The translations under genes and the position numbers were made by a program. Below are positions 1 through 64,000 of a stretch of DNA of 64,000 nt, piece after piece. This stretch comes from Phycisphaerales bacterium (GTDB lineage: Bacteria; Planctomycetota; Phycisphaerae; Phycisphaerales; UBA1924): positions 62,001-126,000 of the forward strand of contig JAHDXL010000007.1 in the NCBI GenBank assembly GCA_023382935.1, in the 5' to 3' direction. The notes beneath the pieces are model-generated. The model ran no database searches. It saw only the letters and a list, made by a program, of their open reading frames with translations, and had not been told where the DNA came from. Each line of letters begins with the position of its first letter. Position 1 is the stretch's first letter.

Positions 1-1242
1 TTTCGCGTGATGTGGGCAGTTCATCGGTTTGAGCATGAAGCCCTCGATCAAACGGTCGTCCGGAAGCACGCGGTCGGGAGTAATGGTCTCGGCGCCGGTG
101 CGCTCGTTGATCCCGGCCGCGAGGCGCGCCGACACGCCTTCGACGCGATGAATCATCTCCGCGCACGAACACCCCTCGGCGCAGAGCGTGTCCAGAGTGT
201 TGCGCTCGATGATCGGCGCAAACTGCGAATCCTTGTAATACGGGAAGTGCCCGCTGGTCTTGTACAACTCCAGCGAGCCGATGTGCGGCGTGAACACCTC
301 GGTGTAGCCCTGCTTCTTCAACTCAGCGGCGATGAAGTTCTGCAACTCCTTGCGCACGATCGACCCTCGCGGCGTCCAGAGGATCAGTCCCTGCCCGACC
401 GTGTCGTCGATGTGGAAAAGCCGCAACTGCTTGCCCAGCACGCGATGATCACGCTTCTTCGCCTCGTCGAGCCGGTGCAGATACTCATCGAGTTCCTTCT
501 TGCTGAAGAAGGCCGTGCCATAAACCCGCGTGAGCCGATCGCTGGTCTCGTCGCCGTGCCAGTAACTCGAGGCCAGGCTCATGATCTTGAACGCGCCGAT
601 GCGGCCCGTGCTCGGCACGTGCGGCCCGCGGCACAGGTCTTCCCAGTTCTTCCCCGGCTCGCCCGTGGCGTACCAAGACAGCCTCACCGCGTTGTGTGCG
701 ACGGCCGTGCCGGCCGTGCTCGCCGCGATGGCGCGTTCGGCGTTGTCGATCTTGTACTTGCTGCCCTCGCTGCGGAGTTTGGCCAGACCCTCGTCGACGG
801 GCAGTTCATACCGCGTGAAAGGCCGATCCTCCCGGACGATTTTGGCCATCTCGGCCTCGATGGCCTCGAAGTCGCCCTCCTTCAGCGGCCGGTCCTCCGG
901 AAAAGCGATGTCGTAGTAAAACCCTGTGTCGAGCGGCGGCCCGTACACCAGTTGCGCGCCGGGCACCACGCGCTGGATCGCCTCGGCCATCACGTGGGCC
1001 GTCGAGTGCCGCAGCAGGAACAGCGCGTCCGGGTCCGGCCGTTTGTCCCGCGTCTGCTCGGTCACGATCGACAGCGTGCAGTCGCGGTCGAGCATCGTTG
1101 AAAGATCGGCCAGTTGTCCATCGACCTTGGCGCCCACCGCCGCTTGGGCCAGCCGCGAGCCGATCGACTCGGCCACCGCGAGGGCGGACACGGGCTGGGC
1201 AAACTCCTTCGCGGAACCATCGGGCAGCGTGATGCGGGGCAT
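1..1242 (-). CDS. thrS: Threonyl-tRNA synthetase, C-terminus cut by window edge
   Basis: Charges tRNA-Thr with threonine in the cytoplasm. The 414 codons present read from ATG at 1242 to the window edge. An N-terminal TGS domain (about residues 1-60, starting MPRITLPDG) is followed by the SAD/editing region containing RHSTAH and the zinc-site element CRGPH. The class II catalytic core then starts, with TPRGS, HFPYYKDSQF and the MNCPHH motif at the very edge. The remaining catalytic part and the anticodon-binding domain lie outside. The start is fixed by an AAAGGAAA ribosome site just upstream. A terminator-like hairpin sits directly before that site, so the gene may be controlled by attenuation. 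Confidence 0.96.
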   Translation of the reverse strand, partial: MPRITLPDGSAKEFAQPVSALAVAESIGSRLAQAAVGAKVDGQLADLSTMLDRDCTLSIVTEQTRDKRPDPDALFLLRHSTAHVMAEAIQRVVPGAQLVYGPPLDTGFYYDIAFPEDRPLKEGDFEAIEAEMAKIVREDRPFTRYELPVDEGLAKLRSEGSKYKIDNAERAIAASTAGTAVAHNAVRLSWYATGEPGKNWEDLCRGPHVPSTGRIGAFKIMSLASSYWHGDETSDRLTRVYGTAFFSKKELDEYLHRLDEAKKRDHRVLGKQLRLFHIDDTVGQGLILWTPRGSIVRKELQNFIAAELKKQGYTEVFTPHIGSLELYKTSGHFPYYKDSQFAPIIERNTLDTLCAEGCSCAEMIHRVEGVSARLAAGINERTGAETITPDRVLPDDRLIEGFMLKPMNCPHHAK

Positions 1243-1260
1243 GTCGGTTTCCTTTGGATC

Positions 1261-1288
1261 AAAAAACGCCCGGGCGGGGCCGGGCGTT
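1261..1288 (-). terminator. Terminator-like hairpin in the thrS leader
   Basis: Read on the minus strand, a perfect 9-bp stem (AACGCCCGG / CCGGGCGTT) with a 6-nt loop occupies 1288-1265 and runs into a tract of six T (1266-1261). The thrS ribosome site starts only a few bases further on, leaving no room for a promoter between. Transcripts of thrS must therefore pass through this intrinsic terminator, which suggests an attenuator. I do not see a T-box sequence upstream. Confidence 0.75.
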
Positions 1289-1407
1289 CGGTCAGTTACA
1301 CGAGGGCAGAGCCGGCCGTCACCCTCGACAAGGCGTCGGAGTCGTCGTGGTGCTGGTCTGGCTCATCACACTCTTCATCGGGCGGATGATAGCGGGGATG
1401 AAGGAGC

Positions 1408-1550
1408 CGGGCACCGGGAAAGCCCACCAGGAAAAGAGCCCGGGTTCCCCGACCAAATCCGCAGCAACCCGCAACTGTGCGCCCGTGCGGCGCATTCGGG
1501 TCGCTTGACAGGATACTCAGGACTTGGTATCTTGCACCCGTCTTCGGGTG
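1408..1550 (+). promoter_or_regulatory. Cobalamin-riboswitch-like leader element
   Basis: The stretch AAATCCGCAGC at 1455-1465 is followed by ACCCGCAACTGTG (1467-1479), close to the conserved B12-box core (AAUCC..GC..CCCGCnACUGU). A small perfect hairpin (GCGCC/GGCGC, 1478-1492) fits a shortened P6 arm. GACAGGATACTCAGG (1507-1521) resembles the 3' element AGCCAGGAnACCUGCC. A further hairpin, CACCCG-TCTT-CGGGTG (1535-1550), lies just before the downstream genes. The GGGAA..GGUG half is poorly matched (GGGTTCCCCGACC instead). Order and spacing support a cobalamin class with a short P6; a different structured RNA is possible. Confidence 0.5.
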
Positions 1551-1602
1551 AATTCTCGAAAGAACGCATCATGACGCATCGGGTATTCAACTGCTTGCGG
1601 CG

Positions 1603-1842
1603 TTGGCGCTGGTTGGAACGGCCATTTCAATCGCGGTGGCGCAGGCAGGTGGCCCGCTGATCGCTCCGGCATGCACCTGCCTCAACTCGCAGTGCGGAGG
1701 TGCGAAGATTACTGCCCGTGACTGCCCGTGTTGCTTGAATGGTACCACAGGTGGCTGGTCTTGCGAGGACTGTAACGCTCCGGTCGGCGACTGCTTCAAT
1801 CCGTCCGCACCCTTCACCCGATGCGTCGCGGGCCTGAACTGA
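1603..1842 (+). CDS. Small cysteine-rich secreted protein, start uncertain
   Basis: The readable frame encodes a hydrophobic segment (LLAALALVGTAISIAVAQA) like a signal peptide, then a short mature part with ten cysteines in CTC, CPCC and CEDC-like clusters. No ATG opens this frame. The nearest ATG (1571) is in another frame and would give only a 29-residue arginine/tryptophan-rich peptide. Either a TTG (1603) or CTG (1591) start is used, or a one-base error lies between 1571 and 1590. It follows the cobalamin-like element and precedes a MauE-like gene. I recognise no family. The cysteines suggest disulfides or metal binding outside the cytoplasm. Confidence 0.5.
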   Translation: MALVGTAISIAVAQAGGPLIAPACTCLNSQCGGAKITARDCPCCLNGTTGGWSCEDCNAPVGDCFNPSAPFTRCVAGLN

Positions 1843-1863
1843 ACGCGCGTACGGAGTCCCGGC

Positions 1864-2511
1864 ATGGGCAGGCGCATTGTGGTCGCAGCCGCGCCCGGAG
1901 GGGCCGTGTTGAGCATCGGCGTCGGGCTCTACAGGAGCGGCGTCCTTCGCTCAGCGACTCCCTCGCAAAGAGAGATCCAGGCGCAGGCCGCCGACACACG
2001 GCGGCAGGCTCTGGTACGCTTTGAGTCGCTCCCGCTGGTCTCACGAAGCAACGTGGAATCGGTCGACGAACTGAACGACGTGCTTGCGGAGGCGTTGGCG
2101 CCCAGCATCCAGAAGTTTCAGACGCCCGGCCCGGGCCCGCTTTCCGCTGAAGTTCTCAAACAACTTCAGGGTGATCTTGCCGGGTTGATGTTTGCCCAAT
2201 GGTGGACGCGGGATTTCGAGGTCTACCACACGACGATGCGGGCCAACGGCTACCGACTTCGATCCGGGCCGGACCTGGTCCGTTGGTGCGCCGTCGACCT
2301 GCTGTACCCACTCTGGACGAAGAAGGAGTGGAACGCCGATCTGCTTCCACTTGAGGTCACGCGAGCCCTTTGGGAAGTGGACACGCCGGTGAAGGCCGAA
2401 GCGTCGCAACTCCAAGCGTTTTCCGTCGATCCGGCTGGAGCCCGGATCGCCACCAAGAAACTATGCCCCGGCGATATCCAGATCTACCCTCCCCCGTGGG
2501 CCGCTGGGTGA
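1864..2511 (+). CDS. Exported protein of unknown function, likely frameshifted 3' end
   Basis: ATG with CGGAG eight bases upstream. The N-terminus is basic then hydrophobic (MGRRIVVAAAPGGAVLSIGVGL), so probably a signal or anchor segment. The remaining 190 residues contain an amphipathic stretch and several Trp/Tyr-rich blocks; I recognise no domain. The frame ends abruptly after GDIQIYPPP, right after a CCCTCCCCC run (2488-2496). Adding one C there continues a sensible protein (VGRWVTMRGSGAGF) to 2582, where the next small reading frame starts. I infer a frameshift, real or from sequencing, so the true protein is probably longer. Confidence 0.55.
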   Translation: MGRRIVVAAAPGGAVLSIGVGLYRSGVLRSATPSQREIQAQAADTRRQALVRFESLPLVSRSNVESVDELNDVLAEALAPSIQKFQTPGPGPLSAEVLKQLQGDLAGLMFAQWWTRDFEVYHTTMRANGYRLRSGPDLVRWCAVDLLYPLWTKKEWNADLLPLEVTRALWEVDTPVKAEASQLQAFSVDPAGARIATKKLCPGDIQIYPPPWAAG

Positions 2512-2578
2512 CGATGCGTGGATCGGGGGCCGGGTTTCTGCCTTTTCGCGATTCTACGAACCAGTCTCCGGACAACGA

Positions 2579-2767
2579 ATGAGCGACGCGCTTGCAGCGA
2601 AGAGGTGCGTCACTCTTGCCACGGTCGGCATCGTCATGCGCTTCAAGGGAGGCAGGACTTTCCCGGTTCTCTTCTGGTATTGGTTCGACGATGAAGCCGG
2701 CCGCTGGTACTTGGATAAGGTGGGCGTCGGAAATGACACAGGCGACTTCGGCGGAATCTTGTTCTAG
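2579..2767 (+). CDS. Short reading frame, probable continuation of the preceding gene
   Basis: A 62-residue frame starts with ATG overlapping a TGA in the frame expected for the preceding protein (ATGA at 2579-2582). Its content (VGIVMRFKGGRTFPVLFWYW, then DDEAGRWYL) reads like the beta-strand C-terminal part of a larger domain rather than a stand-alone protein. It could be the displaced C-terminus of the gene at 1864, or an independent translationally coupled small protein. The next gene's ATG at 2733 overlaps its last 35 bases. Confidence 0.4.
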   Translation: MSDALAAKRCVTLATVGIVMRFKGGRTFPVLFWYWFDDEAGRWYLDKVGVGNDTGDFGGILF

Positions 2768-3977
2768 AGCCGGCCGCATTCTGAACGTGCTCGGCGAGCG
2801 TCGAGGCGAGACCGCTCGCGCAGTTGTGGCTGCCGTGCTGCTTTGGGGAGGTACCGTCAAGTCGATCTACCCGGATGATTTCGGGCGCGTGGTGCATCGT
2901 GTTCTGTGGGAGATTCCGTCGCCGTCACTCGCGGTCGGCATAGGGCTCGGAGTAGCGGCGCTGGAGGTCTCGCTCGGATTGCTTCTGGTTCTCGACAGGG
3001 TTGCACGCCTCTGGCTTCGTGTCGGCATCCTTGTGCTCGCGTGCTTCTCGTTGGTCCTGCTGCGGCTGCTGCTGATGCCCGACCCGCCCAGTTGCGGTTG
3101 CCTCTCGTCGCCAGGCCTGCGCGGCGGTGCGTCGGAACATTGGCTGGGTTTGGTGCGCAATGCTGGTCTGGCCTGGATCGCTATCCTCGGGCTCGCATCT
3201 GGTCCCGATCCGGTGGCATCGCCCGGCCGCGGACGGATGACCGGCAAAGCAATGATCGGGTTTACATTGATCGAAACCCTCGTGACGATCAGCATCATCG
3301 CCATCCTGCTGGGTTTCCTGCTACCGTCGCTCGTGAAGACTCGGGACTCTGCGTACCAAACACGATTCGAGTTGGTTCAGCGACAACTCTCCGTGGCACT
3401 GGCTGCCTACACGGAAGACTTCAATGCTACGTTCCCCTTCTTCGGCACGCGCGGTGATCCGTACGGGCCGGTGCGGATCGGCGACACGGTATTTGATGTG
3501 GGCCCGAGGTACTTCAAGGCTCCGGTTGCGTATTGGGCGACCGTGCTCGTCCCCGGCTATATCCCCGAACGCGCGACCATCGAGCATGAAACGGCCCGTG
3601 ATGGTGCCGCCAGCATCGGAAGTCCCGAACTCGTGATCGCACAGAGTGCCCTGACTGCCTCGGCGCACGCGGAGCCGAAGTTCTTCACCGACGAGGCTCG
3701 ACGGCTGCCTCTCGAACCGGGGCATTTTCGCGCGATGCGGACCTTCGAGGTCGCGTTCCCTTCCAGCAAGGGCATGCTCTCGGCCTGGGGTGCACCGGGG
3801 TCGCACGGCTACGTGGGTGTGGACGACGAAAGCGGGTTTCCGTTCACCTTCGCCGATGGCTCGACCCAGACCTTTGCCTACGACGAGGTGGCGCAGTGGG
3901 CGTCGGTGGAAATCCCGTGGTTCGGCAACATCCCCATGCACACGACGGAAAGTGGGTTGGCCGGACGAGACCGATAG
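2733..3977 (+). CDS. MauE/DoxX-like membrane protein continuous with a prepilin
   Basis: No stop codon separates two recognisable parts. Residues about 20-165 form a four-helix MauE/DoxX-like membrane domain (VLLWGGTVKSIYPDDF near the start, then helices and a CGC motif in PPSCGCLSS). MauE is known as a redox helper for disulfide-rich methylamine dehydrogenase. From ATG 3237 (residue 169) comes a prepilin N-terminus, MIGFTLIETLV, with the G-F cleavage point and Glu+5, a hydrophobic helix, then about 200 residues of secreted pseudopilin body. The protein may be a true fusion, or the prepilin may start internally at 3237 or 3252. AAGGTGG lies nine bases before ATG 2733. Confidence 0.6.
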   Translation: MTQATSAESCSRAGRILNVLGERRGETARAVVAAVLLWGGTVKSIYPDDFGRVVHRVLWEIPSPSLAVGIGLGVAALEVSLGLLLVLDRVARLWLRVGILVLACFSLVLLRLLLMPDPPSCGCLSSPGLRGGASEHWLGLVRNAGLAWIAILGLASGPDPVASPGRGRMTGKAMIGFTLIETLVTISIIAILLGFLLPSLVKTRDSAYQTRFELVQRQLSVALAAYTEDFNATFPFFGTRGDPYGPVRIGDTVFDVGPRYFKAPVAYWATVLVPGYIPERATIEHETARDGAASIGSPELVIAQSALTASAHAEPKFFTDEARRLPLEPGHFRAMRTFEVAFPSSKGMLSAWGAPGSHGYVGVDDESGFPFTFADGSTQTFAYDEVAQWASVEIPWFGNIPMHTTESGLAGRDR

Positions 3978-4098
3978 TCGCCCGCCGTGTTGCCCCGCAT
4001 CGGAGCGGCTTCCGTTGGGCACATGGGCCCCGTTCGGATATGATTAGGATCGATCTGCTTCCACCGTCTTGAGCGGCGACGACCTCGCTCGCTCCGCT

Positions 4099-4149
4099 TT
4101 GACGAATCACCCTGGATACGTCATCATGGGGGCACCATGACAGCCCCCC
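4099..4149 (+). promoter_or_regulatory. Possible nrdR promoter and leader hairpin
   Basis: TTGACG (4099-4104) and CATCAT (4122-4127) are separated by 17 bases, a moderate match to a housekeeping promoter. Directly after is a perfect 7-bp hairpin TGGGGGC-accatgaca-GCCCCCA (4127-4149), 20 bases before the nrdR start and without a T tract. No NrdR-box-like repeat is visible. Confidence 0.35.
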
Positions 4150-4168
4150 AACCGGTGGTGGTTCGCCG

Positions 4169-4669
4169 ATGATCTGCCCCTTCTGCAACCACAACGACGA
4201 CAAGGTGATCGACTCGCGCTCGACCGAATCCGGCACGGTCATCCGGCGTCGCCGCCAGTGCCTCAAGTGCGGGAAGCGTTTCACCACCTACGAGCGGGTC
4301 GAACAGGCCTCGCGCCTCATGGTCATCAAGAAGGATGGCTCGCGCGTCCCATTCAGCAGCGACAACGTCTTGCAGGGCATCAAGGCCGCCTGCGGCAAGC
4401 GCCCCATCAGCGAAGAAGCCAAGCGCGCCATCGTCGACGAAGTCGAGGAAGAACTGCACTCCGAATTTGAGCGTGAGGTCAGTTCGCGCGTGGTCGGCGA
4501 GCGCGTTATGTCCAAACTCCGCTCACTTGATGTCGTGTCGTACATCCGCTTCGCCACCGAGCACCTGCAACTGAGCACGCTGGAGGAAATCCGCAACGAA
4601 CTGGACGACCTGCGCGCCCACCCGCCCGAACTGCCCGACCAGCAGCGCCTGTTCAGCCCGTCGGAGTGA
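4169..4669 (+). CDS. nrdR: Transcriptional repressor NrdR
   Basis: Represses ribonucleotide reductase genes in response to ATP/dATP. The 166-residue protein has the zinc ribbon at the N-terminus (CPFC at 3-6 and CLKCG near 31-35) with the diagnostic DSR and RRRRQC stretch, then the ATP-cone (about 45-140, beginning SRLMVIKKDG). Length is typical for the family (150-170). It stands alone between a possible promoter hairpin and the convergent nitroreductase gene; no nrd structural genes are in the window. Confidence 0.97.
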   Translation: MICPFCNHNDDKVIDSRSTESGTVIRRRRQCLKCGKRFTTYERVEQASRLMVIKKDGSRVPFSSDNVLQGIKAACGKRPISEEAKRAIVDEVEEELHSEFEREVSSRVVGERVMSKLRSLDVVSYIRFATEHLQLSTLEEIRNELDDLRAHPPELPDQQRLFSPSE

Positions 4670-4789
4670 TTCCAGGGCGACATGGCTCGACCGGGTCTTC
4701 GAGGCATGCCGAAGCCCCCCCAGTCTCCGTGCCCGCCTCCTCGGGGGCGCTTCGACTCAGTTGGTCCCGGTGCGTCTCTCGTTCCAGTC

Positions 4790-5521
4790 TTACTCCACCA
4801 CCGCGCCCTGTGCCCGGTAGTACGGTCCCACGCTCACGCGGCTGGCTCGCCCCATCTTCTCGATCATCGATTCTCCCCAGCCCATCGCGGTCGCTCCGCG
4901 AGCGGCCAGATACTCCCGATACGCAGCGTCCGAGCGGTCAATGCAGGCGAGCATTTCTTCGTCCGGCAGGTACCCATCATCAAAGAGCACGGCCTCGATC
5001 GGCAGTCGCGGTCGCTGGCTCGGGGTCTCCGCCGGTACCCCGACGCACAGCCCGTAGAGCGGATACACACCCGGCGGGAGTTGCAGCACCCGCCCGACCC
5101 CCGCCAGGTCGTTGCGGATTCCCCCGACGTAACACACCCCGTATCCCAGCGACTCAAACGCAATCACCATGTTCTGAGCAAACAGGGTGGCATCGATCAC
5201 CGCGATCAGGAAGCCCTCCATCCGCTGGTCGTACTTCACGCCCGCCCGCTCACACAGCAGTCGGTGCCGCCGCGCGTCGCCGCAGATCACGAAGAACTCC
5301 GGCGCCAGAACAACTTTCTCCTGCGGCCCCGCCAGATCGGCCAGAGCACGGCGCCTGGCCGGGTCTTTGACCCGGATGCATGCGTACGCCTGCACGGCCG
5401 AACTGGTCGACGCCATTTGCCCGGCCCGCACGCAGGCCTCGACGTGCTCTTCCGGAATTGCCCGATCCGCGTAGCGGCGAATCGAGCGGTGTGACATCAG
5501 GAGATCAATGACATCGTTCAT
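4790..5521 (-). CDS. NADPH-dependent nitroreductase, NfsA/Frp type
   Basis: A 243-residue FMN-dependent oxidoreductase, the usual length for the NfsA/FRP group. The N-terminal MSHRSIRRYADRAI is the phosphate/FMN-binding start of the nitroreductase fold (HRSIR). Central motifs such as DATLFAQNMVIAFESLGYG and YVGGIRND, plus the late glycine-rich hinge PLYGLCVGVP, fit this group. It likely reduces nitro compounds, quinones or flavins with NAD(P)H. ATG 5521 begins the conserved block with no room for more domain upstream. It is transcribed divergently from the secreted repeat-protein gene at 5630 across a 108-bp gap. Confidence 0.9.
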   Translation of the reverse strand: MNDVIDLLMSHRSIRRYADRAIPEEHVEACVRAGQMASTSSAVQAYACIRVKDPARRRALADLAGPQEKVVLAPEFFVICGDARRHRLLCERAGVKYDQRMEGFLIAVIDATLFAQNMVIAFESLGYGVCYVGGIRNDLAGVGRVLQLPPGVYPLYGLCVGVPAETPSQRPRLPIEAVLFDDGYLPDEEMLACIDRSDAAYREYLAARGATAMGWGESMIEKMGRASRVSVGPYYRAQGAVVE

Positions 5522-5629
5522 CGGACCAGCGTAGGCCGCCCCCGCCCGGCGCCCGGATGCCTCGTTCGCGGGCGCCCCAGCCAGGCGCTTCTGGGCGGAA
5601 GCGCCCCGGACCCATGCTACCCTACCCCC

Positions 5630-7840
5630 ATGATTGTGACCCTCGTTTCGGGGCTGGTATTGGGCGGGCAGCCCCTGAGTGAACAGCCGTACCTGGGCAT
5701 CGCCCTGCGAGACTCCGAATCCGGACCGGTGGTCAGTTGGGTATACCCCGGCCCGTTCGGCGGCAGCGGTTTCAGTTCCAGCAGCGGCATCCAGCGATCC
5801 GACAATGTGGACGCGATCTATCTCGGCGAGCCCACCGACGAAGGACGCATCGTCATCGATTCGGCCTGGGCATTCAACGAACGCACCGCCGCCCTGCCGG
5901 TGGGCGCGACGCTGACCATCGAGTTTCGACGTTCGCCCGAAGCCAACCGCGATGCGGGAATTCCCAAGGGCGGACCCGGCGGGGACGTGCAGCGCCTCAC
6001 CGTCACCGTGGCCGACCGCGACACCTGGACGGGCACTCTGACCCGCGGACTCGGGGCGCGCGTCATCCCCGACCTGGAGGCAGGCCAGTTCGAGAGCGTC
6101 CTGCTCGAAGACACCCAGCACCTTGGCATCGCAGAGGCCGAGGGCGGGCTCCACGCCCTGCTCGCCCTGCTCGGGCGCACGCTCGACGCCTCGCTCGACC
6201 CCAACATGGTCCCGGCCGTCATACAGGGCTTCCGTCGCCCGCTCAGCCTCGACACCGTCGGGGCCGAACTGGGGGGTCTGGCGTACGAAGTCGGCACGAG
6301 CGGAGGGGACAAGGCGCACATCGCCGCCCTCATTGCCGGCGCTCTCGACATCGAAACTCCGGAAGGCGACTTTCCGATCGCGCAGGACTCGGAGTGGCGT
6401 CCCCGCGCCGAGCAGCTCGTTCGCACGCTCCGCGACAGCGTCTACATCTACAACGATCGCGCCCCCGACCACATCGCCGTCATCCGTGCCAGCATGGACC
6501 TGGCCCCGTCGTTCATCGCGCAGGGCCTGCACCAACTGGCCTGGATCGACAGGTTCTGGGAACTGGCTGTCACCGCACCCGACCCGGACGTGCCGGACGA
6601 GATCCGCGCAGCCGTCGAGGGCGACATCGTCGGCATCATGCGCCTGCGCGATGACCGCATCGTCGTCATCGGGGGCGAGGGCCCCAACACCTACGACATG
6701 GGACGGCTTGCCCTGGTTTATGACCTCGGCGGCGATGACACCTACAACTGGCCCTCTGACGCGAACCCGCGTGGTTCGCCCACTGGCATCTTCGACAGGA
6801 GCGGGAATGATCGCTACCTCTCGGCTGCCGACTTCGCCGGACCGGGCGTGGGCGTCTTCGGCTTTTCCATCGTTGAAGATCTGGAAGGCGACGACCTGTA
6901 TGAATCGACCGGCATGGGATCGATGGCCTTTGGTCTCTTCGGCGTCGGGGTCATCATCGATCACGCCGGCAGCGACACCTATCGCAACACGGGCCCCGGT
7001 TCGGGCTGGTCGATGGGCGCGGGCTTCTACGGCAGCGGACTGATCGTCGACCGCGCCGGCAACGACACCTACCACGGCGAGAAACTCGTGCAGGGCGTCG
7101 GCGGGCCACGCGCCCTCGGCGCCGTCATCGACTGCCAGGGTGACGACACCTACAAGGCCAACGGACCCAGTTTCGGCTCGGTCTATGGAACCCCCGATGT
7201 GTTCGTTGGCATGAGCCAGGGCTATGGCATGGGTGTGCGCGGCTACGCGGCCGGGGGCATCGGTGCCCTGTGGGATCTGGCCGGCGACGACCAGTATGAG
7301 GCCGGCGAGTTCAGCCAGGCCTGCGGATACTTCTTCGCCCTGGGCATTCTGCACGACTTCGCCGGGGCCGATCGCTACAAGGGCAATCGCTACGGTCAGG
7401 GAACCGGCGCCCACCAGGCGCTTGGTCTGCTCATTGATGCCGCCGGTGACGACACGTACTGGTCGATGACGGCCGCTTCGCAGGGCACCGCGTGGGATCT
7501 GACCATTGGTATGCTCATCGACCACGCCGGCAACGACAAGTACGAAGCCGACGGGCTCGCCCAAGGCTCAGCCGCCATGCAGGCCATCGGCATCCTCATC
7601 GACGTTGCCGGTGACGACACGTACTCGGCCAAGGGTGACGCCTGCCAGGGTCAGGGCGGCTCGAACACCTATCACTACGACGCCGAGAAGGTTTTCAGTT
7701 TCTCGGCCCTGCTTGACATGGGCGGCGGAAGCGACTCCTACTCCAGCGGCCGGGCCAACAACACCATCGCAGGCCTGGGCGGCAAGAACGAATCCAACGC
7801 GGGTGAGAGTTCGCTCTACGGCCTGTGCGACGACCAGTGA
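5630..7840 (+). CDS. Secreted GxDxY-repeat protein with PDZ-like N-terminus
   Basis: A 736-residue protein of unknown function. The first 17 residues are a short hydrophobic signal. Residues about 20-110 resemble a PDZ domain (PYLGIALRDSESGPVVSWVYPG, ending in LPVGATLTIEFRR). A helical middle part (about 140-350) follows. From residue 367 to the end lie twelve copies of a G-x-D-x-Y motif (GGDDTY, SGNDRY, AGSDTY and others), each followed by a variable turn and a glycine-rich strand, as expected for a beta-solenoid. The acidic turns could bind calcium, which is inference. It stands alone between convergent and divergent neighbours. Confidence 0.75.
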   Translation: MIVTLVSGLVLGGQPLSEQPYLGIALRDSESGPVVSWVYPGPFGGSGFSSSSGIQRSDNVDAIYLGEPTDEGRIVIDSAWAFNERTAALPVGATLTIEFRRSPEANRDAGIPKGGPGGDVQRLTVTVADRDTWTGTLTRGLGARVIPDLEAGQFESVLLEDTQHLGIAEAEGGLHALLALLGRTLDASLDPNMVPAVIQGFRRPLSLDTVGAELGGLAYEVGTSGGDKAHIAALIAGALDIETPEGDFPIAQDSEWRPRAEQLVRTLRDSVYIYNDRAPDHIAVIRASMDLAPSFIAQGLHQLAWIDRFWELAVTAPDPDVPDEIRAAVEGDIVGIMRLRDDRIVVIGGEGPNTYDMGRLALVYDLGGDDTYNWPSDANPRGSPTGIFDRSGNDRYLSAADFAGPGVGVFGFSIVEDLEGDDLYESTGMGSMAFGLFGVGVIIDHAGSDTYRNTGPGSGWSMGAGFYGSGLIVDRAGNDTYHGEKLVQGVGGPRALGAVIDCQGDDTYKANGPSFGSVYGTPDVFVGMSQGYGMGVRGYAAGGIGALWDLAGDDQYEAGEFSQACGYFFALGILHDFAGADRYKGNRYGQGTGAHQALGLLIDAAGDDTYWSMTAASQGTAWDLTIGMLIDHAGNDKYEADGLAQGSAAMQAIGILIDVAGDDTYSAKGDACQGQGGSNTYHYDAEKVFSFSALLDMGGGSDSYSSGRANNTIAGLGGKNESNAGESSLYGLCDDQ
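6728..7747 (+). repeat. Twelve coding GxDxY repeats
   Basis: Within the protein starting at 5630, the motif G-x-D-x-Y occurs twelve times, usually 25-40 residues apart. Copies include GGDDTY, SGNDRY, EGDDLY, AGSDTY, AGNDTY, QGDDTY, AGDDQY, AGADRY, AGDDTY (twice), AGNDKY and GGSDSY. Most are preceded by a hydrophobic strand ending in D (LLIDAAGDDTY, MLIDHAGNDKY) and several followed by a QG pair. This regularity implies a solenoid built by internal duplication. Confidence 0.8.
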
Positions 7841-7920
7841 ACGACACTGGGGAGATCACCTCTCCGAACCGATGGAGCCGTGCGGCACCCGAACCACGCG
7901 ATCTGCACGAGCGGAGCGGG

Positions 7921-8757
<837 letters not shown>

Positions 8758-8768
8758 GTTGCCTGTAA

Positions 8769-10319
8769 TCACTCGAACCTCAACGCCTTGACCGGATCCA
8801 TGCGTGCCGCCCGCATCGCCGGGATGGCCGCCCCGATCAGGCAGGTCAGCACGCCGGCCGCAAAGACCAACACCGCGTGCGTCCAGTTCATCTGGTTGGG
8901 CACCTCGATGAAGTAATACACCGTTGGATCCCAGATCACGATGCCCGTCGTCTGGCCGATCCAGTCATGAATCGGGTTGATGTTGCGGACGATCACGTAG
9001 GCCATTGCAACGCCCAGCACAGCCCCGACCACGCCGATCAGCAGCCCGTAACGCAGCCACAGCCACGCGATGCCCAGTTGCCCCGCGCCCAGCGCCCGCA
9101 GGATGCCCACGTCCTTGGTCTTCTCGCTGACCATGCTCCAGAAGATCGAGAGTACGAGGAACACGTTGGTGAAGCACACGATTCCGAAGATGAACAGCAC
9201 CAGCCCCGTTTCCTTCTCCACCGCCGAGATCAGGGTCGCGTTCTTCTCCTGCCACGTGCGGATGTCGATCGAGTATTCGCTGGGCACATCGTCGCGGTGG
9301 GCCGACGCGAACTGACCATACACGCGCGAGCACACGCTGCGCAGCGTCCACGAGTCGATGCCGGTTTTCGCCCTCACCAGCACGCTGGTGACCCGTGCGG
9401 GGTCGACCCCGATCACACGCGGCGGCGCCGGCAACTCCTCGCCGGTGTCCGGGTCGATCACCGTTTCAAACGGGCTGCCCGGCTCGGTCTTCTGCGCTTC
9501 GTCCATGTTCAGCATCGTCTGCAGCGCGTCCAGCCGCGCCAGCACGATCTGCGAGTCCGCGTCGTAGATCCCCGATTGAAACTCGTTGGCTACCGGAAAA
9601 CGCCGCGTCACCGCGTCGGCAAATCGCCCGTTCGAGTCGATCGCCAGCAGCGTGATCGTCAGAGTCCCGTTCCGAGGCATGAAGATGTTCTTGACGTCGA
9701 TCTGTCCGGAGGCCGTCGGCCTCATCGCCGTCATCGGCGTGTACCCGCCCCACGACTGGCGTTGATTCAGACCGGTCAGTTCGATGCCCGGCACCACCGC
9801 TGGCTCGGGGCCCATGCCGTCATCACGCGACAGGGCCAGCCCGTTCTCCAGCACTTGGCCCAGAAACGACGGGTCGGTGTGCTCCGGGAGGCGCAGATCA
9901 ACGCGAGCGCGATCCTTCGGCGTCGGCTTCTCCAGCGGACGCCAGAACAGCGTGCTCGCATAACCCGTCACCCGATCAAAACTCACCCCATCCACTCCGC
10001 GGATCGACACCGCCTGCAACTGGTCGTCCGGCAGGCGGATCATGCCGAAAGTCTCGATGATCGGTGCAGCGGCCGAGACCTCGGGTTCTCGCTCCAGCCG
10101 CGCGATCAAGTCCTCGTAATGGGCGAACCCTACGTTCGGCCAGGTGATCGCCACGTCGCCGATCAGCGTCCGCCCGGACTCCATCAGCGTCTTGAGAAAC
10201 CCGCCCATGACCGACCAGGTCACCAGGATGGTGCCGGTCGACAGCATCACCGCCACCAGCGACAGCAGCGGCATGATCTTGCTGGTCAGGTATCGGCGAT
10301 TGAGCAGGGACTGATACAA
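8769..10319 (-). CDS. FtsX-like ABC permease, LolC/LolE type
   Basis: Membrane partner of the downstream ATPase. One N-terminal helix (LLSLVAVMLSTGTILVTWSVMGG) is followed by a periplasmic domain of about 300 residues and three C-terminal helices. The C-terminus ends AARMDPVKALRFE, the classic FtsX/MacB tail. Conserved SEKTKDVGILRALG marks the coupling loop that contacts the ATPase. TTG 10319 is chosen because GGAGG lies four bases before it and it avoids the upstream gene; a GTG at 10391 would overlap that gene. The length (516) is larger than E. coli LolC (about 400) because of the periplasmic part. Confidence 0.87.
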   Translation of the reverse strand: MYQSLLNRRYLTSKIMPLLSLVAVMLSTGTILVTWSVMGGFLKTLMESGRTLIGDVAITWPNVGFAHYEDLIARLEREPEVSAAAPIIETFGMIRLPDDQLQAVSIRGVDGVSFDRVTGYASTLFWRPLEKPTPKDRARVDLRLPEHTDPSFLGQVLENGLALSRDDGMGPEPAVVPGIELTGLNQRQSWGGYTPMTAMRPTASGQIDVKNIFMPRNGTLTITLLAIDSNGRFADAVTRRFPVANEFQSGIYDADSQIVLARLDALQTMLNMDEAQKTEPGSPFETVIDPDTGEELPAPPRVIGVDPARVTSVLVRAKTGIDSWTLRSVCSRVYGQFASAHRDDVPSEYSIDIRTWQEKNATLISAVEKETGLVLFIFGIVCFTNVFLVLSIFWSMVSEKTKDVGILRALGAGQLGIAWLWLRYGLLIGVVGAVLGVAMAYVIVRNINPIHDWIGQTTGIVIWDPTVYYFIEVPNQMNWTHAVLVFAAGVLTCLIGAAIPAMRAARMDPVKALRFE

Positions 10320-10344
10320 GCGGCCTCCGTGCCTGACCCAGACT

Positions 10345-11322
10345 CTAGCGGGGCTGGGTCGCGCTGAGACAGAGAATCTCGAACGCCACATGGGCTGCCA
10401 GTAGAGCCGTGTTCTGGGCCACGTCGCGGTCCGGCAGCACCTCGACTACGTCCGCCCCGGCCACATGCACTCCCGCCAGCGAGCGCAGGATCGCCAGCAC
10501 CTCCGTCGAACTGAACCCGCCGATGCTGGGTGTGCCCGTGCCCGGCGCAAAGGCCGGGTCCACGACGTCAATGTCGAACGTGATGTACGCCGGCTCCTCG
10601 TCCAGATGTCGCACGAAACCGGCCAGCGTGCCCGGGCCCGCGTCGGCCCATTCCTCGCGCGTCACGATCGTCACGCCGTTCTCGCGGGCAAAGTCCAGGT
10701 CGCCGGCGGTGTTGAGCGGGCCCTTGATGCCGATCGAGATCATCCGGCGCGGGTTGATGATCCCGCGCTCGATGGCCCGGATGAACGGGCTGGCGTGGCT
10801 CCAGCGCTCGCCCCATACGGAGTCGACCGTGTCCAGGTGGCTGTCAAAGTGAATCAGCGCCAGTCCGCCGGAGGGCGACCCGCACCGGCGCCACGTCGCC
10901 TCGATGTTCGCATAGGCGATCGAGTGATCACCCCCCAGCGCCAGCAGGCGCGTCGTCGGCTCGGCCAGCCCCGTCGCCCACGCGGCCACGTCCTCGATGC
11001 ACTCGCCCGGATGAAACGGCTTCACCGGCGCGTCCCCCGCATCGGCCAGCGAGAACGCCTCGCACACATCCACCCCGTGCGCGATCGAGAATCGCTTCAG
11101 GTACTGAGACGCATCGCGGATTGCCCGCGGCCCGAACCGTGCCCCTGGCCGGTAGGTCACCCCGGAATCATACGGCACGCCGTAAACCGCCCAATCCACT
11201 GGGCGATTGTCTGGCAAAACGTCCTCGAGCCGTGGATAACGGGCAAAGGTCGCGATCCCCGCAAAGCGCGGGCTGATGCGTGAGTCGGGCAGATTGGTCC
11301 GTGGGTGCGACATCTCCCACAT
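10345..11322 (-). CDS. Arginase/agmatinase family hydrolase
   Basis: A ureohydrolase of 325 residues, probably agmatinase (agmatine to putrescine and urea) though arginase or another guanidine substrate cannot be excluded. The manganese-binding motifs are present: GGDHS, FDSHLD (Ser replaces the usual Ala of DAHxD) and FDIDVVDPAFAPGTGTP. The N-terminal GVPYDSGVTYRPGARFGPRAI is a typical agmatinase signature. ATG 11322 or 11313 could start it. The gene is followed 25 bases later by the permease gene on the same strand, so they may be co-transcribed. Confidence 0.88.
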   Translation of the reverse strand: MWEMSHPRTNLPDSRISPRFAGIATFARYPRLEDVLPDNRPVDWAVYGVPYDSGVTYRPGARFGPRAIRDASQYLKRFSIAHGVDVCEAFSLADAGDAPVKPFHPGECIEDVAAWATGLAEPTTRLLALGGDHSIAYANIEATWRRCGSPSGGLALIHFDSHLDTVDSVWGERWSHASPFIRAIERGIINPRRMISIGIKGPLNTAGDLDFARENGVTIVTREEWADAGPGTLAGFVRHLDEEPAYITFDIDVVDPAFAPGTGTPSIGGFSSTEVLAILRSLAGVHVAGADVVEVLPDRDVAQNTALLAAHVAFEILCLSATQPR

Positions 11323-11550
11323 GGTAGCGGACGCCCCGACCGATGATCGGGCCTGATGGTGCGCGGGGAGCCGGGACCGTTTCAAGGGGGCAAAGCGGCT
11401 CGTCCTTCGCGCCCGCTGCAAACTGAGCGCGGTCTGAGCGCGAACTTGAGGCAACCTTGATGCGACACCTCGCGGTGACTGGGCACAATGCTCCCGCGTG
11501 TGCGTTTGGCTCGGCTCTCCACCCACCGAAACCCATCGAGGAGTCAACAG

Positions 11551-12561
11551 ATGTCTCAAGTCAGACGAAGCGCGTTCACTCTCATCGAACTGCTCGTCGT
11601 CATTGCCATCATCGCATTACTCATCGGGATTCTGCTCCCTGCCCTGGGCAGCGCCCGCAAGGCCGCACGCGCCGTTGCCGCCGCCGCGGCCGCACGCTCG
11701 GTCGGGCAGGGCATGGCGACCTATACGTCGGCCAACGCCGAGCGCTTCGCCGCCTCCTACATGTACGGCGCCGATCAGAGTAGCGGAACGTGGCGCCTCG
11801 AGGACCAGCAGATCACCAACCCCAACCCCGGCAACGGGTACATCCACTGGTCTTACACCCTCTTCGACTCCGGCGACGTGCCCGCCGACGCCTTCACCAC
11901 TCCGGCCGTCACCAACGGCGGCGCGCCCCGCACCAACCCCGGACCTGATCCAGCCAACTGGGAGCCCGGACAGGTCAACGACCTCGGGCAATCAGGCAGT
12001 TCGGAGTATCCCATGGACCGTCAGGTGCCCCGCATCGCCTTCACTGGCAACGCGGCGCTCTTCCCCCGCAACAAGTTCTGGTCGTCCTCGGGGCAGCGCA
12101 AGAACCGCTTCGTCAAGGAGAGCGAGATCTTCTCGGCCTCCAAGACCATCCTCCTCACCGAGTTTTACGACAACAAGGAGGGCTGGACTTCGCTGGCCGA
12201 CACCAACAACGGCGTCATCAAGAGCCACCGCTCCATCACACCCTTCATCGGTCGCTCGGCCGGCGCCAACGTCTACGCGGAGCCCAACATCGGGACCCTG
12301 CCCCGCTTCGTCTATCCCCCGAGGGAAGCCCTGCTGACCGATGAACAGTTGGGCGCCAACATGATCAACGACGCCAACTCCACGCTCAACGCTGTAGGGC
12401 GCCACCACCCCGGCGGCAAGGTCAACTTCGTCTTCGTCGATGGACACGTCGAAGCCATGACCGTCTTCGACAGCGTGCGCGACCGTCTGTGGGGTGACCG
12501 CTTCTACAGCATCACCGGCAACAACCGCGTCGATCTCGATTTCAACCCCTGGCGCGACTGA
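11551..12561 (+). CDS. Prepilin-type protein with H-x9-DG C-terminus
   Basis: A 336-residue type II pseudopilin-like protein. The leader MSQVRRSA is cut before FTLIELLVVIAIIALLIGILLP, with Glu+5, followed by ARKAARAVAA. The secreted body ends with HHPGGKVNFVFVDGHVEAM, the H-x9-DG element of the planctomycete DUF1559-like family. ATG follows GAGGAG at the usual distance. Planctomycetes carry many such genes scattered through the genome; whether they build pili or act as secreted proteins is not known. The dockerin gene follows on the same strand. Confidence 0.93.
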   Translation: MSQVRRSAFTLIELLVVIAIIALLIGILLPALGSARKAARAVAAAAAARSVGQGMATYTSANAERFAASYMYGADQSSGTWRLEDQQITNPNPGNGYIHWSYTLFDSGDVPADAFTTPAVTNGGAPRTNPGPDPANWEPGQVNDLGQSGSSEYPMDRQVPRIAFTGNAALFPRNKFWSSSGQRKNRFVKESEIFSASKTILLTEFYDNKEGWTSLADTNNGVIKSHRSITPFIGRSAGANVYAEPNIGTLPRFVYPPREALLTDEQLGANMINDANSTLNAVGRHHPGGKVNFVFVDGHVEAMTVFDSVRDRLWGDRFYSITGNNRVDLDFNPWRD

Positions 12562-12627
12562 CCTCATCGGCCCGGGCCGAGACATCGGCTCGCGCCGCTT
12601 CGGCATCGTCAAGGCGGTGCGTCACAA

Positions 12628-12644
12628 GCCCGAAGCGTTCGGGC
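12628..12644 (+). other. Perfect hairpin between prepilin and dockerin genes
   Basis: GCCCGAA-GCG-TTCGGGC forms a perfect 7-bp stem with a 3-base loop, 67 bases after the prepilin stop and 74 before the next start. There is no T tract, so it may act as an RNA stability or processing element rather than a terminator. Confidence 0.4.
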
Positions 12645-12717
12645 GGCGCGATCGCCACCTGCGGAAATGGCCGGTTTCGTGCACCAGCGCCGGCTGTCCT
12701 TTCAAGGGAGATCAATC

Positions 12718-15378
12718 ATGCGGACGAATCTTCGTTTGACTCTGATGTGCGCACTAGCCGGAGCCGCCGCCGGGCTGGCGGGCGCCACCGACGCTCCGTT
12801 CCTCATCAACGGCTCGGGCGCCACCCTGCTCGAAGCCCTGTTCAACGCCCCGGCCTCCACCAACGACTTCATCGACGTCGATGGCGACGGACTGATCGCC
12901 CTCGACGGTGATCAGTTGGCGCCGGCCAACCCCAGACCCATCGGCACTGCCGACGCCTGGTGGATCATGACCTATCGCGTCGTCGGCTCCGTCAACGGCT
13001 TTGCGGAACTGCGCGACTGGAGCATCGTCTCCGCCACCGCTCCCGACCTCGACCCCGCCAACCTCACTTTCAACTCCGACTTCTCCGATTCTTCCCTATT
13101 CAACCGCTCCCAGTTCGTTATTGCCGGCGTTCGCCAGCCCCTCGGGAACGTGAACAACCCGGGCGCCTCGCCTGTCCGATCGTTCACCGACGGTACCTAC
13201 CGCGTGACCACCGGTACCGGAAGCGGCACCGGCCTGAATATCGACTTCGCAGCCATTGACGTCCCTGTTGCCTGGGCCGTGCTCCAGAGCGGAACCCCCG
13301 CCTACAACAAAGCGCCCACCACCGCAGGCTACGGGAGCAACCCCGTCGTCTCGCTCAACAAGGACGGCACCATAGCCGGCGAAACCAACGCCCTGGAAGT
13401 GCTCACCAGCCCCAACGGGCACACCCTCAACACCAACACCTTCTCACCCGACGAAAACACCATCTTCGACGTCGTCATCACCCTCACTCCCGTCTCCGCG
13501 ATGGTCAACTACGGCGTCGGTCTTTCCCAGATCGAGATGTCCGACCTGCGGCACCTCTTCGGCACCGGGCGACGGATCAACGGCGAAAACCTCGTCGCCG
13601 TCACACGCGACTCCGGTTCGGGCACCCGCAACGCCTTTGCCAACGGCATCTGCCTCGACCCGTCCTTCTGCATCGGCGAGAACATCGGCCCCCGCACCGT
13701 CTCCAGCGGGCGCGATCTGCTCGGTCCCAACTGGCAACCCTCCAACAAGGGCGGTTCGAGCCGTGTCGAGGGCACCGTTCGCAATCACCGGTTGGCCATC
13801 GGTCACACCGGAGCCGAACGCGGCGAATCGGCCGGCTGGATCATCAACGGCGCCGCCGACGTACTGGCTGTCCGCTCCGACATTAAGGGCGGCACCGCCT
13901 TCGCCCGCCCCAACCTGGCCAATGTCATCGATGGCGGGCTCAACGGCTACAACATCGTCGGTCCGGGCGTCATTGCCACCGTCGGCGACCCCCGCTCCAA
14001 CTCGCCGGCCGTTGGCGGCTGGGGCTGGAGTCCCTCCGAAATCGGTCCCTATCCGCGCCCGGTCCAGCCCATGGATAACGCGCAGGCTGCCGCCTACGTC
14101 AACAACATCACCCGCTCGGTCGCGTCGTTCGTCGATCTTCCCGGCTCAGATCAGAACCTCTTCACGCCCGGGGAGTTCCTGGCCACGCAGTTCCTGCTCG
14201 TCGCGGCCACGAACTACGTACCCAACCAGAACATTCTGCCCGATGACGAGTGCGTCTTGCCCATCGCCAATCCCGAACTCAACCAGACTCTTCAGAACTT
14301 CATCCTGAACCAGTCTGGCAACGTGCTCGGGCTGCCCAACTACCAGACCTTCAACTACCTCAACTCCGCCGGACAGGTGCCCACCCGCACCACCAGCGTG
14401 GCCTACTCCGACGCCACTGCACCGGGCGGCTCGCCCACCGGTGCGAACTACGTCGACCAGTCGGGCAATGCCGTGGTCTACGGCACGCTCATGAGCGGTT
14501 CCAACCGCAACAAGATCGCCGGCGACTTCAACAACGACGGCACCCGCTCGGCTGCCGATGCGCCTGACATGATCGCCGCCTGGCGCCAACGCCACGCCGG
14601 CGGGCCGGTCTGGGCTCCCGGAACCAACGCCGTCATTGAAATCCTTGGCGACTTCACCGGCGACGGGAACTTCAACGCCGACGATGTTCGCTACTGGGCC
14701 GATGGCCTGGTCCTGATCAACGGCAAACTCAGCCGCGCCACCGGCTTCAGTGCCGTCGACAATGCCTTCGCGGGCAACTTCTTCGGCACCACCCTTGCCA
14801 CCGGCACCTATCAGCCCGGTGACTCCCGCGCCGACGTGTCCGGCCCCGCTGCACGCCACACCCCCGGCTTCAACCCCATCGGGTGCGACGGCGTGGTGAA
14901 CATCCACGACATCGACTACGTGTGCGCCAACTTCGGCGACTGGGACGGACCAAGCCCCGCCCGCTCGCTCGATGACGCCGTCCGCATGGACCTTTCCTGC
15001 GACATGAACGGCGACCTGATCGTCAATGCCGAAGACGTCCGCGTCATCCTCGAAGACATCCTCGACTCCACACTCGGCGACCTCAACCTCGACGGCGTCG
15101 TCAACTCGGTCGACTGCAACATCATCCGCGCCAACGTCGGCCAGACCGGCGTCGGCTACGGGAACGGCGACGCCAACTGTGACGGCATCGTCAACGTCTA
15201 CGACCTGCCCTGCCCCGTCGATACCAACTGCGACGGCATCCTCAACTTCTTCGATGTCCAGCAGTTCCTCGCTGACTTCGCCGCCGCCAATCTCATGGCC
15301 GACTACACCGGCGACCGCGCCTTCAACTTCTTTGACGTGCAGCAGTTCCTCCAGCGATTCTCCGCCGGATGCAACTGA
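12718..15378 (+). CDS. Secreted phosphate-binding-like protein with dockerin repeats
   Basis: An 886-residue secreted protein starting at ATG 12718 after AAGGGAG. The signal peptide ends about residue 22 (AGLAGA). The next 500 residues resemble a PstS-like substrate-binding fold, seen in GSGATLLEALF near the mature start and TRDSGSGTRNAF, the anion-binding loop pattern. From about residue 600 come acidic calcium-type loops (GDFNNDGTRSAADA, GDFTGDGNFNADD, GDLNLDGVVNSVD, CDGILNFFDVQQF), at least six, as in dockerins. The last copies and the terminal GCN fit the GC-type dockerin of Phycisphaerae. It probably anchors a binding protein at the cell surface. Confidence 0.85.
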   Translation: MRTNLRLTLMCALAGAAAGLAGATDAPFLINGSGATLLEALFNAPASTNDFIDVDGDGLIALDGDQLAPANPRPIGTADAWWIMTYRVVGSVNGFAELRDWSIVSATAPDLDPANLTFNSDFSDSSLFNRSQFVIAGVRQPLGNVNNPGASPVRSFTDGTYRVTTGTGSGTGLNIDFAAIDVPVAWAVLQSGTPAYNKAPTTAGYGSNPVVSLNKDGTIAGETNALEVLTSPNGHTLNTNTFSPDENTIFDVVITLTPVSAMVNYGVGLSQIEMSDLRHLFGTGRRINGENLVAVTRDSGSGTRNAFANGICLDPSFCIGENIGPRTVSSGRDLLGPNWQPSNKGGSSRVEGTVRNHRLAIGHTGAERGESAGWIINGAADVLAVRSDIKGGTAFARPNLANVIDGGLNGYNIVGPGVIATVGDPRSNSPAVGGWGWSPSEIGPYPRPVQPMDNAQAAAYVNNITRSVASFVDLPGSDQNLFTPGEFLATQFLLVAATNYVPNQNILPDDECVLPIANPELNQTLQNFILNQSGNVLGLPNYQTFNYLNSAGQVPTRTTSVAYSDATAPGGSPTGANYVDQSGNAVVYGTLMSGSNRNKIAGDFNNDGTRSAADAPDMIAAWRQRHAGGPVWAPGTNAVIEILGDFTGDGNFNADDVRYWADGLVLINGKLSRATGFSAVDNAFAGNFFGTTLATGTYQPGDSRADVSGPAARHTPGFNPIGCDGVVNIHDIDYVCANFGDWDGPSPARSLDDAVRMDLSCDMNGDLIVNAEDVRVILEDILDSTLGDLNLDGVVNSVDCNIIRANVGQTGVGYGNGDANCDGIVNVYDLPCPVDTNCDGILNFFDVQQFLADFAAANLMADYTGDRAFNFFDVQQFLQRFSAGCN

Positions 15379-15483
15379 GCCACCGGGGAAGTTGGCGTGG
15401 ACTCTCCCGCCTGTGGCTCGACCCCGTGTGTGACCTCCTTTGGGGCGGGAGACGAGCATTCGTCACACCGCCGACCACAACGC

Positions 15484-15523
15484 CGCACCGCCTGGATTCC
15501 CTTCCGGGCGGTGCGTGTTTTTT
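15484..15523 (+). terminator. Intrinsic terminator after the dockerin protein gene
   Basis: A perfect 9-bp stem CGCACCGCC (15484-15492) / GGCGGTGCG (15507-15515) is followed by TGTTTTTT. It lies 105 bases after the stop codon of the dockerin gene and 95 before pilT. Confidence 0.85.
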
Positions 15524-15618
15524 GCCCGGGCCAACCGGGTCTCGATTGTTGACCACTTCGTCGCCTTTTGCGCGGTATGATTGGTCGTACCGACTTCGGT
15601 GCGGCAAAGGAGCGCCTC

Positions 15619-16746
15619 ATGATCTCGGGAAGCCTGAGCATCCAGAAACTCCTCGGCGCGATGAAAAAACTTGACGCCTCCGACCTGCATATCAAGGTCG
15701 GCATCCCGCCCACCTACCGCATCGGAGGCCGCCTGCGCCCGGTGGAAGCAGACCCGCTCACCGAGGAAGAGGCCGACCACCTGCTCGACCCCATCATCGA
15801 GCCGGGCAAGATGGAGCGCTACATCAAGACCGGCAACCTGGACTTCGCCTGGCACCTGCCCGACGGCGACCGCTTCCGCGTCAACGTCTACCGCTCGGGC
15901 GCACACACCCACGCCGCCATCCGTCGCGTCAAGGCCGAAATCCCCGACTACGCCGCCCTCCACCTGCCGCCCATCTACGAGAAACTCGTCAACGAGACCA
16001 ACGAGGGCCTCATCCTCGTCGTAGGCGTGACCGGCTGCGGCAAGAGTTCCACCCAGGCCGCGATGGTCAACCAGGTTAACCTCACCCGAAGTGAGCACAT
16101 CATCACCATCGAAGACCCGGTCGAGTATCGATTCACGCCCGCCAAGTCCATCATCTCGCAGCGCGAAATCGGCATCGACGTCGAGAGTTTTCCCGTCGCG
16201 CTGCGCTACGTTGTGCGCCAGGATCCGGATGTGATCTTCATCGGCGAAATGCGCGACCAGGAAACGGTCCTCGCTGCCATTCAGGCCGCCGAGACCGGAC
16301 ACCTTGTCTTCGCCACGCTCCACACCGCCGACACCATGCAGGCCTTCGGGCGCATGCTCGAGTTCTTCCCCGAGAGCGAGCGCGGCTTCATCCGCAGTTC
16401 ACTGGCGTCCAGTCTACGCGCCATCCTGGCCCAGCGGCTTCTTCCGGCCGTTCCCGGCTTCGAAGTCAAAGTCGTCCCCGCCTGTGAGGTGCTCATCTCC
16501 AACAGCACCGTGCGCGAACACATCCGCGACAATCGCGAGAACGACCTGCCGGCCATCGTCAACTCCAGCGCCGGCGAAGGCATGCAGAGTTTCACCCAGG
16601 CGCTGGCCGACCTCGTCCGCAAGGAATGGATCGACCTGCTCACTGCCCTCGACTTTGCCCCCAACCGCGAAGCCCTCCAGAGCATGGTCCGCGGACTGGA
16701 AGTCAAGGCTTCCACCCTCGTCGGACGCATCCGCGGCAAGACTTGA
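15619..16746 (+). CDS. pilT: PilT-family twisting/retraction ATPase
   Basis: Hexameric cytoplasmic ATPase that depolymerises type IV pili. The 375-residue protein has the PilT N-terminal domain (DASDLHIKVGIPPTYRIGG), Walker A GVTGCGKSS (Cys instead of Ser in the usual TGSGKST), Asp box ITIEDPVEYRF, Walker B with VIFIGEMRDQET, and the HTAD His box. The C-terminus is typical of PilT rather than of the longer PilB/GspE. ATG 15619 is set by AAAGGAG seven bases upstream. No other pilus machinery gene is adjacent, though prepilin genes and a chemotaxis cluster are within 12 kb. Confidence 0.92.
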   Translation: MISGSLSIQKLLGAMKKLDASDLHIKVGIPPTYRIGGRLRPVEADPLTEEEADHLLDPIIEPGKMERYIKTGNLDFAWHLPDGDRFRVNVYRSGAHTHAAIRRVKAEIPDYAALHLPPIYEKLVNETNEGLILVVGVTGCGKSSTQAAMVNQVNLTRSEHIITIEDPVEYRFTPAKSIISQREIGIDVESFPVALRYVVRQDPDVIFIGEMRDQETVLAAIQAAETGHLVFATLHTADTMQAFGRMLEFFPESERGFIRSSLASSLRAILAQRLLPAVPGFEVKVVPACEVLISNSTVREHIRDNRENDLPAIVNSSAGEGMQSFTQALADLVRKEWIDLLTALDFAPNREALQSMVRGLEVKASTLVGRIRGKT

Positions 16747-16749
16747 TCC

Positions 16750-18468
16750 TCACGGCCGCACCAGGCGCCGCCCGGCCGGAACTACCTCCAGCACCGTCGG
16801 CTCGCTCAACCCGGGCCACCAGATCGTGACGCGCTCCGCGCGAGTCGCCGCGCCCAGGCCCGCGACCACTTCGAAACCCATCTGCTTGCCCGCGTGCCCG
16901 CCGATGCCCACGACTTGATGCACCTGCGCCGTCGCCGCGCCCGGCCCGTCTCCATCCAGGTCCGTCTCGATCTGCACGATCGCTCCGAGCGCATCGCGCG
17001 CCACGCCGCGCTGCGGGTCGCCCTCAAGCATCAGCACGAGGCTGTGCCCCGTCCCACGTTCGATCGCCTGGTTCAGATACACCTTCAGCGTCGGTGTTCG
17101 CCCCGCCTTTTCCGCCTCGCTGTACCTGAAAAACGCCTGCCCGACCACGATGTCCAGGTCGCCATCCAAATCCACGTCGGCCAGCGAGATCTGCGCCGAC
17201 CCGTCGTTGTCCAGGTTCGCCCACGCCGTCACGTCCACCAGCGACCCGTCCGGCAGTTGTCGCCACGCGCGCAGGCGCTGATCGTCCGGGTAGTCGCCGC
17301 TGGAGATCAGCACATCCAGCCGCCCGTCAAGGTCCAAATCAGCCAACTGCCCAAACAGGTCGCCCTGGTTCCAGTTGCGCACCGCCGGATCGCCCGGCAC
17401 GCGATCGAGCGCCAAACGCGCATCAACGGCAAACCGTTCCCCCGCCGCGCCGCCCAGCAGCACCCGCGTTCGATCCGAACTCTCCCCCGCCCAGGCGTGC
17501 GTGATCTCGGTGAGGAGCAGATCGAACGCCCCATCGTTGTTCACGTCACCAATGCTCGCGTCGAACGTGTTGCCGTTGGCGCGGTACGGCCTCTCATCGG
17601 CGCGATCAAACCGCGCATCCACCTTCGCCCGTTCCTTCAGCCATTCCGGATGCTTCCCGTGCCGGATCTCATCGCCATCAACGCCCAACTGCGGCGCCAC
17701 GTCGACCCAGGTCGGCCCGTGGTGGTCTGAGGCGCCCGCCCACAGCCGATTCCACCGCCGACCGTAGTTCAACTCCAGGATCGATGCCCGGTCCACCGGC
17801 CGCGTCTGGCCCGCGTCCAGCCGCACGATCATGGCCCCATAGGTCGGCCGTCCGCCCGCGTCCTTTTCCTCGTCGAATGCGAACTCATCTTCCGGCAGCG
17901 CCTCGCGCACGAACTCAACCGCCCCGTCCGCGCCGCGACGCTGCATCAGCAGGTCGTTCGTAAACGCCTCGACGCTTTCGCCATACCTCTTGTACCAATT
18001 GCCCAGGTACACATCGAGCAGCCCGTCGTTGTTCACGTCGCCCACCGCCACGCACGCTGTCGTCTTCGCCGTGGCCGCAGGAATCAGGACCAACTCGCCA
18101 AACGTCCCGTTGCCATTTCCGCGACACCAACCCGTTGCCCGCAAGGGGTCGGTCTTGTCCGTGACATTGCGAGTGACGATTGCGTCGCGCTTCCCGTCGT
18201 TGTCGATGTCCGCGAACACCAGGCAGTCGCCGTCGTCCACCGCGGGCAGTTCGGCGTTCTCGACCGGCACGAAGCGCACGCCCTTGCCGTCCGCGCCCGG
18301 CTGGTTTAAGAACACGCGCGTGCGATCGACCACTGCGTCCGGCCTCGTGTCCCCGTTCAGATCGACCAGCACCACCCGCGTCGCGGACAACCCACCCAGC
18401 CCGACTGCGTCGGTTACATCCACGAACTGGATCTGCGCAGGCAACGCCAGAATCAGGTGAACCAGCAT
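16750..18468 (-). CDS. FG-GAP/VCBS repeat protein with ASPIC-like C-terminus
   Basis: A secreted beta-propeller-like protein of 572 residues. A short signal (MLVHLILALPAQ) is followed by several FG-GAP repeats with calcium-type loops (DLNGDTRPD, DIDNDGKRD, DVNNDGLLD, DLDLDGRLD, DVDLDGDLD). The C-terminal part ends in VTIWWPGLSEPTVLEV, an ASPIC/UnbV feature of the CRTAC family. Such proteins are numerous in planctomycetes and are thought to mediate adhesion or binding. ATG 18468 is preferred over GTG 18474. It converges tail to tail on pilT with three bases between stops. Confidence 0.88.
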   Translation of the reverse strand: MLVHLILALPAQIQFVDVTDAVGLGGLSATRVVLVDLNGDTRPDAVVDRTRVFLNQPGADGKGVRFVPVENAELPAVDDGDCLVFADIDNDGKRDAIVTRNVTDKTDPLRATGWCRGNGNGTFGELVLIPAATAKTTACVAVGDVNNDGLLDVYLGNWYKRYGESVEAFTNDLLMQRRGADGAVEFVREALPEDEFAFDEEKDAGGRPTYGAMIVRLDAGQTRPVDRASILELNYGRRWNRLWAGASDHHGPTWVDVAPQLGVDGDEIRHGKHPEWLKERAKVDARFDRADERPYRANGNTFDASIGDVNNDGAFDLLLTEITHAWAGESSDRTRVLLGGAAGERFAVDARLALDRVPGDPAVRNWNQGDLFGQLADLDLDGRLDVLISSGDYPDDQRLRAWRQLPDGSLVDVTAWANLDNDGSAQISLADVDLDGDLDIVVGQAFFRYSEAEKAGRTPTLKVYLNQAIERGTGHSLVLMLEGDPQRGVARDALGAIVQIETDLDGDGPGAATAQVHQVVGIGGHAGKQMGFEVVAGLGAATRAERVTIWWPGLSEPTVLEVVPAGRRLVRP

Positions 18469-18747
18469 CCCCACAGCCTATCGTGCTGCCGGGTCGATCG
18501 ACTCTCCGTGCCGATGGCGGGGCCGGTTTCCAACCGGACGGGTGCCCCGACGGGCCTCGAGGCAAGGCGTGCGGCTTTCCCGCCCAACGATGCCTCCATC
18601 TCCAACCCCCGCCCCGCTGGTGAGCCTACGATCCGTCATTCCGGCGGGAGCAATGGCCACCGAGGCCCCGTCCCGCCGGACCCGACGCGCACTTCAATGC
18701 TCGAGTGGACGCACCGGTGTGGACCAATGGGCATTTGAAGGAAGCGC

Positions 18748-19071
18748 ATGAAGCTTTACGTAGGAAATCTGTCTTTTGACACCAGCGAGTCGCAGTTGCG
18801 CGAGATGTTCGCCGCGCACGGCGTGGTTACCAGTGCGTCGCTGGTCATGGATCGCGAGACCGGACGGCCCCGCGGCTTCGGATTCGTCGAGTTCGCCGAC
18901 GCCTCGCAGGCACGAGCGGCCATGACCGCCCTCAACGGGAAAAACGTCGACGGCCGCGACCTGACCGTCAACGAGGCCCGCGCCCGTGAACCTCGTTCCG
19001 GGGGCGGCGGATTCGGCGGCGGTGGTGGGGGCCGCGGCGGCAGCGGCGGCGGCGGCGGACGCCGCTGGTAA
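18748..19071 (+). CDS. Glycine-rich RRM RNA-binding protein
   Basis: A 107-residue protein with one RNA recognition motif (residues 1-78): RNP2 is KLYVGNLSF and RNP1 is RGFGFVEF. A glycine/arginine tail (about 85-107) follows. Such small RRM proteins act as RNA chaperones and are often cold-induced in cyanobacteria and planctomycetes. ATG is set by GAAGGA. The gene is monocistronic: a strong terminator follows 30 bases after its stop. Confidence 0.95.
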   Translation: MKLYVGNLSFDTSESQLREMFAAHGVVTSASLVMDRETGRPRGFGFVEFADASQARAAMTALNGKNVDGRDLTVNEARAREPRSGGGGFGGGGGGRGGSGGGGGRRW

Positions 19072-19100
19072 TCCAGTCTCACCTCCCCGGATGTGAACCC

Positions 19101-19137
19101 GAGCCGAGACCCCCTGGTCTCGGCTCTTTCCATTTTT
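19101..19137 (+). terminator. Intrinsic terminator of the RRM protein gene
   Basis: A perfect 11-bp stem GAGCCGAGACC / GGTCTCGGCTC with a 4-base loop (19101-19126) followed by TTTCCATTTTT. Confidence 0.93.
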
Positions 19138-19398
19138 GTCGCGGAAGAGATCGAGAGCCCGAGGGGCGAACAACCCCGCACTCAACATGCCCGACGCGCC
19201 ACCGGGGTTCCGGGGGCCACAACTCCACAAACGCCGCGGCAGAACGCAAAAAAACGGTCGTCCTTGGCCGGCGCCCCGGCAGCCCGTGGCCATTTTGCCC
19301 TTTTCTCGGCCAAACGCTTGCGTCCGGATGGCGCGCCCTTTAGCATCCCCGCTCAGCGGACACCGATGTCCGCGTTCGGTTCAAATAGGAGAGAGACA

Positions 19399-20115
19399 AT
19401 GCGCACGAGTCTGGTTCTGGCGGCGGTGGTGTGGGCGGGAGCGTCCGCGGCGGGCGCTTCGGTCGTTACGTACGACTTCACCGGGCAAACCCGGGTGGGG
19501 GGAATCCCCCACAACTTCACCGGCGTGTTCGTCTACAACAATGGCGTGCCCGGCTCGACCGTCTACCACCCGGGCGGCGGATATCCCGTGCAGCGCGGCT
19601 TCGAGTCCCGCTACCAGGGCGCCACCCAGTGGCTGAGCATCACGCTCGACAACGGCGAGTCCGTCTCCGGCGGCGTCGGCATGATTCAGAACAACAACAT
19701 CCAGCAGGCCAATCCCGGCTCGCAGGTGCCGCTGGGCCAATCGCTCCAGTGCTACTCCTCGGGCGTCTCGGGCACCATCAACGGCCTCCATGTGTTCAAC
19801 ATGTACCTGGCCTTCCTCCCCGTCGATCCCCACTTCTCGTGGAACGCGCTCAACACGTACTTTGGCGGCGACGCCGAGGCCATGCTCCAGAACGACCCGT
19901 CGATCCTGCCCCCGGACATTGACCCGAGGCTGACCGGCACCGCGCTCCCGCGCAACGTGCTCGACGTGTTCAATGGCGGAGTGTTCCTTGGCACCAACCA
20001 CGCCATGACCAACACCGTCAATGACATCTACACCTTCACGCGCCGCGTGCCCTCGCCGTCCTCATTGATCCTGCTGGCGATGGCGCCGTGTGCCTTCACT
20101 CGCCGCCGGCGCTGA
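19399..20115 (+). CDS. Exported protein with PEP-CTERM-like sorting signal
   Basis: A 238-residue protein with a clear signal peptide (MRTSLVLAAVVWAGASAAGAS). A beta-rich, Asn/Gly-rich mature domain of unknown function follows, beginning VVTYDFTGQTRVGG. The C-terminus, VPSPSSLILLAMAPCAFTRRRR, matches the PEP-CTERM plan: Pro-rich motif, hydrophobic helix, and arginine cluster. Such proteins are usually processed by exosortase and sorted to the exterior; no exosortase gene is visible here. AGGAGAGAG before ATG 19399 supports the start. Confidence 0.8.
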   Translation: MRTSLVLAAVVWAGASAAGASVVTYDFTGQTRVGGIPHNFTGVFVYNNGVPGSTVYHPGGGYPVQRGFESRYQGATQWLSITLDNGESVSGGVGMIQNNNIQQANPGSQVPLGQSLQCYSSGVSGTINGLHVFNMYLAFLPVDPHFSWNALNTYFGGDAEAMLQNDPSILPPDIDPRLTGTALPRNVLDVFNGGVFLGTNHAMTNTVNDIYTFTRRVPSPSSLILLAMAPCAFTRRRR

Positions 20116-20383
20116 GGAGCGCCAAGTCGCCCTATCGAGGCGGGACATCAAGCCCAGGCGCCGGCGAGGAAGTCATCAGCGTTCCCGCGTTCGGACGGTG
20201 CTTGCCTGTTGCCAGTGTCCCAGCCGCCTGAAGACCGCCACCTGCCGCCTGTCCAAGTGCCCTGGCTCGAACGACGTGAGTCCGTCGCCTCTCTTGTTGT
20301 CAGGACACGCGTTCGCCCGGGTCGGGGAACGCATGAAGCGCAGGTGGTCTGGATCTGATTCGCCTGCAAGCGTGTGCGCCCGA

Positions 20384-21460
20384 TCAGGCCGCACGCTGCT
20401 TGTGCGAGGCGCGGGCAAAGGCGACGATGGCGGCGGGGACTTCCTGAAGAGGGAGCACCGAGCAGACTCCGCCGCGTTCAAAGGCCGCACGCGGCATGCC
20501 GTAGACGACGCACGTACCTTCGTCCTGCCCGATGGTGTGAGCGCCCGCCTGTCGCATGGCGACCAGGCCGTCGGCGCCGTCGTCGCCCATGCCGGTCAGG
20601 ATGATGCCAAGTGCCTTCGCGCCGGCCTGATCGGCGGCGGAACGGAACAGAACTTCGACGGAAGGCTTGTGACGACAGACGCGCGGGCCGTCCGCCACGC
20701 GGACTTTGTAACCGTCGCTCGTGCGCACGAGCCGGACGTGCCGATCGCCGGGGGCGAGGAGGGCAAGGCCGGGGAGGACGCGGTCGCCGTCGACGGCCTC
20801 GCGGACCTCGATCTGGGACAGTGAGTCGAGCCGCTTGGCGAAGGAGGCGGTGAATCCGGCGGGCATGTGCTGGGCCATGACGATGCCGGGAATGGAAGTG
20901 GGCAGGGGAGAGAGCACTTCGCGGAGTGCTTCGGTGCCGCCGGTGGAACTGCCGATGACGATCACGCGGTGCGGGTCGAGCGTGTCGGCTGAGAGAGGCG
21001 GTCCGGACAGCGCCGCAGGCCCGGACGGGGCGTTGGTTCGCCGCGAGGCGCGATCAGAAACCCGGACTGTCTTGATCTCGCGGATGATGGTGGCCAGGCG
21101 CGTGACCATCTCGTTCAGAGAGCAGGCTTCCGAAGGCTTGTGGAGAACGTCGACGGCTCCGTTTTCGAGGCACTCGAGTGCCATTTCCGTGCCGGCCTGC
21201 GTGAGCGAACTGACCACGATGACCGGGACGGGGTGGTACTTCTGGAGTTTCTTGAGAAAGGTCAGCCCGTCCATGCGGGGCAGTTGAATGTCGAGAATGA
21301 CCACGTCGGGGTTGAGGGCGGCGATCTTGTCGCGCGCGATGTAGGGATCGGGGGCCGAACCGAGCACCGTGATGCCCGGTTGACGACTGAGTTGCTCGGT
21401 CAGGGCGCGGCGCACGATGGCCGAGTCGTCGACGATCAGGACTCCGATGGTGTCGGGCAT
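20384..21460 (-). CDS. cheB: Chemotaxis methylesterase CheB
   Basis: Removes methyl groups from chemoreceptor glutamates and deamidates glutamines. The 358-residue protein has an N-terminal receiver (1-120) with phospho-acceptor Asp57 (VVILDIQL) and acidic pair DD at 11-12. A linker follows, then the methylesterase domain (about 160-350) with catalytic Ser in GSSTGG, His in MAQHMPAGFT and Asp in GMGDDG. It ends the chemotaxis operon, 21 bases after the CheX-like gene. Confidence 0.97.
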   Translation of the reverse strand: MPDTIGVLIVDDSAIVRRALTEQLSRQPGITVLGSAPDPYIARDKIAALNPDVVILDIQLPRMDGLTFLKKLQKYHPVPVIVVSSLTQAGTEMALECLENGAVDVLHKPSEACSLNEMVTRLATIIREIKTVRVSDRASRRTNAPSGPAALSGPPLSADTLDPHRVIVIGSSTGGTEALREVLSPLPTSIPGIVMAQHMPAGFTASFAKRLDSLSQIEVREAVDGDRVLPGLALLAPGDRHVRLVRTSDGYKVRVADGPRVCRHKPSVEVLFRSAADQAGAKALGIILTGMGDDGADGLVAMRQAGAHTIGQDEGTCVVYGMPRAAFERGGVCSVLPLQEVPAAIVAFARASHKQRAA

Positions 21461-21481
21461 GAAGGGAACTCCGAGTCGAGG

Positions 21482-21943
21482 CTATGCGGCGGCCCTGGCG
21501 GCGTTGGTGTGCCACTGCACCAGGAGGGTTTCGCCCATGGATTCAACCACGCAGGAGGCGTGCGGCGGGTTGCTCGGCGCGGCGGGCACGATCTCCGGCA
21601 GGCCGAGGCTGTAGGGGGTGTCTTCGCCGCCGATGGCCACCAGTGCCGAGCCTCCGATGATGTTGGCCAGTTCCCGCAGGGCGTCGCAGCCTTCGACATC
21701 GAGGCGCACCTGCGAGGGCTCAACGCCCAGAATGCTCGAGGCAAGTTCGATGAGGAAGCCGGCGCTGGCTGAAAGGAACACTTCACCGCTGGCTGGCCCG
21801 GAGTAGCGGATACGGGCATGATGGGTCGCCGGCGCGAGTGAGCGGGCGCTTTCCTCGTCGCACGGGTCGACGATGACGAAGGCGGTGCGCTCGAGCGCGT
21901 CGGTGATGATGGTCTGCAGGGTGTCGTGGTCGATCGGGCTCAT
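21482..21943 (-). CDS. CheX-type chemotaxis phosphatase-like protein
   Basis: A 153-residue protein of the CheC/CheX/FliY superfamily that likely dephosphorylates CheY-P. The active-site-like helix reads CDALRELANIIGGSAL (the E-x2-N-x2-G pattern); only one such helix is present, as in CheX. Its ATG overlaps the stop of the preceding cheY gene (ATGA), suggesting coupled translation and a direct partnership. A second CheX-like protein is encoded divergently at 30322. Confidence 0.75.
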   Translation of the reverse strand: MSPIDHDTLQTIITDALERTAFVIVDPCDEESARSLAPATHHARIRYSGPASGEVFLSASAGFLIELASSILGVEPSQVRLDVEGCDALRELANIIGGSALVAIGGEDTPYSLGLPEIVPAAPSNPPHASCVVESMGETLLVQWHTNAARAAA

Positions 21944-22323
21944 TGGGTCACTCCGGTGATCTCGCCGATCAGTCGGCACAGATCTTCAGGCTCGAACGGC
22001 TTGTGGAGACTGGAGCGCACGCCCAGGGCCTTGAGGCGCTCAAGGCGTCCCTTGTTCGACTCGGTACTCACGATGACCACGGCCACGTCGGCGAGGTCCT
22101 CGCGCTTCCGCAGTTCCACGAGGAACTCTTCGCCGTTCATCACGGGCATGTTGAGGTCAAGCAACACCAGGTCAACCCACACCGTTTCGAGAATCTCAAG
22201 GGCCTCCTTCCCGTTGCCGGCCTCGTGGATGCGATCTTCCGGCACGCCGGCCAGTCGCACGACCTTCTTGATGGCCGTCCGCAGGATGGGGGAGTCGTCG
22301 ACGATCAGGACGTTGCAGTTCAT
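21940..22323 (-). CDS. CheY-like response regulator
   Basis: A single-domain receiver of 127 residues. The acidic pair is Asp9/Asp10 (LIVDDSP), the phosphorylation site is Asp56 (LVLLDLNMP), and the conserved Thr and Lys are in VIVSTES and LHKPF. There is no output domain, so it should act by protein contact. The gene overlaps the following CheX-like gene by four bases and follows the HDOD gene by four bases, so it belongs to the che operon. Confidence 0.9.
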   Translation of the reverse strand: MNCNVLIVDDSPILRTAIKKVVRLAGVPEDRIHEAGNGKEALEILETVWVDLVLLDLNMPVMNGEEFLVELRKREDLADVAVVIVSTESNKGRLERLKALGVRSSLHKPFEPEDLCRLIGEITGVTQ

Positions 22324-22327
22324 GGCT

Positions 22328-23188
22328 TCATCCGATGGTGGTTTGCTCAAGCATGGACTCGATTTCGCTGACACGCGCCCAGGTTTCGGCAATTTCGAAC
22401 TCCGCCTCGCGGATTCCCAGGTGCAGACGCTCCTTGACATGCGGCGCCAGGCGGTATTCCAGTCCGTCCACGCCGATGGCAAGTCCCGCCCACAAACTGA
22501 TCAGGTCGGCCGCGTGTACCACGTCGAACAAGTCGTCGTGGTTGGGCTGCTCGGGCGTGGGGGGTTCGTGGTGGAAACGGATGGCGTCGGGAATGGGAGC
22601 GGGCAGCCCCCAGTGCTCGGCCAGTGCGGCGCCGAGTGCGGCGTGATCGACACCGAAGACGGCGCGCTCCCGTTCAAGGTGACACTTCAGATGCGAGGCC
22701 TGCTCGAGAAGGCGGGGCGTGTCATCCCCGTACATGATCTCGACGACCAGTTTTCCCACGTCTCGCAGCAGCCCGCAGGTATAGGCCAGGGCCGGGTCGG
22801 CGTACTTTTGGCGCTGGGCGATCAGTTCGGAAGCAATCGCGCCGCCAACCGCGCCGCGCCACAGGTCTTCGCGGCGCAGCCCGTAGGCCTGCCCGGCCCC
22901 GTGGTAGACCTGGCGAGTGGACTGTTCGAGGATGAACTTGGACAGGGTCTTGGCGCCAAGCCGTGCGATGCATTGGGCCAGGTTGAAGGAGCGCCCGGGA
23001 GCCCCGTAGGCCGCCGAGTTGCCCAACTTGAGCACGGCGCACGAGAGCGCCTCGTCGACGCGGATGATCTGCTCGAGTTGCCGGATGTCATAGTCGCCCG
23101 AGCGAATGAGCGAAACGACGCGCAAGGCGGCGGTGGGAGCGGGCGGCAGTTCGGGGCACTTGTTCAGGAAGTCCATCACAGAGGCCAT
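22328..23188 (-). CDS. HDOD domain protein
   Basis: A 286-residue protein with an HDOD domain over most of its length (PELPPAPTAALRVVSLI at the start, core VDEALSCAVLKLGNSAAYG, then HHE and HAADLIS-type residues). HDOD proteins are non-catalytic relatives of HD phosphohydrolases and link signalling pathways, sometimes through c-di-GMP. Its start overlaps the cheD stop by 13 bases, so the two are translationally coupled. Position inside the operon suggests it senses or relays a signal to the nearby CheY. Confidence 0.85.
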   Translation of the reverse strand: MASVMDFLNKCPELPPAPTAALRVVSLIRSGDYDIRQLEQIIRVDEALSCAVLKLGNSAAYGAPGRSFNLAQCIARLGAKTLSKFILEQSTRQVYHGAGQAYGLRREDLWRGAVGGAIASELIAQRQKYADPALAYTCGLLRDVGKLVVEIMYGDDTPRLLEQASHLKCHLERERAVFGVDHAALGAALAEHWGLPAPIPDAIRFHHEPPTPEQPNHDDLFDVVHAADLISLWAGLAIGVDGLEYRLAPHVKERLHLGIREAEFEIAETWARVSEIESMLEQTTIG

Positions 23189-23706
23189 AACACACGCTCC
23201 GTTCCCTTGGTGCGAATGGTGACCGCGCCGTCGGCCAGACTCATCGACATGGTGCGGCTGATGTTTCCGCCGGTGTCGTCGGCGGCCAGGAGGATGTTGT
23301 TCTTCCAGAAAAGTTTGCGCAGGATCGTGCGGTTGCGCGACCCCACGCGGAACTGTCCGTCATCGTCGATGACCTCGGCCCCGCCGGCGGCGCACACGAC
23401 CAGGCGCTCCTTGCGCGCCCCCAGGTCGTACGCGGCCTTGAACAGCAGGGGAATGCCGACGTCGCCGAACATGCCCGGCTTCTCGGCGGCCTTGGCTTCA
23501 TTCGTGGCGGCGTTGGGCAGCATGAAGTGGAGCATCCCGCCGACGCGGGCGACAGGGTCATACAGCGTTACGCCGATGCACGAGCCGAGGGCATAGGTGA
23601 TCAGTCGGGCCGAGGGATCCTGCGAAACGGCCATGTCGGCGATGCCGATGGTGATCAGGCCCTTCTGGTCAGCGTCGGCGATGCGTACCTGAGCGACTGC
23701 ACTCAT
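23176..23706 (-). CDS. cheD: Chemoreceptor deamidase CheD
   Basis: Deamidates glutamines on chemoreceptors and often partners with CheC-type phosphatases. The 176-residue protein contains the conserved ALGSCIGVTLYD with catalytic Cys, MLHFMLP with catalytic His, and GGAEVIDDD. Length fits the family. The protein sits between cheR and the HDOD gene, overlapping the latter. Confidence 0.95.
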   Translation of the reverse strand: MSAVAQVRIADADQKGLITIGIADMAVSQDPSARLITYALGSCIGVTLYDPVARVGGMLHFMLPNAATNEAKAAEKPGMFGDVGIPLLFKAAYDLGARKERLVVCAAGGAEVIDDDGQFRVGSRNRTILRKLFWKNNILLAADDTGGNISRTMSMSLADGAVTIRTKGTERVLWPL

Positions 23707-23716
23707 GGGGGTGTCC

Positions 23717-24547
23717 TCACTTCACGTAGATCGCAGGGCGCACCATGCGCAGCCCGACGTCGAGTCCTGACAGCGTTTCGGCGCTTCCGATGATCAGCAG
23801 TCCCCCCGCTCGCAGCAACCCTCGCATCCGCTGCACCAGTTGTTCCCGGGTTTGCTTGTCGAAGTAGATCATCACATTGCGCAGGAAGATCACGTCGAAT
23901 GGTCCTTTCATGGGCCAGGGATCCATCAGGTTGAGTTGATGAACCGATACCAGGGAGCGCACCGAGGGATGAACCTGGTAGAACGACTCTGACTTGTCGC
24001 CGCGCGTCATCACGCGAGGCTCAAAGTACGTCGCGCGAATCTGCCGGGGCAGATGATCCAGCGCCTTCTCGGGGTACACCGCGTTTCGCGCCGCGTCCAA
24101 CGCCTTGTTCGACAGGTCGGTCGCCAGGATCTTGAAGTCGAGGTTGTTCAGGTCAGGCAGGCACTCGCGCGCGTGGATGCCGATGGTGTACGGCTCGGAC
24201 CCGTTGGAACACGCGGCCGACCAGATCCTCACCCGCTTGCCGCGGGGCGCCGATTCGAGGGTCGGGTAGAAATGCTCGGCCAGGTGATCGAAGTGTTCCT
24301 TCTCCCGAAAGAACGAAGTGGTGTTGGTGGAGAGGATGTCGAAGAAGACGAGCATGTCCTCCTCGGTGCCGCTGGTGCGAAGGTGATCGAGGTAGTGTTC
24401 GATCGACTCGTAGGTCTGCGAGCGAGCCAGCATCTTGGCCAGCCGATTCTGCACCAGCGCCTGCTTCTTGTCGGTCAGGTCCAGGCCCCAGCGTTCGCGG
24501 GCAATGGCGGCAATCTCGGCAAACTGTCGCTTGCTCAGTGTGTCCAT
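23717..24547 (-). CDS. cheR: Chemotaxis methyltransferase CheR
   Basis: SAM-dependent methylation of receptor glutamates. The N-terminal helical domain (about 1-75, with LVQNRLAKML) precedes the catalytic domain with TSFFRE, the SAM-binding WSAACSNGSEPYTIG, and FLRNVMIYF. Length of 276 residues is standard. Eleven bases separate its stop from the cheD start. Confidence 0.96.
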   Translation of the reverse strand: MDTLSKRQFAEIAAIARERWGLDLTDKKQALVQNRLAKMLARSQTYESIEHYLDHLRTSGTEEDMLVFFDILSTNTTSFFREKEHFDHLAEHFYPTLESAPRGKRVRIWSAACSNGSEPYTIGIHARECLPDLNNLDFKILATDLSNKALDAARNAVYPEKALDHLPRQIRATYFEPRVMTRGDKSESFYQVHPSVRSLVSVHQLNLMDPWPMKGPFDVIFLRNVMIYFDKQTREQLVQRMRGLLRAGGLLIIGSAETLSGLDVGLRMVRPAIYVK

Positions 24548-24615
24548 GACGTACGTCCGGTGGGGCGAAAGACGAAGGCGGGACGTTGGCCCCGCCTCCG
24601 CGTCAGTTCGGGTTC

Positions 24616-26523
24616 TCAGAACGACTCGAGCGACGAATCGTCATCGAGCGGGATGGTCACGCGCCCCTTGGGCTTGGCGCTCGGCGCCGCCCTCTTGCCT
24701 GACTTGGTCCCCGGCTTGACGCCGGACCTCGCGGCCGTCGAAGTGCGACGCGCGGTCGGACGCGGCTCGTCCTCTTCCGCATTGATCTTGAACTGGGTGA
24801 CCAGGTCGCGCAGGGCCGACACCTGGGCGGCCGTCTCTTCCGAACTCGACGCCAGTTCCTCGGCGTTGCCGGCGTTCTGCTGGGTCACCCGATCGAGTTC
24901 GCTGATGCCCTTGTTGACCTGGTTGATGCCCTCGGCCTGTTCGGTCGAGGCCGACGCGATCTGCGCCACCAGCGAGTTCACCTGCTTGGTGTTGGTGACG
25001 ATTTCCTCGAGCGACTCGGCGACTCGGGCTGCAATGGCCACGCCGTTGTCCGCACGCTTGGCCGACTCCTCGATCATCGCCGACGTGTTCTTGGCCGCTT
25101 CGGCCGAGCGCTGGGCCAGGTTGCGCACTTCCTCGGCCACCACGGCGAAGCCCTTGCCCGCTTCGCCCGCACGCGCGGCCTCCACCGCGGCGTTCAGGGC
25201 CAGCAGGTTCGTTTGGAACGCGATCTCGTCAATCACCTTAATGATCTTGGAAATCTCGGCGCTGGACTTCTTGATCTCGTCCATCGCCTGGCTCATGTCC
25301 GTCATCTCCGACTGACCCTTGTCCGCCGAGGTCTGGCAGTCCTGCGACAACTTGGCCGCCTGGCGGCAGTTGTCCGCATTCTGCGTCGTCATGCTCGAGA
25401 TCTCTTCCAGCGAGGCACTGATCTCTTCCAGGCTCGAGGCCTGCTCGGTGGCGCCTTCGGACAGCGACTGGCTGGCGCTGGCGATCTGCTGCGAGCCCTG
25501 GTCGATCTGGTCGGCGCCCGAGCCGACCTCCTGCAGCGTCGAGGCAATGTTCTCGATCATGGCACGGAAGCCGTCGGCCAACTGGCCCATCGCGTCGGTG
25601 CCGCTGAACGGGACTTCGACCGTCAGGTCGCCCGCGCCTGCCGCCCGTGCCACCTCCAGCAACTGCTCCACCTTGGTCTGCAGTTCGATGGCCTGGGCAC
25701 GCTCCCGCTCCTGGGACTCCTTCTGATCCTGCTCGAGTTTGATCTGCTGCAACTTCTGGGCAGTGATGTCAGAAGCCAGTTTGACAACCTTGTACGCCTT
25801 GCCCGCATCGTTCAGAATCGGGTTGTAACTGGCCAGGATCCACAGATCGGTGCCGTCGCTCCTGATGCGCCGGAACTCGCCGGCCTGGAAACGCCCGGAT
25901 GCCAGGTCGTTCCAGAATCGCTTGTACTCGGGGCTCGAGGCGTAGGCCGGATCGACGAACATCGAGTGATGCTTGCCCTTGATCTGATCCAGTCGGTAGC
26001 CGAGCGCGCTGCAGAAGTTCTCGTTCGCGTCGACGATCGTGCCGTCGAGTTCAAACTCGATCATGGCCTGCGAGGCGCTGAAGCCGGCGATCATGTCGGC
26101 CAGGTTCTTCGCCTGCACCTCCGAAGCCTTGCGCGCCGTCACATCCTCCCAGTTCACGATCGCGCCGACGTACTCACCTGCGTCGTTGAACAGCGGGTTC
26201 ACGTTCAGATCAAGCGTCAGCGACCCAACCGAAATCTCCTTCTTGTACGGAAGGTTCTTTGGGTCGGCCAGCAATTGGCGCTGGTGCGACGGGTTCTTGT
26301 GGAACCGGTCGATGTTCATGCCCATGATCTGATCGGCCTTGATGCCGTAGGTCGCGAAGATCACCGGCTCGATCTTCCGGAGCGTCTCCGCGCCCATCTT
26401 GTTGATGTACACGATGTTCAGATTCCGGTCAGAAACGAAGACGTTGGTGCCCAGGTTCTCCAGAGAACTGAGCATGTGAGATGTGTCATTGAAGAACGGG
26501 CTGGTCTGCGGAGCGGGGGACAT
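24616..26523 (-). CDS. Cytoplasmic chemoreceptor with two PAS domains
   Basis: A 635-residue methyl-accepting protein without any transmembrane helix. Two PAS domains occupy about residues 20-130 and 145-260 ([18 protein letters not shown] and [21 protein letters not shown]); a coiled coil and a HAMP-like stretch follow. The signalling hairpin tip lies near residue 436 ([20 protein letters not shown], then [18 protein letters not shown]). The tail is basic, without the NWETF pentapeptide. PAS domains often carry heme or flavin, so redox or oxygen sensing is possible. AGGAGG fixes the start. Confidence 0.94.
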
Positions 26524-26565
26524 GGATGAATACCTCCTGGTGCTGGTTCGCGTTTGTCTGTGTGC

Positions 26566-27159
26566 TCAGGCGGCCTGACGGGCGTCGCCGGGTTTGCTTC
26601 CACCGGGCGCGCTGCCCGTGTGCTCTTCGGTGTCATGAATCAGCCCGCTCAGTTCACGAGCGAGCAGGACTCGGTCAATGTCGAGCAGGATCGTCACACG
26701 TTGGGCGTCGCCCTGCGTCACCTTGCCCATCCCGAGGATGTAGTCGGTGTTCAGCGTGCATCCGAAGCGGGGCGCCGGCTCGATGTTCTCCTTGGCGATG
26801 TCGAGCACCTCGCTGACCGTGTCCACGATCACGCCCATCGGGAAGCGGTCGCCCCCGTTCGGGTCGGCCACCTCCACCACGATCACGCAGGTCGCCTCTG
26901 TGTACTCGACCGGTGGAAGGGCGAACTTCCGCCTCAGTTCGATCACCGGAATGATCTTGCCGCGCAGGTTGATGACGCCCTTCACGTAGTCCGGCGTCTT
27001 GGGCAGCGGAGTGATGTCGATCAGCCCGATGATCTCGCGCACGCGCAGGATCTCGACGCCGTACTCCTCCGAGCCCAGACGGAACGTCAGGAACTTGTTC
27101 TCGTTGTCATCGCCGCCGGTGGTGCCCGTGTTCAGGCCAAATGCCGCTGTGCTGCTCAT
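26566..27159 (-). CDS. cheW: Chemotaxis coupling protein CheW
   Basis: Scaffold linking receptors to CheA. A 197-residue protein with the CheW fold beginning at NKFLTFRLGSEEYGVEILRV and including PDYVKGVINLRGKIIPVIEL and VDTVSEVL. The N-terminal 20 and C-terminal 25 residues are low-complexity extensions. ATG 27159 is chosen because GGAG lies seven bases upstream; an ATG at 27171 has no good site. It lies between cheA and the receptor gene. Confidence 0.95.
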   Translation of the reverse strand: MSSTAAFGLNTGTTGGDDNENKFLTFRLGSEEYGVEILRVREIIGLIDITPLPKTPDYVKGVINLRGKIIPVIELRRKFALPPVEYTEATCVIVVEVADPNGGDRFPMGVIVDTVSEVLDIAKENIEPAPRFGCTLNTDYILGMGKVTQGDAQRVTILLDIDRVLLARELSGLIHDTEEHTGSAPGGSKPGDARQAA

Positions 27160-27192
27160 CGTGGACTCCATGAAACTTCACGCCTGTGCGTG

Positions 27193-29820
27193 CTACCTCG
27201 TTGCTTCTGCGAACAGACCGGCTACGTCGAGGATGAGCGCCACCCGCCCATCGCCGAGGATGGCCCCGCCCGAAACGCCGCGGAGTTGATCCACCCCGTT
27301 GCCGAGCGACTTGATGACCACCTGCTGCTGCCCCAGTATCTCGTCGACCATCAGGCAGCAGCGGTTGTTGTTCGATTCCAGCACCACCAGCAGGGTCTCG
27401 TCGAACGATGACCCGGCGCCGTCGAGCTCGAAGAGGCGCCCGAGCCGGTAGATTGGCAGCAGCGAGCCGCGCACCAGCGCCGCCTCGCCGCGGCCGACGA
27501 TGGTTGTCAACTGCTGAGGCGTCGGTCGGAAACTCTGCTCGATCGCCAGAGTGGGAATCACGTACCGCTGCGAACCGACGCGCACCACCATGCCGTCGAT
27601 GATCGCCATCGTCAGCGGCAGGCGCATCATGAAGGTCGACCCCGCCCCGTGTACCGAGCGAATCTCCACCTTGCCGCGCAGCGCTTCGATGTTGCGCCGT
27701 ACCACGTCCATGCCCACGCCGCGCCCGGAAATGTCGGTCACCTTGTCGGCCGTGGAAAATCCGGGAAGGAAGATCAGGTTGAAGGCCTCGGAGTCCGAGA
27801 TTTCCTTGGGATCGCGATCGGGAGGATAGATTCCGCGCTCGACCGCCTTCCTGAGGATCTTCTCACGATTCAGTCCGCGACCGTCGTCCTCGATCTCGAT
27901 GATGATCGAGCCGCCCTTGTGGAAGGCGCGCAGGGTGACGTTGCCCGCCTCGGGCTTGCCCGCCGCCCGACGTTCGGCCGCCGGCTCGATGCCGTGGTCG
28001 CACGCATTGCGCACCATGTGCACCAGCGGATCACCGATCTCGTCGACCACGTTGCGGTCCAGTTCGGTGTCTTCGCCTTCCATGTGAAAGTTGATGTTCT
28101 TGCCGGCCTTGAGCGACACGTCGCGCACAAGCCGGGCCATCTTCTGGAAGGTGCTGCGCAGCGTCACCATGCGCAGCGACATCGCCACTTCCTGCAGGTC
28201 GCGGATGATCTTGCCCACCTGCGCCAGGTTGCGCTGCGTGCGCTGAAGATCCAGCCCCCGCACCGCCGGGTCCTGCACCACCATCTGCTGGGCAATCACC
28301 AGTTCACCGACCATGTCCACCAGGCTGTCCAACCGTCCGGTGTTGACCTTGATCGTCTGATCCACGCGCCGCGCCGAAGCGGTTTGCCCGCTCTTGGCAG
28401 GTGCCGGCGCTGCGTCGTCCTGGTCCGTGCCTTCCCCTTGTTCAGCCACGGGCTGCGCTGCACTGGCCGCCGCACCCGCCTGGTCCGCGGCTGGTTCGCT
28501 CGCCGAAGAGCGACGCGCCGGCGCGCCCGATAACTCGATTACTTCGCCCGCGCGGGCGCGGTCGAGCAGGTCGATCAGTTCGCGCGCCATGCGACGCTTG
28601 GGCACCGGTCCGCCCGAGAGCGCCCCGATCATGCCCGAAAGCAGGTCGTTGGCGCGCAGAATCAGATCGAGATTCGGCGGGGTCAGTTTCACCCCGCCCG
28701 AGCGGGCCGCGTCCAGCAGGTACTCGGCGCTGTGCGACAGTTCGACGACCGCGTTGAGATGCAGGAAGCCCGCAACCCCCTTGATCGTGTGGAACGCGCG
28801 GAAAATCGTGTTGATCAGTTCCGGATCATCAGGCTGATTCTCCAGTTCCAGCGCGGCGGCCTCGGCGGCTCCGAGATGTTCACGCGCCTCGCCCAGGAAC
28901 TCGACCAGCATGTCGTCGCTCTCCACCGAGAGATCGACCGGGGCGTCGCCGTCTTCGTTGTCGGCGGGCGGCGCGGGTGACGACGGGGCAGGGACGCTCG
29001 GCTCAACCTCCGCTGCCGGCGTGAGGGTCGTGCCCGCCGCTGCCTGCGTGACGACATGCGAAACACCTGGTGCGGGCGACGGCGCAACCGGCAGACTTCC
29101 GCCTCCAAGCAGTTGCAGGCGTTGGAGCAGGGTGGCTGACTCGGGCGCGGCGCTGGTCGGGTCCGCCGATAGCGCCTCGATATAGGCCCGCATCCAGTCA
29201 AGCAGGGCCAGAATCTCATCCGATGGGAAGTTAGTCTGCGACGTTCCGAGGCGATCGATGGCCGACTCGGCCTCGTGACACAGCGCCTGGGCCTCGTGCG
29301 CTGAGAGAACCCCGCACTCACCCTTGAGCGTGTGAATCCGACGCCGGATCTCACCAAGGACTTCTTCGGCCGACGACGGCGCATCGCCCTGCGTCAGTGC
29401 CAGCACGTCTCGCTCGATCGCGCTGACCGTCTCCGTCGCCGAAGCGATCCACGACTCGAGCAGTTCCAGGTCGCGGGCTCCGGCGCTCGCGTTGGCATCC
29501 TGCCCGAGCAGACGGGGCGTGGGAACGCTGGACGTGCCCGAGCCGCTCCTCGCTGCGTCCACCATCGCCTGCAGATAGTCGATCGCTTCGTGGATCTTGG
29601 CCAGCGCTTCTTCGCTGTTGGCCACGTCGCGCAGCACGAGTTTTTCGAGCAGGTCGGCGGCCCCGCGCGCCACCGCCAATGTGCGCTGATCGTCCTTGAC
29701 CGACTCGTCGCTGGCGATCGTGTTGAAGCCTTCATGCAGCGCGACGAGCCGCGGGGCGTCGTCGCCGTCCATGAGAGCCGCGATGGTGGCCAGTTCTTGT
29801 ATGGTCCGTTCGATGCTCAC
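27193..29820 (-). CDS. cheA: Histidine kinase CheA with two HPt domains
   Basis: Chemotaxis kinase of 875 residues, longer than E. coli CheA (654). Two phosphotransfer-like domains are visible: RRIHTLKGECG near residue 162 and AFHTIKGVAGF near residue 343. Both keep the His-x2-Lys-Gly pattern. After a Pro/Ala-rich linker come the dimerisation part (VDMVGELVIAQQM), the HATPase (VHMVRNACDHGIE near 600, GRGVGMDVV) and the CheW-like regulatory domain to the end. The start is GTG 29820. It heads the operon, divergent from cheX at 30322. Confidence 0.95.
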   Translation of the reverse strand: MSIERTIQELATIAALMDGDDAPRLVALHEGFNTIASDESVKDDQRTLAVARGAADLLEKLVLRDVANSEEALAKIHEAIDYLQAMVDAARSGSGTSSVPTPRLLGQDANASAGARDLELLESWIASATETVSAIERDVLALTQGDAPSSAEEVLGEIRRRIHTLKGECGVLSAHEAQALCHEAESAIDRLGTSQTNFPSDEILALLDWMRAYIEALSADPTSAAPESATLLQRLQLLGGGSLPVAPSPAPGVSHVVTQAAAGTTLTPAAEVEPSVPAPSSPAPPADNEDGDAPVDLSVESDDMLVEFLGEAREHLGAAEAAALELENQPDDPELINTIFRAFHTIKGVAGFLHLNAVVELSHSAEYLLDAARSGGVKLTPPNLDLILRANDLLSGMIGALSGGPVPKRRMARELIDLLDRARAGEVIELSGAPARRSSASEPAADQAGAAASAAQPVAEQGEGTDQDDAAPAPAKSGQTASARRVDQTIKVNTGRLDSLVDMVGELVIAQQMVVQDPAVRGLDLQRTQRNLAQVGKIIRDLQEVAMSLRMVTLRSTFQKMARLVRDVSLKAGKNINFHMEGEDTELDRNVVDEIGDPLVHMVRNACDHGIEPAAERRAAGKPEAGNVTLRAFHKGGSIIIEIEDDGRGLNREKILRKAVERGIYPPDRDPKEISDSEAFNLIFLPGFSTADKVTDISGRGVGMDVVRRNIEALRGKVEIRSVHGAGSTFMMRLPLTMAIIDGMVVRVGSQRYVIPTLAIEQSFRPTPQQLTTIVGRGEAALVRGSLLPIYRLGRLFELDGAGSSFDETLLVVLESNNNRCCLMVDEILGQQQVVIKSLGNGVDQLRGVSGGAILGDGRVALILDVAGLFAEATR

Positions 29821-30321
29821 GCTTGAAGTCCGTTTTGCGAACCGTCCCGAAACCCGGCCGAGGACGCACCTCGCCCGGCATGGGCAGGTCTATCGACCGG
29901 CTCAATGGGTGTGTGAAGAGAATCCCTCCGCCCCGCATGGGGTTTTTCGCACTCCCCTTTCCAAGGCCCCCCGGCGTCACGCAAACGCACACGCCGTTCG
30001 ATCGACGCACGCGCACCACGCGCAGGCGACGGACATGGAGCGCCTCGGTGCCACCTCTTTCGGGCGACGCCCCTTTCAACCAGCCGCAGCGCATCTTCTG
30101 CCGAGGGTGTAAACGTCCGTGCGGTCTCGGTTCGGTTCAAGGGAGTCGGCCTCGACGCAGGCCCCCGGTCATGCCTGAGGTCTGAGTTCAAGTGACAATT
30201 TGCCCTGACCTGAGGGATTTTGCTCCCCTTGGCTGAATCGATCCGTTGCCTGCGACGATGACTGGTCAAAGGCCCGCGAACGCGCGATGTGTGCGGCGCG
30301 GATGCCGGAAGCGAGGACAGA
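29821..30321. other. Divergent intergenic region between the two che operons
   Basis: About 500 bases without a convincing gene separate cheA (minus) from cheX (plus). It must carry promoters for both operons, but I cannot assign -35/-10 or sigma-28/sigma-54 elements with confidence. A short CCCC-GCAT-GGGG stem followed by TTTTT (29931-29947) is present on the plus strand. No repeat or known RNA is seen. Confidence 0.6.
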
Positions 30322-30810
30322 ATGCAGCCCAGCGACATCACTCCGTTCATCAGGGCCACGAAAAACGTCTTTGACACCATGCTGCGCATGCCGGTGTCCT
30401 TCGGCGACCCGCGCGTGGTGACCAGCCACGAACCGCAGGCACACCACGTTTCTGGGATCATCGGTCTGTCGGGCGATCTCGTCGGCGCCGTCGCCGTCAT
30501 GTTCCCAAAGCAGACCGCTGATCTGGTCGTGCGAGCGCTGGCTGGTCCGTCGGCCGACACCGATTCGGAACTGTTCGCCGACGCGATCGGAGAGATCGCC
30601 AACATGATCTCCGGAGCCGCCAAGGCCCAGTACGAGGGCAAGACCATCTCCATCAGTTGCCCGTCCGTGGTGATCGGAACCGGGCACCAGATCCATCAGC
30701 AGAGCAACACCCGGAGCGTGGCCATTCCGTGCAAGGCCGGTGGACATCCATTCGATATCCTCGTTTCACTGCGCAAGGCGGAGTCGGTAGCGAAGTCTGT
30801 GGCGGCCTGA
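30322..30810 (+). CDS. cheX: CheX-like chemotaxis phosphatase
   Basis: A 162-residue CheX-like protein. The key helix reads ELFADAIGEIANMISGAAK, with the conserved Glu and Asn of the CheY-P phosphatase site (E-x2-N-x3-G). The fold continues through the C-terminal ISCPSVVIGTGH and a closing strand. It is followed 25 bases later by a cheY gene, so it probably acts on that regulator. It is a second member of the family in this chemotaxis cluster. Confidence 0.85.
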   Translation: MQPSDITPFIRATKNVFDTMLRMPVSFGDPRVVTSHEPQAHHVSGIIGLSGDLVGAVAVMFPKQTADLVVRALAGPSADTDSELFADAIGEIANMISGAAKAQYEGKTISISCPSVVIGTGHQIHQQSNTRSVAIPCKAGGHPFDILVSLRKAESVAKSVAA

Positions 30811-30835
30811 ACCGACGCAAGCGGGAAGACGCACC

Positions 30836-31207
30836 ATGAAAATCCTCATCGTCGATGACTCGAAGACCATGCGCTCGATCGTGAAGAACTGCCTGGCGAC
30901 GCTCGGATACTCCGACGTCGAAGAGGCCTGCGATGGGCGCGATGCGCTCAGCAAGGCGACCGCCTGCTCGCCAGGACTGATCCTGCTTGACTGGAACATG
31001 CCCAACATGAACGGGCTGGAGTTCCTCAAGGCCTACCGAAGCCAGGGCGGAAAAACCCCCGTCATCATGGTGACGACTGAAGCCGAGAAGGTGCGCGTCA
31101 TCGAGGCCATCAAGGCCGGCGCCAGTGATTACGTCGTCAAGCCGTTCACTCCCGACGTTCTCTCGCAGCATGTCACCCGGACCCTGGAGCGCTGCAAGGC
31201 CGCATAG
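30836..31207 (+). CDS. cheY: CheY-like response regulator
   Basis: A 123-residue receiver with Asp7/Asp8 (LIVDDSK), phospho-site Asp52 (LILLDWNMPNMNG), Thr in MVTTEAE and Lys103 in VVKPF. It resembles the motor- or pilus-directed CheY (DWNMP motif) more closely than the regulator at 21940. It lies between cheX and the FapA-family gene. Confidence 0.95.
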   Translation: MKILIVDDSKTMRSIVKNCLATLGYSDVEEACDGRDALSKATACSPGLILLDWNMPNMNGLEFLKAYRSQGGKTPVIMVTTEAEKVRVIEAIKAGASDYVVKPFTPDVLSQHVTRTLERCKAA

Positions 31208-31248
31208 TCGTTTCGGACCTTGCCGCTCCACCTCGGCGGAGAGCGGGC

Positions 31249-32691
31249 ATGGCAACTCAGCAAAGCGCGATTGACCAGGTGCGTGTCGTCGTCGCTGGCG
31301 ACAAGATGTCGGCGACGCTCACGCTCCCGGCCAATCTTCCGGCCGAACTGTGCAACATCGAGTTCCTCACCGGGCGTGCTCGCGAGCGCCGCGTTGCCAT
31401 CACGCGCGACGCCGTGGATGCGCTGCAGCGCGTCCTCGATGCGTACACCGCCCATCCCGCTCCCGTCAACACCGTCTTTGCCACCGGCGCGCCCCCCGTG
31501 CATGGCGACCCCGCCCGGCTCGAGTGGATGCCCGGCTTTGATCCGGAGCATCACGCCAAGACCGCCGAGGACAAGCGCACGGACTTCTACAACGCCGTCG
31601 AGTACGCCCGCGCCGCCGAGGGGCAGACCATCGCCCGCATCGTCCCGCCCACTGAGGGAACCGACGGCGTCAACGTGCTCGGCGAGGTCGCCAAGGCCAA
31701 GCCCGGCAAGCCCCTGGACTGGCAGTTCGACTCCGGCACCGTCGAAGTCAGCGGGCTGGAGATCAAGTCGAAGATCCGCGGCGTCGTGCTCGTCCGCGGT
31801 CATCGCGTCGAGGTCAGCGATCTCATCGAGGTCAAGGACGTCGACTTCCACACCGGCAATATCAATGTCGAGGGCGGAGTGCACGTCCGCAGCGATGTCA
31901 AGGATCGCTTCGAAATCCGCGCCACTCAGAACATCATCGTGGACGGGCTTGTTGGCTCGGCCACCATCCAGTGCGGCGGCAACCTGCAACTGCGCCGCGG
32001 CATGGCGGCCCATGAGCGCGGACGCATCGACGTCAAGGGCGATGCCGACGTGTGCTACCTCAATGCGGTCCAGGGCAGAGTCGAGGGCACGCTGCGCTTC
32101 CGAAACGAACTCATCAACTGCGATCTCGACGTCGGGCACGACGTCTTCGGCGACTCGGGATCGATCATCGGCGGGCGGCTGGCGGTGGGCGGCAGCGTGC
32201 ATGTGGCATCGCTGGGCTCCGAGGCCGAAGTTCCCACACGCCTTGTCCTCGGCGTCATGCCGGTGCTGCTCGAAGAGCGATCCATCCTCCTCCGCGACAT
32301 CAAGCACGCTCAGGGAGTCCTGGAGAAACTGGAACAGGAACTGAAGGCCATCGAAACTCCTGGCGCCAAACTCACCGCGCCTCAGAAGGAGCGGGCCACC
32401 GAGATCAACTACCTGCTCGCCGAGGCACGCCAGGAGCACACAGCCAAACTCACGCGCCTCGAGGAAGTGGACCGCTGCATGCGAGAGCAGTCTCGCGTGG
32501 ACTTGCTCGTCCACAAGATTATCCACCCGAAGGTTGGGCTCGCCGTGCGCGGCGTCGAGATCGTTTTCAAGAAGCCCCTCGACGGCCCCGTCCGCCTCGG
32601 CAGCGACCTGAGCAACCGCCTCGTCCTCAAACGCGAGGATGGATCATTCGCCGAACTCGGACAGTTCGTCACCGTCAAGAAGGCCGCCTGA
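31249..32691 (+). CDS. FapA/DUF342 family polymer-forming protein
   Basis: A 480-residue DUF342 (FapA) protein. The central beta-solenoid part is shown by GNINVEGGVHVRSDVKD, FEIRATQNIIVDGLVGSATI, and successive G-rich strands; the C-terminal portion has a coiled coil (about 345-420, LLRDIKHAQGVLEKLEQELK) and a closing strand domain. Function of this family is not established; it often sits in signalling or motility clusters, as here. The gene follows cheX-cheY by 41 bases and probably shares their transcript. Its stop converges on the SRPBCC gene ten bases later. Confidence 0.88.
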   Translation: MATQQSAIDQVRVVVAGDKMSATLTLPANLPAELCNIEFLTGRARERRVAITRDAVDALQRVLDAYTAHPAPVNTVFATGAPPVHGDPARLEWMPGFDPEHHAKTAEDKRTDFYNAVEYARAAEGQTIARIVPPTEGTDGVNVLGEVAKAKPGKPLDWQFDSGTVEVSGLEIKSKIRGVVLVRGHRVEVSDLIEVKDVDFHTGNINVEGGVHVRSDVKDRFEIRATQNIIVDGLVGSATIQCGGNLQLRRGMAAHERGRIDVKGDADVCYLNAVQGRVEGTLRFRNELINCDLDVGHDVFGDSGSIIGGRLAVGGSVHVASLGSEAEVPTRLVLGVMPVLLEERSILLRDIKHAQGVLEKLEQELKAIETPGAKLTAPQKERATEINYLLAEARQEHTAKLTRLEEVDRCMREQSRVDLLVHKIIHPKVGLAVRGVEIVFKKPLDGPVRLGSDLSNRLVLKREDGSFAELGQFVTVKKAA

Positions 32692-32701
32692 CTCTGCCAC
32701 T

Positions 32702-33244
32702 TCAGTCCGCCGTCTCCGAGTCGTTGGCGCACGCTGCCCCAGTGAGGTGCCGCTGCAGTGCCTCGCCCCGGTAGTCGAAGATCCGCTCCAGATCCCGCCT
32801 GACCAGCAGACGCTCGCTCAGCCACGCCAGCGGGGCCGCATACTCCACCTCGTCGATCACGCGGGTTCCCTGTGCGCACGCCTCGAACCGATGCGTGTGC
32901 CGCCACCACCGGTAAGGCCCGCGGATCTGCTCGTCCACGAACCGGTGCGGCGCCTCCCACTCGGATATCAGCGTCCGCCAGTGGATCGGAAGTCCGTGCA
33001 GCCGGATGCGGTAATCGATTACCGCGCCGCGATTCATTTCGATCGGAGGCGGCGTGACGATCGTAAACCCCAGCCACGGCGGCGTGAGCAGATCAAGGTT
33101 GAAAGCGTCGGAGAAGAACTTGAACGCCTTCTCCAACGACACCGGCACGACCGCTTCCCGAAACAGGGTGCGCCCGCCCCGCTTCGGCCTCCGGCGCACC
33201 CTCTCCGGTGCTCCCGTCTCCATATCCACCGTCGGCGCGATCAC
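32702..33244 (-). CDS. SRPBCC (START-like) family protein
   Basis: A 180-residue protein with the SRPBCC fold, beginning VPVSLEKAFKFFSDAFNLDLLTP and ending with the C-terminal helix (WLSERLLVRRDLERIFDYR). Such proteins bind hydrophobic ligands; homologues are sometimes annotated as cell-division inhibitors without proof. GTG 33244 directly follows the TGA of the SOUL gene (TGAGTG); an ATG lies at 33223. The pair is probably co-transcribed. Confidence 0.8.
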   Translation of the reverse strand: MIAPTVDMETGAPERVRRRPKRGGRTLFREAVVPVSLEKAFKFFSDAFNLDLLTPPWLGFTIVTPPPIEMNRGAVIDYRIRLHGLPIHWRTLISEWEAPHRFVDEQIRGPYRWWRHTHRFEACAQGTRVIDEVEYAAPLAWLSERLLVRRDLERIFDYRGEALQRHLTGAACANDSETAD

Positions 33245-33985
33245 TCACTGCACCTCGGCCGGCTCGACGGGCAACTGCACCTCGGCCCACTTGTTCCACG
33301 AGAACAGCATCGGGCCGTTGTAATAGAGCGAACGCCACTCGCCCGCCGGCTTCCACTGGGGGTTGTCCGCCAGCCACGACTCGATCTGCGACATCCCGTC
33401 CTGCGCGCGCGCCAGCGTGTACTGCCCACGCAGGCCCACGGCGACCACCGTCATCGGATCCGCATCACGCACCGTCACTTGCCCCTCTTCGCCCACCTCG
33501 TTCAACTCCCGCGTGCGGTAGAGGAACGCCATCGACCACGACTCGGGCTGACGCCGTGTCTCCATGCCCCGGTAACTCACCTCGACCGGAGAAGTCATGG
33601 CGATGTCGTGCTTCTTGATGTGGTTGAACAGCGGCCAGAAGGTGCGGTTCATGCCGCGATCGGGGTGCTCGGTGCCTGAGACTTCCGCCACACGCACGCT
33701 GGGATAGGTCTTGAGATCGATGGCGCCGGGAGGAGTGGGAGGCGGGTATCCGACAGGAAGCGGTGTATTGACGCGGACTCGACCGGCACGGAAGTCGCCG
33801 TCCCCACCGGTGACCGATACCGCCGTGTCGCCGCCAACGCGCACGGCCTGCCCCGGTGCGGGCACCACGGCGATCTGCGTATGGTCCGGGCCGTCGGGTG
33901 CGTGCTCACGGAATGCTGGATTGGACTGTGGCGAAGCGCAACCGATCAGGAGCATCAGCCCGCCGGCCATGCTCGCCACTTTCAT
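33245..33985 (-). CDS. SOUL heme-binding-family lipoprotein
   Basis: A 246-residue lipoprotein: the lipobox LMLLIGC places the acylated Cys at residue 16. The body (about 90-235) matches the SOUL/HBP family, with FWPLFNHIKKHDIAMTSPVEVSY as the central signature. SOUL proteins bind heme or related tetrapyrroles weakly; whether this one does is not shown. It precedes the SRPBCC gene with no gap, suggesting joint expression. Confidence 0.82.
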   Translation of the reverse strand: MKVASMAGGLMLLIGCASPQSNPAFREHAPDGPDHTQIAVVPAPGQAVRVGGDTAVSVTGGDGDFRAGRVRVNTPLPVGYPPPTPPGAIDLKTYPSVRVAEVSGTEHPDRGMNRTFWPLFNHIKKHDIAMTSPVEVSYRGMETRRQPESWSMAFLYRTRELNEVGEEGQVTVRDADPMTVVAVGLRGQYTLARAQDGMSQIESWLADNPQWKPAGEWRSLYYNGPMLFSWNKWAEVQLPVEPAEVQ

Positions 33986-34194
33986 CCCGTCCGTTTTCCC
34001 GGTCACTTGCTGTCTCCCTGCCTGCGTGCCAGAACTCTCCCCCGCTTTGGGAAGCAGGCCGAGAGAGTTCGTCGGGCGAGAAGGCTCTGGATGCAGCAGG
34101 CTGGCGATCTGGTGGGTTTTCCCGGCGTGATGGTGAGACAAGAGCGCGCACCGACAGCGCTGGGCCGCCGGCGCGCCATTCTGACCCGGTCCTC

Positions 34195-35325
34195 CTACTC
34201 GAGAACCTTGATGTTCCGCTTGGCGCACAGATCCTTGAGAATCTGAGGCCAGACGGTGACGCTCACCTCACCAAGGTGGGCCGTGCGGAGTAGGTACATC
34301 ATGGTGCGGGACTGTCCGATGCCGCCTCCGATCGAGAGCGGGATCTCGTCGTTGATGATCATCCTGTGGTAGGGCAGTTTGAGAAAGTCCTCCTGCCCGG
34401 TCATCTTCAACTGCAACTTGAGCGTTTCCTTCGTGACGCGGATGCCCATGGACGAGAGTTCATGGCGCCGGTGCGTGACCGGGTTCCAGACCAGGATGTC
34501 CCCGTTGAGCCCGTGCATGGGTCGCCCGTCGCGGCTGCGGGTTTCGGTGACCCAGTCGTCGTAATCGGCCGCCCGCATCTCGTGCGGGAACCCGTCCTTG
34601 AGCGTCCAGCCGATGCCGTAGAGGAACACGGCCGGATGGTCCTGGAGGATGGCGGTTTCGCGCTGCTTGCGCGGCTTGTCGGGGAAGCGGTCGAGCAGAT
34701 CCTCGGTGTGCATGAAGGTCAGTTCGTTGGGCAGTTCCGGGAACTTGTCGGTGCGGAGTTTGGGGAACTCTCGCAGCAGATGCTGCTCGCAGCCTTTGAT
34801 GACCTTCCAGATTTTCCGCACGATCATGGTGAGGAACTCGAGGTTGCGGTCTTCGGGGCGGATGGCCAGTTCCCAATCCCACTGGTCGACATAGGCGCTG
34901 TGATCGTGGTCAAGGAAGTAGTCCTTTCGCACCGCCCGCATGTCGGTGCAAATGCCTTCGCCCGGCTTCATGTCAAACTGCTTGAGCGCAAACCTCTTCC
35001 ACTTGGTCGCTGCCTGCACGACCTGGGCGTCGATGGGGTGCTTGTTGTAGTCGTTGGAGATGTGGAAGTCGATGGGCGTGCGCGATCCGTCGCGGTCGAG
35101 ATAGTCATTCATGCCGCTGTTCTTGTCGACAATGAGCGGGGCCTCGACCATGATGAGATTGAGTTCGCGGCAGAGGTTGTCCTCGATGTAGCGCTTTCCC
35201 TCGAAGATGGCCTCCTGCATCTCGCGGCGCGAGAGCAGGGGCTTGTAGTCGGTGGGGAGGATCTTGGCGATGTCGTCGTAGTTCCCGATGCCCGGACCGG
35301 CCAGATCGGCTTGCTTTGTGCTCAT
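34195..35325 (-). CDS. asnA: Aspartate-ammonia ligase (AsnA-type asparagine synthetase)
   Basis: Makes asparagine from aspartate, ammonia and ATP, giving AMP and PPi, in the cytoplasm. The class II aaRS-like catalytic fold is seen in MQEAIFEGKRYIEDNL, DRDGSRTPIDF, ALKQFDMKPGEGI(CTDM), DHDHSAYVDQWDWE and GGGIGQSRTMMYLLR. At 376 residues it is longer than E. coli AsnA (330), mainly at the N-terminus and in the middle. ATG 35325 is set by AAAGGAG. It is divergent from the methyltransferase gene. Confidence 0.95.
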   Translation of the reverse strand: MSTKQADLAGPGIGNYDDIAKILPTDYKPLLSRREMQEAIFEGKRYIEDNLCRELNLIMVEAPLIVDKNSGMNDYLDRDGSRTPIDFHISNDYNKHPIDAQVVQAATKWKRFALKQFDMKPGEGICTDMRAVRKDYFLDHDHSAYVDQWDWELAIRPEDRNLEFLTMIVRKIWKVIKGCEQHLLREFPKLRTDKFPELPNELTFMHTEDLLDRFPDKPRKQRETAILQDHPAVFLYGIGWTLKDGFPHEMRAADYDDWVTETRSRDGRPMHGLNGDILVWNPVTHRRHELSSMGIRVTKETLKLQLKMTGQEDFLKLPYHRMIINDEIPLSIGGGIGQSRTMMYLLRTAHLGEVSVTVWPQILKDLCAKRNIKVLE

Positions 35326-35529
35326 GCCGAGGCTCCTTTTGGGGCTGCCCTGGCGAGAGACAAACCACGCCGCCCGCCGGGGCGCCGTTGGTGCTTGATT
35401 GATGATAGCCGAGTCCGATTTGAGTGTCGCGGGCTCGCATCCCGCCACCCATATGCTGCTTGTGTGCCATCGTTGCGCTCGAGAACTGCACCGGCCGGCC
35501 AGGCACCGCGTTCGTCCGTCGGTCCCGAC

Positions 35530-38118
35530 GTGGCGTTGCGAGAGCCGGCGCGGCGTTTCATCGAGACGTTCGTGCAGGCGATGGTGGATGACCCGCGCAA
35601 CCACGCCTTGCATGTCAGGTTGGCTGACCCCGCCGGCGCCGAAGCGCTCTTTCGCGAACTGCAATGGACCTTCGCCCGCCTTGCCTTCCTCTTGACCGCC
35701 GAAGCCCGCTCTCTGCTCGGGCTTTCTGACGACGAGCGTGACGTGCTCGCCTCGCTGCTGACGAAACTGGAGGAACCTGCGAAGGGCGATGCCGATGGCT
35801 CGCTGTGGACGCGTTGGCGCCGCACCTGCACAGCCCTTTCCTGCTCAGCGCCCCCTCCGTGGCGCCTGCCTGCCTTGGCATCTTCTTTCTTCGACCCTGC
35901 CCACGTCGCGCTGCTTGAGCAGGCCACCCTCAGCGACGGCGCCTTCCTTCAGGCGTTCCGCGTTCTCTGCCCGCTCACGCCCGATGCTCCGATCGACTGG
36001 CGCCGCGTGCTCTCGTCGCACATCGGCTCGGCCTACGAGTTTCTGCTTGGGCTGCATCCGGCGGGCGCCCCGCGCCATCGCGCCTTTGTCCTTGAGCCCC
36101 GCCGGCGCTCGGCCCGCTCCGGCGCCGGCGCCTTCTATACCCCGCCCCGCCTCGTGCAACACCTCATGGACGAATCGCTTGAGCCGCTGGTCCGCCAAGC
36201 CCTCGCTCCGTGCGGCACACCCGAGCAGCGGCGCGACGTCCTCCTCGCCCTCCGCATCTGCGACCCCGCATGCGGCTGCGGCAACTTCCTGGTCGCCGCG
36301 GCCGAGCGCCTCACGGACCACCTGCTCGCGGCCTGTCCCGGTTGCTTCACCTGCCGATCCGAGGCGTACCGCTCCGTTCTGGACCACAGCATCCACGGCG
36401 TCGACATCGACCCGCTGGCGGTCGAACTGGCCCGCGCCGCCCTGTGGCTGGATATGGCCCAGCCGGAAGCACACATGAGTTTCCTTCAAACCCGCGTCAT
36501 CTGCGGCGACGCGCTCGTCGGCGCCCAGTCGCGGCTGGTCGCGCAGGGAATCCCTGACCAAGCCCTGCAGTCTCGTGCGGGTGATGATCCGGCCGAGCGC
36601 GCGTGCGCCCGCCGCGCCAACCGTGCCCAACGCCGTGCCCGCACCGGCTCACCCGGGCTGTCGGGCGCCAAGGCATCTTCACCCTCCGCTTTCGACACAT
36701 GGTGCGCGGCCTTCTTCGCTCACCCTTCGGGCCCGGCGGGGCGCTTCATCACCACCGCCGACCTCGACGATGCCCTGACCGGGCGCTTTGGCGCGTCGTG
36801 CGATGTCGAACTTGCCCAAGTCGTGCGTTCGCTTGCCGATCAGCACCGCTTCTTCCATTGGGAACTGGCCTTCCCGCAGACCTTTGCCGATCGGTGCCCG
36901 GGCTTCGACCTGGTCATCGGCAACCCGCCTTTCCTTAATCAACTGGAAACCGCCACCGCCACCAGCCGCGCCCGCGCCGCGCTGCTCGGCGTCCGCACCG
37001 ACGGGCTCATCAAGCGCTACGCCGACGAGGCTTCGGCGTTCCTGGCCGTCGGCTTTCGCCTGCTCAGGCCACGCGACGGCTCGCGCCTTGCGTTCGTGCA
37101 GCCGCAATCGGTTCTCTCGGCCTCCGACATCGTCCGCCTTCGCCACGCTTTGCTTGATGAGGCCGTCATCGACGCGCTCTGGCTCTCCGGAGGCCGTATG
37201 TTCGTCGACGCCTCGGTGAACACGTGCGCTCTCGTCCTGAGGCGCTCGGCTCAGACCGAGTTCACACTGTGCGGCTCCGTTGGTCCGGAGTTCGAGCCTC
37301 TTGCGGGCGTCACGCTCTTGCGCGAACACTTGCGCGAGGCGGACACGTGGTCGGCACTGGCGGCCTCTGCCCTCGGTACGCCCGGCGTGCGTCTGGGCAG
37401 TACCCGGACACTGGCCGACGTCGCCACCGCCACCGCCGACTTCCGTGACCAGTACTACGGGCTTGATGGATACATCGTCGAGTCGGCCGATCTCACCACT
37501 TCGCAGCAGTCCGACTGGCAGTCGTTTCCGCCGATCATCACCTCCGGGCTCATCGATCTGGCCGCGTGCCGCTGGTCGCGCACGCCCACGCGACTGCTGC
37601 GTCGCGTGTGGCTGGCCCCGCGGCTTGATCGGCAGCGAATGGAAAGCCACGGCGAACTGTCCGACTGGGTCGATGCCCGACTGATTCCCAAGATCCTGCT
37701 GGCCACCCAAACGCGCGTCAACGAAGTGTTCGTCGATGAACACGCTCGTCTGCTCCCCAGCGTGCCTGTCGTCACGATCACGCCGCGCGACCCGTCCATG
37801 CTGTGGCTGGTTGCCGCCGCGCTGGCCTCGCCCGTGGCCGCGGCAGAAGCAGCGCGGCGATACGCCGGCTCTGGGCTGCACCACCACGTCGTCAAACTCA
37901 GCGCCCGCCAGTGTCTCACACTGCCCTTGCCCAGTGACCAGACCGCCTGGCGGCGTGCCGCCGCAGACTTTGCCGTTCTCCAGGCACTCCCGCCCGATTC
38001 GCAGGATCGCGTTTCACGACTGCGGCGATTCGCCGAGACTTCCTGCCTGGCCTTCGGCGTGGAGGATGCGTCTGCCCTGGTCGGGTGGTGGAGTGAGCGA
38101 CAGGGACTCGCCCTTTGA
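35530..38118 (+). CDS. Eco57I-like N6-adenine DNA methyltransferase
   Basis: An 862-residue protein with gamma-type adenine methyltransferase motifs: motif I DPACGCGNFL near residue 245 and motif IV IGNPPFLNQ near 467. The N-terminal 190 residues have the helical FLLTAEARSLLGLS block common to type IIG enzymes, but I see no PD-ExK nuclease. The C-terminal third (about 640-840) looks like a target recognition domain. Start is uncertain: GTG 35530 or ATG 35581. No restriction enzyme or defence partner adjoins it. Confidence 0.8.
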   Translation: MALREPARRFIETFVQAMVDDPRNHALHVRLADPAGAEALFRELQWTFARLAFLLTAEARSLLGLSDDERDVLASLLTKLEEPAKGDADGSLWTRWRRTCTALSCSAPPPWRLPALASSFFDPAHVALLEQATLSDGAFLQAFRVLCPLTPDAPIDWRRVLSSHIGSAYEFLLGLHPAGAPRHRAFVLEPRRRSARSGAGAFYTPPRLVQHLMDESLEPLVRQALAPCGTPEQRRDVLLALRICDPACGCGNFLVAAAERLTDHLLAACPGCFTCRSEAYRSVLDHSIHGVDIDPLAVELARAALWLDMAQPEAHMSFLQTRVICGDALVGAQSRLVAQGIPDQALQSRAGDDPAERACARRANRAQRRARTGSPGLSGAKASSPSAFDTWCAAFFAHPSGPAGRFITTADLDDALTGRFGASCDVELAQVVRSLADQHRFFHWELAFPQTFADRCPGFDLVIGNPPFLNQLETATATSRARAALLGVRTDGLIKRYADEASAFLAVGFRLLRPRDGSRLAFVQPQSVLSASDIVRLRHALLDEAVIDALWLSGGRMFVDASVNTCALVLRRSAQTEFTLCGSVGPEFEPLAGVTLLREHLREADTWSALAASALGTPGVRLGSTRTLADVATATADFRDQYYGLDGYIVESADLTTSQQSDWQSFPPIITSGLIDLAACRWSRTPTRLLRRVWLAPRLDRQRMESHGELSDWVDARLIPKILLATQTRVNEVFVDEHARLLPSVPVVTITPRDPSMLWLVAAALASPVAAAEAARRYAGSGLHHHVVKLSARQCLTLPLPSDQTAWRRAAADFAVLQALPPDSQDRVSRLRRFAETSCLAFGVEDASALVGWWSERQGLAL

Positions 38119-38197
38119 GACCGGGCCCGCACAAAGGCCGATCGGCGAGACGGCAGCGCGGTCGTCCTGTGCAGCCGGGCCTGCGGGCTGGACGCGG

Positions 38198-38213
38198 ACG
38201 TCAATATTGACGT
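38198..38213. promoter_or_regulatory. Perfect 16-bp palindrome, probable ArsR-family operator
   Basis: ACGTCAATATTGACGT is its own reverse complement and is markedly AT-richer than its surroundings. A further TATTGA half-site follows at 38221. The palindrome ends 19 bases before the ArsR-family gene start, as expected for an autoregulated operator overlapping the promoter. Confidence 0.7.
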
Positions 38214-38232
38214 ATGCAGATATTGAGATACA

Positions 38233-38589
38233 ATGAGTTCCATGAGCCCCACGCCGCTGCCAACTCCCCTCTCCCCTCAGGCCGCCGAGCAGGCCGCGAC
38301 CTGCCTGCGCACCATCGCGCACCCCGAGCGCCTGCGCATCATCGAACTGCTGCTCGATGAACGCCGTCGCTCTGTGACCGAAATCGCTGAGACGCTCGCC
38401 ATCGCCCAGCCGGCCGTCAGCACCCATCTGCGCATCATGCGCGACCGTGGGCTGATCCGCCCCGAGCGTGAAGGCCGCACTGTCTTCTACCGCGTGGCCG
38501 AGGCTCATCTCTGCGACGTCATGCTGTGCGTCCGCACGCGCTTTACATGCGTTTCTCCTGTCCGCAAACGAACCCGAAAGTCAACGTGA
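38233..38589 (+). CDS. ArsR-family transcriptional regulator
   Basis: A 118-residue winged-helix repressor. The ArsR core runs from CLRTIAHPERLRIIELLL through the recognition helix (IAQPAVSTHLRIMRDRGL) to the wing (REGRTVFYRV). Cys residues at about 24 and in CDVMLC/FTC could sense metal, thiol or sulfide, but no classic ArsR metal motif is obvious. It heads an operon with a DUF2892 membrane protein and an RND efflux pair, and its operator is likely the palindrome just upstream. Confidence 0.9.
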   Translation: MSSMSPTPLPTPLSPQAAEQAATCLRTIAHPERLRIIELLLDERRRSVTEIAETLAIAQPAVSTHLRIMRDRGLIRPEREGRTVFYRVAEAHLCDVMLCVRTRFTCVSPVRKRTRKST

Positions 38590-38616
38590 CCGGCGTCTCC
38601 GGTCGGAGGTATGCAC

Positions 38617-38823
38617 ATGACCGTTGAACGTGCACTGCGTCTCATGGCCGGCGTGGTCATTCTCCTCAGTGCCGCGCTGGTGTACTTCGTGTCGTCCTGG
38701 TGGCTGCTGCTCACCGCGTTTGTCGGGCTGAACCTGCTCCAGTCGGCCTTCACCAACTGGTGCCCGGCGGTGTGGATGTTCCAGAAACTCGGACTGAAGC
38801 GCTGTACGCCCGCCGCCAACTGA
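38617..38823 (+). CDS. Small DUF2892/YgaP-like membrane protein
   Basis: A 68-residue inner-membrane protein with two helices (LMAGVVILLSAALVYFV and LLLTAFVGLNLLQSAF). The C-terminal part, NWCPAVWMFQKLGLKRC, is the conserved CP-containing end of DUF2892. The family is found fused to rhodaneses or beside sulfur and thiol-stress regulators. GGAGG favours ATG 38617 over ATG 38611. It lies between the ArsR gene and the efflux adaptor. Confidence 0.85.
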   Translation: MTVERALRLMAGVVILLSAALVYFVSSWWLLLTAFVGLNLLQSAFTNWCPAVWMFQKLGLKRCTPAAN

Positions 38824-38837
38824 CTCCGGAGTTTGCC

Positions 38838-39941
38838 ATGAAACGAACCGTGGCGATCGTCACCCGGTCCCTCGTCGCGATCGGCTTCACCGTCGCCGTG
38901 GCCCTGCTCCTGCTCTGGCTGGCCGGCTTCTTCCAGTCGAAGATCGACGCGAGCAGGCCCGTGGCCGTCGAGCGGCGGCTTGTGCCCGATGGTGCGGAAA
39001 TTGTTCCCGTCCAGTTGGTCCGCGTGCCACGCACCGAGTCGGCCGTCGGCACCGTCGAAGCCGATCGCCAGGCGACCATCGCCAGCCGGATCCTCAGCCG
39101 CGTCATCACGCTCGATGTCGAGGCCGGCACGCGCGTCAAGTCCGGGCAGATCCTCGCGACGCTCGACGATTCCGACCTGCGCCAGCGCCTCGAGCAGGCC
39201 CAGGCTGTGCTCGACGCTTCGCGCGCCACTTTCGATCAGGTCAGCGAGGAACTCGCCCGGGCCGAGCGATCGGCCCAGCAGGGCGCCGCCAGCGAACTGG
39301 AGGTCATTCGCGCCCGCAACGCCGTGCGTGCCGCCGACGCCAACGTCAAGCGCGCCGAGCGTTCCGTCGCCGAGGCCGAAACCGTGCTTGAGTACGCCGT
39401 CATCCGGGCTCCCTTCGACGGCGTGGTCATCGAGCGCAGGGCCCAGGTCGGCGACACCGCCACACCCGGTATGCCGCTGCTCACCATGTACGACCCCGCC
39501 CGTATGCAACTGGTCGCCAGCGTGCGCGAGTCGCTGACCGTCCGCCTCAACGTCGGCGACCTGGTGAAGGCGGAAATTGAGTCTCTCGACCTCGTCTGCC
39601 AGGCCGAAGTCACCGAGATTGTCCCCGAGGCCTCGGCCCGCGCCCGCGCCTTCCGCGTCAAGGTGAGCGGCCCCTGCCCGCCCGGCGTCTACCCGGGCAT
39701 GTTCGGACGCATCTCCATCCCGCTCGAGGAATCCAGCGTCCTGGCGGTTCCAGCCGCTGCCATTCGCCGCGTCGGTCAACTCGACTTCACCGATGTAGCC
39801 TCGGCCTCGGGCTCCGGCGCAATGCTCGCACGCCGCTCCGTGCAGGTCGGACGAGTGCTTGACGGTGGGCTCGTGGAGATCCTCTCCGGGCTGCGCGAAG
39901 GTGAACTGGTCGTCCTCTCACACTCGGAGTCCGCCTCATGA
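38838..39941 (+). CDS. RND efflux membrane-fusion (adaptor) protein
   Basis: A 367-residue periplasmic adaptor anchored by one N-terminal helix (VAIGFTVAVALLLLWLAGFF). It has the lipoyl half-motifs around a coiled-coil hairpin (QILATLDDSDLRQRLEQAQ to AVIRAPFDGVVIERRAQVG), then beta-barrel and C-terminal membrane-proximal domains. It joins the RND pump at 39938 to an outer-membrane channel, which is not encoded here. Its stop overlaps the pump start (ATGA). Confidence 0.93.
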   Translation: MKRTVAIVTRSLVAIGFTVAVALLLLWLAGFFQSKIDASRPVAVERRLVPDGAEIVPVQLVRVPRTESAVGTVEADRQATIASRILSRVITLDVEAGTRVKSGQILATLDDSDLRQRLEQAQAVLDASRATFDQVSEELARAERSAQQGAASELEVIRARNAVRAADANVKRAERSVAEAETVLEYAVIRAPFDGVVIERRAQVGDTATPGMPLLTMYDPARMQLVASVRESLTVRLNVGDLVKAEIESLDLVCQAEVTEIVPEASARARAFRVKVSGPCPPGVYPGMFGRISIPLEESSVLAVPAAAIRRVGQLDFTDVASASGSGAMLARRSVQVGRVLDGGLVEILSGLREGELVVLSHSESAS

Positions 39942-42900
39942 GCACAGGCGAATCTCACCGCGGCGGAGGCCTGATCAACGCCATCGTCCGCATCTTCCTT
40001 CACTCTAACCTCTCGATCGTCCTGGTCATCATTGCCGCAGTCGCGGGCGCCGGCGCCCTGCTCATCACCCCGCGCGAGGAAGACCCGCAGATCGTCGTTC
40101 CGTTTGCCGATGTCGTCGTCGCCTTTCCGGGCTATTCCGCTCAGCAGGTCGAACAACTGGTCACCAACCCGCTCGAACGCCTGCTCTACCAGATCGATGG
40201 CGTCGAGTACGTCTACTCGCGCTCCATGCGCGACCGCGCCATCATCACCGTCCGCTTCTTCGTCGGGCAGGACCGCGAACGCAGTCTGGTCAAAATTGCC
40301 AAGCGCCTGGACGAAAACCTCGACCTCGTGCCCCCCGGCGTCTCCGGCTGGATCGTCAAGCCCCGCGAAATCGACGATGTGCCCATCGTCACCCTCACGC
40401 TCGCATCGCACGCCGGCGACGTCTACGCCACCCGCCGACTGGCCGAGGAACTCGCCCAGCGCCTCTCCGCCGAGCGTGACATCTCCCGCGTCGATGTGCT
40501 CGGCGGGCAGCCGCGCATCGCCGGAGTCTGGCTTGACCGTCAAGCCCTCCAGGCCTTCTCGCTCTCGCCCGACGCCGTCTTGCGCGCCCTTTCTGTCTCC
40601 AACGTCGCGCAGACCGCCGGCGGCATCACACGCGACGATCAACTCATCAATGTCGGCATCGGCGACGCCTTCGCCTCCGTCGAGGAACTCCGCACCGCCG
40701 TGGTTGGCGTCTGGGACGGACAGCCGGTTCATCTGCAAGACGTGGCCCGGGTCATCGACGGCCCCGACGAGACCTCGAACTTCGTCCGCCACGGCTGGGG
40801 CCCGGCACGCGACCTGGTCGCCGGTACGCCCGAGTCGCCCGGCTCGACCATCGGACCTCCGCTCGCGGACGCGAACCCGGCCCTCTCGCGCCCCGCCATC
40901 ACCATCTCCATCTCCAAGAAGAAAGGCACCAACGCCGTCGCCGTCGCCGAGCGCGTCATCCGCAGGGCCGAGAAGATCCGCTCCGAAATAGTCCCCGACA
41001 CCTACGAACTCATCATCACCCGCAACAGCGGGCAGACGGCCGATCACAAGGTCAACGAACTCGTCGAAGGCCTCGGCGTGGCCATCGTCATCGTCGTCGC
41101 CCTGCTCACCATCGGCCTGGGCTGGCGCGAATCGATCATCGTCGCCATCGCCATTCCCGTCGTCTTCGGCCTGACCCTGCTGGTCAACCTGCTCTTCGGC
41201 TACACCATCAACCGCGTCACGCTCTTCGCCCTCATTCTCTCGCTCGGCCTGATCGTCGACGACCCCATCGTCGACGTCGAAAACATCGCTCGCCTCTTCG
41301 GCGTCCGCAGGAGAGCCACACGCGAGATTGTCCTCGAGGCCGTTGCCGAGATTCGCCCCCCCCTCATCGTCGCGACGCTGGCCGTCATCGCCTCGTTCCT
41401 GCCCCTGGCCTTCATCACCGGCATGATGGGCCCCTACATGGCCCCCATGGCGCTCAACGTGCCCGTCGCCATGCTCATGTCCATGCTCGTCGCCTTCACC
41501 ATCACGCCCTGGCTCAGTTACCACATGCTGCACCGGCGGCATGCCCATGACAACTCCGACCAGGCCGCTGCCCATGCTCACGACGACGACATCGACGCCG
41601 CGCGCGGCTCGCTCCTCGATCGCCTCTTCCGACCCGCCATGTCCTGCCTCATCTCCTCACGCAAGGCGTCCTGGGGATTCCTCGGGGCGATCCTTCTTCT
41701 CACCATGGCCGCTGCCAGCCTCGGCGCCTTCCGTGCCGTCCCGCTCAAGATGCTCCCCTTCGACAACAAGAACGAGTTCCTGCTCGTGGTGGACCACGAT
41801 GAGGGAACGACCCTCGAACGCACCGACGCCACCATTCGCGACCTCGAAAACCTCTTGGCCGCCACTCCCGAAGTCACCGACTTCACCAGTTACGTCGGCG
41901 TCAACTCGCCCATCGATTTCAATGGCTTGGTCCGCCAGTACTACTTCCGCGCCGGCGAAAACCTCGCCGAAGTCCGCGTGAATCTGGCTCCCAAGAAGCA
42001 GCGCTCGATGCAGAGCCACGCCATCGGCCTGCGCCTGCGCGATCAACTCGACCGTATCGCCGCCGACCACAATGCCCGCATCAAGGTCGTCGAACTCCCG
42101 CCCGGCCCGCCCGTCGTCGCAACCTTTGTCGCCGAAGTCCGCGGCCCCATCGACGCGGCCTACGAAGACATCGCCCGCGTCTCCCAGACCATCGTCCAGA
42201 GACTCGCCCTCGAACCCGGCGTCGTCGATATCGATGACTCCGTGGCCGCCGAGACGGCTCGCTTCGACTTCATCGTCGATCGCGAAAAGGCCGCCCTCAA
42301 TGGTGTCTCTTCGCAGCAGATCGCCTCGGTCCTGGCGATGGCGGTGGGGGGGGCCGACGCCGGCATCCTCGCTTCCGATCGTGACCGCCTGCCCGTCCCC
42401 GTCCGCCTCCGCCTGCCTGAAGCCGACCGCTCCTCAACGACTGACCTTGGGCAGATCGGTGTCGCCGGCGCTGACGGCTCTGTCGTCCCCCTCGCCGAAA
42501 TCGGCACTTGGGTCGAGCGGAGCGAGGACCGCCCCATCTTCCACAAGAACCTCGAGCGCATCGTCTACGTCTTCGCCGAGATCGCCGGACGCACGCCGCC
42601 CGAAGTCGTCATCGACCTCATGATCGACCGCGAAAAGTCGCGTCCCGCCGGTGCCGACCCTCGCGCCCTCGGCTACGTCGAGCCGGCCCAGGCTCGCCCC
42701 GCCGATCAGCGCACCTTCATCCGCCCCGGCGGCGGCGTCTCATGGTGGGTCGATCCACGCTTCGACGTCAAGTTCAGTGGCGAAGGCGAGTGGAAGATCA
42801 CCCTCGAAGTCTTCCGCGACCTCGGGCTGGCATTCGGTGCGGCGCTCGTGGCCATCTTCATCCTTCTCTCCGCCCAGTTCCGCTCCTTCCTGCTCCCCAT

Positions 42901-43342
42901 CGTCGTGATGCTGGCTATCCCCCTCACCGTCATCGGCATCATGCCCGGCTTCTGGCTGCTCAACGTCTTCGGAGCAGATGCCATCAACGGCTATCGAGAC
43001 CCCGTCCTCTTCACCGCCACCGCCATGATCGGCATGATCGCCCTGGCCGGCATCGTCACCCGACAGTCCACCATCCTCGTTGACTTCATTCATCTGGCGC
43101 TCAACCGCGGCAAGACCTTGCGCGAAGCCCTCATCGCCAGTTGTGTCGTCCGCCTCCGCCCCATTCTCCTCACGGCCTCCACCGCCATGCTCAGCGCCGC
43201 CCCCATCGTCATCGACCCTATCTTCAGCGGCTTGGCCTGGGCCCTCATCTTCGGCCTCGGCGCCGCCACCGTCTTCACCGTTTTCGTCATCCCCGTTGTC
43301 TACTGGCTCATCTACTCCCGAAAGCACACACAACGCCCGTAG
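39938..43342 (+). CDS. RND-family efflux permease
   Basis: A 1134-residue inner-membrane pump of the AcrB/HAE type. The first helix follows a short N-terminus (NLSIVLVIIAAVAGAGAL), and the proton-relay Asp pair is in LGLIVDDPIVDVEN. Periplasmic porter domains and the second helix bundle (FLLPIVVMLAIPLTVIGIMPG, GIVTRQSTILVDF) complete the fold. Near the middle is a His-rich cytoplasmic loop (HMLHRRHAHDNSDQ and AHAHDDD) that could bind metal. Substrate unknown; no Met triplet of CusA type is evident. Confidence 0.93.
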   Translation: MSTGESHRGGGLINAIVRIFLHSNLSIVLVIIAAVAGAGALLITPREEDPQIVVPFADVVVAFPGYSAQQVEQLVTNPLERLLYQIDGVEYVYSRSMRDRAIITVRFFVGQDRERSLVKIAKRLDENLDLVPPGVSGWIVKPREIDDVPIVTLTLASHAGDVYATRRLAEELAQRLSAERDISRVDVLGGQPRIAGVWLDRQALQAFSLSPDAVLRALSVSNVAQTAGGITRDDQLINVGIGDAFASVEELRTAVVGVWDGQPVHLQDVARVIDGPDETSNFVRHGWGPARDLVAGTPESPGSTIGPPLADANPALSRPAITISISKKKGTNAVAVAERVIRRAEKIRSEIVPDTYELIITRNSGQTADHKVNELVEGLGVAIVIVVALLTIGLGWRESIIVAIAIPVVFGLTLLVNLLFGYTINRVTLFALILSLGLIVDDPIVDVENIARLFGVRRRATREIVLEAVAEIRPPLIVATLAVIASFLPLAFITGMMGPYMAPMALNVPVAMLMSMLVAFTITPWLSYHMLHRRHAHDNSDQAAAHAHDDDIDAARGSLLDRLFRPAMSCLISSRKASWGFLGAILLLTMAAASLGAFRAVPLKMLPFDNKNEFLLVVDHDEGTTLERTDATIRDLENLLAATPEVTDFTSYVGVNSPIDFNGLVRQYYFRAGENLAEVRVNLAPKKQRSMQSHAIGLRLRDQLDRIAADHNARIKVVELPPGPPVVATFVAEVRGPIDAAYEDIARVSQTIVQRLALEPGVVDIDDSVAAETARFDFIVDREKAALNGVSSQQIASVLAMAVGGADAGILASDRDRLPVPVRLRLPEADRSSTTDLGQIGVAGADGSVVPLAEIGTWVERSEDRPIFHKNLERIVYVFAEIAGRTPPEVVIDLMIDREKSRPAGADPRALGYVEPAQARPADQRTFIRPGGGVSWWVDPRFDVKFSGEGEWKITLEVFRDLGLAFGAALVAIFILLSAQFRSFLLPIVVMLAIPLTVIGIMPGFWLLNVFGADAINGYRDPVLFTATAMIGMIALAGIVTRQSTILVDFIHLALNRGKTLREALIASCVVRLRPILLTASTAMLSAAPIVIDPIFSGLAWALIFGLGAATVFTVFVIPVVYWLIYSRKHTQRP

Positions 43343-43414
43343 CGGACTTCACATCCTCCCCTTCGGGGAAGTGTCTGGCCAGGTGGACGGGGTCTTCCTC
43401 CCTCCCCCACAATA

Positions 43415-43442
43415 GAAAAAGGGACGGCCCTCGCGCCGTCCC
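43415..43442 (-). terminator. Intrinsic terminator of the nifJ operon
   Basis: On the minus strand GGGACGGC-gcgagg-GCCGTCCC is followed by a T5 tract (43420-43416). It lies about 47 bases beyond the stop codon of the dihydroorotate-dehydrogenase-like gene and also separates it from the convergent RND operon. Confidence 0.88.
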
Positions 43443-43489
43443 CTTCACCTTTCCCCGATTCGCAACGGGCCACTTCGCGGAGCACGCTT

Positions 43490-44484
43490 CTATCTCCGCC
43501 CCCACGTCTGCAACAGGTGGATGTAGTTCCCCCGCTCGAACGCGCTCGGGTCCGGGCAGCGCTGCATGCTCATCGATCCCCGCATCTCGTTCAGGTTCGC
43601 GTACCCGCGCTCCTCGGCCCACGCCGCGATTTCTTCGTTGATCGCTGTCACACGCTGCGGCCCGTGCCGCAGCAGTTCCGACACCATCTGCACCGCGTCG
43701 GCCCCGCACATGATCGACTTGATCACGTCGCCCGTCGAATGCACCCCGCCCGTCACCGCCAGTGACGCGCTCAGGTGCCCGCGCAGTATCGCGATCCACC
43801 TCAGCCGCAGCAGCAACTCCACCGGCTCCGACAGCCGCAACTCCGACACCGTGTCCAGTTCCTCGATGTCCACGTCCGGCTCGAAGAACCGGTTGAACAG
43901 CACCAGCCCCGACGCCCCGGCCTCCTGCAGCCTCAGTGCAAAGTTCGCCAGCGACGTGTAGAACGGCGACAGTTTCACCGCCACCGGAATCTCCACCCCC
44001 TCGCGCACCTCGCGCACCATCTCACGCACGTGCCGCTCGATCTGCTCGCTCGACTCGTCGCCGTCCGTCGGCACGTAGTACACGTTCAACTCCAGCGCAT
44101 CGGCCCCCGCCTGCTCAATGCTCCTGGCATACGACAGCCATCCGCCCCGCGTGCACCCGTTCAGCGACCCGATCACCGGCACCCCCACCGCCTTCTTGAT
44201 CTGCCCGAGGCGCTCCAGATAGTCGTGCGGCCCGATCCGGTACTCCTCCGGCTCGGGCATGAAACTAATCGCCTCGCCGAACGAGTCCATGTGCGCTTCC
44301 AGCGCCGCCGTCGTCGCCAGCGCCTCGGCGTCGATCTGCTCTTCAAACAGCGAGGGCATCACGATCGCCCCGACCCCCGCGTCCTCCAGCCTCTTGGCCG
44401 AATCCACCGCGTTGGTCAGCGGGCCTGCCCCCGCGATGATCGGGCTGCGCAACTTGAGCCCGAGGTACGTGCTGCTCAGGTTCA

Positions 44485-44485
<1 letters not shown>
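43490..44485 (-). CDS. Dihydroorotate-dehydrogenase-like flavoprotein
   Basis: A 331-residue TIM-barrel FMN protein. It starts like class I enzymes (STYLGLKLRSPIIAGAGPLT) and keeps GSLNG, LELNVYYVP, VAVKLSPFY and GGVHSTGDVIKSIMCGADAVQM phosphate-binding loops. The orotate-site pattern of true PyrD is not complete, so it is probably one of the paralogues often paired with nifJ. Its ATG overlaps the nifJ stop (TGATG), so the two proteins are coupled. A terminator follows the stop. Confidence 0.85.
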
Positions 44486-48102
<3,617 letters not shown>

Positions 48103-48365
48103 CCCCGACTCCTTGTGGTCTGCGCCCGATGTCGCCCTTCTCCGCCGACGTCGCCCCGCGACCCTTTCCCGGCGGGCACGCCCCGGATCGACGCCGTCGA
48201 CTCGCGCGACACGGTCATCTTCATGGATTGATGATACGCCAGTCCAGAATGCCTTTCGGCCTTTCCGGGTCCGAAATTGACACTTGCTCCGGCAGTTCCT
48301 CCCCCTCGGTCGGAGGTGCCAGGCGCATCCAGACGGAGGGGTCTTTCCCTCTTCGCTCTGTCGCC

Positions 48366-50054
48366 TTACCCCTTCCTCACCCTTTGCCTGATTCCGATCA
48401 ACTCCTTCATCACCCACCCCACATCCTGCCCGCCGACCCCCCCGAACGCATCGTGCAGCGCCGTGTACACGCGGTACAAGTCTCGATACACCGCCACGCT
48501 CTCCGCCTCAGGCCGGTACACCCGCTCCTTCACACCCGTCATCGCCCGCTGGGCCAACGGCACGTCCGCGTGCGCCTTGCCGACCACCGCCCCGAACACC
48601 GCCGCTCCCAGCGCACACGCCTGTCCCGATCGGCTGATCTGCATGGGCCTGTTGCACACGTCCGCGTAAATCTGCATCACCAGCGGGTTCTTTTCCGCGA
48701 TGCCGCCGCAGTTGACCACCCGCTGGATCGCGACCCCGCATTCCTCGATCCGCTCGATGATCTTCAGCGCCCCGAAGGCCGTCGCCTCGATCAGCGCCCG
48801 ATAGATCTCAGCCGGCGTCGTCGCCAGCGTTTCACCCACGATCAGCCCGGTCAGCAGCGGATCGGTCAGCACGTTGCGATTCCCGTTGTGCCAGTCGAGC
48901 GCCACCAGCCCGCTCTCGCCCGCCCTCAACTTCCCTGCCGCCTCGCTCAATCTCGCGTGCATCTCCTCGCGCCCGCCGAATCCGCTCGGCCCGATCCGAT
49001 TCACGAACCAGTTGAAAACATCGCCCACCGCCGACTGCCCGGCCTCGATTCCCAGCATCCCCGGAATCACGCTCTCCGGCACGATCCCGCTCACGCCCGG
49101 AATATCCGGCATCCCCTCGCTCAGCGGGCCCACCATGCAGTCGCATGTGCTCGTGCCCATGATCTTCACCAGCGTGCCCGGCCCGATGCCCGAACCCACC
49201 GCCCCCAAGTGCGCATCCAGCGCGCCCACCGCCACTGGCACCCCCGCTCGCAGCCCCGTTCGCTCCGCAAACTCGGCCGCCAGCCCGCCCGCCACCCGAT
49301 CCGAAGGCACCGCGGGGTGCCGGTACCGCTCCCGAAATCGCGAAAACCCCGGCCACAGCCCCTCGAGAAACTCCGCCGATGGCAGTCCACCCCAGCCCGG
49401 GTGATACATCGCCTTGTGCCCGGCTGCGCAGATCCCCCGTGCCATCGTCCGCGGATCGCGCCGGCCCGTGATCAGCCCCGGCACGTAGTCGCACATCTCC
49501 ACCCACGCGAACGCCGCTTGTGCGACCTTCGGATTGTGCCGCTCGCAGTGCAGCGCTTTGGACCAGAACCACTCCGACGAATACGCCCCGCCGCACTTGG
49601 ACAAGTACGGATATCCGCCCGCGCGCGCCCGTTCACTGATCTCCGCCGCCTCCGCGTGAGCCGTGTGGTCCTTCCACAGCCATGCCATCGCGTCCACCTC
49701 GCCCGCAAACTCTGGCAAGGTCGCCAGCGCCCGCCCCTGCTCATCCACCGGCACGGGCGTCGATCCGGTCGTATCCACCCCGATCCCCACCACCCGCTCG
49801 GGCGCAAAGCCCCGATTCGCCCGCGCCATCTCCACCGCCTGGCGCACCGTGCGCACAAATCCCTCCTCGTAGTCGGCAGGGTGCTGCCGCGCCAGGTTCA
49901 CCTCGCGCCCGTCCAGGATGACCCCGTCCTCGCCGTGGGCATACGTCCACTGCGTGCAGGCGACTTCCTCGCCGCTGTGCACATCCACCACCAGCGCGCG
50001 CACCGAGTTGGTGCCGTAATCCACGCCGATCGAGAACTTCGCTTCACCCGCCAT
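48366..50054 (-). CDS. araB: Ribulokinase
   Basis: FGGY carbohydrate kinase of 562 residues that phosphorylates ribulose, usually L-ribulose in L-arabinose breakdown. The AraB-type features are the ATP-site start IGVDYGTNSVRALV, VDTTGSTPVPVD, GGAYSSEWFWSKALH, GTSTCDCMVG, and the late phosphate loop NCGGIAEKNPLVMQIYADV. Length matches AraB (about 560). GGGAGA precedes ATG 50054. It is divergent from a YtfQ-type sugar transporter across a 24-bp inverted repeat. No araA or araD lies in the window. Confidence 0.92.
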   Translation of the reverse strand: MAGEAKFSIGVDYGTNSVRALVVDVHSGEEVACTQWTYAHGEDGVILDGREVNLARQHPADYEEGFVRTVRQAVEMARANRGFAPERVVGIGVDTTGSTPVPVDEQGRALATLPEFAGEVDAMAWLWKDHTAHAEAAEISERARAGGYPYLSKCGGAYSSEWFWSKALHCERHNPKVAQAAFAWVEMCDYVPGLITGRRDPRTMARGICAAGHKAMYHPGWGGLPSAEFLEGLWPGFSRFRERYRHPAVPSDRVAGGLAAEFAERTGLRAGVPVAVGALDAHLGAVGSGIGPGTLVKIMGTSTCDCMVGPLSEGMPDIPGVSGIVPESVIPGMLGIEAGQSAVGDVFNWFVNRIGPSGFGGREEMHARLSEAAGKLRAGESGLVALDWHNGNRNVLTDPLLTGLIVGETLATTPAEIYRALIEATAFGALKIIERIEECGVAIQRVVNCGGIAEKNPLVMQIYADVCNRPMQISRSGQACALGAAVFGAVVGKAHADVPLAQRAMTGVKERVYRPEAESVAVYRDLYRVYTALHDAFGGVGGQDVGWVMKELIGIRQRVRKG

Positions 50055-50105
50055 CGCCTGTCTCCCCGTGCAACCGATTCGCCTCCGGTTCCCTCCCCCC
50101 CGTTT

Positions 50106-50129
50106 CCGTGATACGGTACCCTATCACGG
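50106..50129. promoter_or_regulatory. 24-bp inverted repeat between araB and the sugar transporter
   Basis: CCGTGATA and TATCACGG are perfect 8-base inverted arms around CGGTACCC, whose inner GGTACC is itself palindromic; 22 of 24 positions obey the dyad. It lies 18 bases before the transporter's first start codon and 51 before araB, well placed as an operator controlling both. The regulator is not encoded in the window. Confidence 0.75.
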
Positions 50130-50147
50130 CCACACGGAGGGACTCTC

Positions 50148-51140
50148 ATGCAACGCACCTCTCGCCTCGTCGCCTGCCTCGGCGCCATCGCCCTGGCCGC
50201 GGTCCTGGTCGCCTGCAAAAAGCCCACTTCGCCCGACGCGCACGGCACGCCGGCGCCCGCCTCGCCCAAGTCTCCACTCAAGGTCGGCTTCTCGCAGATC
50301 GGCGCCGAGTCCGACTGGCGCAAGGCCAACTCCGAGTCCATCAGGTCCGAGGCCGCCGCCCGCGGCGTCAACCTCGTCTTCTCCGACGCCCAGCAGAAGC
50401 AGGAGAACCAGATCAAGGCCCTGCGCACCTTCATCGTTCAGGATGTCGACGTCATCGTCTTCGCCCCCGTCGTCAAGACCGGCTGGGAGCCGGTACTCAG
50501 GGAAATCAGGGATGCCGGCATCCCCGTCATTCTCACCGACCGCCGCGTCGAGAACGAAGACCTCTACACGACCTTCATTGGCGCCGACTTCGTCGAGGAA
50601 GGCCGCCGTGCCGCCCGCTTCCTCGCCGACGCCACCTCCGGCAACGCCGTCATCGCTGAACTCGAAGGCACCCCCGGCGCCGATCCGGCCATCGACCGCA
50701 AGAAGGGCTTTGCCGAAGTCCTCGCCCAGCATCCCGGAATGAAGATCATCAAGAGTCAGTCCGGCGAGTTCACCCGCGCCAAGGGACGCGAAGTCATGGA
50801 GACCTTCCTCAAGAGCCCCGAAGGCCCCTCCATCACCGCCCTCTATGCCCACAACGACGACATGGCGCTGGGCGCCATCCAGGCCATCGAAGAAGCCGGA
50901 CGTAGGCCCGGCGAAGACATCATCATCGTCTCGGTCGATGGTGTCCGCGCTGCCTTCGAAGCCATGGTCGAGGGCAAACTCAACTGCACCGTCGAGTGCA
51001 ATCCCCTCCTCGGGCCCATCCTCTTCGACACCATCGAGAAGATCGTCGCCGGCCAGCAAGTCCCCAAGTGGATCGCCACCGAGGAGGGCGTGTTCACACG
51101 CCAAACCGCCGCCGAAGACATCAAGACCCGCAAGTACTAG
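50148..51140 (+). CDS. ytfQ: Sugar ABC transporter substrate-binding lipoprotein, YtfQ type
   Basis: A 330-residue periplasmic binding protein anchored as a lipoprotein (lipobox AVLVAC, Cys at 23). It matches the YtfQ/RbsB group: KVGFSQIGAESDWRKANSESI at the mature start, QIKALRTFI, DRRVENEDLYTTFIGADF and TALYAHNDDMALGAIQAIE. YtfQ of E. coli binds galactofuranose. Pairing with ribulokinase suggests L-arabinose or another pentose, which is inference. CGGAGG precedes the ATG. Confidence 0.9.
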   Translation: MQRTSRLVACLGAIALAAVLVACKKPTSPDAHGTPAPASPKSPLKVGFSQIGAESDWRKANSESIRSEAAARGVNLVFSDAQQKQENQIKALRTFIVQDVDVIVFAPVVKTGWEPVLREIRDAGIPVILTDRRVENEDLYTTFIGADFVEEGRRAARFLADATSGNAVIAELEGTPGADPAIDRKKGFAEVLAQHPGMKIIKSQSGEFTRAKGREVMETFLKSPEGPSITALYAHNDDMALGAIQAIEEAGRRPGEDIIIVSVDGVRAAFEAMVEGKLNCTVECNPLLGPILFDTIEKIVAGQQVPKWIATEEGVFTRQTAAEDIKTRKY

Positions 51141-51232
51141 GTCTCGTGGCATCAACAAGCCCCGACCCTGAGGGAGGGGTTTCATCGCATGCATCCCAAT
51201 GGCTCCCCCACAGGTGCATCCCGTCTAATCAG

Positions 51233-52750
51233 ATGCACGCAGAACCCGCCGAACTCACCTCCCCCGCCCTGCTCGAAGCACGCGACCTCTCCAAGCGCTT
51301 CGGCCCCGTCCACGCGCTCTCAGGAGTCAACTTCACCCTGCGCCACGCCGAGATCCACGCCCTCATGGGTGAAAACGGCGCCGGCAAGAGCACCCTCATC
51401 AAATGCCTCACCGGCGTCCACCGCCCTGACTCCGGCTCCACCCTCCTCCGTGGCCGCGCCATCGCGCCCGCCTCCCCGCGCGACGCCGAGCGCGAGGGCA
51501 TCGCCACCGTCTTCCAGGAAGTCAACCTCATCCCGCATCTGTCCATCGCCGAGAACATCTGCCTGGGGCGCGAGCCCACGCACTTGCGACGCATTCGCTG
51601 GCGCGCCGTGCGACAGCGCGCCCGCGCCGCGCTGCAGCGCCTCGGGCTGTCCATCGACGTTCGCCGCGAACTCGACTCCTGCTCCATCGCCGTACAGCAA
51701 CTCGTCGCCATCGCGCGCGCCCTTGACATCGACGCACGCGTGCTCATCCTTGACGAGCCAACTTCGAGCCTCGACCGCTCCGAGGTCGTAAACCTCTTCA
51801 CCATCATGCGACGCCTGCGCGACCAGGGCCTCGGCATCCTCTTCGTCACGCACTTCCTCGACCAGGTCTACGCCATCGCCGACCGCATCACCGTCCTGCG
51901 CGACGGGCGATTCGTGGCCGAGCATTCCGTCGCCGATCTGCCCCGGCAGAAACTCGTCGGCCTCATGGTCGGCCGCGAACTCGATCTCGCCGCCGCCGCG
52001 CCCGCCCACGCCGCCATCCAGCCCTCCTCCACGCCCCTGCTCGAAGCAAGAGCCATCGCCCGACATGGCTGCGTCGAACACGCCGACCTTTCCATCCACG
52101 CCGGACAGACCCTCGGTCTGGCCGGCCTTCTCGGCTCCGGCCGCACCGAAACCGCACGCCTCCTCTTCGGCGCTGATCGCCTCGAACGCGGGCAACTGCT
52201 CGTCGACGGACAGCCTGTCCGCTTCCGCGCCCCACGCCACGCCATCCGCCGCCGCATCGCCCTCACGCCCGAAAACCGCAAGGACCACGGCATCATCCCC
52301 TCGCTCTCCGTGCGGGAAAACATCGAACTGGCTCTCCGCGCCCGAGGCCGCGCACGCCTTTCCCCTGCTGCGTCCCGCCTACTCGCCGATCACTACATCC
52401 GGATCCTCAGCATCCGGACTCCCAGCGCCGACACTCCCGTCTCCAGTCTCTCCGGCGGCAACCAGCAGAAAGTCCTCGTCGCGCGATGGCTGGCCACTCA
52501 GCCGCGCCTCCTGATCCTCGACGAGCCCACCCGAGGCGTCGACGTGGCCGCCAAGGCCGAAATCATCCGCGAAATCGAGCACCTCCGCCGACAAGGCATG
52601 GCCATCCTCTTCATCAGTTCCGAACTCGAAGAGGTCGTCCGTGTCTCCCAGCGCGTCGTCGTCCTCCGCGACCGGCGCACCGTCGCCCAACTCTCCGGAG
52701 CGCAGATCACCGAGCAGGCCGTGCTCGGCGCCATCGCGGACAGCGCATGA
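51233..52750 (+). CDS. Sugar ABC transporter ATPase, YtfR type
   Basis: Duplicated ATP-binding cassette protein of 505 residues, standard for the ribose/galactofuranose group. Cassette 1 has Walker A GENGAGKST and DEPTSSLD; its signature region is degenerate (SIAVQQLVAIARAL). Cassette 2 has LLGSGRTETARL, as is normal for the non-canonical second Walker A, with signature LSGGNQQKVLVARWL and DEPTRGVDVAAK. The stop overlaps the first permease start. Confidence 0.95.
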   Translation: MHAEPAELTSPALLEARDLSKRFGPVHALSGVNFTLRHAEIHALMGENGAGKSTLIKCLTGVHRPDSGSTLLRGRAIAPASPRDAEREGIATVFQEVNLIPHLSIAENICLGREPTHLRRIRWRAVRQRARAALQRLGLSIDVRRELDSCSIAVQQLVAIARALDIDARVLILDEPTSSLDRSEVVNLFTIMRRLRDQGLGILFVTHFLDQVYAIADRITVLRDGRFVAEHSVADLPRQKLVGLMVGRELDLAAAAPAHAAIQPSSTPLLEARAIARHGCVEHADLSIHAGQTLGLAGLLGSGRTETARLLFGADRLERGQLLVDGQPVRFRAPRHAIRRRIALTPENRKDHGIIPSLSVRENIELALRARGRARLSPAASRLLADHYIRILSIRTPSADTPVSSLSGGNQQKVLVARWLATQPRLLILDEPTRGVDVAAKAEIIREIEHLRRQGMAILFISSELEEVVRVSQRVVVLRDRRTVAQLSGAQITEQAVLGAIADSA

Positions 52751-53763
52751 AACACCTGGCTGGCTCCATCCTCTCAACCCTCGCCTCTGTCAGGTGGGCT
52801 CTGCTCGCCTTCGCTCTTCTTCTCATCTTCAACATGGTGTTCACGCCCGGATTCTTTGACCTGCAGGTTCGCGATGGGCGTCTCTATGGCACGCCGGTCG
52901 ACATCCTCAACCACGGGTCCAAGGTCGCCATTGTCGCCGTCGGCATGACCCTCGTCATCGCCACCGCCGGCGTCGACCTCTCCGTTGGCGCCCTCGTCGC
53001 CATCGCCGGCGCTGTCGCCGCCACCCTCCTTGCCGACCGCGGCGCGCCCTGGTACGTAGCCATCGCCTCGGCGCTGATCGTCGCCACCCTATTCGGCCTG
53101 TGGAACGGAGCCCTCATCGCCTTCCTCCGCCTCCAGCCCATTGTCGCCACGCTCATCCTCATGGTCGCCGGTCGCGGCGTCGCACAACTCATCACCGGCG
53201 GCTCCATCACCACCTACGAAGACCCTCGCATGACCTGGTTTGGCAACGGCTCGCTCTTCGGCCTGCCCGTGCCGGTCACCCTCCTCGCACTCGTCGCCCT
53301 CGCCTGTGCCGTCGCCACACGCCGTACGCCCCTCGGCCTGTTCATCGAATCCGTCGGCGACAACCAGCCCGCCAGCCGATTGGCCGGAGTACCAGATCGC
53401 GCCGTCCGCCTCTGCGTCTATGCCTTCAGCGGCCTGTGCGCCGGCATGGCCGGCATCATCGAGTGCTCCTACATCAAGGCCGCCGACGCCAACAACGCCG
53501 GACAACTCCTTGAACTCGACGCCATCCTCGCCGTCGTCATCGGGGGCACCTCGCTCATGGGAGGCCGCTTCCTCCTCGTCGGCTCGATCGTCGGTGCCCT
53601 CCTCATGCAGACCCTCACCAAGACCCTCTACATGCAGGACGTCTCCTCCGACATCGCCCCGGCGCCCAAGGCCGCTGTCGTCATCCTCGTCTGCCTCCTC
53701 CAGTCGCCCGTCGTGCGCGAACGCCTCGTCCGCATGCGCCAGTCACGCAGGGAGGCTCCATGA
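52747..53763 (+). CDS. Sugar ABC transporter permease, YtfT type
   Basis: A 338-residue RbsC-like membrane protein. The family signature GMTLVIATAGVDLSVGALVAIAG and later GIIECSYIKAADANNAGQLLELDAI are clear, along with GGTSLMGGRFLL. About eight to ten helices. ATG overlaps the ATPase gene (ATGA) and its stop overlaps the second permease gene in the same way, so all are translationally coupled. Confidence 0.93.
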   Translation: MKHLAGSILSTLASVRWALLAFALLLIFNMVFTPGFFDLQVRDGRLYGTPVDILNHGSKVAIVAVGMTLVIATAGVDLSVGALVAIAGAVAATLLADRGAPWYVAIASALIVATLFGLWNGALIAFLRLQPIVATLILMVAGRGVAQLITGGSITTYEDPRMTWFGNGSLFGLPVPVTLLALVALACAVATRRTPLGLFIESVGDNQPASRLAGVPDRAVRLCVYAFSGLCAGMAGIIECSYIKAADANNAGQLLELDAILAVVIGGTSLMGGRFLLVGSIVGALLMQTLTKTLYMQDVSSDIAPAPKAAVVILVCLLQSPVVRERLVRMRQSRREAP

Positions 53764-54770
53764 AACTCCCCATCGACCGCCGCGACATTCCTCTTCTCGC
53801 CACCGCCGCCGTCCTCGTCGCCGTTTACGCCTTTGGCGCCCTCCGCTACGACAACTTCGCCTCCTGGGCCGTGGCCAGAAACCTCCTCGTCGACAACGCC
53901 TTCCTCGGCATCGCCGCCGTTGGCGCCACCTTTGTCATCCTCTCCGGCGGCATCGACCTGTCCGTCGGCTCGGTCATGGCCTTCACCAGCATCCTGCTCG
54001 CCGTCCTCATCGAAGAGGTCGGGCTCCATCCCCTCGCCGCCATCGGCATCGCCCTGGCCGTCGGCGCCTTCTTCGGCTCGGTGCAGGGCATGATGATCCG
54101 GTTGTTCCGCCTCCCGCCATTCCTCATCACACTCGCCGGCCTCTTCTTCATGCGCGGCATGGCCTTCGTCATCCACCCGCAGTCCGTCGGCGTCAATCAC
54201 GCCTTCGTCGCCACCACCCTCAACCACACGCTCACGCTCCAACTCGACCTCGGACGCCGGGGAATCACCATCCCCGTCACCGTCTGGATCCTCCTGGCCA
54301 CCTTTCTCGTCGCATGGTTCGTCCTGCGACACACCCGCTTCGGGCGCACCGTGTACGCCATCGGCGATGACGCCCACGCCGCCGCCCTCATGGGTTTGCC
54401 CGTCGCACGTACCACCGTGCGGATCTACGCACTCTCCGGCTTCCTCTCCGCGCTCGCCGGCGTCGTCTTCATGCTCTACAAGCAGTCCGGTGATCCCGCC
54501 GCCGCCAGGGGCCTCGAACTCGACGCCATCGCCGCCGTCGTCATCGGCGGCACTCTCCTCACCGGCGGCATCGGCTCGGTCGTCGGCACATTCCTCGGCG
54601 TGCTGATCCTCGGCCTGATCCAGACCCTCATTGTCTTTCAGGGCAATCTCTCGAGTTGGTGGACCAGCATCGTCGCCGGCACCCTCGTCCTGCTCTTCCT
54701 CGCCCTTCAGCGCGCCCTCGACGCACTGGCCGGCTCAGCCCTGCGAACGTCCGAATCCGCCTCGCCCTGA
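53760..54770 (+). CDS. yjfF: Sugar ABC transporter permease, YjfF type
   Basis: A 336-residue paralogous permease forming a heterodimer with the preceding one. Signature GATFVILSGGIDLSVGSVMAFTS, AALMGLPVARTTVRIYALSG and GGTLLTGGIGSVVG identify the YjfF group. Its last 64 bases overlap the convergent ccmD gene. I see no terminator, so the transcripts of the two operons may run into each other. Confidence 0.93.
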   Translation: MKLPIDRRDIPLLATAAVLVAVYAFGALRYDNFASWAVARNLLVDNAFLGIAAVGATFVILSGGIDLSVGSVMAFTSILLAVLIEEVGLHPLAAIGIALAVGAFFGSVQGMMIRLFRLPPFLITLAGLFFMRGMAFVIHPQSVGVNHAFVATTLNHTLTLQLDLGRRGITIPVTVWILLATFLVAWFVLRHTRFGRTVYAIGDDAHAAALMGLPVARTTVRIYALSGFLSALAGVVFMLYKQSGDPAAARGLELDAIAAVVIGGTLLTGGIGSVVGTFLGVLILGLIQTLIVFQGNLSSWWTSIVAGTLVLLFLALQRALDALAGSALRTSESASP

Positions 54771-54910
54771 CTCTCCCCCGTGCTCCCGCCCGCTCTTTCA
54801 TTCGCGCGCCGCAGCGCCCCGCGCAGCCGCCACCACACGCGCAGCCCGTAGCCAAGCATCAGCCCCAGCCCAAGCGCATACGCCGCAATCGAGTATTCCA
54901 CGCCGATCAC
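54707..54910 (-). CDS. ccmD: CcmD-like heme exporter subunit
   Basis: A 67-residue protein with one N-terminal helix (EYSIAAYALGLGLMLGYGLRVWW), followed by a charged cytoplasmic tail rich in Arg/Glu. Position after ccmC, length and topology fit CcmD, which stabilises the CcmABC heme-handling complex with holo-CcmE. GTG 54910 overlaps the ccmC stop and GGGAGG precedes it. The 3' part overlaps the permease gene on the opposite strand. Confidence 0.75.
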   Translation of the reverse strand: MIGVEYSIAAYALGLGLMLGYGLRVWWRLRGALRRANERAGGSTGESQGEADSDVRRAEPASASRAR

Positions 54911-55587
54911 GCCGGGCCTCCCATCCCCGTCCGCAGCGCCCATTCCTCGTGCGCCCGCTCCAGCCGCGCTACCCGGTACCGCGCTGCCACCAGGCCGGCG
55001 CTCAGCAGCGTCACCGCAGCCATCCAAGCGCCCAGCGTCACCCACATCGGCCGCTCCAGTTCAATCGACTCGGGGTGAATGTCCGGCATCAACTTCGTCG
55101 ACAGGTACACCAGAGGCACGTCCAGAAACGCCACGATCCCGTACACCGCGCACACCACCGCCCGCTTCTGTTCCGACCCGATCGACGCGCGAAGCACCAG
55201 ATACGCCACGTACAGCAGCCACAGCACCAGGCTGAACGTCAGCCGCGGGCTCCACGTCCACCACGTTCCCCACGCTTGCTTGCCCCAGATCATCCCCGTC
55301 AGCAGCACCACCGAACTGAGCAGCACCGCCACCCGCGCCGATGCGTGCGACAGGTCGTCCCACCAGCCCTCGCGCTGCCACAGATACCCCACCCCCGCCA
55401 CGAACACCAGCCCGCACGCCCCGAACATGCATAACGCCGCCGGAAGGTGGAAGTAAAACACCTTCTGGATCACGCCCATGTCCGCGTCCACCGGCGCGTA
55501 ATACGCCGCCAGCCACGCCGCCCCGGCCAGCGCCGCCAGTGACAGCACCCAGTAGCCCGCCACTGCGATTCGCCTTGTGCCGCCCAT
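54907..55587 (-). CDS. ccmC: Heme handling protein CcmC
   Basis: A 226-residue, six-helix membrane protein. It carries the tryptophan-rich heme-binding WWD motif, WGTWWTWSPRLTF. Periplasmic histidines that ligate heme occur in VFYFHLPAALCMFG and PDIHPESIE. It attaches heme to CcmE. The gene follows ccmB by 11 bases and couples to ccmD. Confidence 0.95.
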   Translation of the reverse strand: MGGTRRIAVAGYWVLSLAALAGAAWLAAYYAPVDADMGVIQKVFYFHLPAALCMFGACGLVFVAGVGYLWQREGWWDDLSHASARVAVLLSSVVLLTGMIWGKQAWGTWWTWSPRLTFSLVLWLLYVAYLVLRASIGSEQKRAVVCAVYGIVAFLDVPLVYLSTKLMPDIHPESIELERPMWVTLGAWMAAVTLLSAGLVAARYRVARLERAHEEWALRTGMGGPA

Positions 55588-55598
55588 CGCTCACCGTC

Positions 55599-56267
55599 CT
55601 ATGGCTCGACCACCAGTTCAAACACCGACCACGACGCAGTGAGGAAGATCACGTCAAACACCGCGATCACCCCCAGCCCGCTCATGTCCAGCGCCTCGCC
55701 TCGATCCATCACCCCCGCCAGCACCTGGGTCGAAGTGATGACCAGCGGCAGACTCAGCGGAAACACCACCATCGCCAGCAGCCCGCCCTGCAGGCGCGAA
55801 GCACTCGTCACCGCCGAGAATAGTGTTCCCACCGCCGCGTATCCCACCAGGCTCAGCCCGATCACCGCTGCGAACGCGCCCGGTGCCGCCGACAGGTCAA
55901 ACCCGAAAAACACGATCCCCACCGGCGTCACCACCGCCGCCAGCGCCCCAAGCAGCGCCAGGTTGGCGCACAACTTGCCCAGGTAGATCAACCCCCGATC
56001 CACCGGCGCCAGCAGCAGCCCCGCCATCGCGCCGTGTTGCCTCTCCACCGCCATCGTCTTCTCGAAGCACAGCACCCCACCGAACAGATACGTCACCCAC
56101 AGGATCGCCGTCGCCCGCAGCCCGCTTGACGCCTGCCCCAACCCCAGCGCCAGCACCACCTCGATCAGAATCCCCAGCACCACCACCAGCCCGAGCGTCT
56201 GCCGACCGCGCGCCTCGATCCGCAGATCCTTGCCCGCCAGCAGCATGACCACGCGCACCGCGCTCAT
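55599..56267 (-). CDS. ccmB: Heme exporter protein CcmB
   Basis: A 222-residue integral membrane protein of six helices. The N-terminus LLAGKDLRIEARGRQTLGLVVVLG and the FEKTMAVERQHGAMAGLLLAPVDR loop are diagnostic for CcmB. With CcmA it forms the ABC complex needed to release holo-CcmE from CcmC. Its ATG overlaps the ccmA stop. Confidence 0.94.
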   Translation of the reverse strand: MSAVRVVMLLAGKDLRIEARGRQTLGLVVVLGILIEVVLALGLGQASSGLRATAILWVTYLFGGVLCFEKTMAVERQHGAMAGLLLAPVDRGLIYLGKLCANLALLGALAAVVTPVGIVFFGFDLSAAPGAFAAVIGLSLVGYAAVGTLFSAVTSASRLQGGLLAMVVFPLSLPLVITSTQVLAGVMDRGEALDMSGLGVIAVFDVIFLTASWSVFELVVEP

Positions 56268-57010
56268 GCTCGCCCTCCAAGCCGCTCACGCAGGCTCCCG
56301 GCCGTCAGCCGATGCGCCCACTCATCCATCACCAGCCGCCCGCGCTCGAGCACCAGCACACGCTCGCTCAGCCGCAGACTCTGCTCCACGTCGTGCCCGC
56401 ACGTCACGATCGTGCAACCCTTGCCCCACGCTTCCGTCAGCACGCCCTCCACCAGTTCACGCGACCCAACGTCCAGCCCCGCGAACACCTCGTCGGCCAG
56501 CAGCAGTTCCGGTCCATGCACCAGCGCCCGCGCCAGCGCCACGCGCTGCGCCACTCCGCGGCTCATCGACCGCACCGCCGCGTGCGCCACCGCGCCAACC
56601 CCCAACTGCTCGAGCATCAGCCGTGCCCGCGACGCCGCCCCCGGCACGCCGTGCAGCCGCGCAAACAGGGTCACATTCTCCAGCGCCGTCAACTCGTCAT
56701 ACAGCATCGTCTCGTGCGCCACCATCCCGATCTTCGCACGCACCGCGGCCCCGCGCGACTCGCCAAAGATCCGCACCTCCCCCTCCGTCGCCCCCGTCAG
56801 GGTTGACATCACCCGCAGCAACGTGCTCTTGCCCGCGCCGTTGGCCCCCATCACGCTCACGAAACTCCCGCGCGGCAACTCCACGCTCACCTCGCTCAGC
56901 ACCGCACGCCCGTCGATCGACTTGCTCACCCCGCGCAGACTCACCGCCGTGCTCGCGCTGCCCGCCCGCGCGCCCGGTCGTCCCAGCCTGATCGACGCGC
57001 TCGTCGTCAT
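56264..57010 (-). CDS. ccmA: Heme exporter ATPase CcmA
   Basis: A 248-residue ABC ATPase. Walker A GANGAGKST (near residue 54), signature MSRGVAQRVALARAL, Walker B LLLADEVFAGLD (Val for the usual Pro of DEP) and a switch His in CGHDVE are present. Together with CcmB it powers release of heme-loaded CcmE. An N-terminal extension of about 20 residues precedes the core. Eighteen bases separate it from the gene of unknown function upstream. Confidence 0.93.
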   Translation of the reverse strand: MTTSASIRLGRPGARAGSASTAVSLRGVSKSIDGRAVLSEVSVELPRGSFVSVMGANGAGKSTLLRVMSTLTGATEGEVRIFGESRGAAVRAKIGMVAHETMLYDELTALENVTLFARLHGVPGAASRARLMLEQLGVGAVAHAAVRSMSRGVAQRVALARALVHGPELLLADEVFAGLDVGSRELVEGVLTEAWGKGCTIVTCGHDVEQSLRLSERVLVLERGRLVMDEWAHRLTAGSLRERLGGRA

Positions 57011-57028
57011 CCGCGCCCGCTCCCCTGT

Positions 57029-58081
57029 CTACCGACCCTTCAGCGAAACCACCACGATCACCAGCACCACCACCAGCGCCAGCCCGACTCCGGCGCCAAT
57101 CTTCGCCCAGTTGCCTCCGCCCGTCCGTTCGGCCATCGGTATCACGTTCCCCCGACTGCTCACCAGTCCCGTCAGCACCACCCCAGCCGATTGCCCCGCC
57201 TCCGTCTGCCCCGCGAACACCCGCATCGCGCCCATCTCGCTGGCCTGCATCCCCTGCGCCGAAAGCCCGATCGCACTCGCGCTCCCCGCGTTCTCCGGCA
57301 CCAGCACCGACAGCGCCGATGTCGGCGCTACCGACCCGAACTCCAACGCCACCCTGTCCCCCGACACCGGAACCTCATACGAATACCGGAACGTCACCCG
57401 CTCGGGCATCAGCGGCATCTGCACCCCCAGCACCCCGCCCTCGAACGCCGTGCAACACCACCCGTGAAAACCCGCGTCCAGGTTCACTCGGTCCGCCCCC
57501 GCCGGAAGCGCCAGCCGCACCGTCGTCCGATTCCCACGTCCATCCACCGGCCCTCCCAGCCAGGTGCGATCGCCCATGTTCTCCACCACCACCGTCTCCG
57601 ACACCACCACGCTCTGCGCCCCGGGAGAAGCGATCGCCTGCCGCATCGCCACCCGCCACGTTGGCTCCGTCTCCGTCACGTCATACACCGTGATATCTAT
57701 GGACGCGTTCGGGTTCTCCGCCGTCATCTCCGGTCCAAACTCCTGGTATGTCACCCCCGCAAACCCGATCTGCACCAGAGGTCGAACCCCGATCGCCACC
57801 GGAACATCCGTCACCATCACCATCCCGTTCTCATCCAGCAGCGCATTCACCTGCCTGATCGGCTGCCCCCGGTGCATCAACTGCACGCTGATCGCCGCGC
57901 CGCCCGGAGAGCTCCCCTCCTTCGTCCCCTGCGTCGCGCGCACCATCAAACTGCCCTTCGGCCCCAGGTCGAGCATGCGCTGAATCTCCGGCGGCAGCAC
58001 CTCCTGCGCCACACTCACGCCACATGCGCACACCAACCAGGCCGCCCCCAGCCACGCCATCCATCGCATCGCTCGACGCAT
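57029..58081 (-). CDS. Exported membrane-anchored protein of unknown function in the ccm operon
   Basis: A 350-residue protein with a signal peptide (about 1-25, ending VSVAQE) and a C-terminal helix (GAGVGLALVVVLVIVVVSL) followed by KGR. The exposed part is beta-rich, first resembling a carboxypeptidase-regulatory-like sandwich, and contains an adjacent Cys pair in FHGWCCTAF. I recognise no ccm family. It lies between ccmF and ccmA with gaps of 12 and 18 bases, so it is co-transcribed. It could stand in for the missing CcmH/CcmI functions, but that is inference. Confidence 0.7.
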   Translation of the reverse strand: MRRAMRWMAWLGAAWLVCACGVSVAQEVLPPEIQRMLDLGPKGSLMVRATQGTKEGSSPGGAAISVQLMHRGQPIRQVNALLDENGMVMVTDVPVAIGVRPLVQIGFAGVTYQEFGPEMTAENPNASIDITVYDVTETEPTWRVAMRQAIASPGAQSVVVSETVVVENMGDRTWLGGPVDGRGNRTTVRLALPAGADRVNLDAGFHGWCCTAFEGGVLGVQMPLMPERVTFRYSYEVPVSGDRVALEFGSVAPTSALSVLVPENAGSASAIGLSAQGMQASEMGAMRVFAGQTEAGQSAGVVLTGLVSSRGNVIPMAERTGGGNWAKIGAGVGLALVVVLVIVVVSLKGR

Positions 58082-58093
58082 CCCGGTCTCCGT

Positions 58094-60076
58094 TCATCCG
58101 CGCGAGCCGGCAGCGCTCCACGCGCCTGACGGCTCGACCTCTGCCACGCTCGCCCGCCGCGAAACACTCCGCGCCGGTCGCGGCAGCATAGACCCCGCCC
58201 CGCCCAGCGCCATCAGACCCGCGCCCGCCCAGATCCAACTCGTCAGCGGGTTCACGTGCACCGCGATTGACGCAGCCGTCCCGCCCACCGTCCATCCCAA
58301 CAGCGCCACAGACACGTCCTCGTCCAGCCCCGATCGCACCGACACTTCCGTCGAGGCCTCCCTGAACCGCTCATAAAACCTCTGCTGAGGCCGCAACTCC
58401 GCTTCACGTCCGTCTCCACGCCGTACCCGCACCACTGCCTCGCCGGCCTCCCATCCCTCTCCACGCACCCTCCGCAACTCCTCCAGCACCAGCGTGTACT
58501 GCCCGATCGTCACCGACTCGCCCGGCCCCAGCCGTGTCGTCGTCTGCTCCGCAAACACGCTCGACCCCGCCACCCCTGTTGCCAGCAGCCCCATTCCCAC
58601 ATGCGCCGCCAGACTCCAGCACCGGCCGCTCCCGCCCGACCCGCGGATGTTCGGGCGGGGGGTTCGGCTTCCTCCCGCCGTTCTCCACCCCTCAAACCCC
58701 GCGCTGCCCACCACCATCCCGCACACACCCGCACACGCCATGAATCGCCAATCGATCAATCCCGTCACCGCGGCCGCTACCACCGCCCCCGCCGCGCCGC
58801 CGGCCATCCACCACGCACGCGCCGCGCGTGCCTCTCGCGCCAACTCCGCCGCACCCATCAACCCCATCAGCACCACCGCCAGCGGCAGCACCGTGCGCCC
58901 GTAATACGCCGGGCCCACGATCGCCGCATCACCCGTCGCGCCGCTCAGCAATGGCAGCACCGTTCCCGCCAGCGTGGCGCCTGCCATCGCCACCAGCACC
59001 CACAGACCCGCGTGAATCACTCCCTCCACGCTCCACGCGCGGATCGCGCCGCCGCTCAACGCCTTTCGCCGCGCCACCAGCACCGACGCCCCGCCTCCGC
59101 CCACGCCCGCGAGCAGCCCGAAAAACGCCAGCCCCACGCTCGATTGCGCAAACGCATGCACCGACTGCAACAGCCCGCTCCGCGTCAGCGCCGTTCCCAG
59201 CACACACAGGGAAAACGTCCCCACCGAAAGCCACGCCACCCAGCCCGAAAACCCGCCGTGCTTCCGATGCGCCACCATCGCATGCACCAGCGCCAGCCCC
59301 GTCAGCCACGGCGCCAGCGACGCGTTCTCCACCGGATCCCACGCCCAGTATCCGCCCCAGCCCAGTTCCACATACGCCCACCACGCCCCCAGCGCCATCC
59401 CCAGCGAAAGACACACCCAGGCAAAAATCGCCCACCGCCGCAACTCAAGTGTCTGGCGGATGACTGGACCGGTCCGCGTCGTGCCGGCAATGTCGGTCTT
59501 CGAACGTTGCTGCACCAACCCACCGAAGACCATCGCCATCGGCACCGCAAACCCCGCATACCCCATGAACAACAGCGGGGGATGCAGCGCCATCGCCCAG
59601 TGCCGCAGCATCGGGTTCATTCCCGAGCCGTCCATCGACCCCGCCCGTGTTTCGAACGGGTTGGCCGCGAACACCAGCAGCCCCGCGAAGAAAACCACGA
59701 TGCCTCCCAGCACCGCCACGCTCACGCCCTCGCGCGCCCTCCACGCATGCACGCTGCTCATCAGCGCCAGCATCAGCGCCCACAGCAGGATGCTCCCCTC
59801 CTGCCCGGCCCAGAAAGCGCTCAACCGGGCCAGCACGCCCAGCGACCGATCCGTGTGCGCAAACACGTATGCATTCGTGAAATCGTGCGACAACAGCATC
59901 CACGCCAGCAACGCCGACGCGCCTAGGAGCAACGCGGCGCCGAGCACCGTCGCGCCCCGCGCCCGCGCCAGCCAGCGTTCTTCGCCCGTCTGCCACGCCG
60001 CCAGCCCGCTTGCCGCCGCCCCCGCCCACGCGACCGTCGCTCCGCTTAGGCACAAACTGCCCAGCAACCCGGTCAC
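58094..60076 (-). CDS. ccmF: Cytochrome c heme lyase CcmF
   Basis: A 660-residue, multi-helix membrane protein that joins heme to apocytochrome c. It has the WWD motif (WGGYWAWDPVENASLAPWL) and conserved histidines in MALHPPLLFMGY and VHAMVAHRKHGG. The periplasmic C-terminal domain is typical (TIGQYTLVLEEL). GTG 60076 overlaps the ccmE stop (GTGA) and begins the first helix; longer starts would extend into ccmE. Confidence 0.95.
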   Translation of the reverse strand: MTGLLGSLCLSGATVAWAGAAASGLAAWQTGEERWLARARGATVLGAALLLGASALLAWMLLSHDFTNAYVFAHTDRSLGVLARLSAFWAGQEGSILLWALMLALMSSVHAWRAREGVSVAVLGGIVVFFAGLLVFAANPFETRAGSMDGSGMNPMLRHWAMALHPPLLFMGYAGFAVPMAMVFGGLVQQRSKTDIAGTTRTGPVIRQTLELRRWAIFAWVCLSLGMALGAWWAYVELGWGGYWAWDPVENASLAPWLTGLALVHAMVAHRKHGGFSGWVAWLSVGTFSLCVLGTALTRSGLLQSVHAFAQSSVGLAFFGLLAGVGGGGASVLVARRKALSGGAIRAWSVEGVIHAGLWVLVAMAGATLAGTVLPLLSGATGDAAIVGPAYYGRTVLPLAVVLMGLMGAAELAREARAARAWWMAGGAAGAVVAAAVTGLIDWRFMACAGVCGMVVGSAGFEGWRTAGGSRTPRPNIRGSGGSGRCWSLAAHVGMGLLATGVAGSSVFAEQTTTRLGPGESVTIGQYTLVLEELRRVRGEGWEAGEAVVRVRRGDGREAELRPQQRFYERFREASTEVSVRSGLDEDVSVALLGWTVGGTAASIAVHVNPLTSWIWAGAGLMALGGAGSMLPRPARSVSRRASVAEVEPSGAWSAAGSRG

Positions 60077-60468
60077 GGCACCGGCTCCGAACGGCTCTGA
60101 TACTTGCTGGCGCACTTGGTGAGCAGCACGTCGGCCACGAAGACCCCGTCCGCGCTCAGCGACCCCTCGACGATCACCTCGCGTCCTTCCTCAAACATGT
60201 CCGGGATCGCGCCCTCATACCGCACCGGCATGCCCGCGCCGCCCCCAGACATCTCGAATCGGGCCCAAAGCCCCACCCGGTCCATCTCCACCGACCCCTT
60301 ACGCACCACCCCGTGCACCCGCACCCGCTGCCCGACTCGCTCCTCCATGCAGGTCGCTACGTCGACGTAGTACACCCATCCGCCCCGCGCGCCCGCATAC
60401 CCCAGGTACGCCACGCTCAACGCGATCGCGCCCACGCCGACCAACAGTTTCCCCGGTCGAATCCCCAT
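60073..60468 (-). CDS. ccmE: Heme chaperone CcmE, cysteine (CxxxY) variant
   Basis: A 131-residue protein with one N-terminal anchor helix (LLVGVGAIALSVAYLGYAG) and an OB-fold. In classic CcmE heme binds covalently to His in the HxxxY motif near the C-terminus; here the matching segment is LLTKCASKY, with Cys119 and Tyr123. The CxxxY form is known from 'System I*' in sulfate reducers and archaea, usually without CcmH. Consistent with that, no ccmH or ccmI is found here. It heads the ccm operon. ATG 60468 is chosen over GTG 60474. Confidence 0.92.
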   Translation of the reverse strand: MGIRPGKLLVGVGAIALSVAYLGYAGARGGWVYYVDVATCMEERVGQRVRVHGVVRKGSVEMDRVGLWARFEMSGGGAGMPVRYEGAIPDMFEEGREVIVEGSLSADGVFVADVLLTKCASKYQSRSEPVP

Positions 60469-60695
60469 GCGCACTCAAGGCCTCGCCCACACTTGAGCAA
60501 TGCCGATGCCACCCACACCCCTCCCAGTCGGCCTCGCCAGGTCTACAACCGCCCTCAACACCCGCCGGACGCGCCGAGCACGAGGCTTCAGCGCCTCGCC
60601 CGTGCCAAGAAAACGCCAAATCTTCCCCTATTCTCATAATTGAGACGGGAAAGGTCCGAGATCTACCCAAATATGAGAACTGTATCCAGAATGCC

Positions 60696-61547
60696 TCAAT
60701 AGTCGTGACACGACAGGCACAGCGCGCTGCGCATGTTGCTCATCACCAGCAACCCATCATGCTGGCTGAACACGCTGTGACACGAGCCGCACCCCACCGT
60801 TCCGTCGAACAGCCTCACTCGCTTGTCCAGCGACTGTACCGGCTTCAGCGGGATCGCATCCCGTCCTTTCCTCGCCTTGTAGGACACCCCGATCGGGTGC
60901 TCCTGCCGACTCCCATGCTCGAACAGATCCCCCGTTCGCCGTTCACCCACCTTGGTTGCGGTGGACCCGTCGTGACACTCGAGGCAACCCTGCGACTCGG
61001 CGTCGATCCGCTCAAAGCCACCCCGGGACATCGCCGGCCGTGGGTTCTCGTGCGGTCCGCGACGCTCCCATTGCAGGTGCGCTTTGCCCACCCCCATCGC
61101 ATGGGCGTCACGCGAACCGGCGAAGGTGCGCTCGTGGCATTGCACGCAAAGCCCCGCCGATGAGGCAATCCCCCCACGCAGCATCGGATCGCCCGAAGCG
61201 CGAGCCTGGGAGTGCAGGGCCGAACTCGAGTCATCGTGACAGGTCACGCAGGTCATCGTCCCATTCTGGAGAGGAAGCGAACTGGGCACCTGCATGTTCG
61301 CCCGCACGTTCACGGGGTGAGAGAACGTCGCGCTCGGTACGTGGCAGCCGTTGCAGTTGGAGTCGGTCCAGGGAAGTGACCCGGTCCCGCCCATCATGCT
61401 GCCTCCGGGGATTGCCTCGGGCCGCTCCGCCTGGGCAGGGCGGGTCGCCAGCAAGCCCCCTAGTCCGGAGAGGATCCCGACCGCCCAGACTCGCGCCAGC
61501 AGGTTGCCGCGCGAGCGCACCCTCAAACCGAATCTGAACAAGGTCAT
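60696..61547 (-). CDS. Hexaheme c-type cytochrome
   Basis: A 283-residue exported protein with a signal peptide (about 1-38, ending RPAQA). Six CxxCH heme sites: CNGCH, CVTCH, CVQCH, CLECH, CGSCH and CLSCH, the last near the C-terminus. Extra His residues (SHPVNV, EHPIGV) can serve as distal ligands. Similar to doubled-CxxCH cytochromes used in respiratory electron transfer. GGAGGAG supports ATG 61547. It is divergent from the tetraheme genes and 228 bases upstream of ccmE on the same strand. Confidence 0.92.
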   Translation of the reverse strand: MTLFRFGLRVRSRGNLLARVWAVGILSGLGGLLATRPAQAERPEAIPGGSMMGGTGSLPWTDSNCNGCHVPSATFSHPVNVRANMQVPSSLPLQNGTMTCVTCHDDSSSALHSQARASGDPMLRGGIASSAGLCVQCHERTFAGSRDAHAMGVGKAHLQWERRGPHENPRPAMSRGGFERIDAESQGCLECHDGSTATKVGERRTGDLFEHGSRQEHPIGVSYKARKGRDAIPLKPVQSLDKRVRLFDGTVGCGSCHSVFSQHDGLLVMSNMRSALCLSCHDY

Positions 61548-61630
61548 CCACTCCTCCTCACGCAATGCCCGACTTGGGGGGAGATTCGACGCGGAGGATG
61601 GGCGACTTGAGCCAACTGACACGAATTAAA

Positions 61631-61646
61631 CCACCAAAAACGGTGG
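61631..61646. promoter_or_regulatory. Inverted repeat upstream of the first tetraheme cytochrome gene
   Basis: CCACC-AAAAAC-GGTGG, a perfect 5-bp inverted repeat followed by ATGT, lies about 65 bases upstream of the sigma-54-like element at 61710. A near match, TCACC-CAAAACA-GGTGG, occurs at 62554. Both could bind the same activator. Confidence 0.5.
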
Positions 61647-61709
61647 ATGTCGTCCGATTCTTCTTCGGATCGTTGGCAGACCTCGGACCAGGCGCCTTAT
61701 TACAGATAT

Positions 61710-61725
61710 AGGCATGCGTATTGCA
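61710..61725 (+). promoter_or_regulatory. Sigma-54-like promoter of the first tetraheme gene
   Basis: AGGCATGCGTATTGCA matches the -24/-12 form TGGCAC-N5-TTGCA at most positions; the invariant GG (61711) and GC (61723) are 12 bases apart. Expected transcription start about 61735, giving a leader of about 110 bases that contains a GGCCGC/GCGGCC hairpin (61765-61781). Confidence 0.55.
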
Positions 61726-61845
61726 GTGGATTTGGGGAGTTACCCACTGGGTGACACAGACCTCGGCCGCTGCCTGCGGCCTGTAAACAGGGGTTTCGCC
61801 CCGGCACGGACGTGGAGCGAGTCTCCCCATCGTCGGAGGTTTGCC

Positions 61846-62496
61846 ATGCCAAAGAGCAGCCATGTGTTTGCGGCGATCGGCGTTCTGCTGAGTCTGGGCA
61901 ATCCCGCACGAGCCCAGTTCAACCCCATGGAGCAGCCGCGTGTCGGGGGGATCGTCGGTTCCAAACATGACTTCTCATCAATGGCCTGGTCGGGCGGCGA
62001 GATCTGCAAGCCCTGCCACACGCCTCACTTTGCGATGGCGAATCTGCCGCGTCTGTGGAACCACACCATGTCGTCGGCCACCTACACCCTGCACGATGGC
62101 TCGGGCGGGCAGGAAGACTTCGATGTGGGTACGCGCATGTGCTTGTCCTGCCACGATGGAACGGTGGCTCTGGACAGTTTTGGCGGGCAAGTTGGGTCCA
62201 GTTTCATCCCGGCGCGATTTCGACTTGGAACGGACCTGAGCGACGACCATCCGATCGGGGCCGAGGCTCAATATCCCCCGAGTCCTCAGCCGAGTTGGTG
62301 GGCCGGTGCCTTCCGCGACCCATCGCAGATCCCCGCGGCCCTTCCACTCAAGGAGTGGATTGATGGCGGCGGGCAGCCTCGCATGGTGGTCTCGTGCCTG
62401 TCGTGTCACAACCCGCACCGTCAGAGCGGGTATCCGCATCTGCTGAACATGCGGAACGTGGCCAGCGCAATCTGCCTGGGGTGCCACATCAAGTGA
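61846..62496 (+). CDS. Tetraheme c-type cytochrome
   Basis: A 216-residue exported protein. The signal peptide (MPKSSHVFAAIGVLLSLGNPARA) is followed by four CxxCH sites: CKPCH, CLSCH, CLSCH and CLGCH at the C-terminus. The mature start SKHDFSSMAWSGGEICKPCHTP repeats almost exactly in the protein at 62833, so they are paralogues. The HDFS...CxxCHTPH opening is typical of doubled-CxxCH cytochromes. GGAGG precedes ATG 61846. Likely function is electron transfer in the periplasm or at the surface. Confidence 0.93.
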   Translation: MPKSSHVFAAIGVLLSLGNPARAQFNPMEQPRVGGIVGSKHDFSSMAWSGGEICKPCHTPHFAMANLPRLWNHTMSSATYTLHDGSGGQEDFDVGTRMCLSCHDGTVALDSFGGQVGSSFIPARFRLGTDLSDDHPIGAEAQYPPSPQPSWWAGAFRDPSQIPAALPLKEWIDGGGQPRMVVSCLSCHNPHRQSGYPHLLNMRNVASAICLGCHIK

Positions 62497-62553
62497 GTGT
62501 CGTTCACCCGGGTTTCGTGCCGGAGATATGTCCTGCGCAGATGAGAGAAGGAA

Positions 62554-62570
62554 TCACCCAAAACAGGTGG
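62554..62570. promoter_or_regulatory. Inverted-repeat-like site upstream of the second tetraheme gene
   Basis: TCACC-CAAAACA-GGTGG (spacer seven) resembles the site at 61631 (CCACC-AAAAAC-GGTGG), including the A-rich centre and the trailing AT. It lies about 142 bases upstream of the sigma-54-like element at 62711. Confidence 0.45.
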
Positions 62571-62710
62571 ATTGTGCATGCATGTGAACGTGGGAAAGCA
62601 CGTCCTATTGATGAGAGGATTAGTGGGTCAACAATTCTCAAATCAGAGAGATGGGTCTGAAAAAGGGGCGTGGCGGAGGCCCCAGGGCGGGTAAGTCGCC
62701 AAAAGGACAT

Positions 62711-62726
62711 TGGCATCCGAGTTGCA
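62711..62726 (+). promoter_or_regulatory. Sigma-54-like promoter of the second tetraheme gene
   Basis: TGGCATCCGAGTTGCA is a strong match to TGGCAC-N5-TTGCA, with GG at 62712 and GC at 62724, 12 bases apart. Expected start about 62736, leaving a leader near 97 bases, similar to the first tetraheme gene. Confidence 0.65.
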
Positions 62727-62832
62727 TGATGGATCTGTCGGACTGGAACGGTGCCGGCAACGAGAAGCGGGAACAGGCACCCAACAACAAACCCTTGGAA
62801 GTTCGCAAGCAGTATGAGAAAGAGGTGTGACA

Positions 62833-63423
62833 ATGAAGGCCAAATCCGTGTTAATGTCCGCAGCGGTCGCCCTGCTGGCTTCGGGTGCAAGCGCCCAAAT
62901 CGTCGGTTCGGCGCATGACTTCTCATCGATGGCATGGTCGGGCGGCGAAATCTGCAAACCCTGCCATACTCCGCACTTCGCGATGCCGGGCCTGCCGCGC
63001 CTGTGGAACCACGAGATGTCGACGGCGACCTACACGATGCATGACGCAGCCGGCACTCAGGACGACCTGGACGAACGCAGCCGCCTGTGCCTGTCCTGCC
63101 ACGACGGAACGGTGGCGCTGGACAGCTACGGCGGGATGACGGGCACCAGCTACATCCCGTCATCGGCGAACATCGGGACCGACCTGACGAATGACCACCC
63201 GATCGGTGCGGACGCGATCTATCCGGACACCTCGACACGCTTCCATCCCCCGAGCAGCCTGCCGTCCTCGATGCGCCTGCGTCCATGGACGGACTCGAGC
63301 GGCGTGACGCGCAACGTGGTGTCGTGCGGCACGTGCCATACGGCCCACAACCGTGGCTTCCCGCACATGCTGAACATCAGCAACTCGGCGTCGGCCCTGT
63401 GCCTGGCGTGCCACATCAAGTGA
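62833..63423 (+). CDS. Tetraheme c-type cytochrome, paralogue of the preceding one
   Basis: A 196-residue exported protein with signal peptide (MKAKSVLMSAAVALLASGASA) and four heme sites: CKPCH, CLSCH, CGTCH and CLACH. It shares blocks with the gene at 61846 (HDFSSMAWSGGEICKPCHTP, PRLWNH, CLSCHDGTVALDS, DHPIGA and the CHIK end). It lacks about 20 residues near the third heme. The two arose by tandem duplication. A strong terminator follows. Confidence 0.93.
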   Translation: MKAKSVLMSAAVALLASGASAQIVGSAHDFSSMAWSGGEICKPCHTPHFAMPGLPRLWNHEMSTATYTMHDAAGTQDDLDERSRLCLSCHDGTVALDSYGGMTGTSYIPSSANIGTDLTNDHPIGADAIYPDTSTRFHPPSSLPSSMRLRPWTDSSGVTRNVVSCGTCHTAHNRGFPHMLNISNSASALCLACHIK

Positions 63424-63465
63424 GTTGATTCCGTCGCCAGACGGGTGAAAGCCGATAGGCTTGGG

Positions 63466-63516
63466 GCCGCCCGCGGCAGACCTTACGAGGTCGCCCTGCG
63501 GGCGGCTTTCTTTTTT
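63466..63516 (+). terminator. Intrinsic terminator after the second tetraheme gene
   Basis: A perfect 9-bp stem GCCGCCCGC (63466-63474) / GCGGGCGGC (63498-63506) is followed by TTTCTTTTTT. It lies 43 bases after the cytochrome stop codon. Confidence 0.9.
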
Positions 63517-63632
63517 GCGCCCCGATCCAGTCCCTTCCAGCAGTGACTTGGGGTGCTGCGCGAGCCTGAGCCGATGGACAAGGGCAGGAAGACACCCCGG
63601 TTGACCAGGGGAGTTTGCGCAGATTCACGCAA

Positions 63633-63648
63633 TGGCACGGGATTTGAT
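63633..63648 (+). promoter_or_regulatory. Sigma-54-like promoter of the lipoprotein gene
   Basis: TGGCACGGGATTTGAT has a perfect -24 half (TGGCACG) and a -12 half TTGAT in place of TTGCA. GG at 63634 and GA at 63646 are 12 bases apart. Expected start about 63658, 23 bases before the ATG. Confidence 0.55.
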
Positions 63649-63680
63649 AACCTCTTTGTCAGCAATTCGGGGAGCCGCAG

Positions 63681-64000
63681 ATGAATGGATGCAGAGGAAG
63701 ATTCTGGAGCGTCGCGGGCCGATTGATGTTGGGGCTGTGCCTTTCGGCACTGTTGGGTGCCGGGGTCGGCTGCGAAACGGCCCAGAAGCCGAAGACTGAA
63801 AAGACCGGGGTGAGCGGGAGTTACGCGTTCTGGCCCTTTGGCAACATCGAGCCACGGGTGCAGTACGTCCGAACCTACGCCACGGCGTTTGATCTGACCA
63901 ACAAGAAGCAGTCGGCCTTTGACAAGGCAGTCTTCGGCGATGAGAACACTCCGGCCACTGCGATCAACAAGCCCTACGGCGTGGAGGCGAAAGACGGGCG
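63681..64000 (+). CDS. Lipoprotein, probable NHL/six-bladed propeller protein, 3' end cut
   Basis: The first 106 residues of an exported lipoprotein; the lipobox GAGVGC places the acylated Cys at residue 31. The opening of the mature part, FWPFGNIEPRVQYVRTY, resembles the WP...PRIQYL start of NHL-type beta-propeller proteins that accompany multiheme cytochromes in other bacteria. The window edge removes the propeller, so the assignment is tentative. GGGGAG precedes the ATG. It follows the tetraheme genes and has its own sigma-54-like element. Confidence 0.6.
   Translation, partial: MNGCRGRFWSVAGRLMLGLCLSALLGAGVGCETAQKPKTEKTGVSGSYAFWPFGNIEPRVQYVRTYATAFDLTNKKQSAFDKAVFGDENTPATAINKPYGVEAKDG

Follow-up and report, generated by a model that had tools for sequence, protein, structure and literature searches.

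A predicted two-component/σ54 regulon for extracellular electron transfer in a Phycisphaerales bacterium

Work on the RpoN (σ54) regulon of Geobacter sulfurreducens found omcB to be up in a strain overproducing RpoN (PMC2725144), and in the cytochrome OmcE one heme is ligated across subunits (PMC12307469). The undecaheme electron transfer (Uet) pathway of Tenderiales and Gallionella is outlined in PMC10734462, which cites Eddie et al. 2022. A survey of σ54 that includes the Planctomycetota gives predicted σ54 promoters and NtrC/ZraR-type regulators for planctomycetes (PMC12316311). Even in Geobacter, little is understood of how nanowire cytochromes are controlled, and for planctomycetes most of what is known of extracellular electron transfer comes from lists of genes. 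Here we analyse a multiheme cytochrome cluster that begins in a 64,000-nucleotide stretch of DNA, hereafter the window (C7:62001-126000, where C7 is this contig), of a Phycisphaerales genome of 3.72 Mb in 35 contigs; coordinates without prefix are window positions. The named relatives of the cluster are Phycisphaerales/Planctomycetota assemblies. Judged from sequence, the locus probably encodes a dedicated two-component/σ54 regulon for extracellular electron transfer that would join nanowire-type cytochromes, a conduit, heme attachment and feedback on the activator.

By extending the contig beyond the window and scanning it with Pfam, we find from left to right a minus-strand ccm operon (ccmE-ccmF-350-aa ORF-ccmA-ccmB-CcmC-like ORF), a minus-strand six-CXXCH cytochrome gene, the genes for tetraheme cytochromes A and B, and a gene for an NHL-repeat protein with a cytochrome segment (NHL-cytochrome). 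These are followed by an outer-membrane barrel of 659 residues, a second NHL protein, a cytochrome with 11 CXXCH motifs and a minus-strand pair encoding a multiheme and a NapC-like cytochrome, and then by a 200-aa protein (hyp200), an NtrC-type activator, a HAMP protein, a histidine kinase, ResB and CcsA. Within the window, ccmE, the first gene of its operon, occupies 60073-60474 (−), and the six-CXXCH gene, at 60696-61547 (−), is divergent from tetraheme A. Tetraheme A (61846-62496, +; 216 aa) and tetraheme B (62833-63423, +; 196 aa) are both OmcE-like, with four CXXCH motifs and a signal peptide assigned by eye. The NHL-repeat gene, with its doubled CXXCH, starts at 63681 (+) and its 658-aa frame leaves the window at 64000; a terminator-like hairpin between it and tetraheme B (63487-63509, +) fits a separate third promoter. 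While the NHL propeller and the lipoprotein-like doubled-CXXCH segment form a single frame here, the two align separately in many relatives. Between ccmF and ccmA lies the 350-aa ORF (57029-58081, −), which looks secreted and has no Pfam match.

The NHL-barrel-NHL-11-heme core is present in many phyla. An AlphaFold model of the barrel (18 orthologs; pLDDT 88.5) resembles large outer-membrane barrels, and MtrB (6r2q_B) is among its top structural matches by Foldseek/VIA (Z 16.9, rmsd 8.9, 423 aligned residues), tied with other barrels; we therefore do not single out MtrB as the best match.

A preliminary description of the window had reported three −24/−12 elements ahead of three successive plus-strand genes. 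All three are in the sequence: AGGCATGCGTATTGCA (61710-61725, +), 136 bp before the start of tetraheme A; TGGCATCCGAGTTGCA (62711-62726, +), 122 bp before that of tetraheme B; and TGGCACGGGATTTGAT (63633-63648, +), 48 bp before that of the NHL-cytochrome gene. The correct GG-GC spacing ascribed to all three is seen in the two tetraheme elements, but the third has GA at −12 in place of GC. When σ54 promoters were defined by GG at −24, GC at −12, correct spacing and the form TGGCAC-N5-TTGCW, the tetraheme A and B elements agreed and the NHL-cytochrome element agreed in part. So did, in full, a fourth element in the window that had been overlooked, TGGCATCGGCATTGCT (60511-60496, −), which matches the consensus perfectly 37 bp before ccmE; three more lie just beyond the window. 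With a σ54 matrix modelled on the published consensus, the best seven matches in 112 kb of contig all fall within the 18 kb of the cluster, at ccmE, tetraheme A, tetraheme B, the NHL-cytochrome gene, the NapC-like operon, the hyp200-activator operon and ResB. No σ70 promoters were found at 60400-64000. Genome-wide scans, both for σ54 elements and for the operator described below, were pattern searches. The exact sequence TGGCAYNNNNNTTGCW has 14 copies in the 3.72 Mb genome against 3 for its reversed control, and 3 of the 14 are in the cluster. Exact elements also stand, here with no palindrome, ahead of a RecR-like gene near rpoN and of DnaK-like and small heat-shock-like genes (L108, L114, L103; gene names given by eye).

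A family-wide search matched the cluster in 26 of 150 genomes. Promoter conservation was scored in 20 fetched relatives' loci and in this genome, counting elements with a matrix score of at least 12 within 300 bp of the gene start. Every tetraheme gene (23/23) has a −24/−12 element, 65-136 bp before its start, compared with none of 88 control regions upstream of barrel, second NHL, 11-heme, activator and six-heme genes. The six-heme gene lacks a σ54 site of its own in this genome and in all 14 upstream regions scored. Elements also precede ccmE (4/5), the NapC-like gene (6/9) and the hyp200-activator operon (11/14) in this set of loci. Thirteen of 21 NHL-cytochrome genes have one, mostly with TTGTA or TTGTT at −12; since the relatives share this TTGTW form, the odd −12 of the third site is a feature of its class. 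The three elements first reported are thus real, well above chance and conserved.

The preliminary description had proposed control by RpoN and a single activator, had named absence of rpoN from the genome as grounds for rejecting this, and had suggested seeking an activator gene to the right of the window. An intact rpoN is present (547-aa frame; Sigma54_DBD, E 5e-59; TIGR02395, 382.6 bits against a cut-off of 277; RpoN box ARRTVAKYR). The activator gene lies at C7:136551-137936, 10.6 kb past the window end. Its product has Response_reg, Sigma54_activat (AAA+) and HTH_8 (Fis-type HTH) domains and a GAFTGA loop in translation, and is by domain criteria an NtrC-type enhancer-binding protein. 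It is one of seven true σ54 activator genes in the genome. An ortholog of at least 64% identity occurs in 24 of the 150 family genomes, all 24 of which have cluster matches, and only two genomes with a cluster match lack it, one being an 83%-complete assembly and the other having only a weak match. A genome of the same genus (G033, 94% complete) has neither cluster nor activator, so the whole unit seems to be gained or lost together. Outside this family, but within the order, the activator ortholog is often found beside NapC-like/multiheme genes and palindrome-bearing σ54 sites. RpoN control with one dedicated activator is therefore well supported as a prediction by intact rpoN, conserved elements, co-occurrence, and the NtrC-type activator and histidine kinase in the cluster.

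The histidine kinase aligns along its whole length (residues 18-423) with the RegB/PrrB/ActS family model NF033792 (E 3.8e-29), but it scores 101.8 bits where the cut-off is 350, and we reject membership of that family. An invariant WTGGxxSP motif in its membrane part recalls the GGxxNPF motif of RegB. RegB/PrrB/ActS kinases are partnered by RegA, whereas the partner here is NtrC-type. As the score is far below the cut-off, quinone sensing is a suggestion only.

A de novo search for palindromic motifs in the relatives' tetraheme promoters, with our own genome excluded, returned the degenerate palindrome ATTCTCA-N4-TGAGAAT with 196 bits, against 53-68 bits in shuffled controls. It recurs ahead of the NapC-like, hyp200-activator and ccmE promoters. 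In the window, a candidate activator site, ATTCTCAAATCAGAGAGA, lies at 62634-62651, 77 bp before the tetraheme B element, and the ccmE promoter has two sites, ATTCTCATAATTGAGACG (60630-60647) and CTACCCAAATATGAGAAC (60663-60680), 33 bp apart; beyond it, palindromes at C7:135741 and C7:135774 lie between the NapC-like and activator operons. At the genome's own tetraheme A none is recognisable (best score 4.7-6.2), and none was found at its NHL-gene promoter, a promoter class that is without palindrome in nearly all genomes examined. Among the 14 exact σ54 sites of the genome, only the ccmE and tetraheme B elements have a strong palindrome at normal distance.

The positions of the palindrome are regular. 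Measured from the −26 base, its centres lie at about −47, −57, −70, −80, −89, −102 and −110, with a best period of 10.75 bp. Of the 47 spacings between paired sites, 25 amount to 30-33 bp, or three helical turns, tandem copies often being 31-32 bp apart. The phasing statistic (p ~3e-9) is indicative and approximate, as divergent promoters share sites, relatives are non-independent and the period was scanned. In held-out loci the palindrome was found at 10 of 20 σ54 sites (0.30 expected), and at activator-ortholog loci from other families at 9 of 33 (1.09 expected); in each case 0 of 500 permuted motifs reached the observed count. The operator is largely restricted to Phycisphaerales relatives and mostly absent from distant homologs of the cluster. 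At up to three mismatches its pattern has 648 matches in our genome, too loose for naming regulon members, and among the fetched own-genome loci combinations of σ54 element and operator outside the cluster are rare and for the most part weaker (L085, L113, L108). A perfect copy at C7:140506 lies in an unusual position, about 110 bp downstream of the ResB σ54 element (C7:140381-140523). We take ATTCTCA-N4-TGAGAAT to be the predicted site of the cluster's activator, to which it is tied by co-occurrence and autoregulatory position.

A different activator site had been proposed in the preliminary description, namely an inverted repeat ahead of both tetraheme genes. The repeats are there, CCACCAAAAACGGTGG (CCACC..GGTGG) at 61631-61646 and TCACC..GGTGG at 62554-62570, and the one at tetraheme A sits where a palindrome would be expected (about −79). 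However, they are missing from the relatives' promoters, their distance differs between tetraheme A and B, and they read weakly as hairpins. They also belong to a common class, with 527 inverted repeats of 5-bp arms and 4-8 nt loops in the window, and the genome scan that had been suggested for the repeat found near copies elsewhere at control level. We consider it very unlikely that they bind the activator. Still less credible is the notion that the −24/−12 elements match by chance in a G+C-rich genome and play no part as promoters. At up to two mismatches the consensus does no better than chance (34 matches in the window, 39 expected from shuffles), but when no more than one mismatch is allowed they gather in the cluster, and the retention of elements ahead of the same genes in 20 genomes is just the observation that would speak against such a reading.

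A more substantial question is which protein acts at these promoters. With six other σ54 activators in the genome, and with the tetraheme A and NHL promoters lacking a palindrome, a different or global activator might drive them, the cluster's activator being limited to its own or the NapC-like operon. We regard this as unlikely, given that the activator's own operon shares the palindrome with the NapC-like operon, ccmE and the tetraheme genes, that every activator-bearing genome has the cluster, and that the neighbourhoods of the activator in other families again show the palindrome at σ54 sites. It is also rather improbable, in our view, that the palindrome belongs to another regulator, such as a repressor responding to redox state or metals, while the activator binds elsewhere. 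The site is assigned to its protein by association only, which leaves room for such a regulator; yet sites 50-170 bp upstream, on one helical face and in tandem copies three turns apart, are typical enhancer sites, and overlap with the promoter would be more usual for a repressor.

The likely products of the regulon include relatives of OmcE. Tetraheme B matches 7TFS, the OmcE filament of Geobacter, with E 5.5e-16 (profile E 1.6e-26), and also matches 9YUQ. The four CXXCH motifs and H28, H48, H122 and H172 are invariant in 18 sequences and all align with their OmcE counterparts, so that homology over the full length, a signal peptide (by eye), four CXXCH motifs and four distal histidines are all seen. 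The N-terminal part of the 11-heme protein is likewise an OmcE-like domain. The AlphaFold model of the tetraheme protein (pLDDT 41.5) is unusable, and the case for filament formation is thus one of sequence. The tetraheme proteins are OmcE-family relatives and putative nanowire subunits. The two tetraheme genes of this genome do not form a sister pair, each grouping with sequences of different genera (moderate support), and the palindrome is kept by B only; in genome G134 (L071) the tetraheme gene was duplicated independently, and each copy has its own promoter.

In the dedicated regulon that we favour, the histidine kinase, with the neighbouring HAMP protein, would phosphorylate the cluster's NtrC-type response regulator, which may then occupy a single ATTCTCA-N4-TGAGAAT site or a pair of them, some 50-170 bp ahead of the −24/−12 promoters. 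The bound regulator would loop onto the RpoN-RNA polymerase and lead to promoter opening. RpoN-dependent transcription would in this way drive the OmcE-like tetrahemes, the NapC-like/multiheme operon and the ccm operon and, by positive feedback, the activator operon, while the promoter with the variant −12 may drive the operon of NHL-cytochrome, outer-membrane barrel, NHL protein and 11-heme cytochrome. The signal sensed and the direction of electron flow are conjectural. The earlier proposal of a respiratory regulon in a planctomycete is supported as to the regulon. With ccmE, the NapC-like cytochrome operon and the operon of the activator added, the regulon appears larger than the three promoters then listed, and an OmcE/Uet-like extracellular electron-transfer cluster describes its targets better than a generically respiratory one.

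More tentatively, and with slightly less than even confidence, we propose that across the Phycisphaerales a single two-component/σ54 switch, possibly redox-sensing via its RegB-like kinase, turns on nanowire, conduit and heme attachment together with activator feedback, and that the operator marks further electron-transfer operons in the order's other families. A defined operator, activator and gene set could serve to predict wire-making planctomycete genomes and to find further members of the regulon. One activator gene and one palindrome make it possible to test what triggers nanowire production.

The components of the system are of known kinds, and in the literature searched, which leaves many subscription papers outside, the circuit and its operator appear to be undescribed. 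The tetraheme proteins share with Geobacter sulfurreducens OmcE (7TFS) the heme number, the length class and homology over the whole length, but as remote homologs with many insertions and deletions, and their polymerisation is putative here. The cluster resembles the Uet pathway in its 11-heme cytochrome, extracellular tetraheme cytochrome, beta-barrel and two NHL-repeat proteins, a match of gene content with the description in PMC10734462 that covers these components and not the triheme UetDEG or the isomerase UetB. It differs from Uet in its planctomycete host, in the attachment of a NapC-like operon, a ccm operon and genes of an NtrC-type two-component system, and in its predicted σ54 control. 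The main text of the survey that includes the Planctomycetota (PMC12316311) does not contain the words "cytochrome" or "extracellular electron". As in the RpoN regulon of Geobacter (PMC2725144), σ54 is tied to cytochromes of extracellular electron transfer; that regulon is genome-wide, its link to cytochromes is not bound to one activator, and omcE is unmentioned there, whereas in the present genome a single cluster holds promoters, operator and a dedicated activator.
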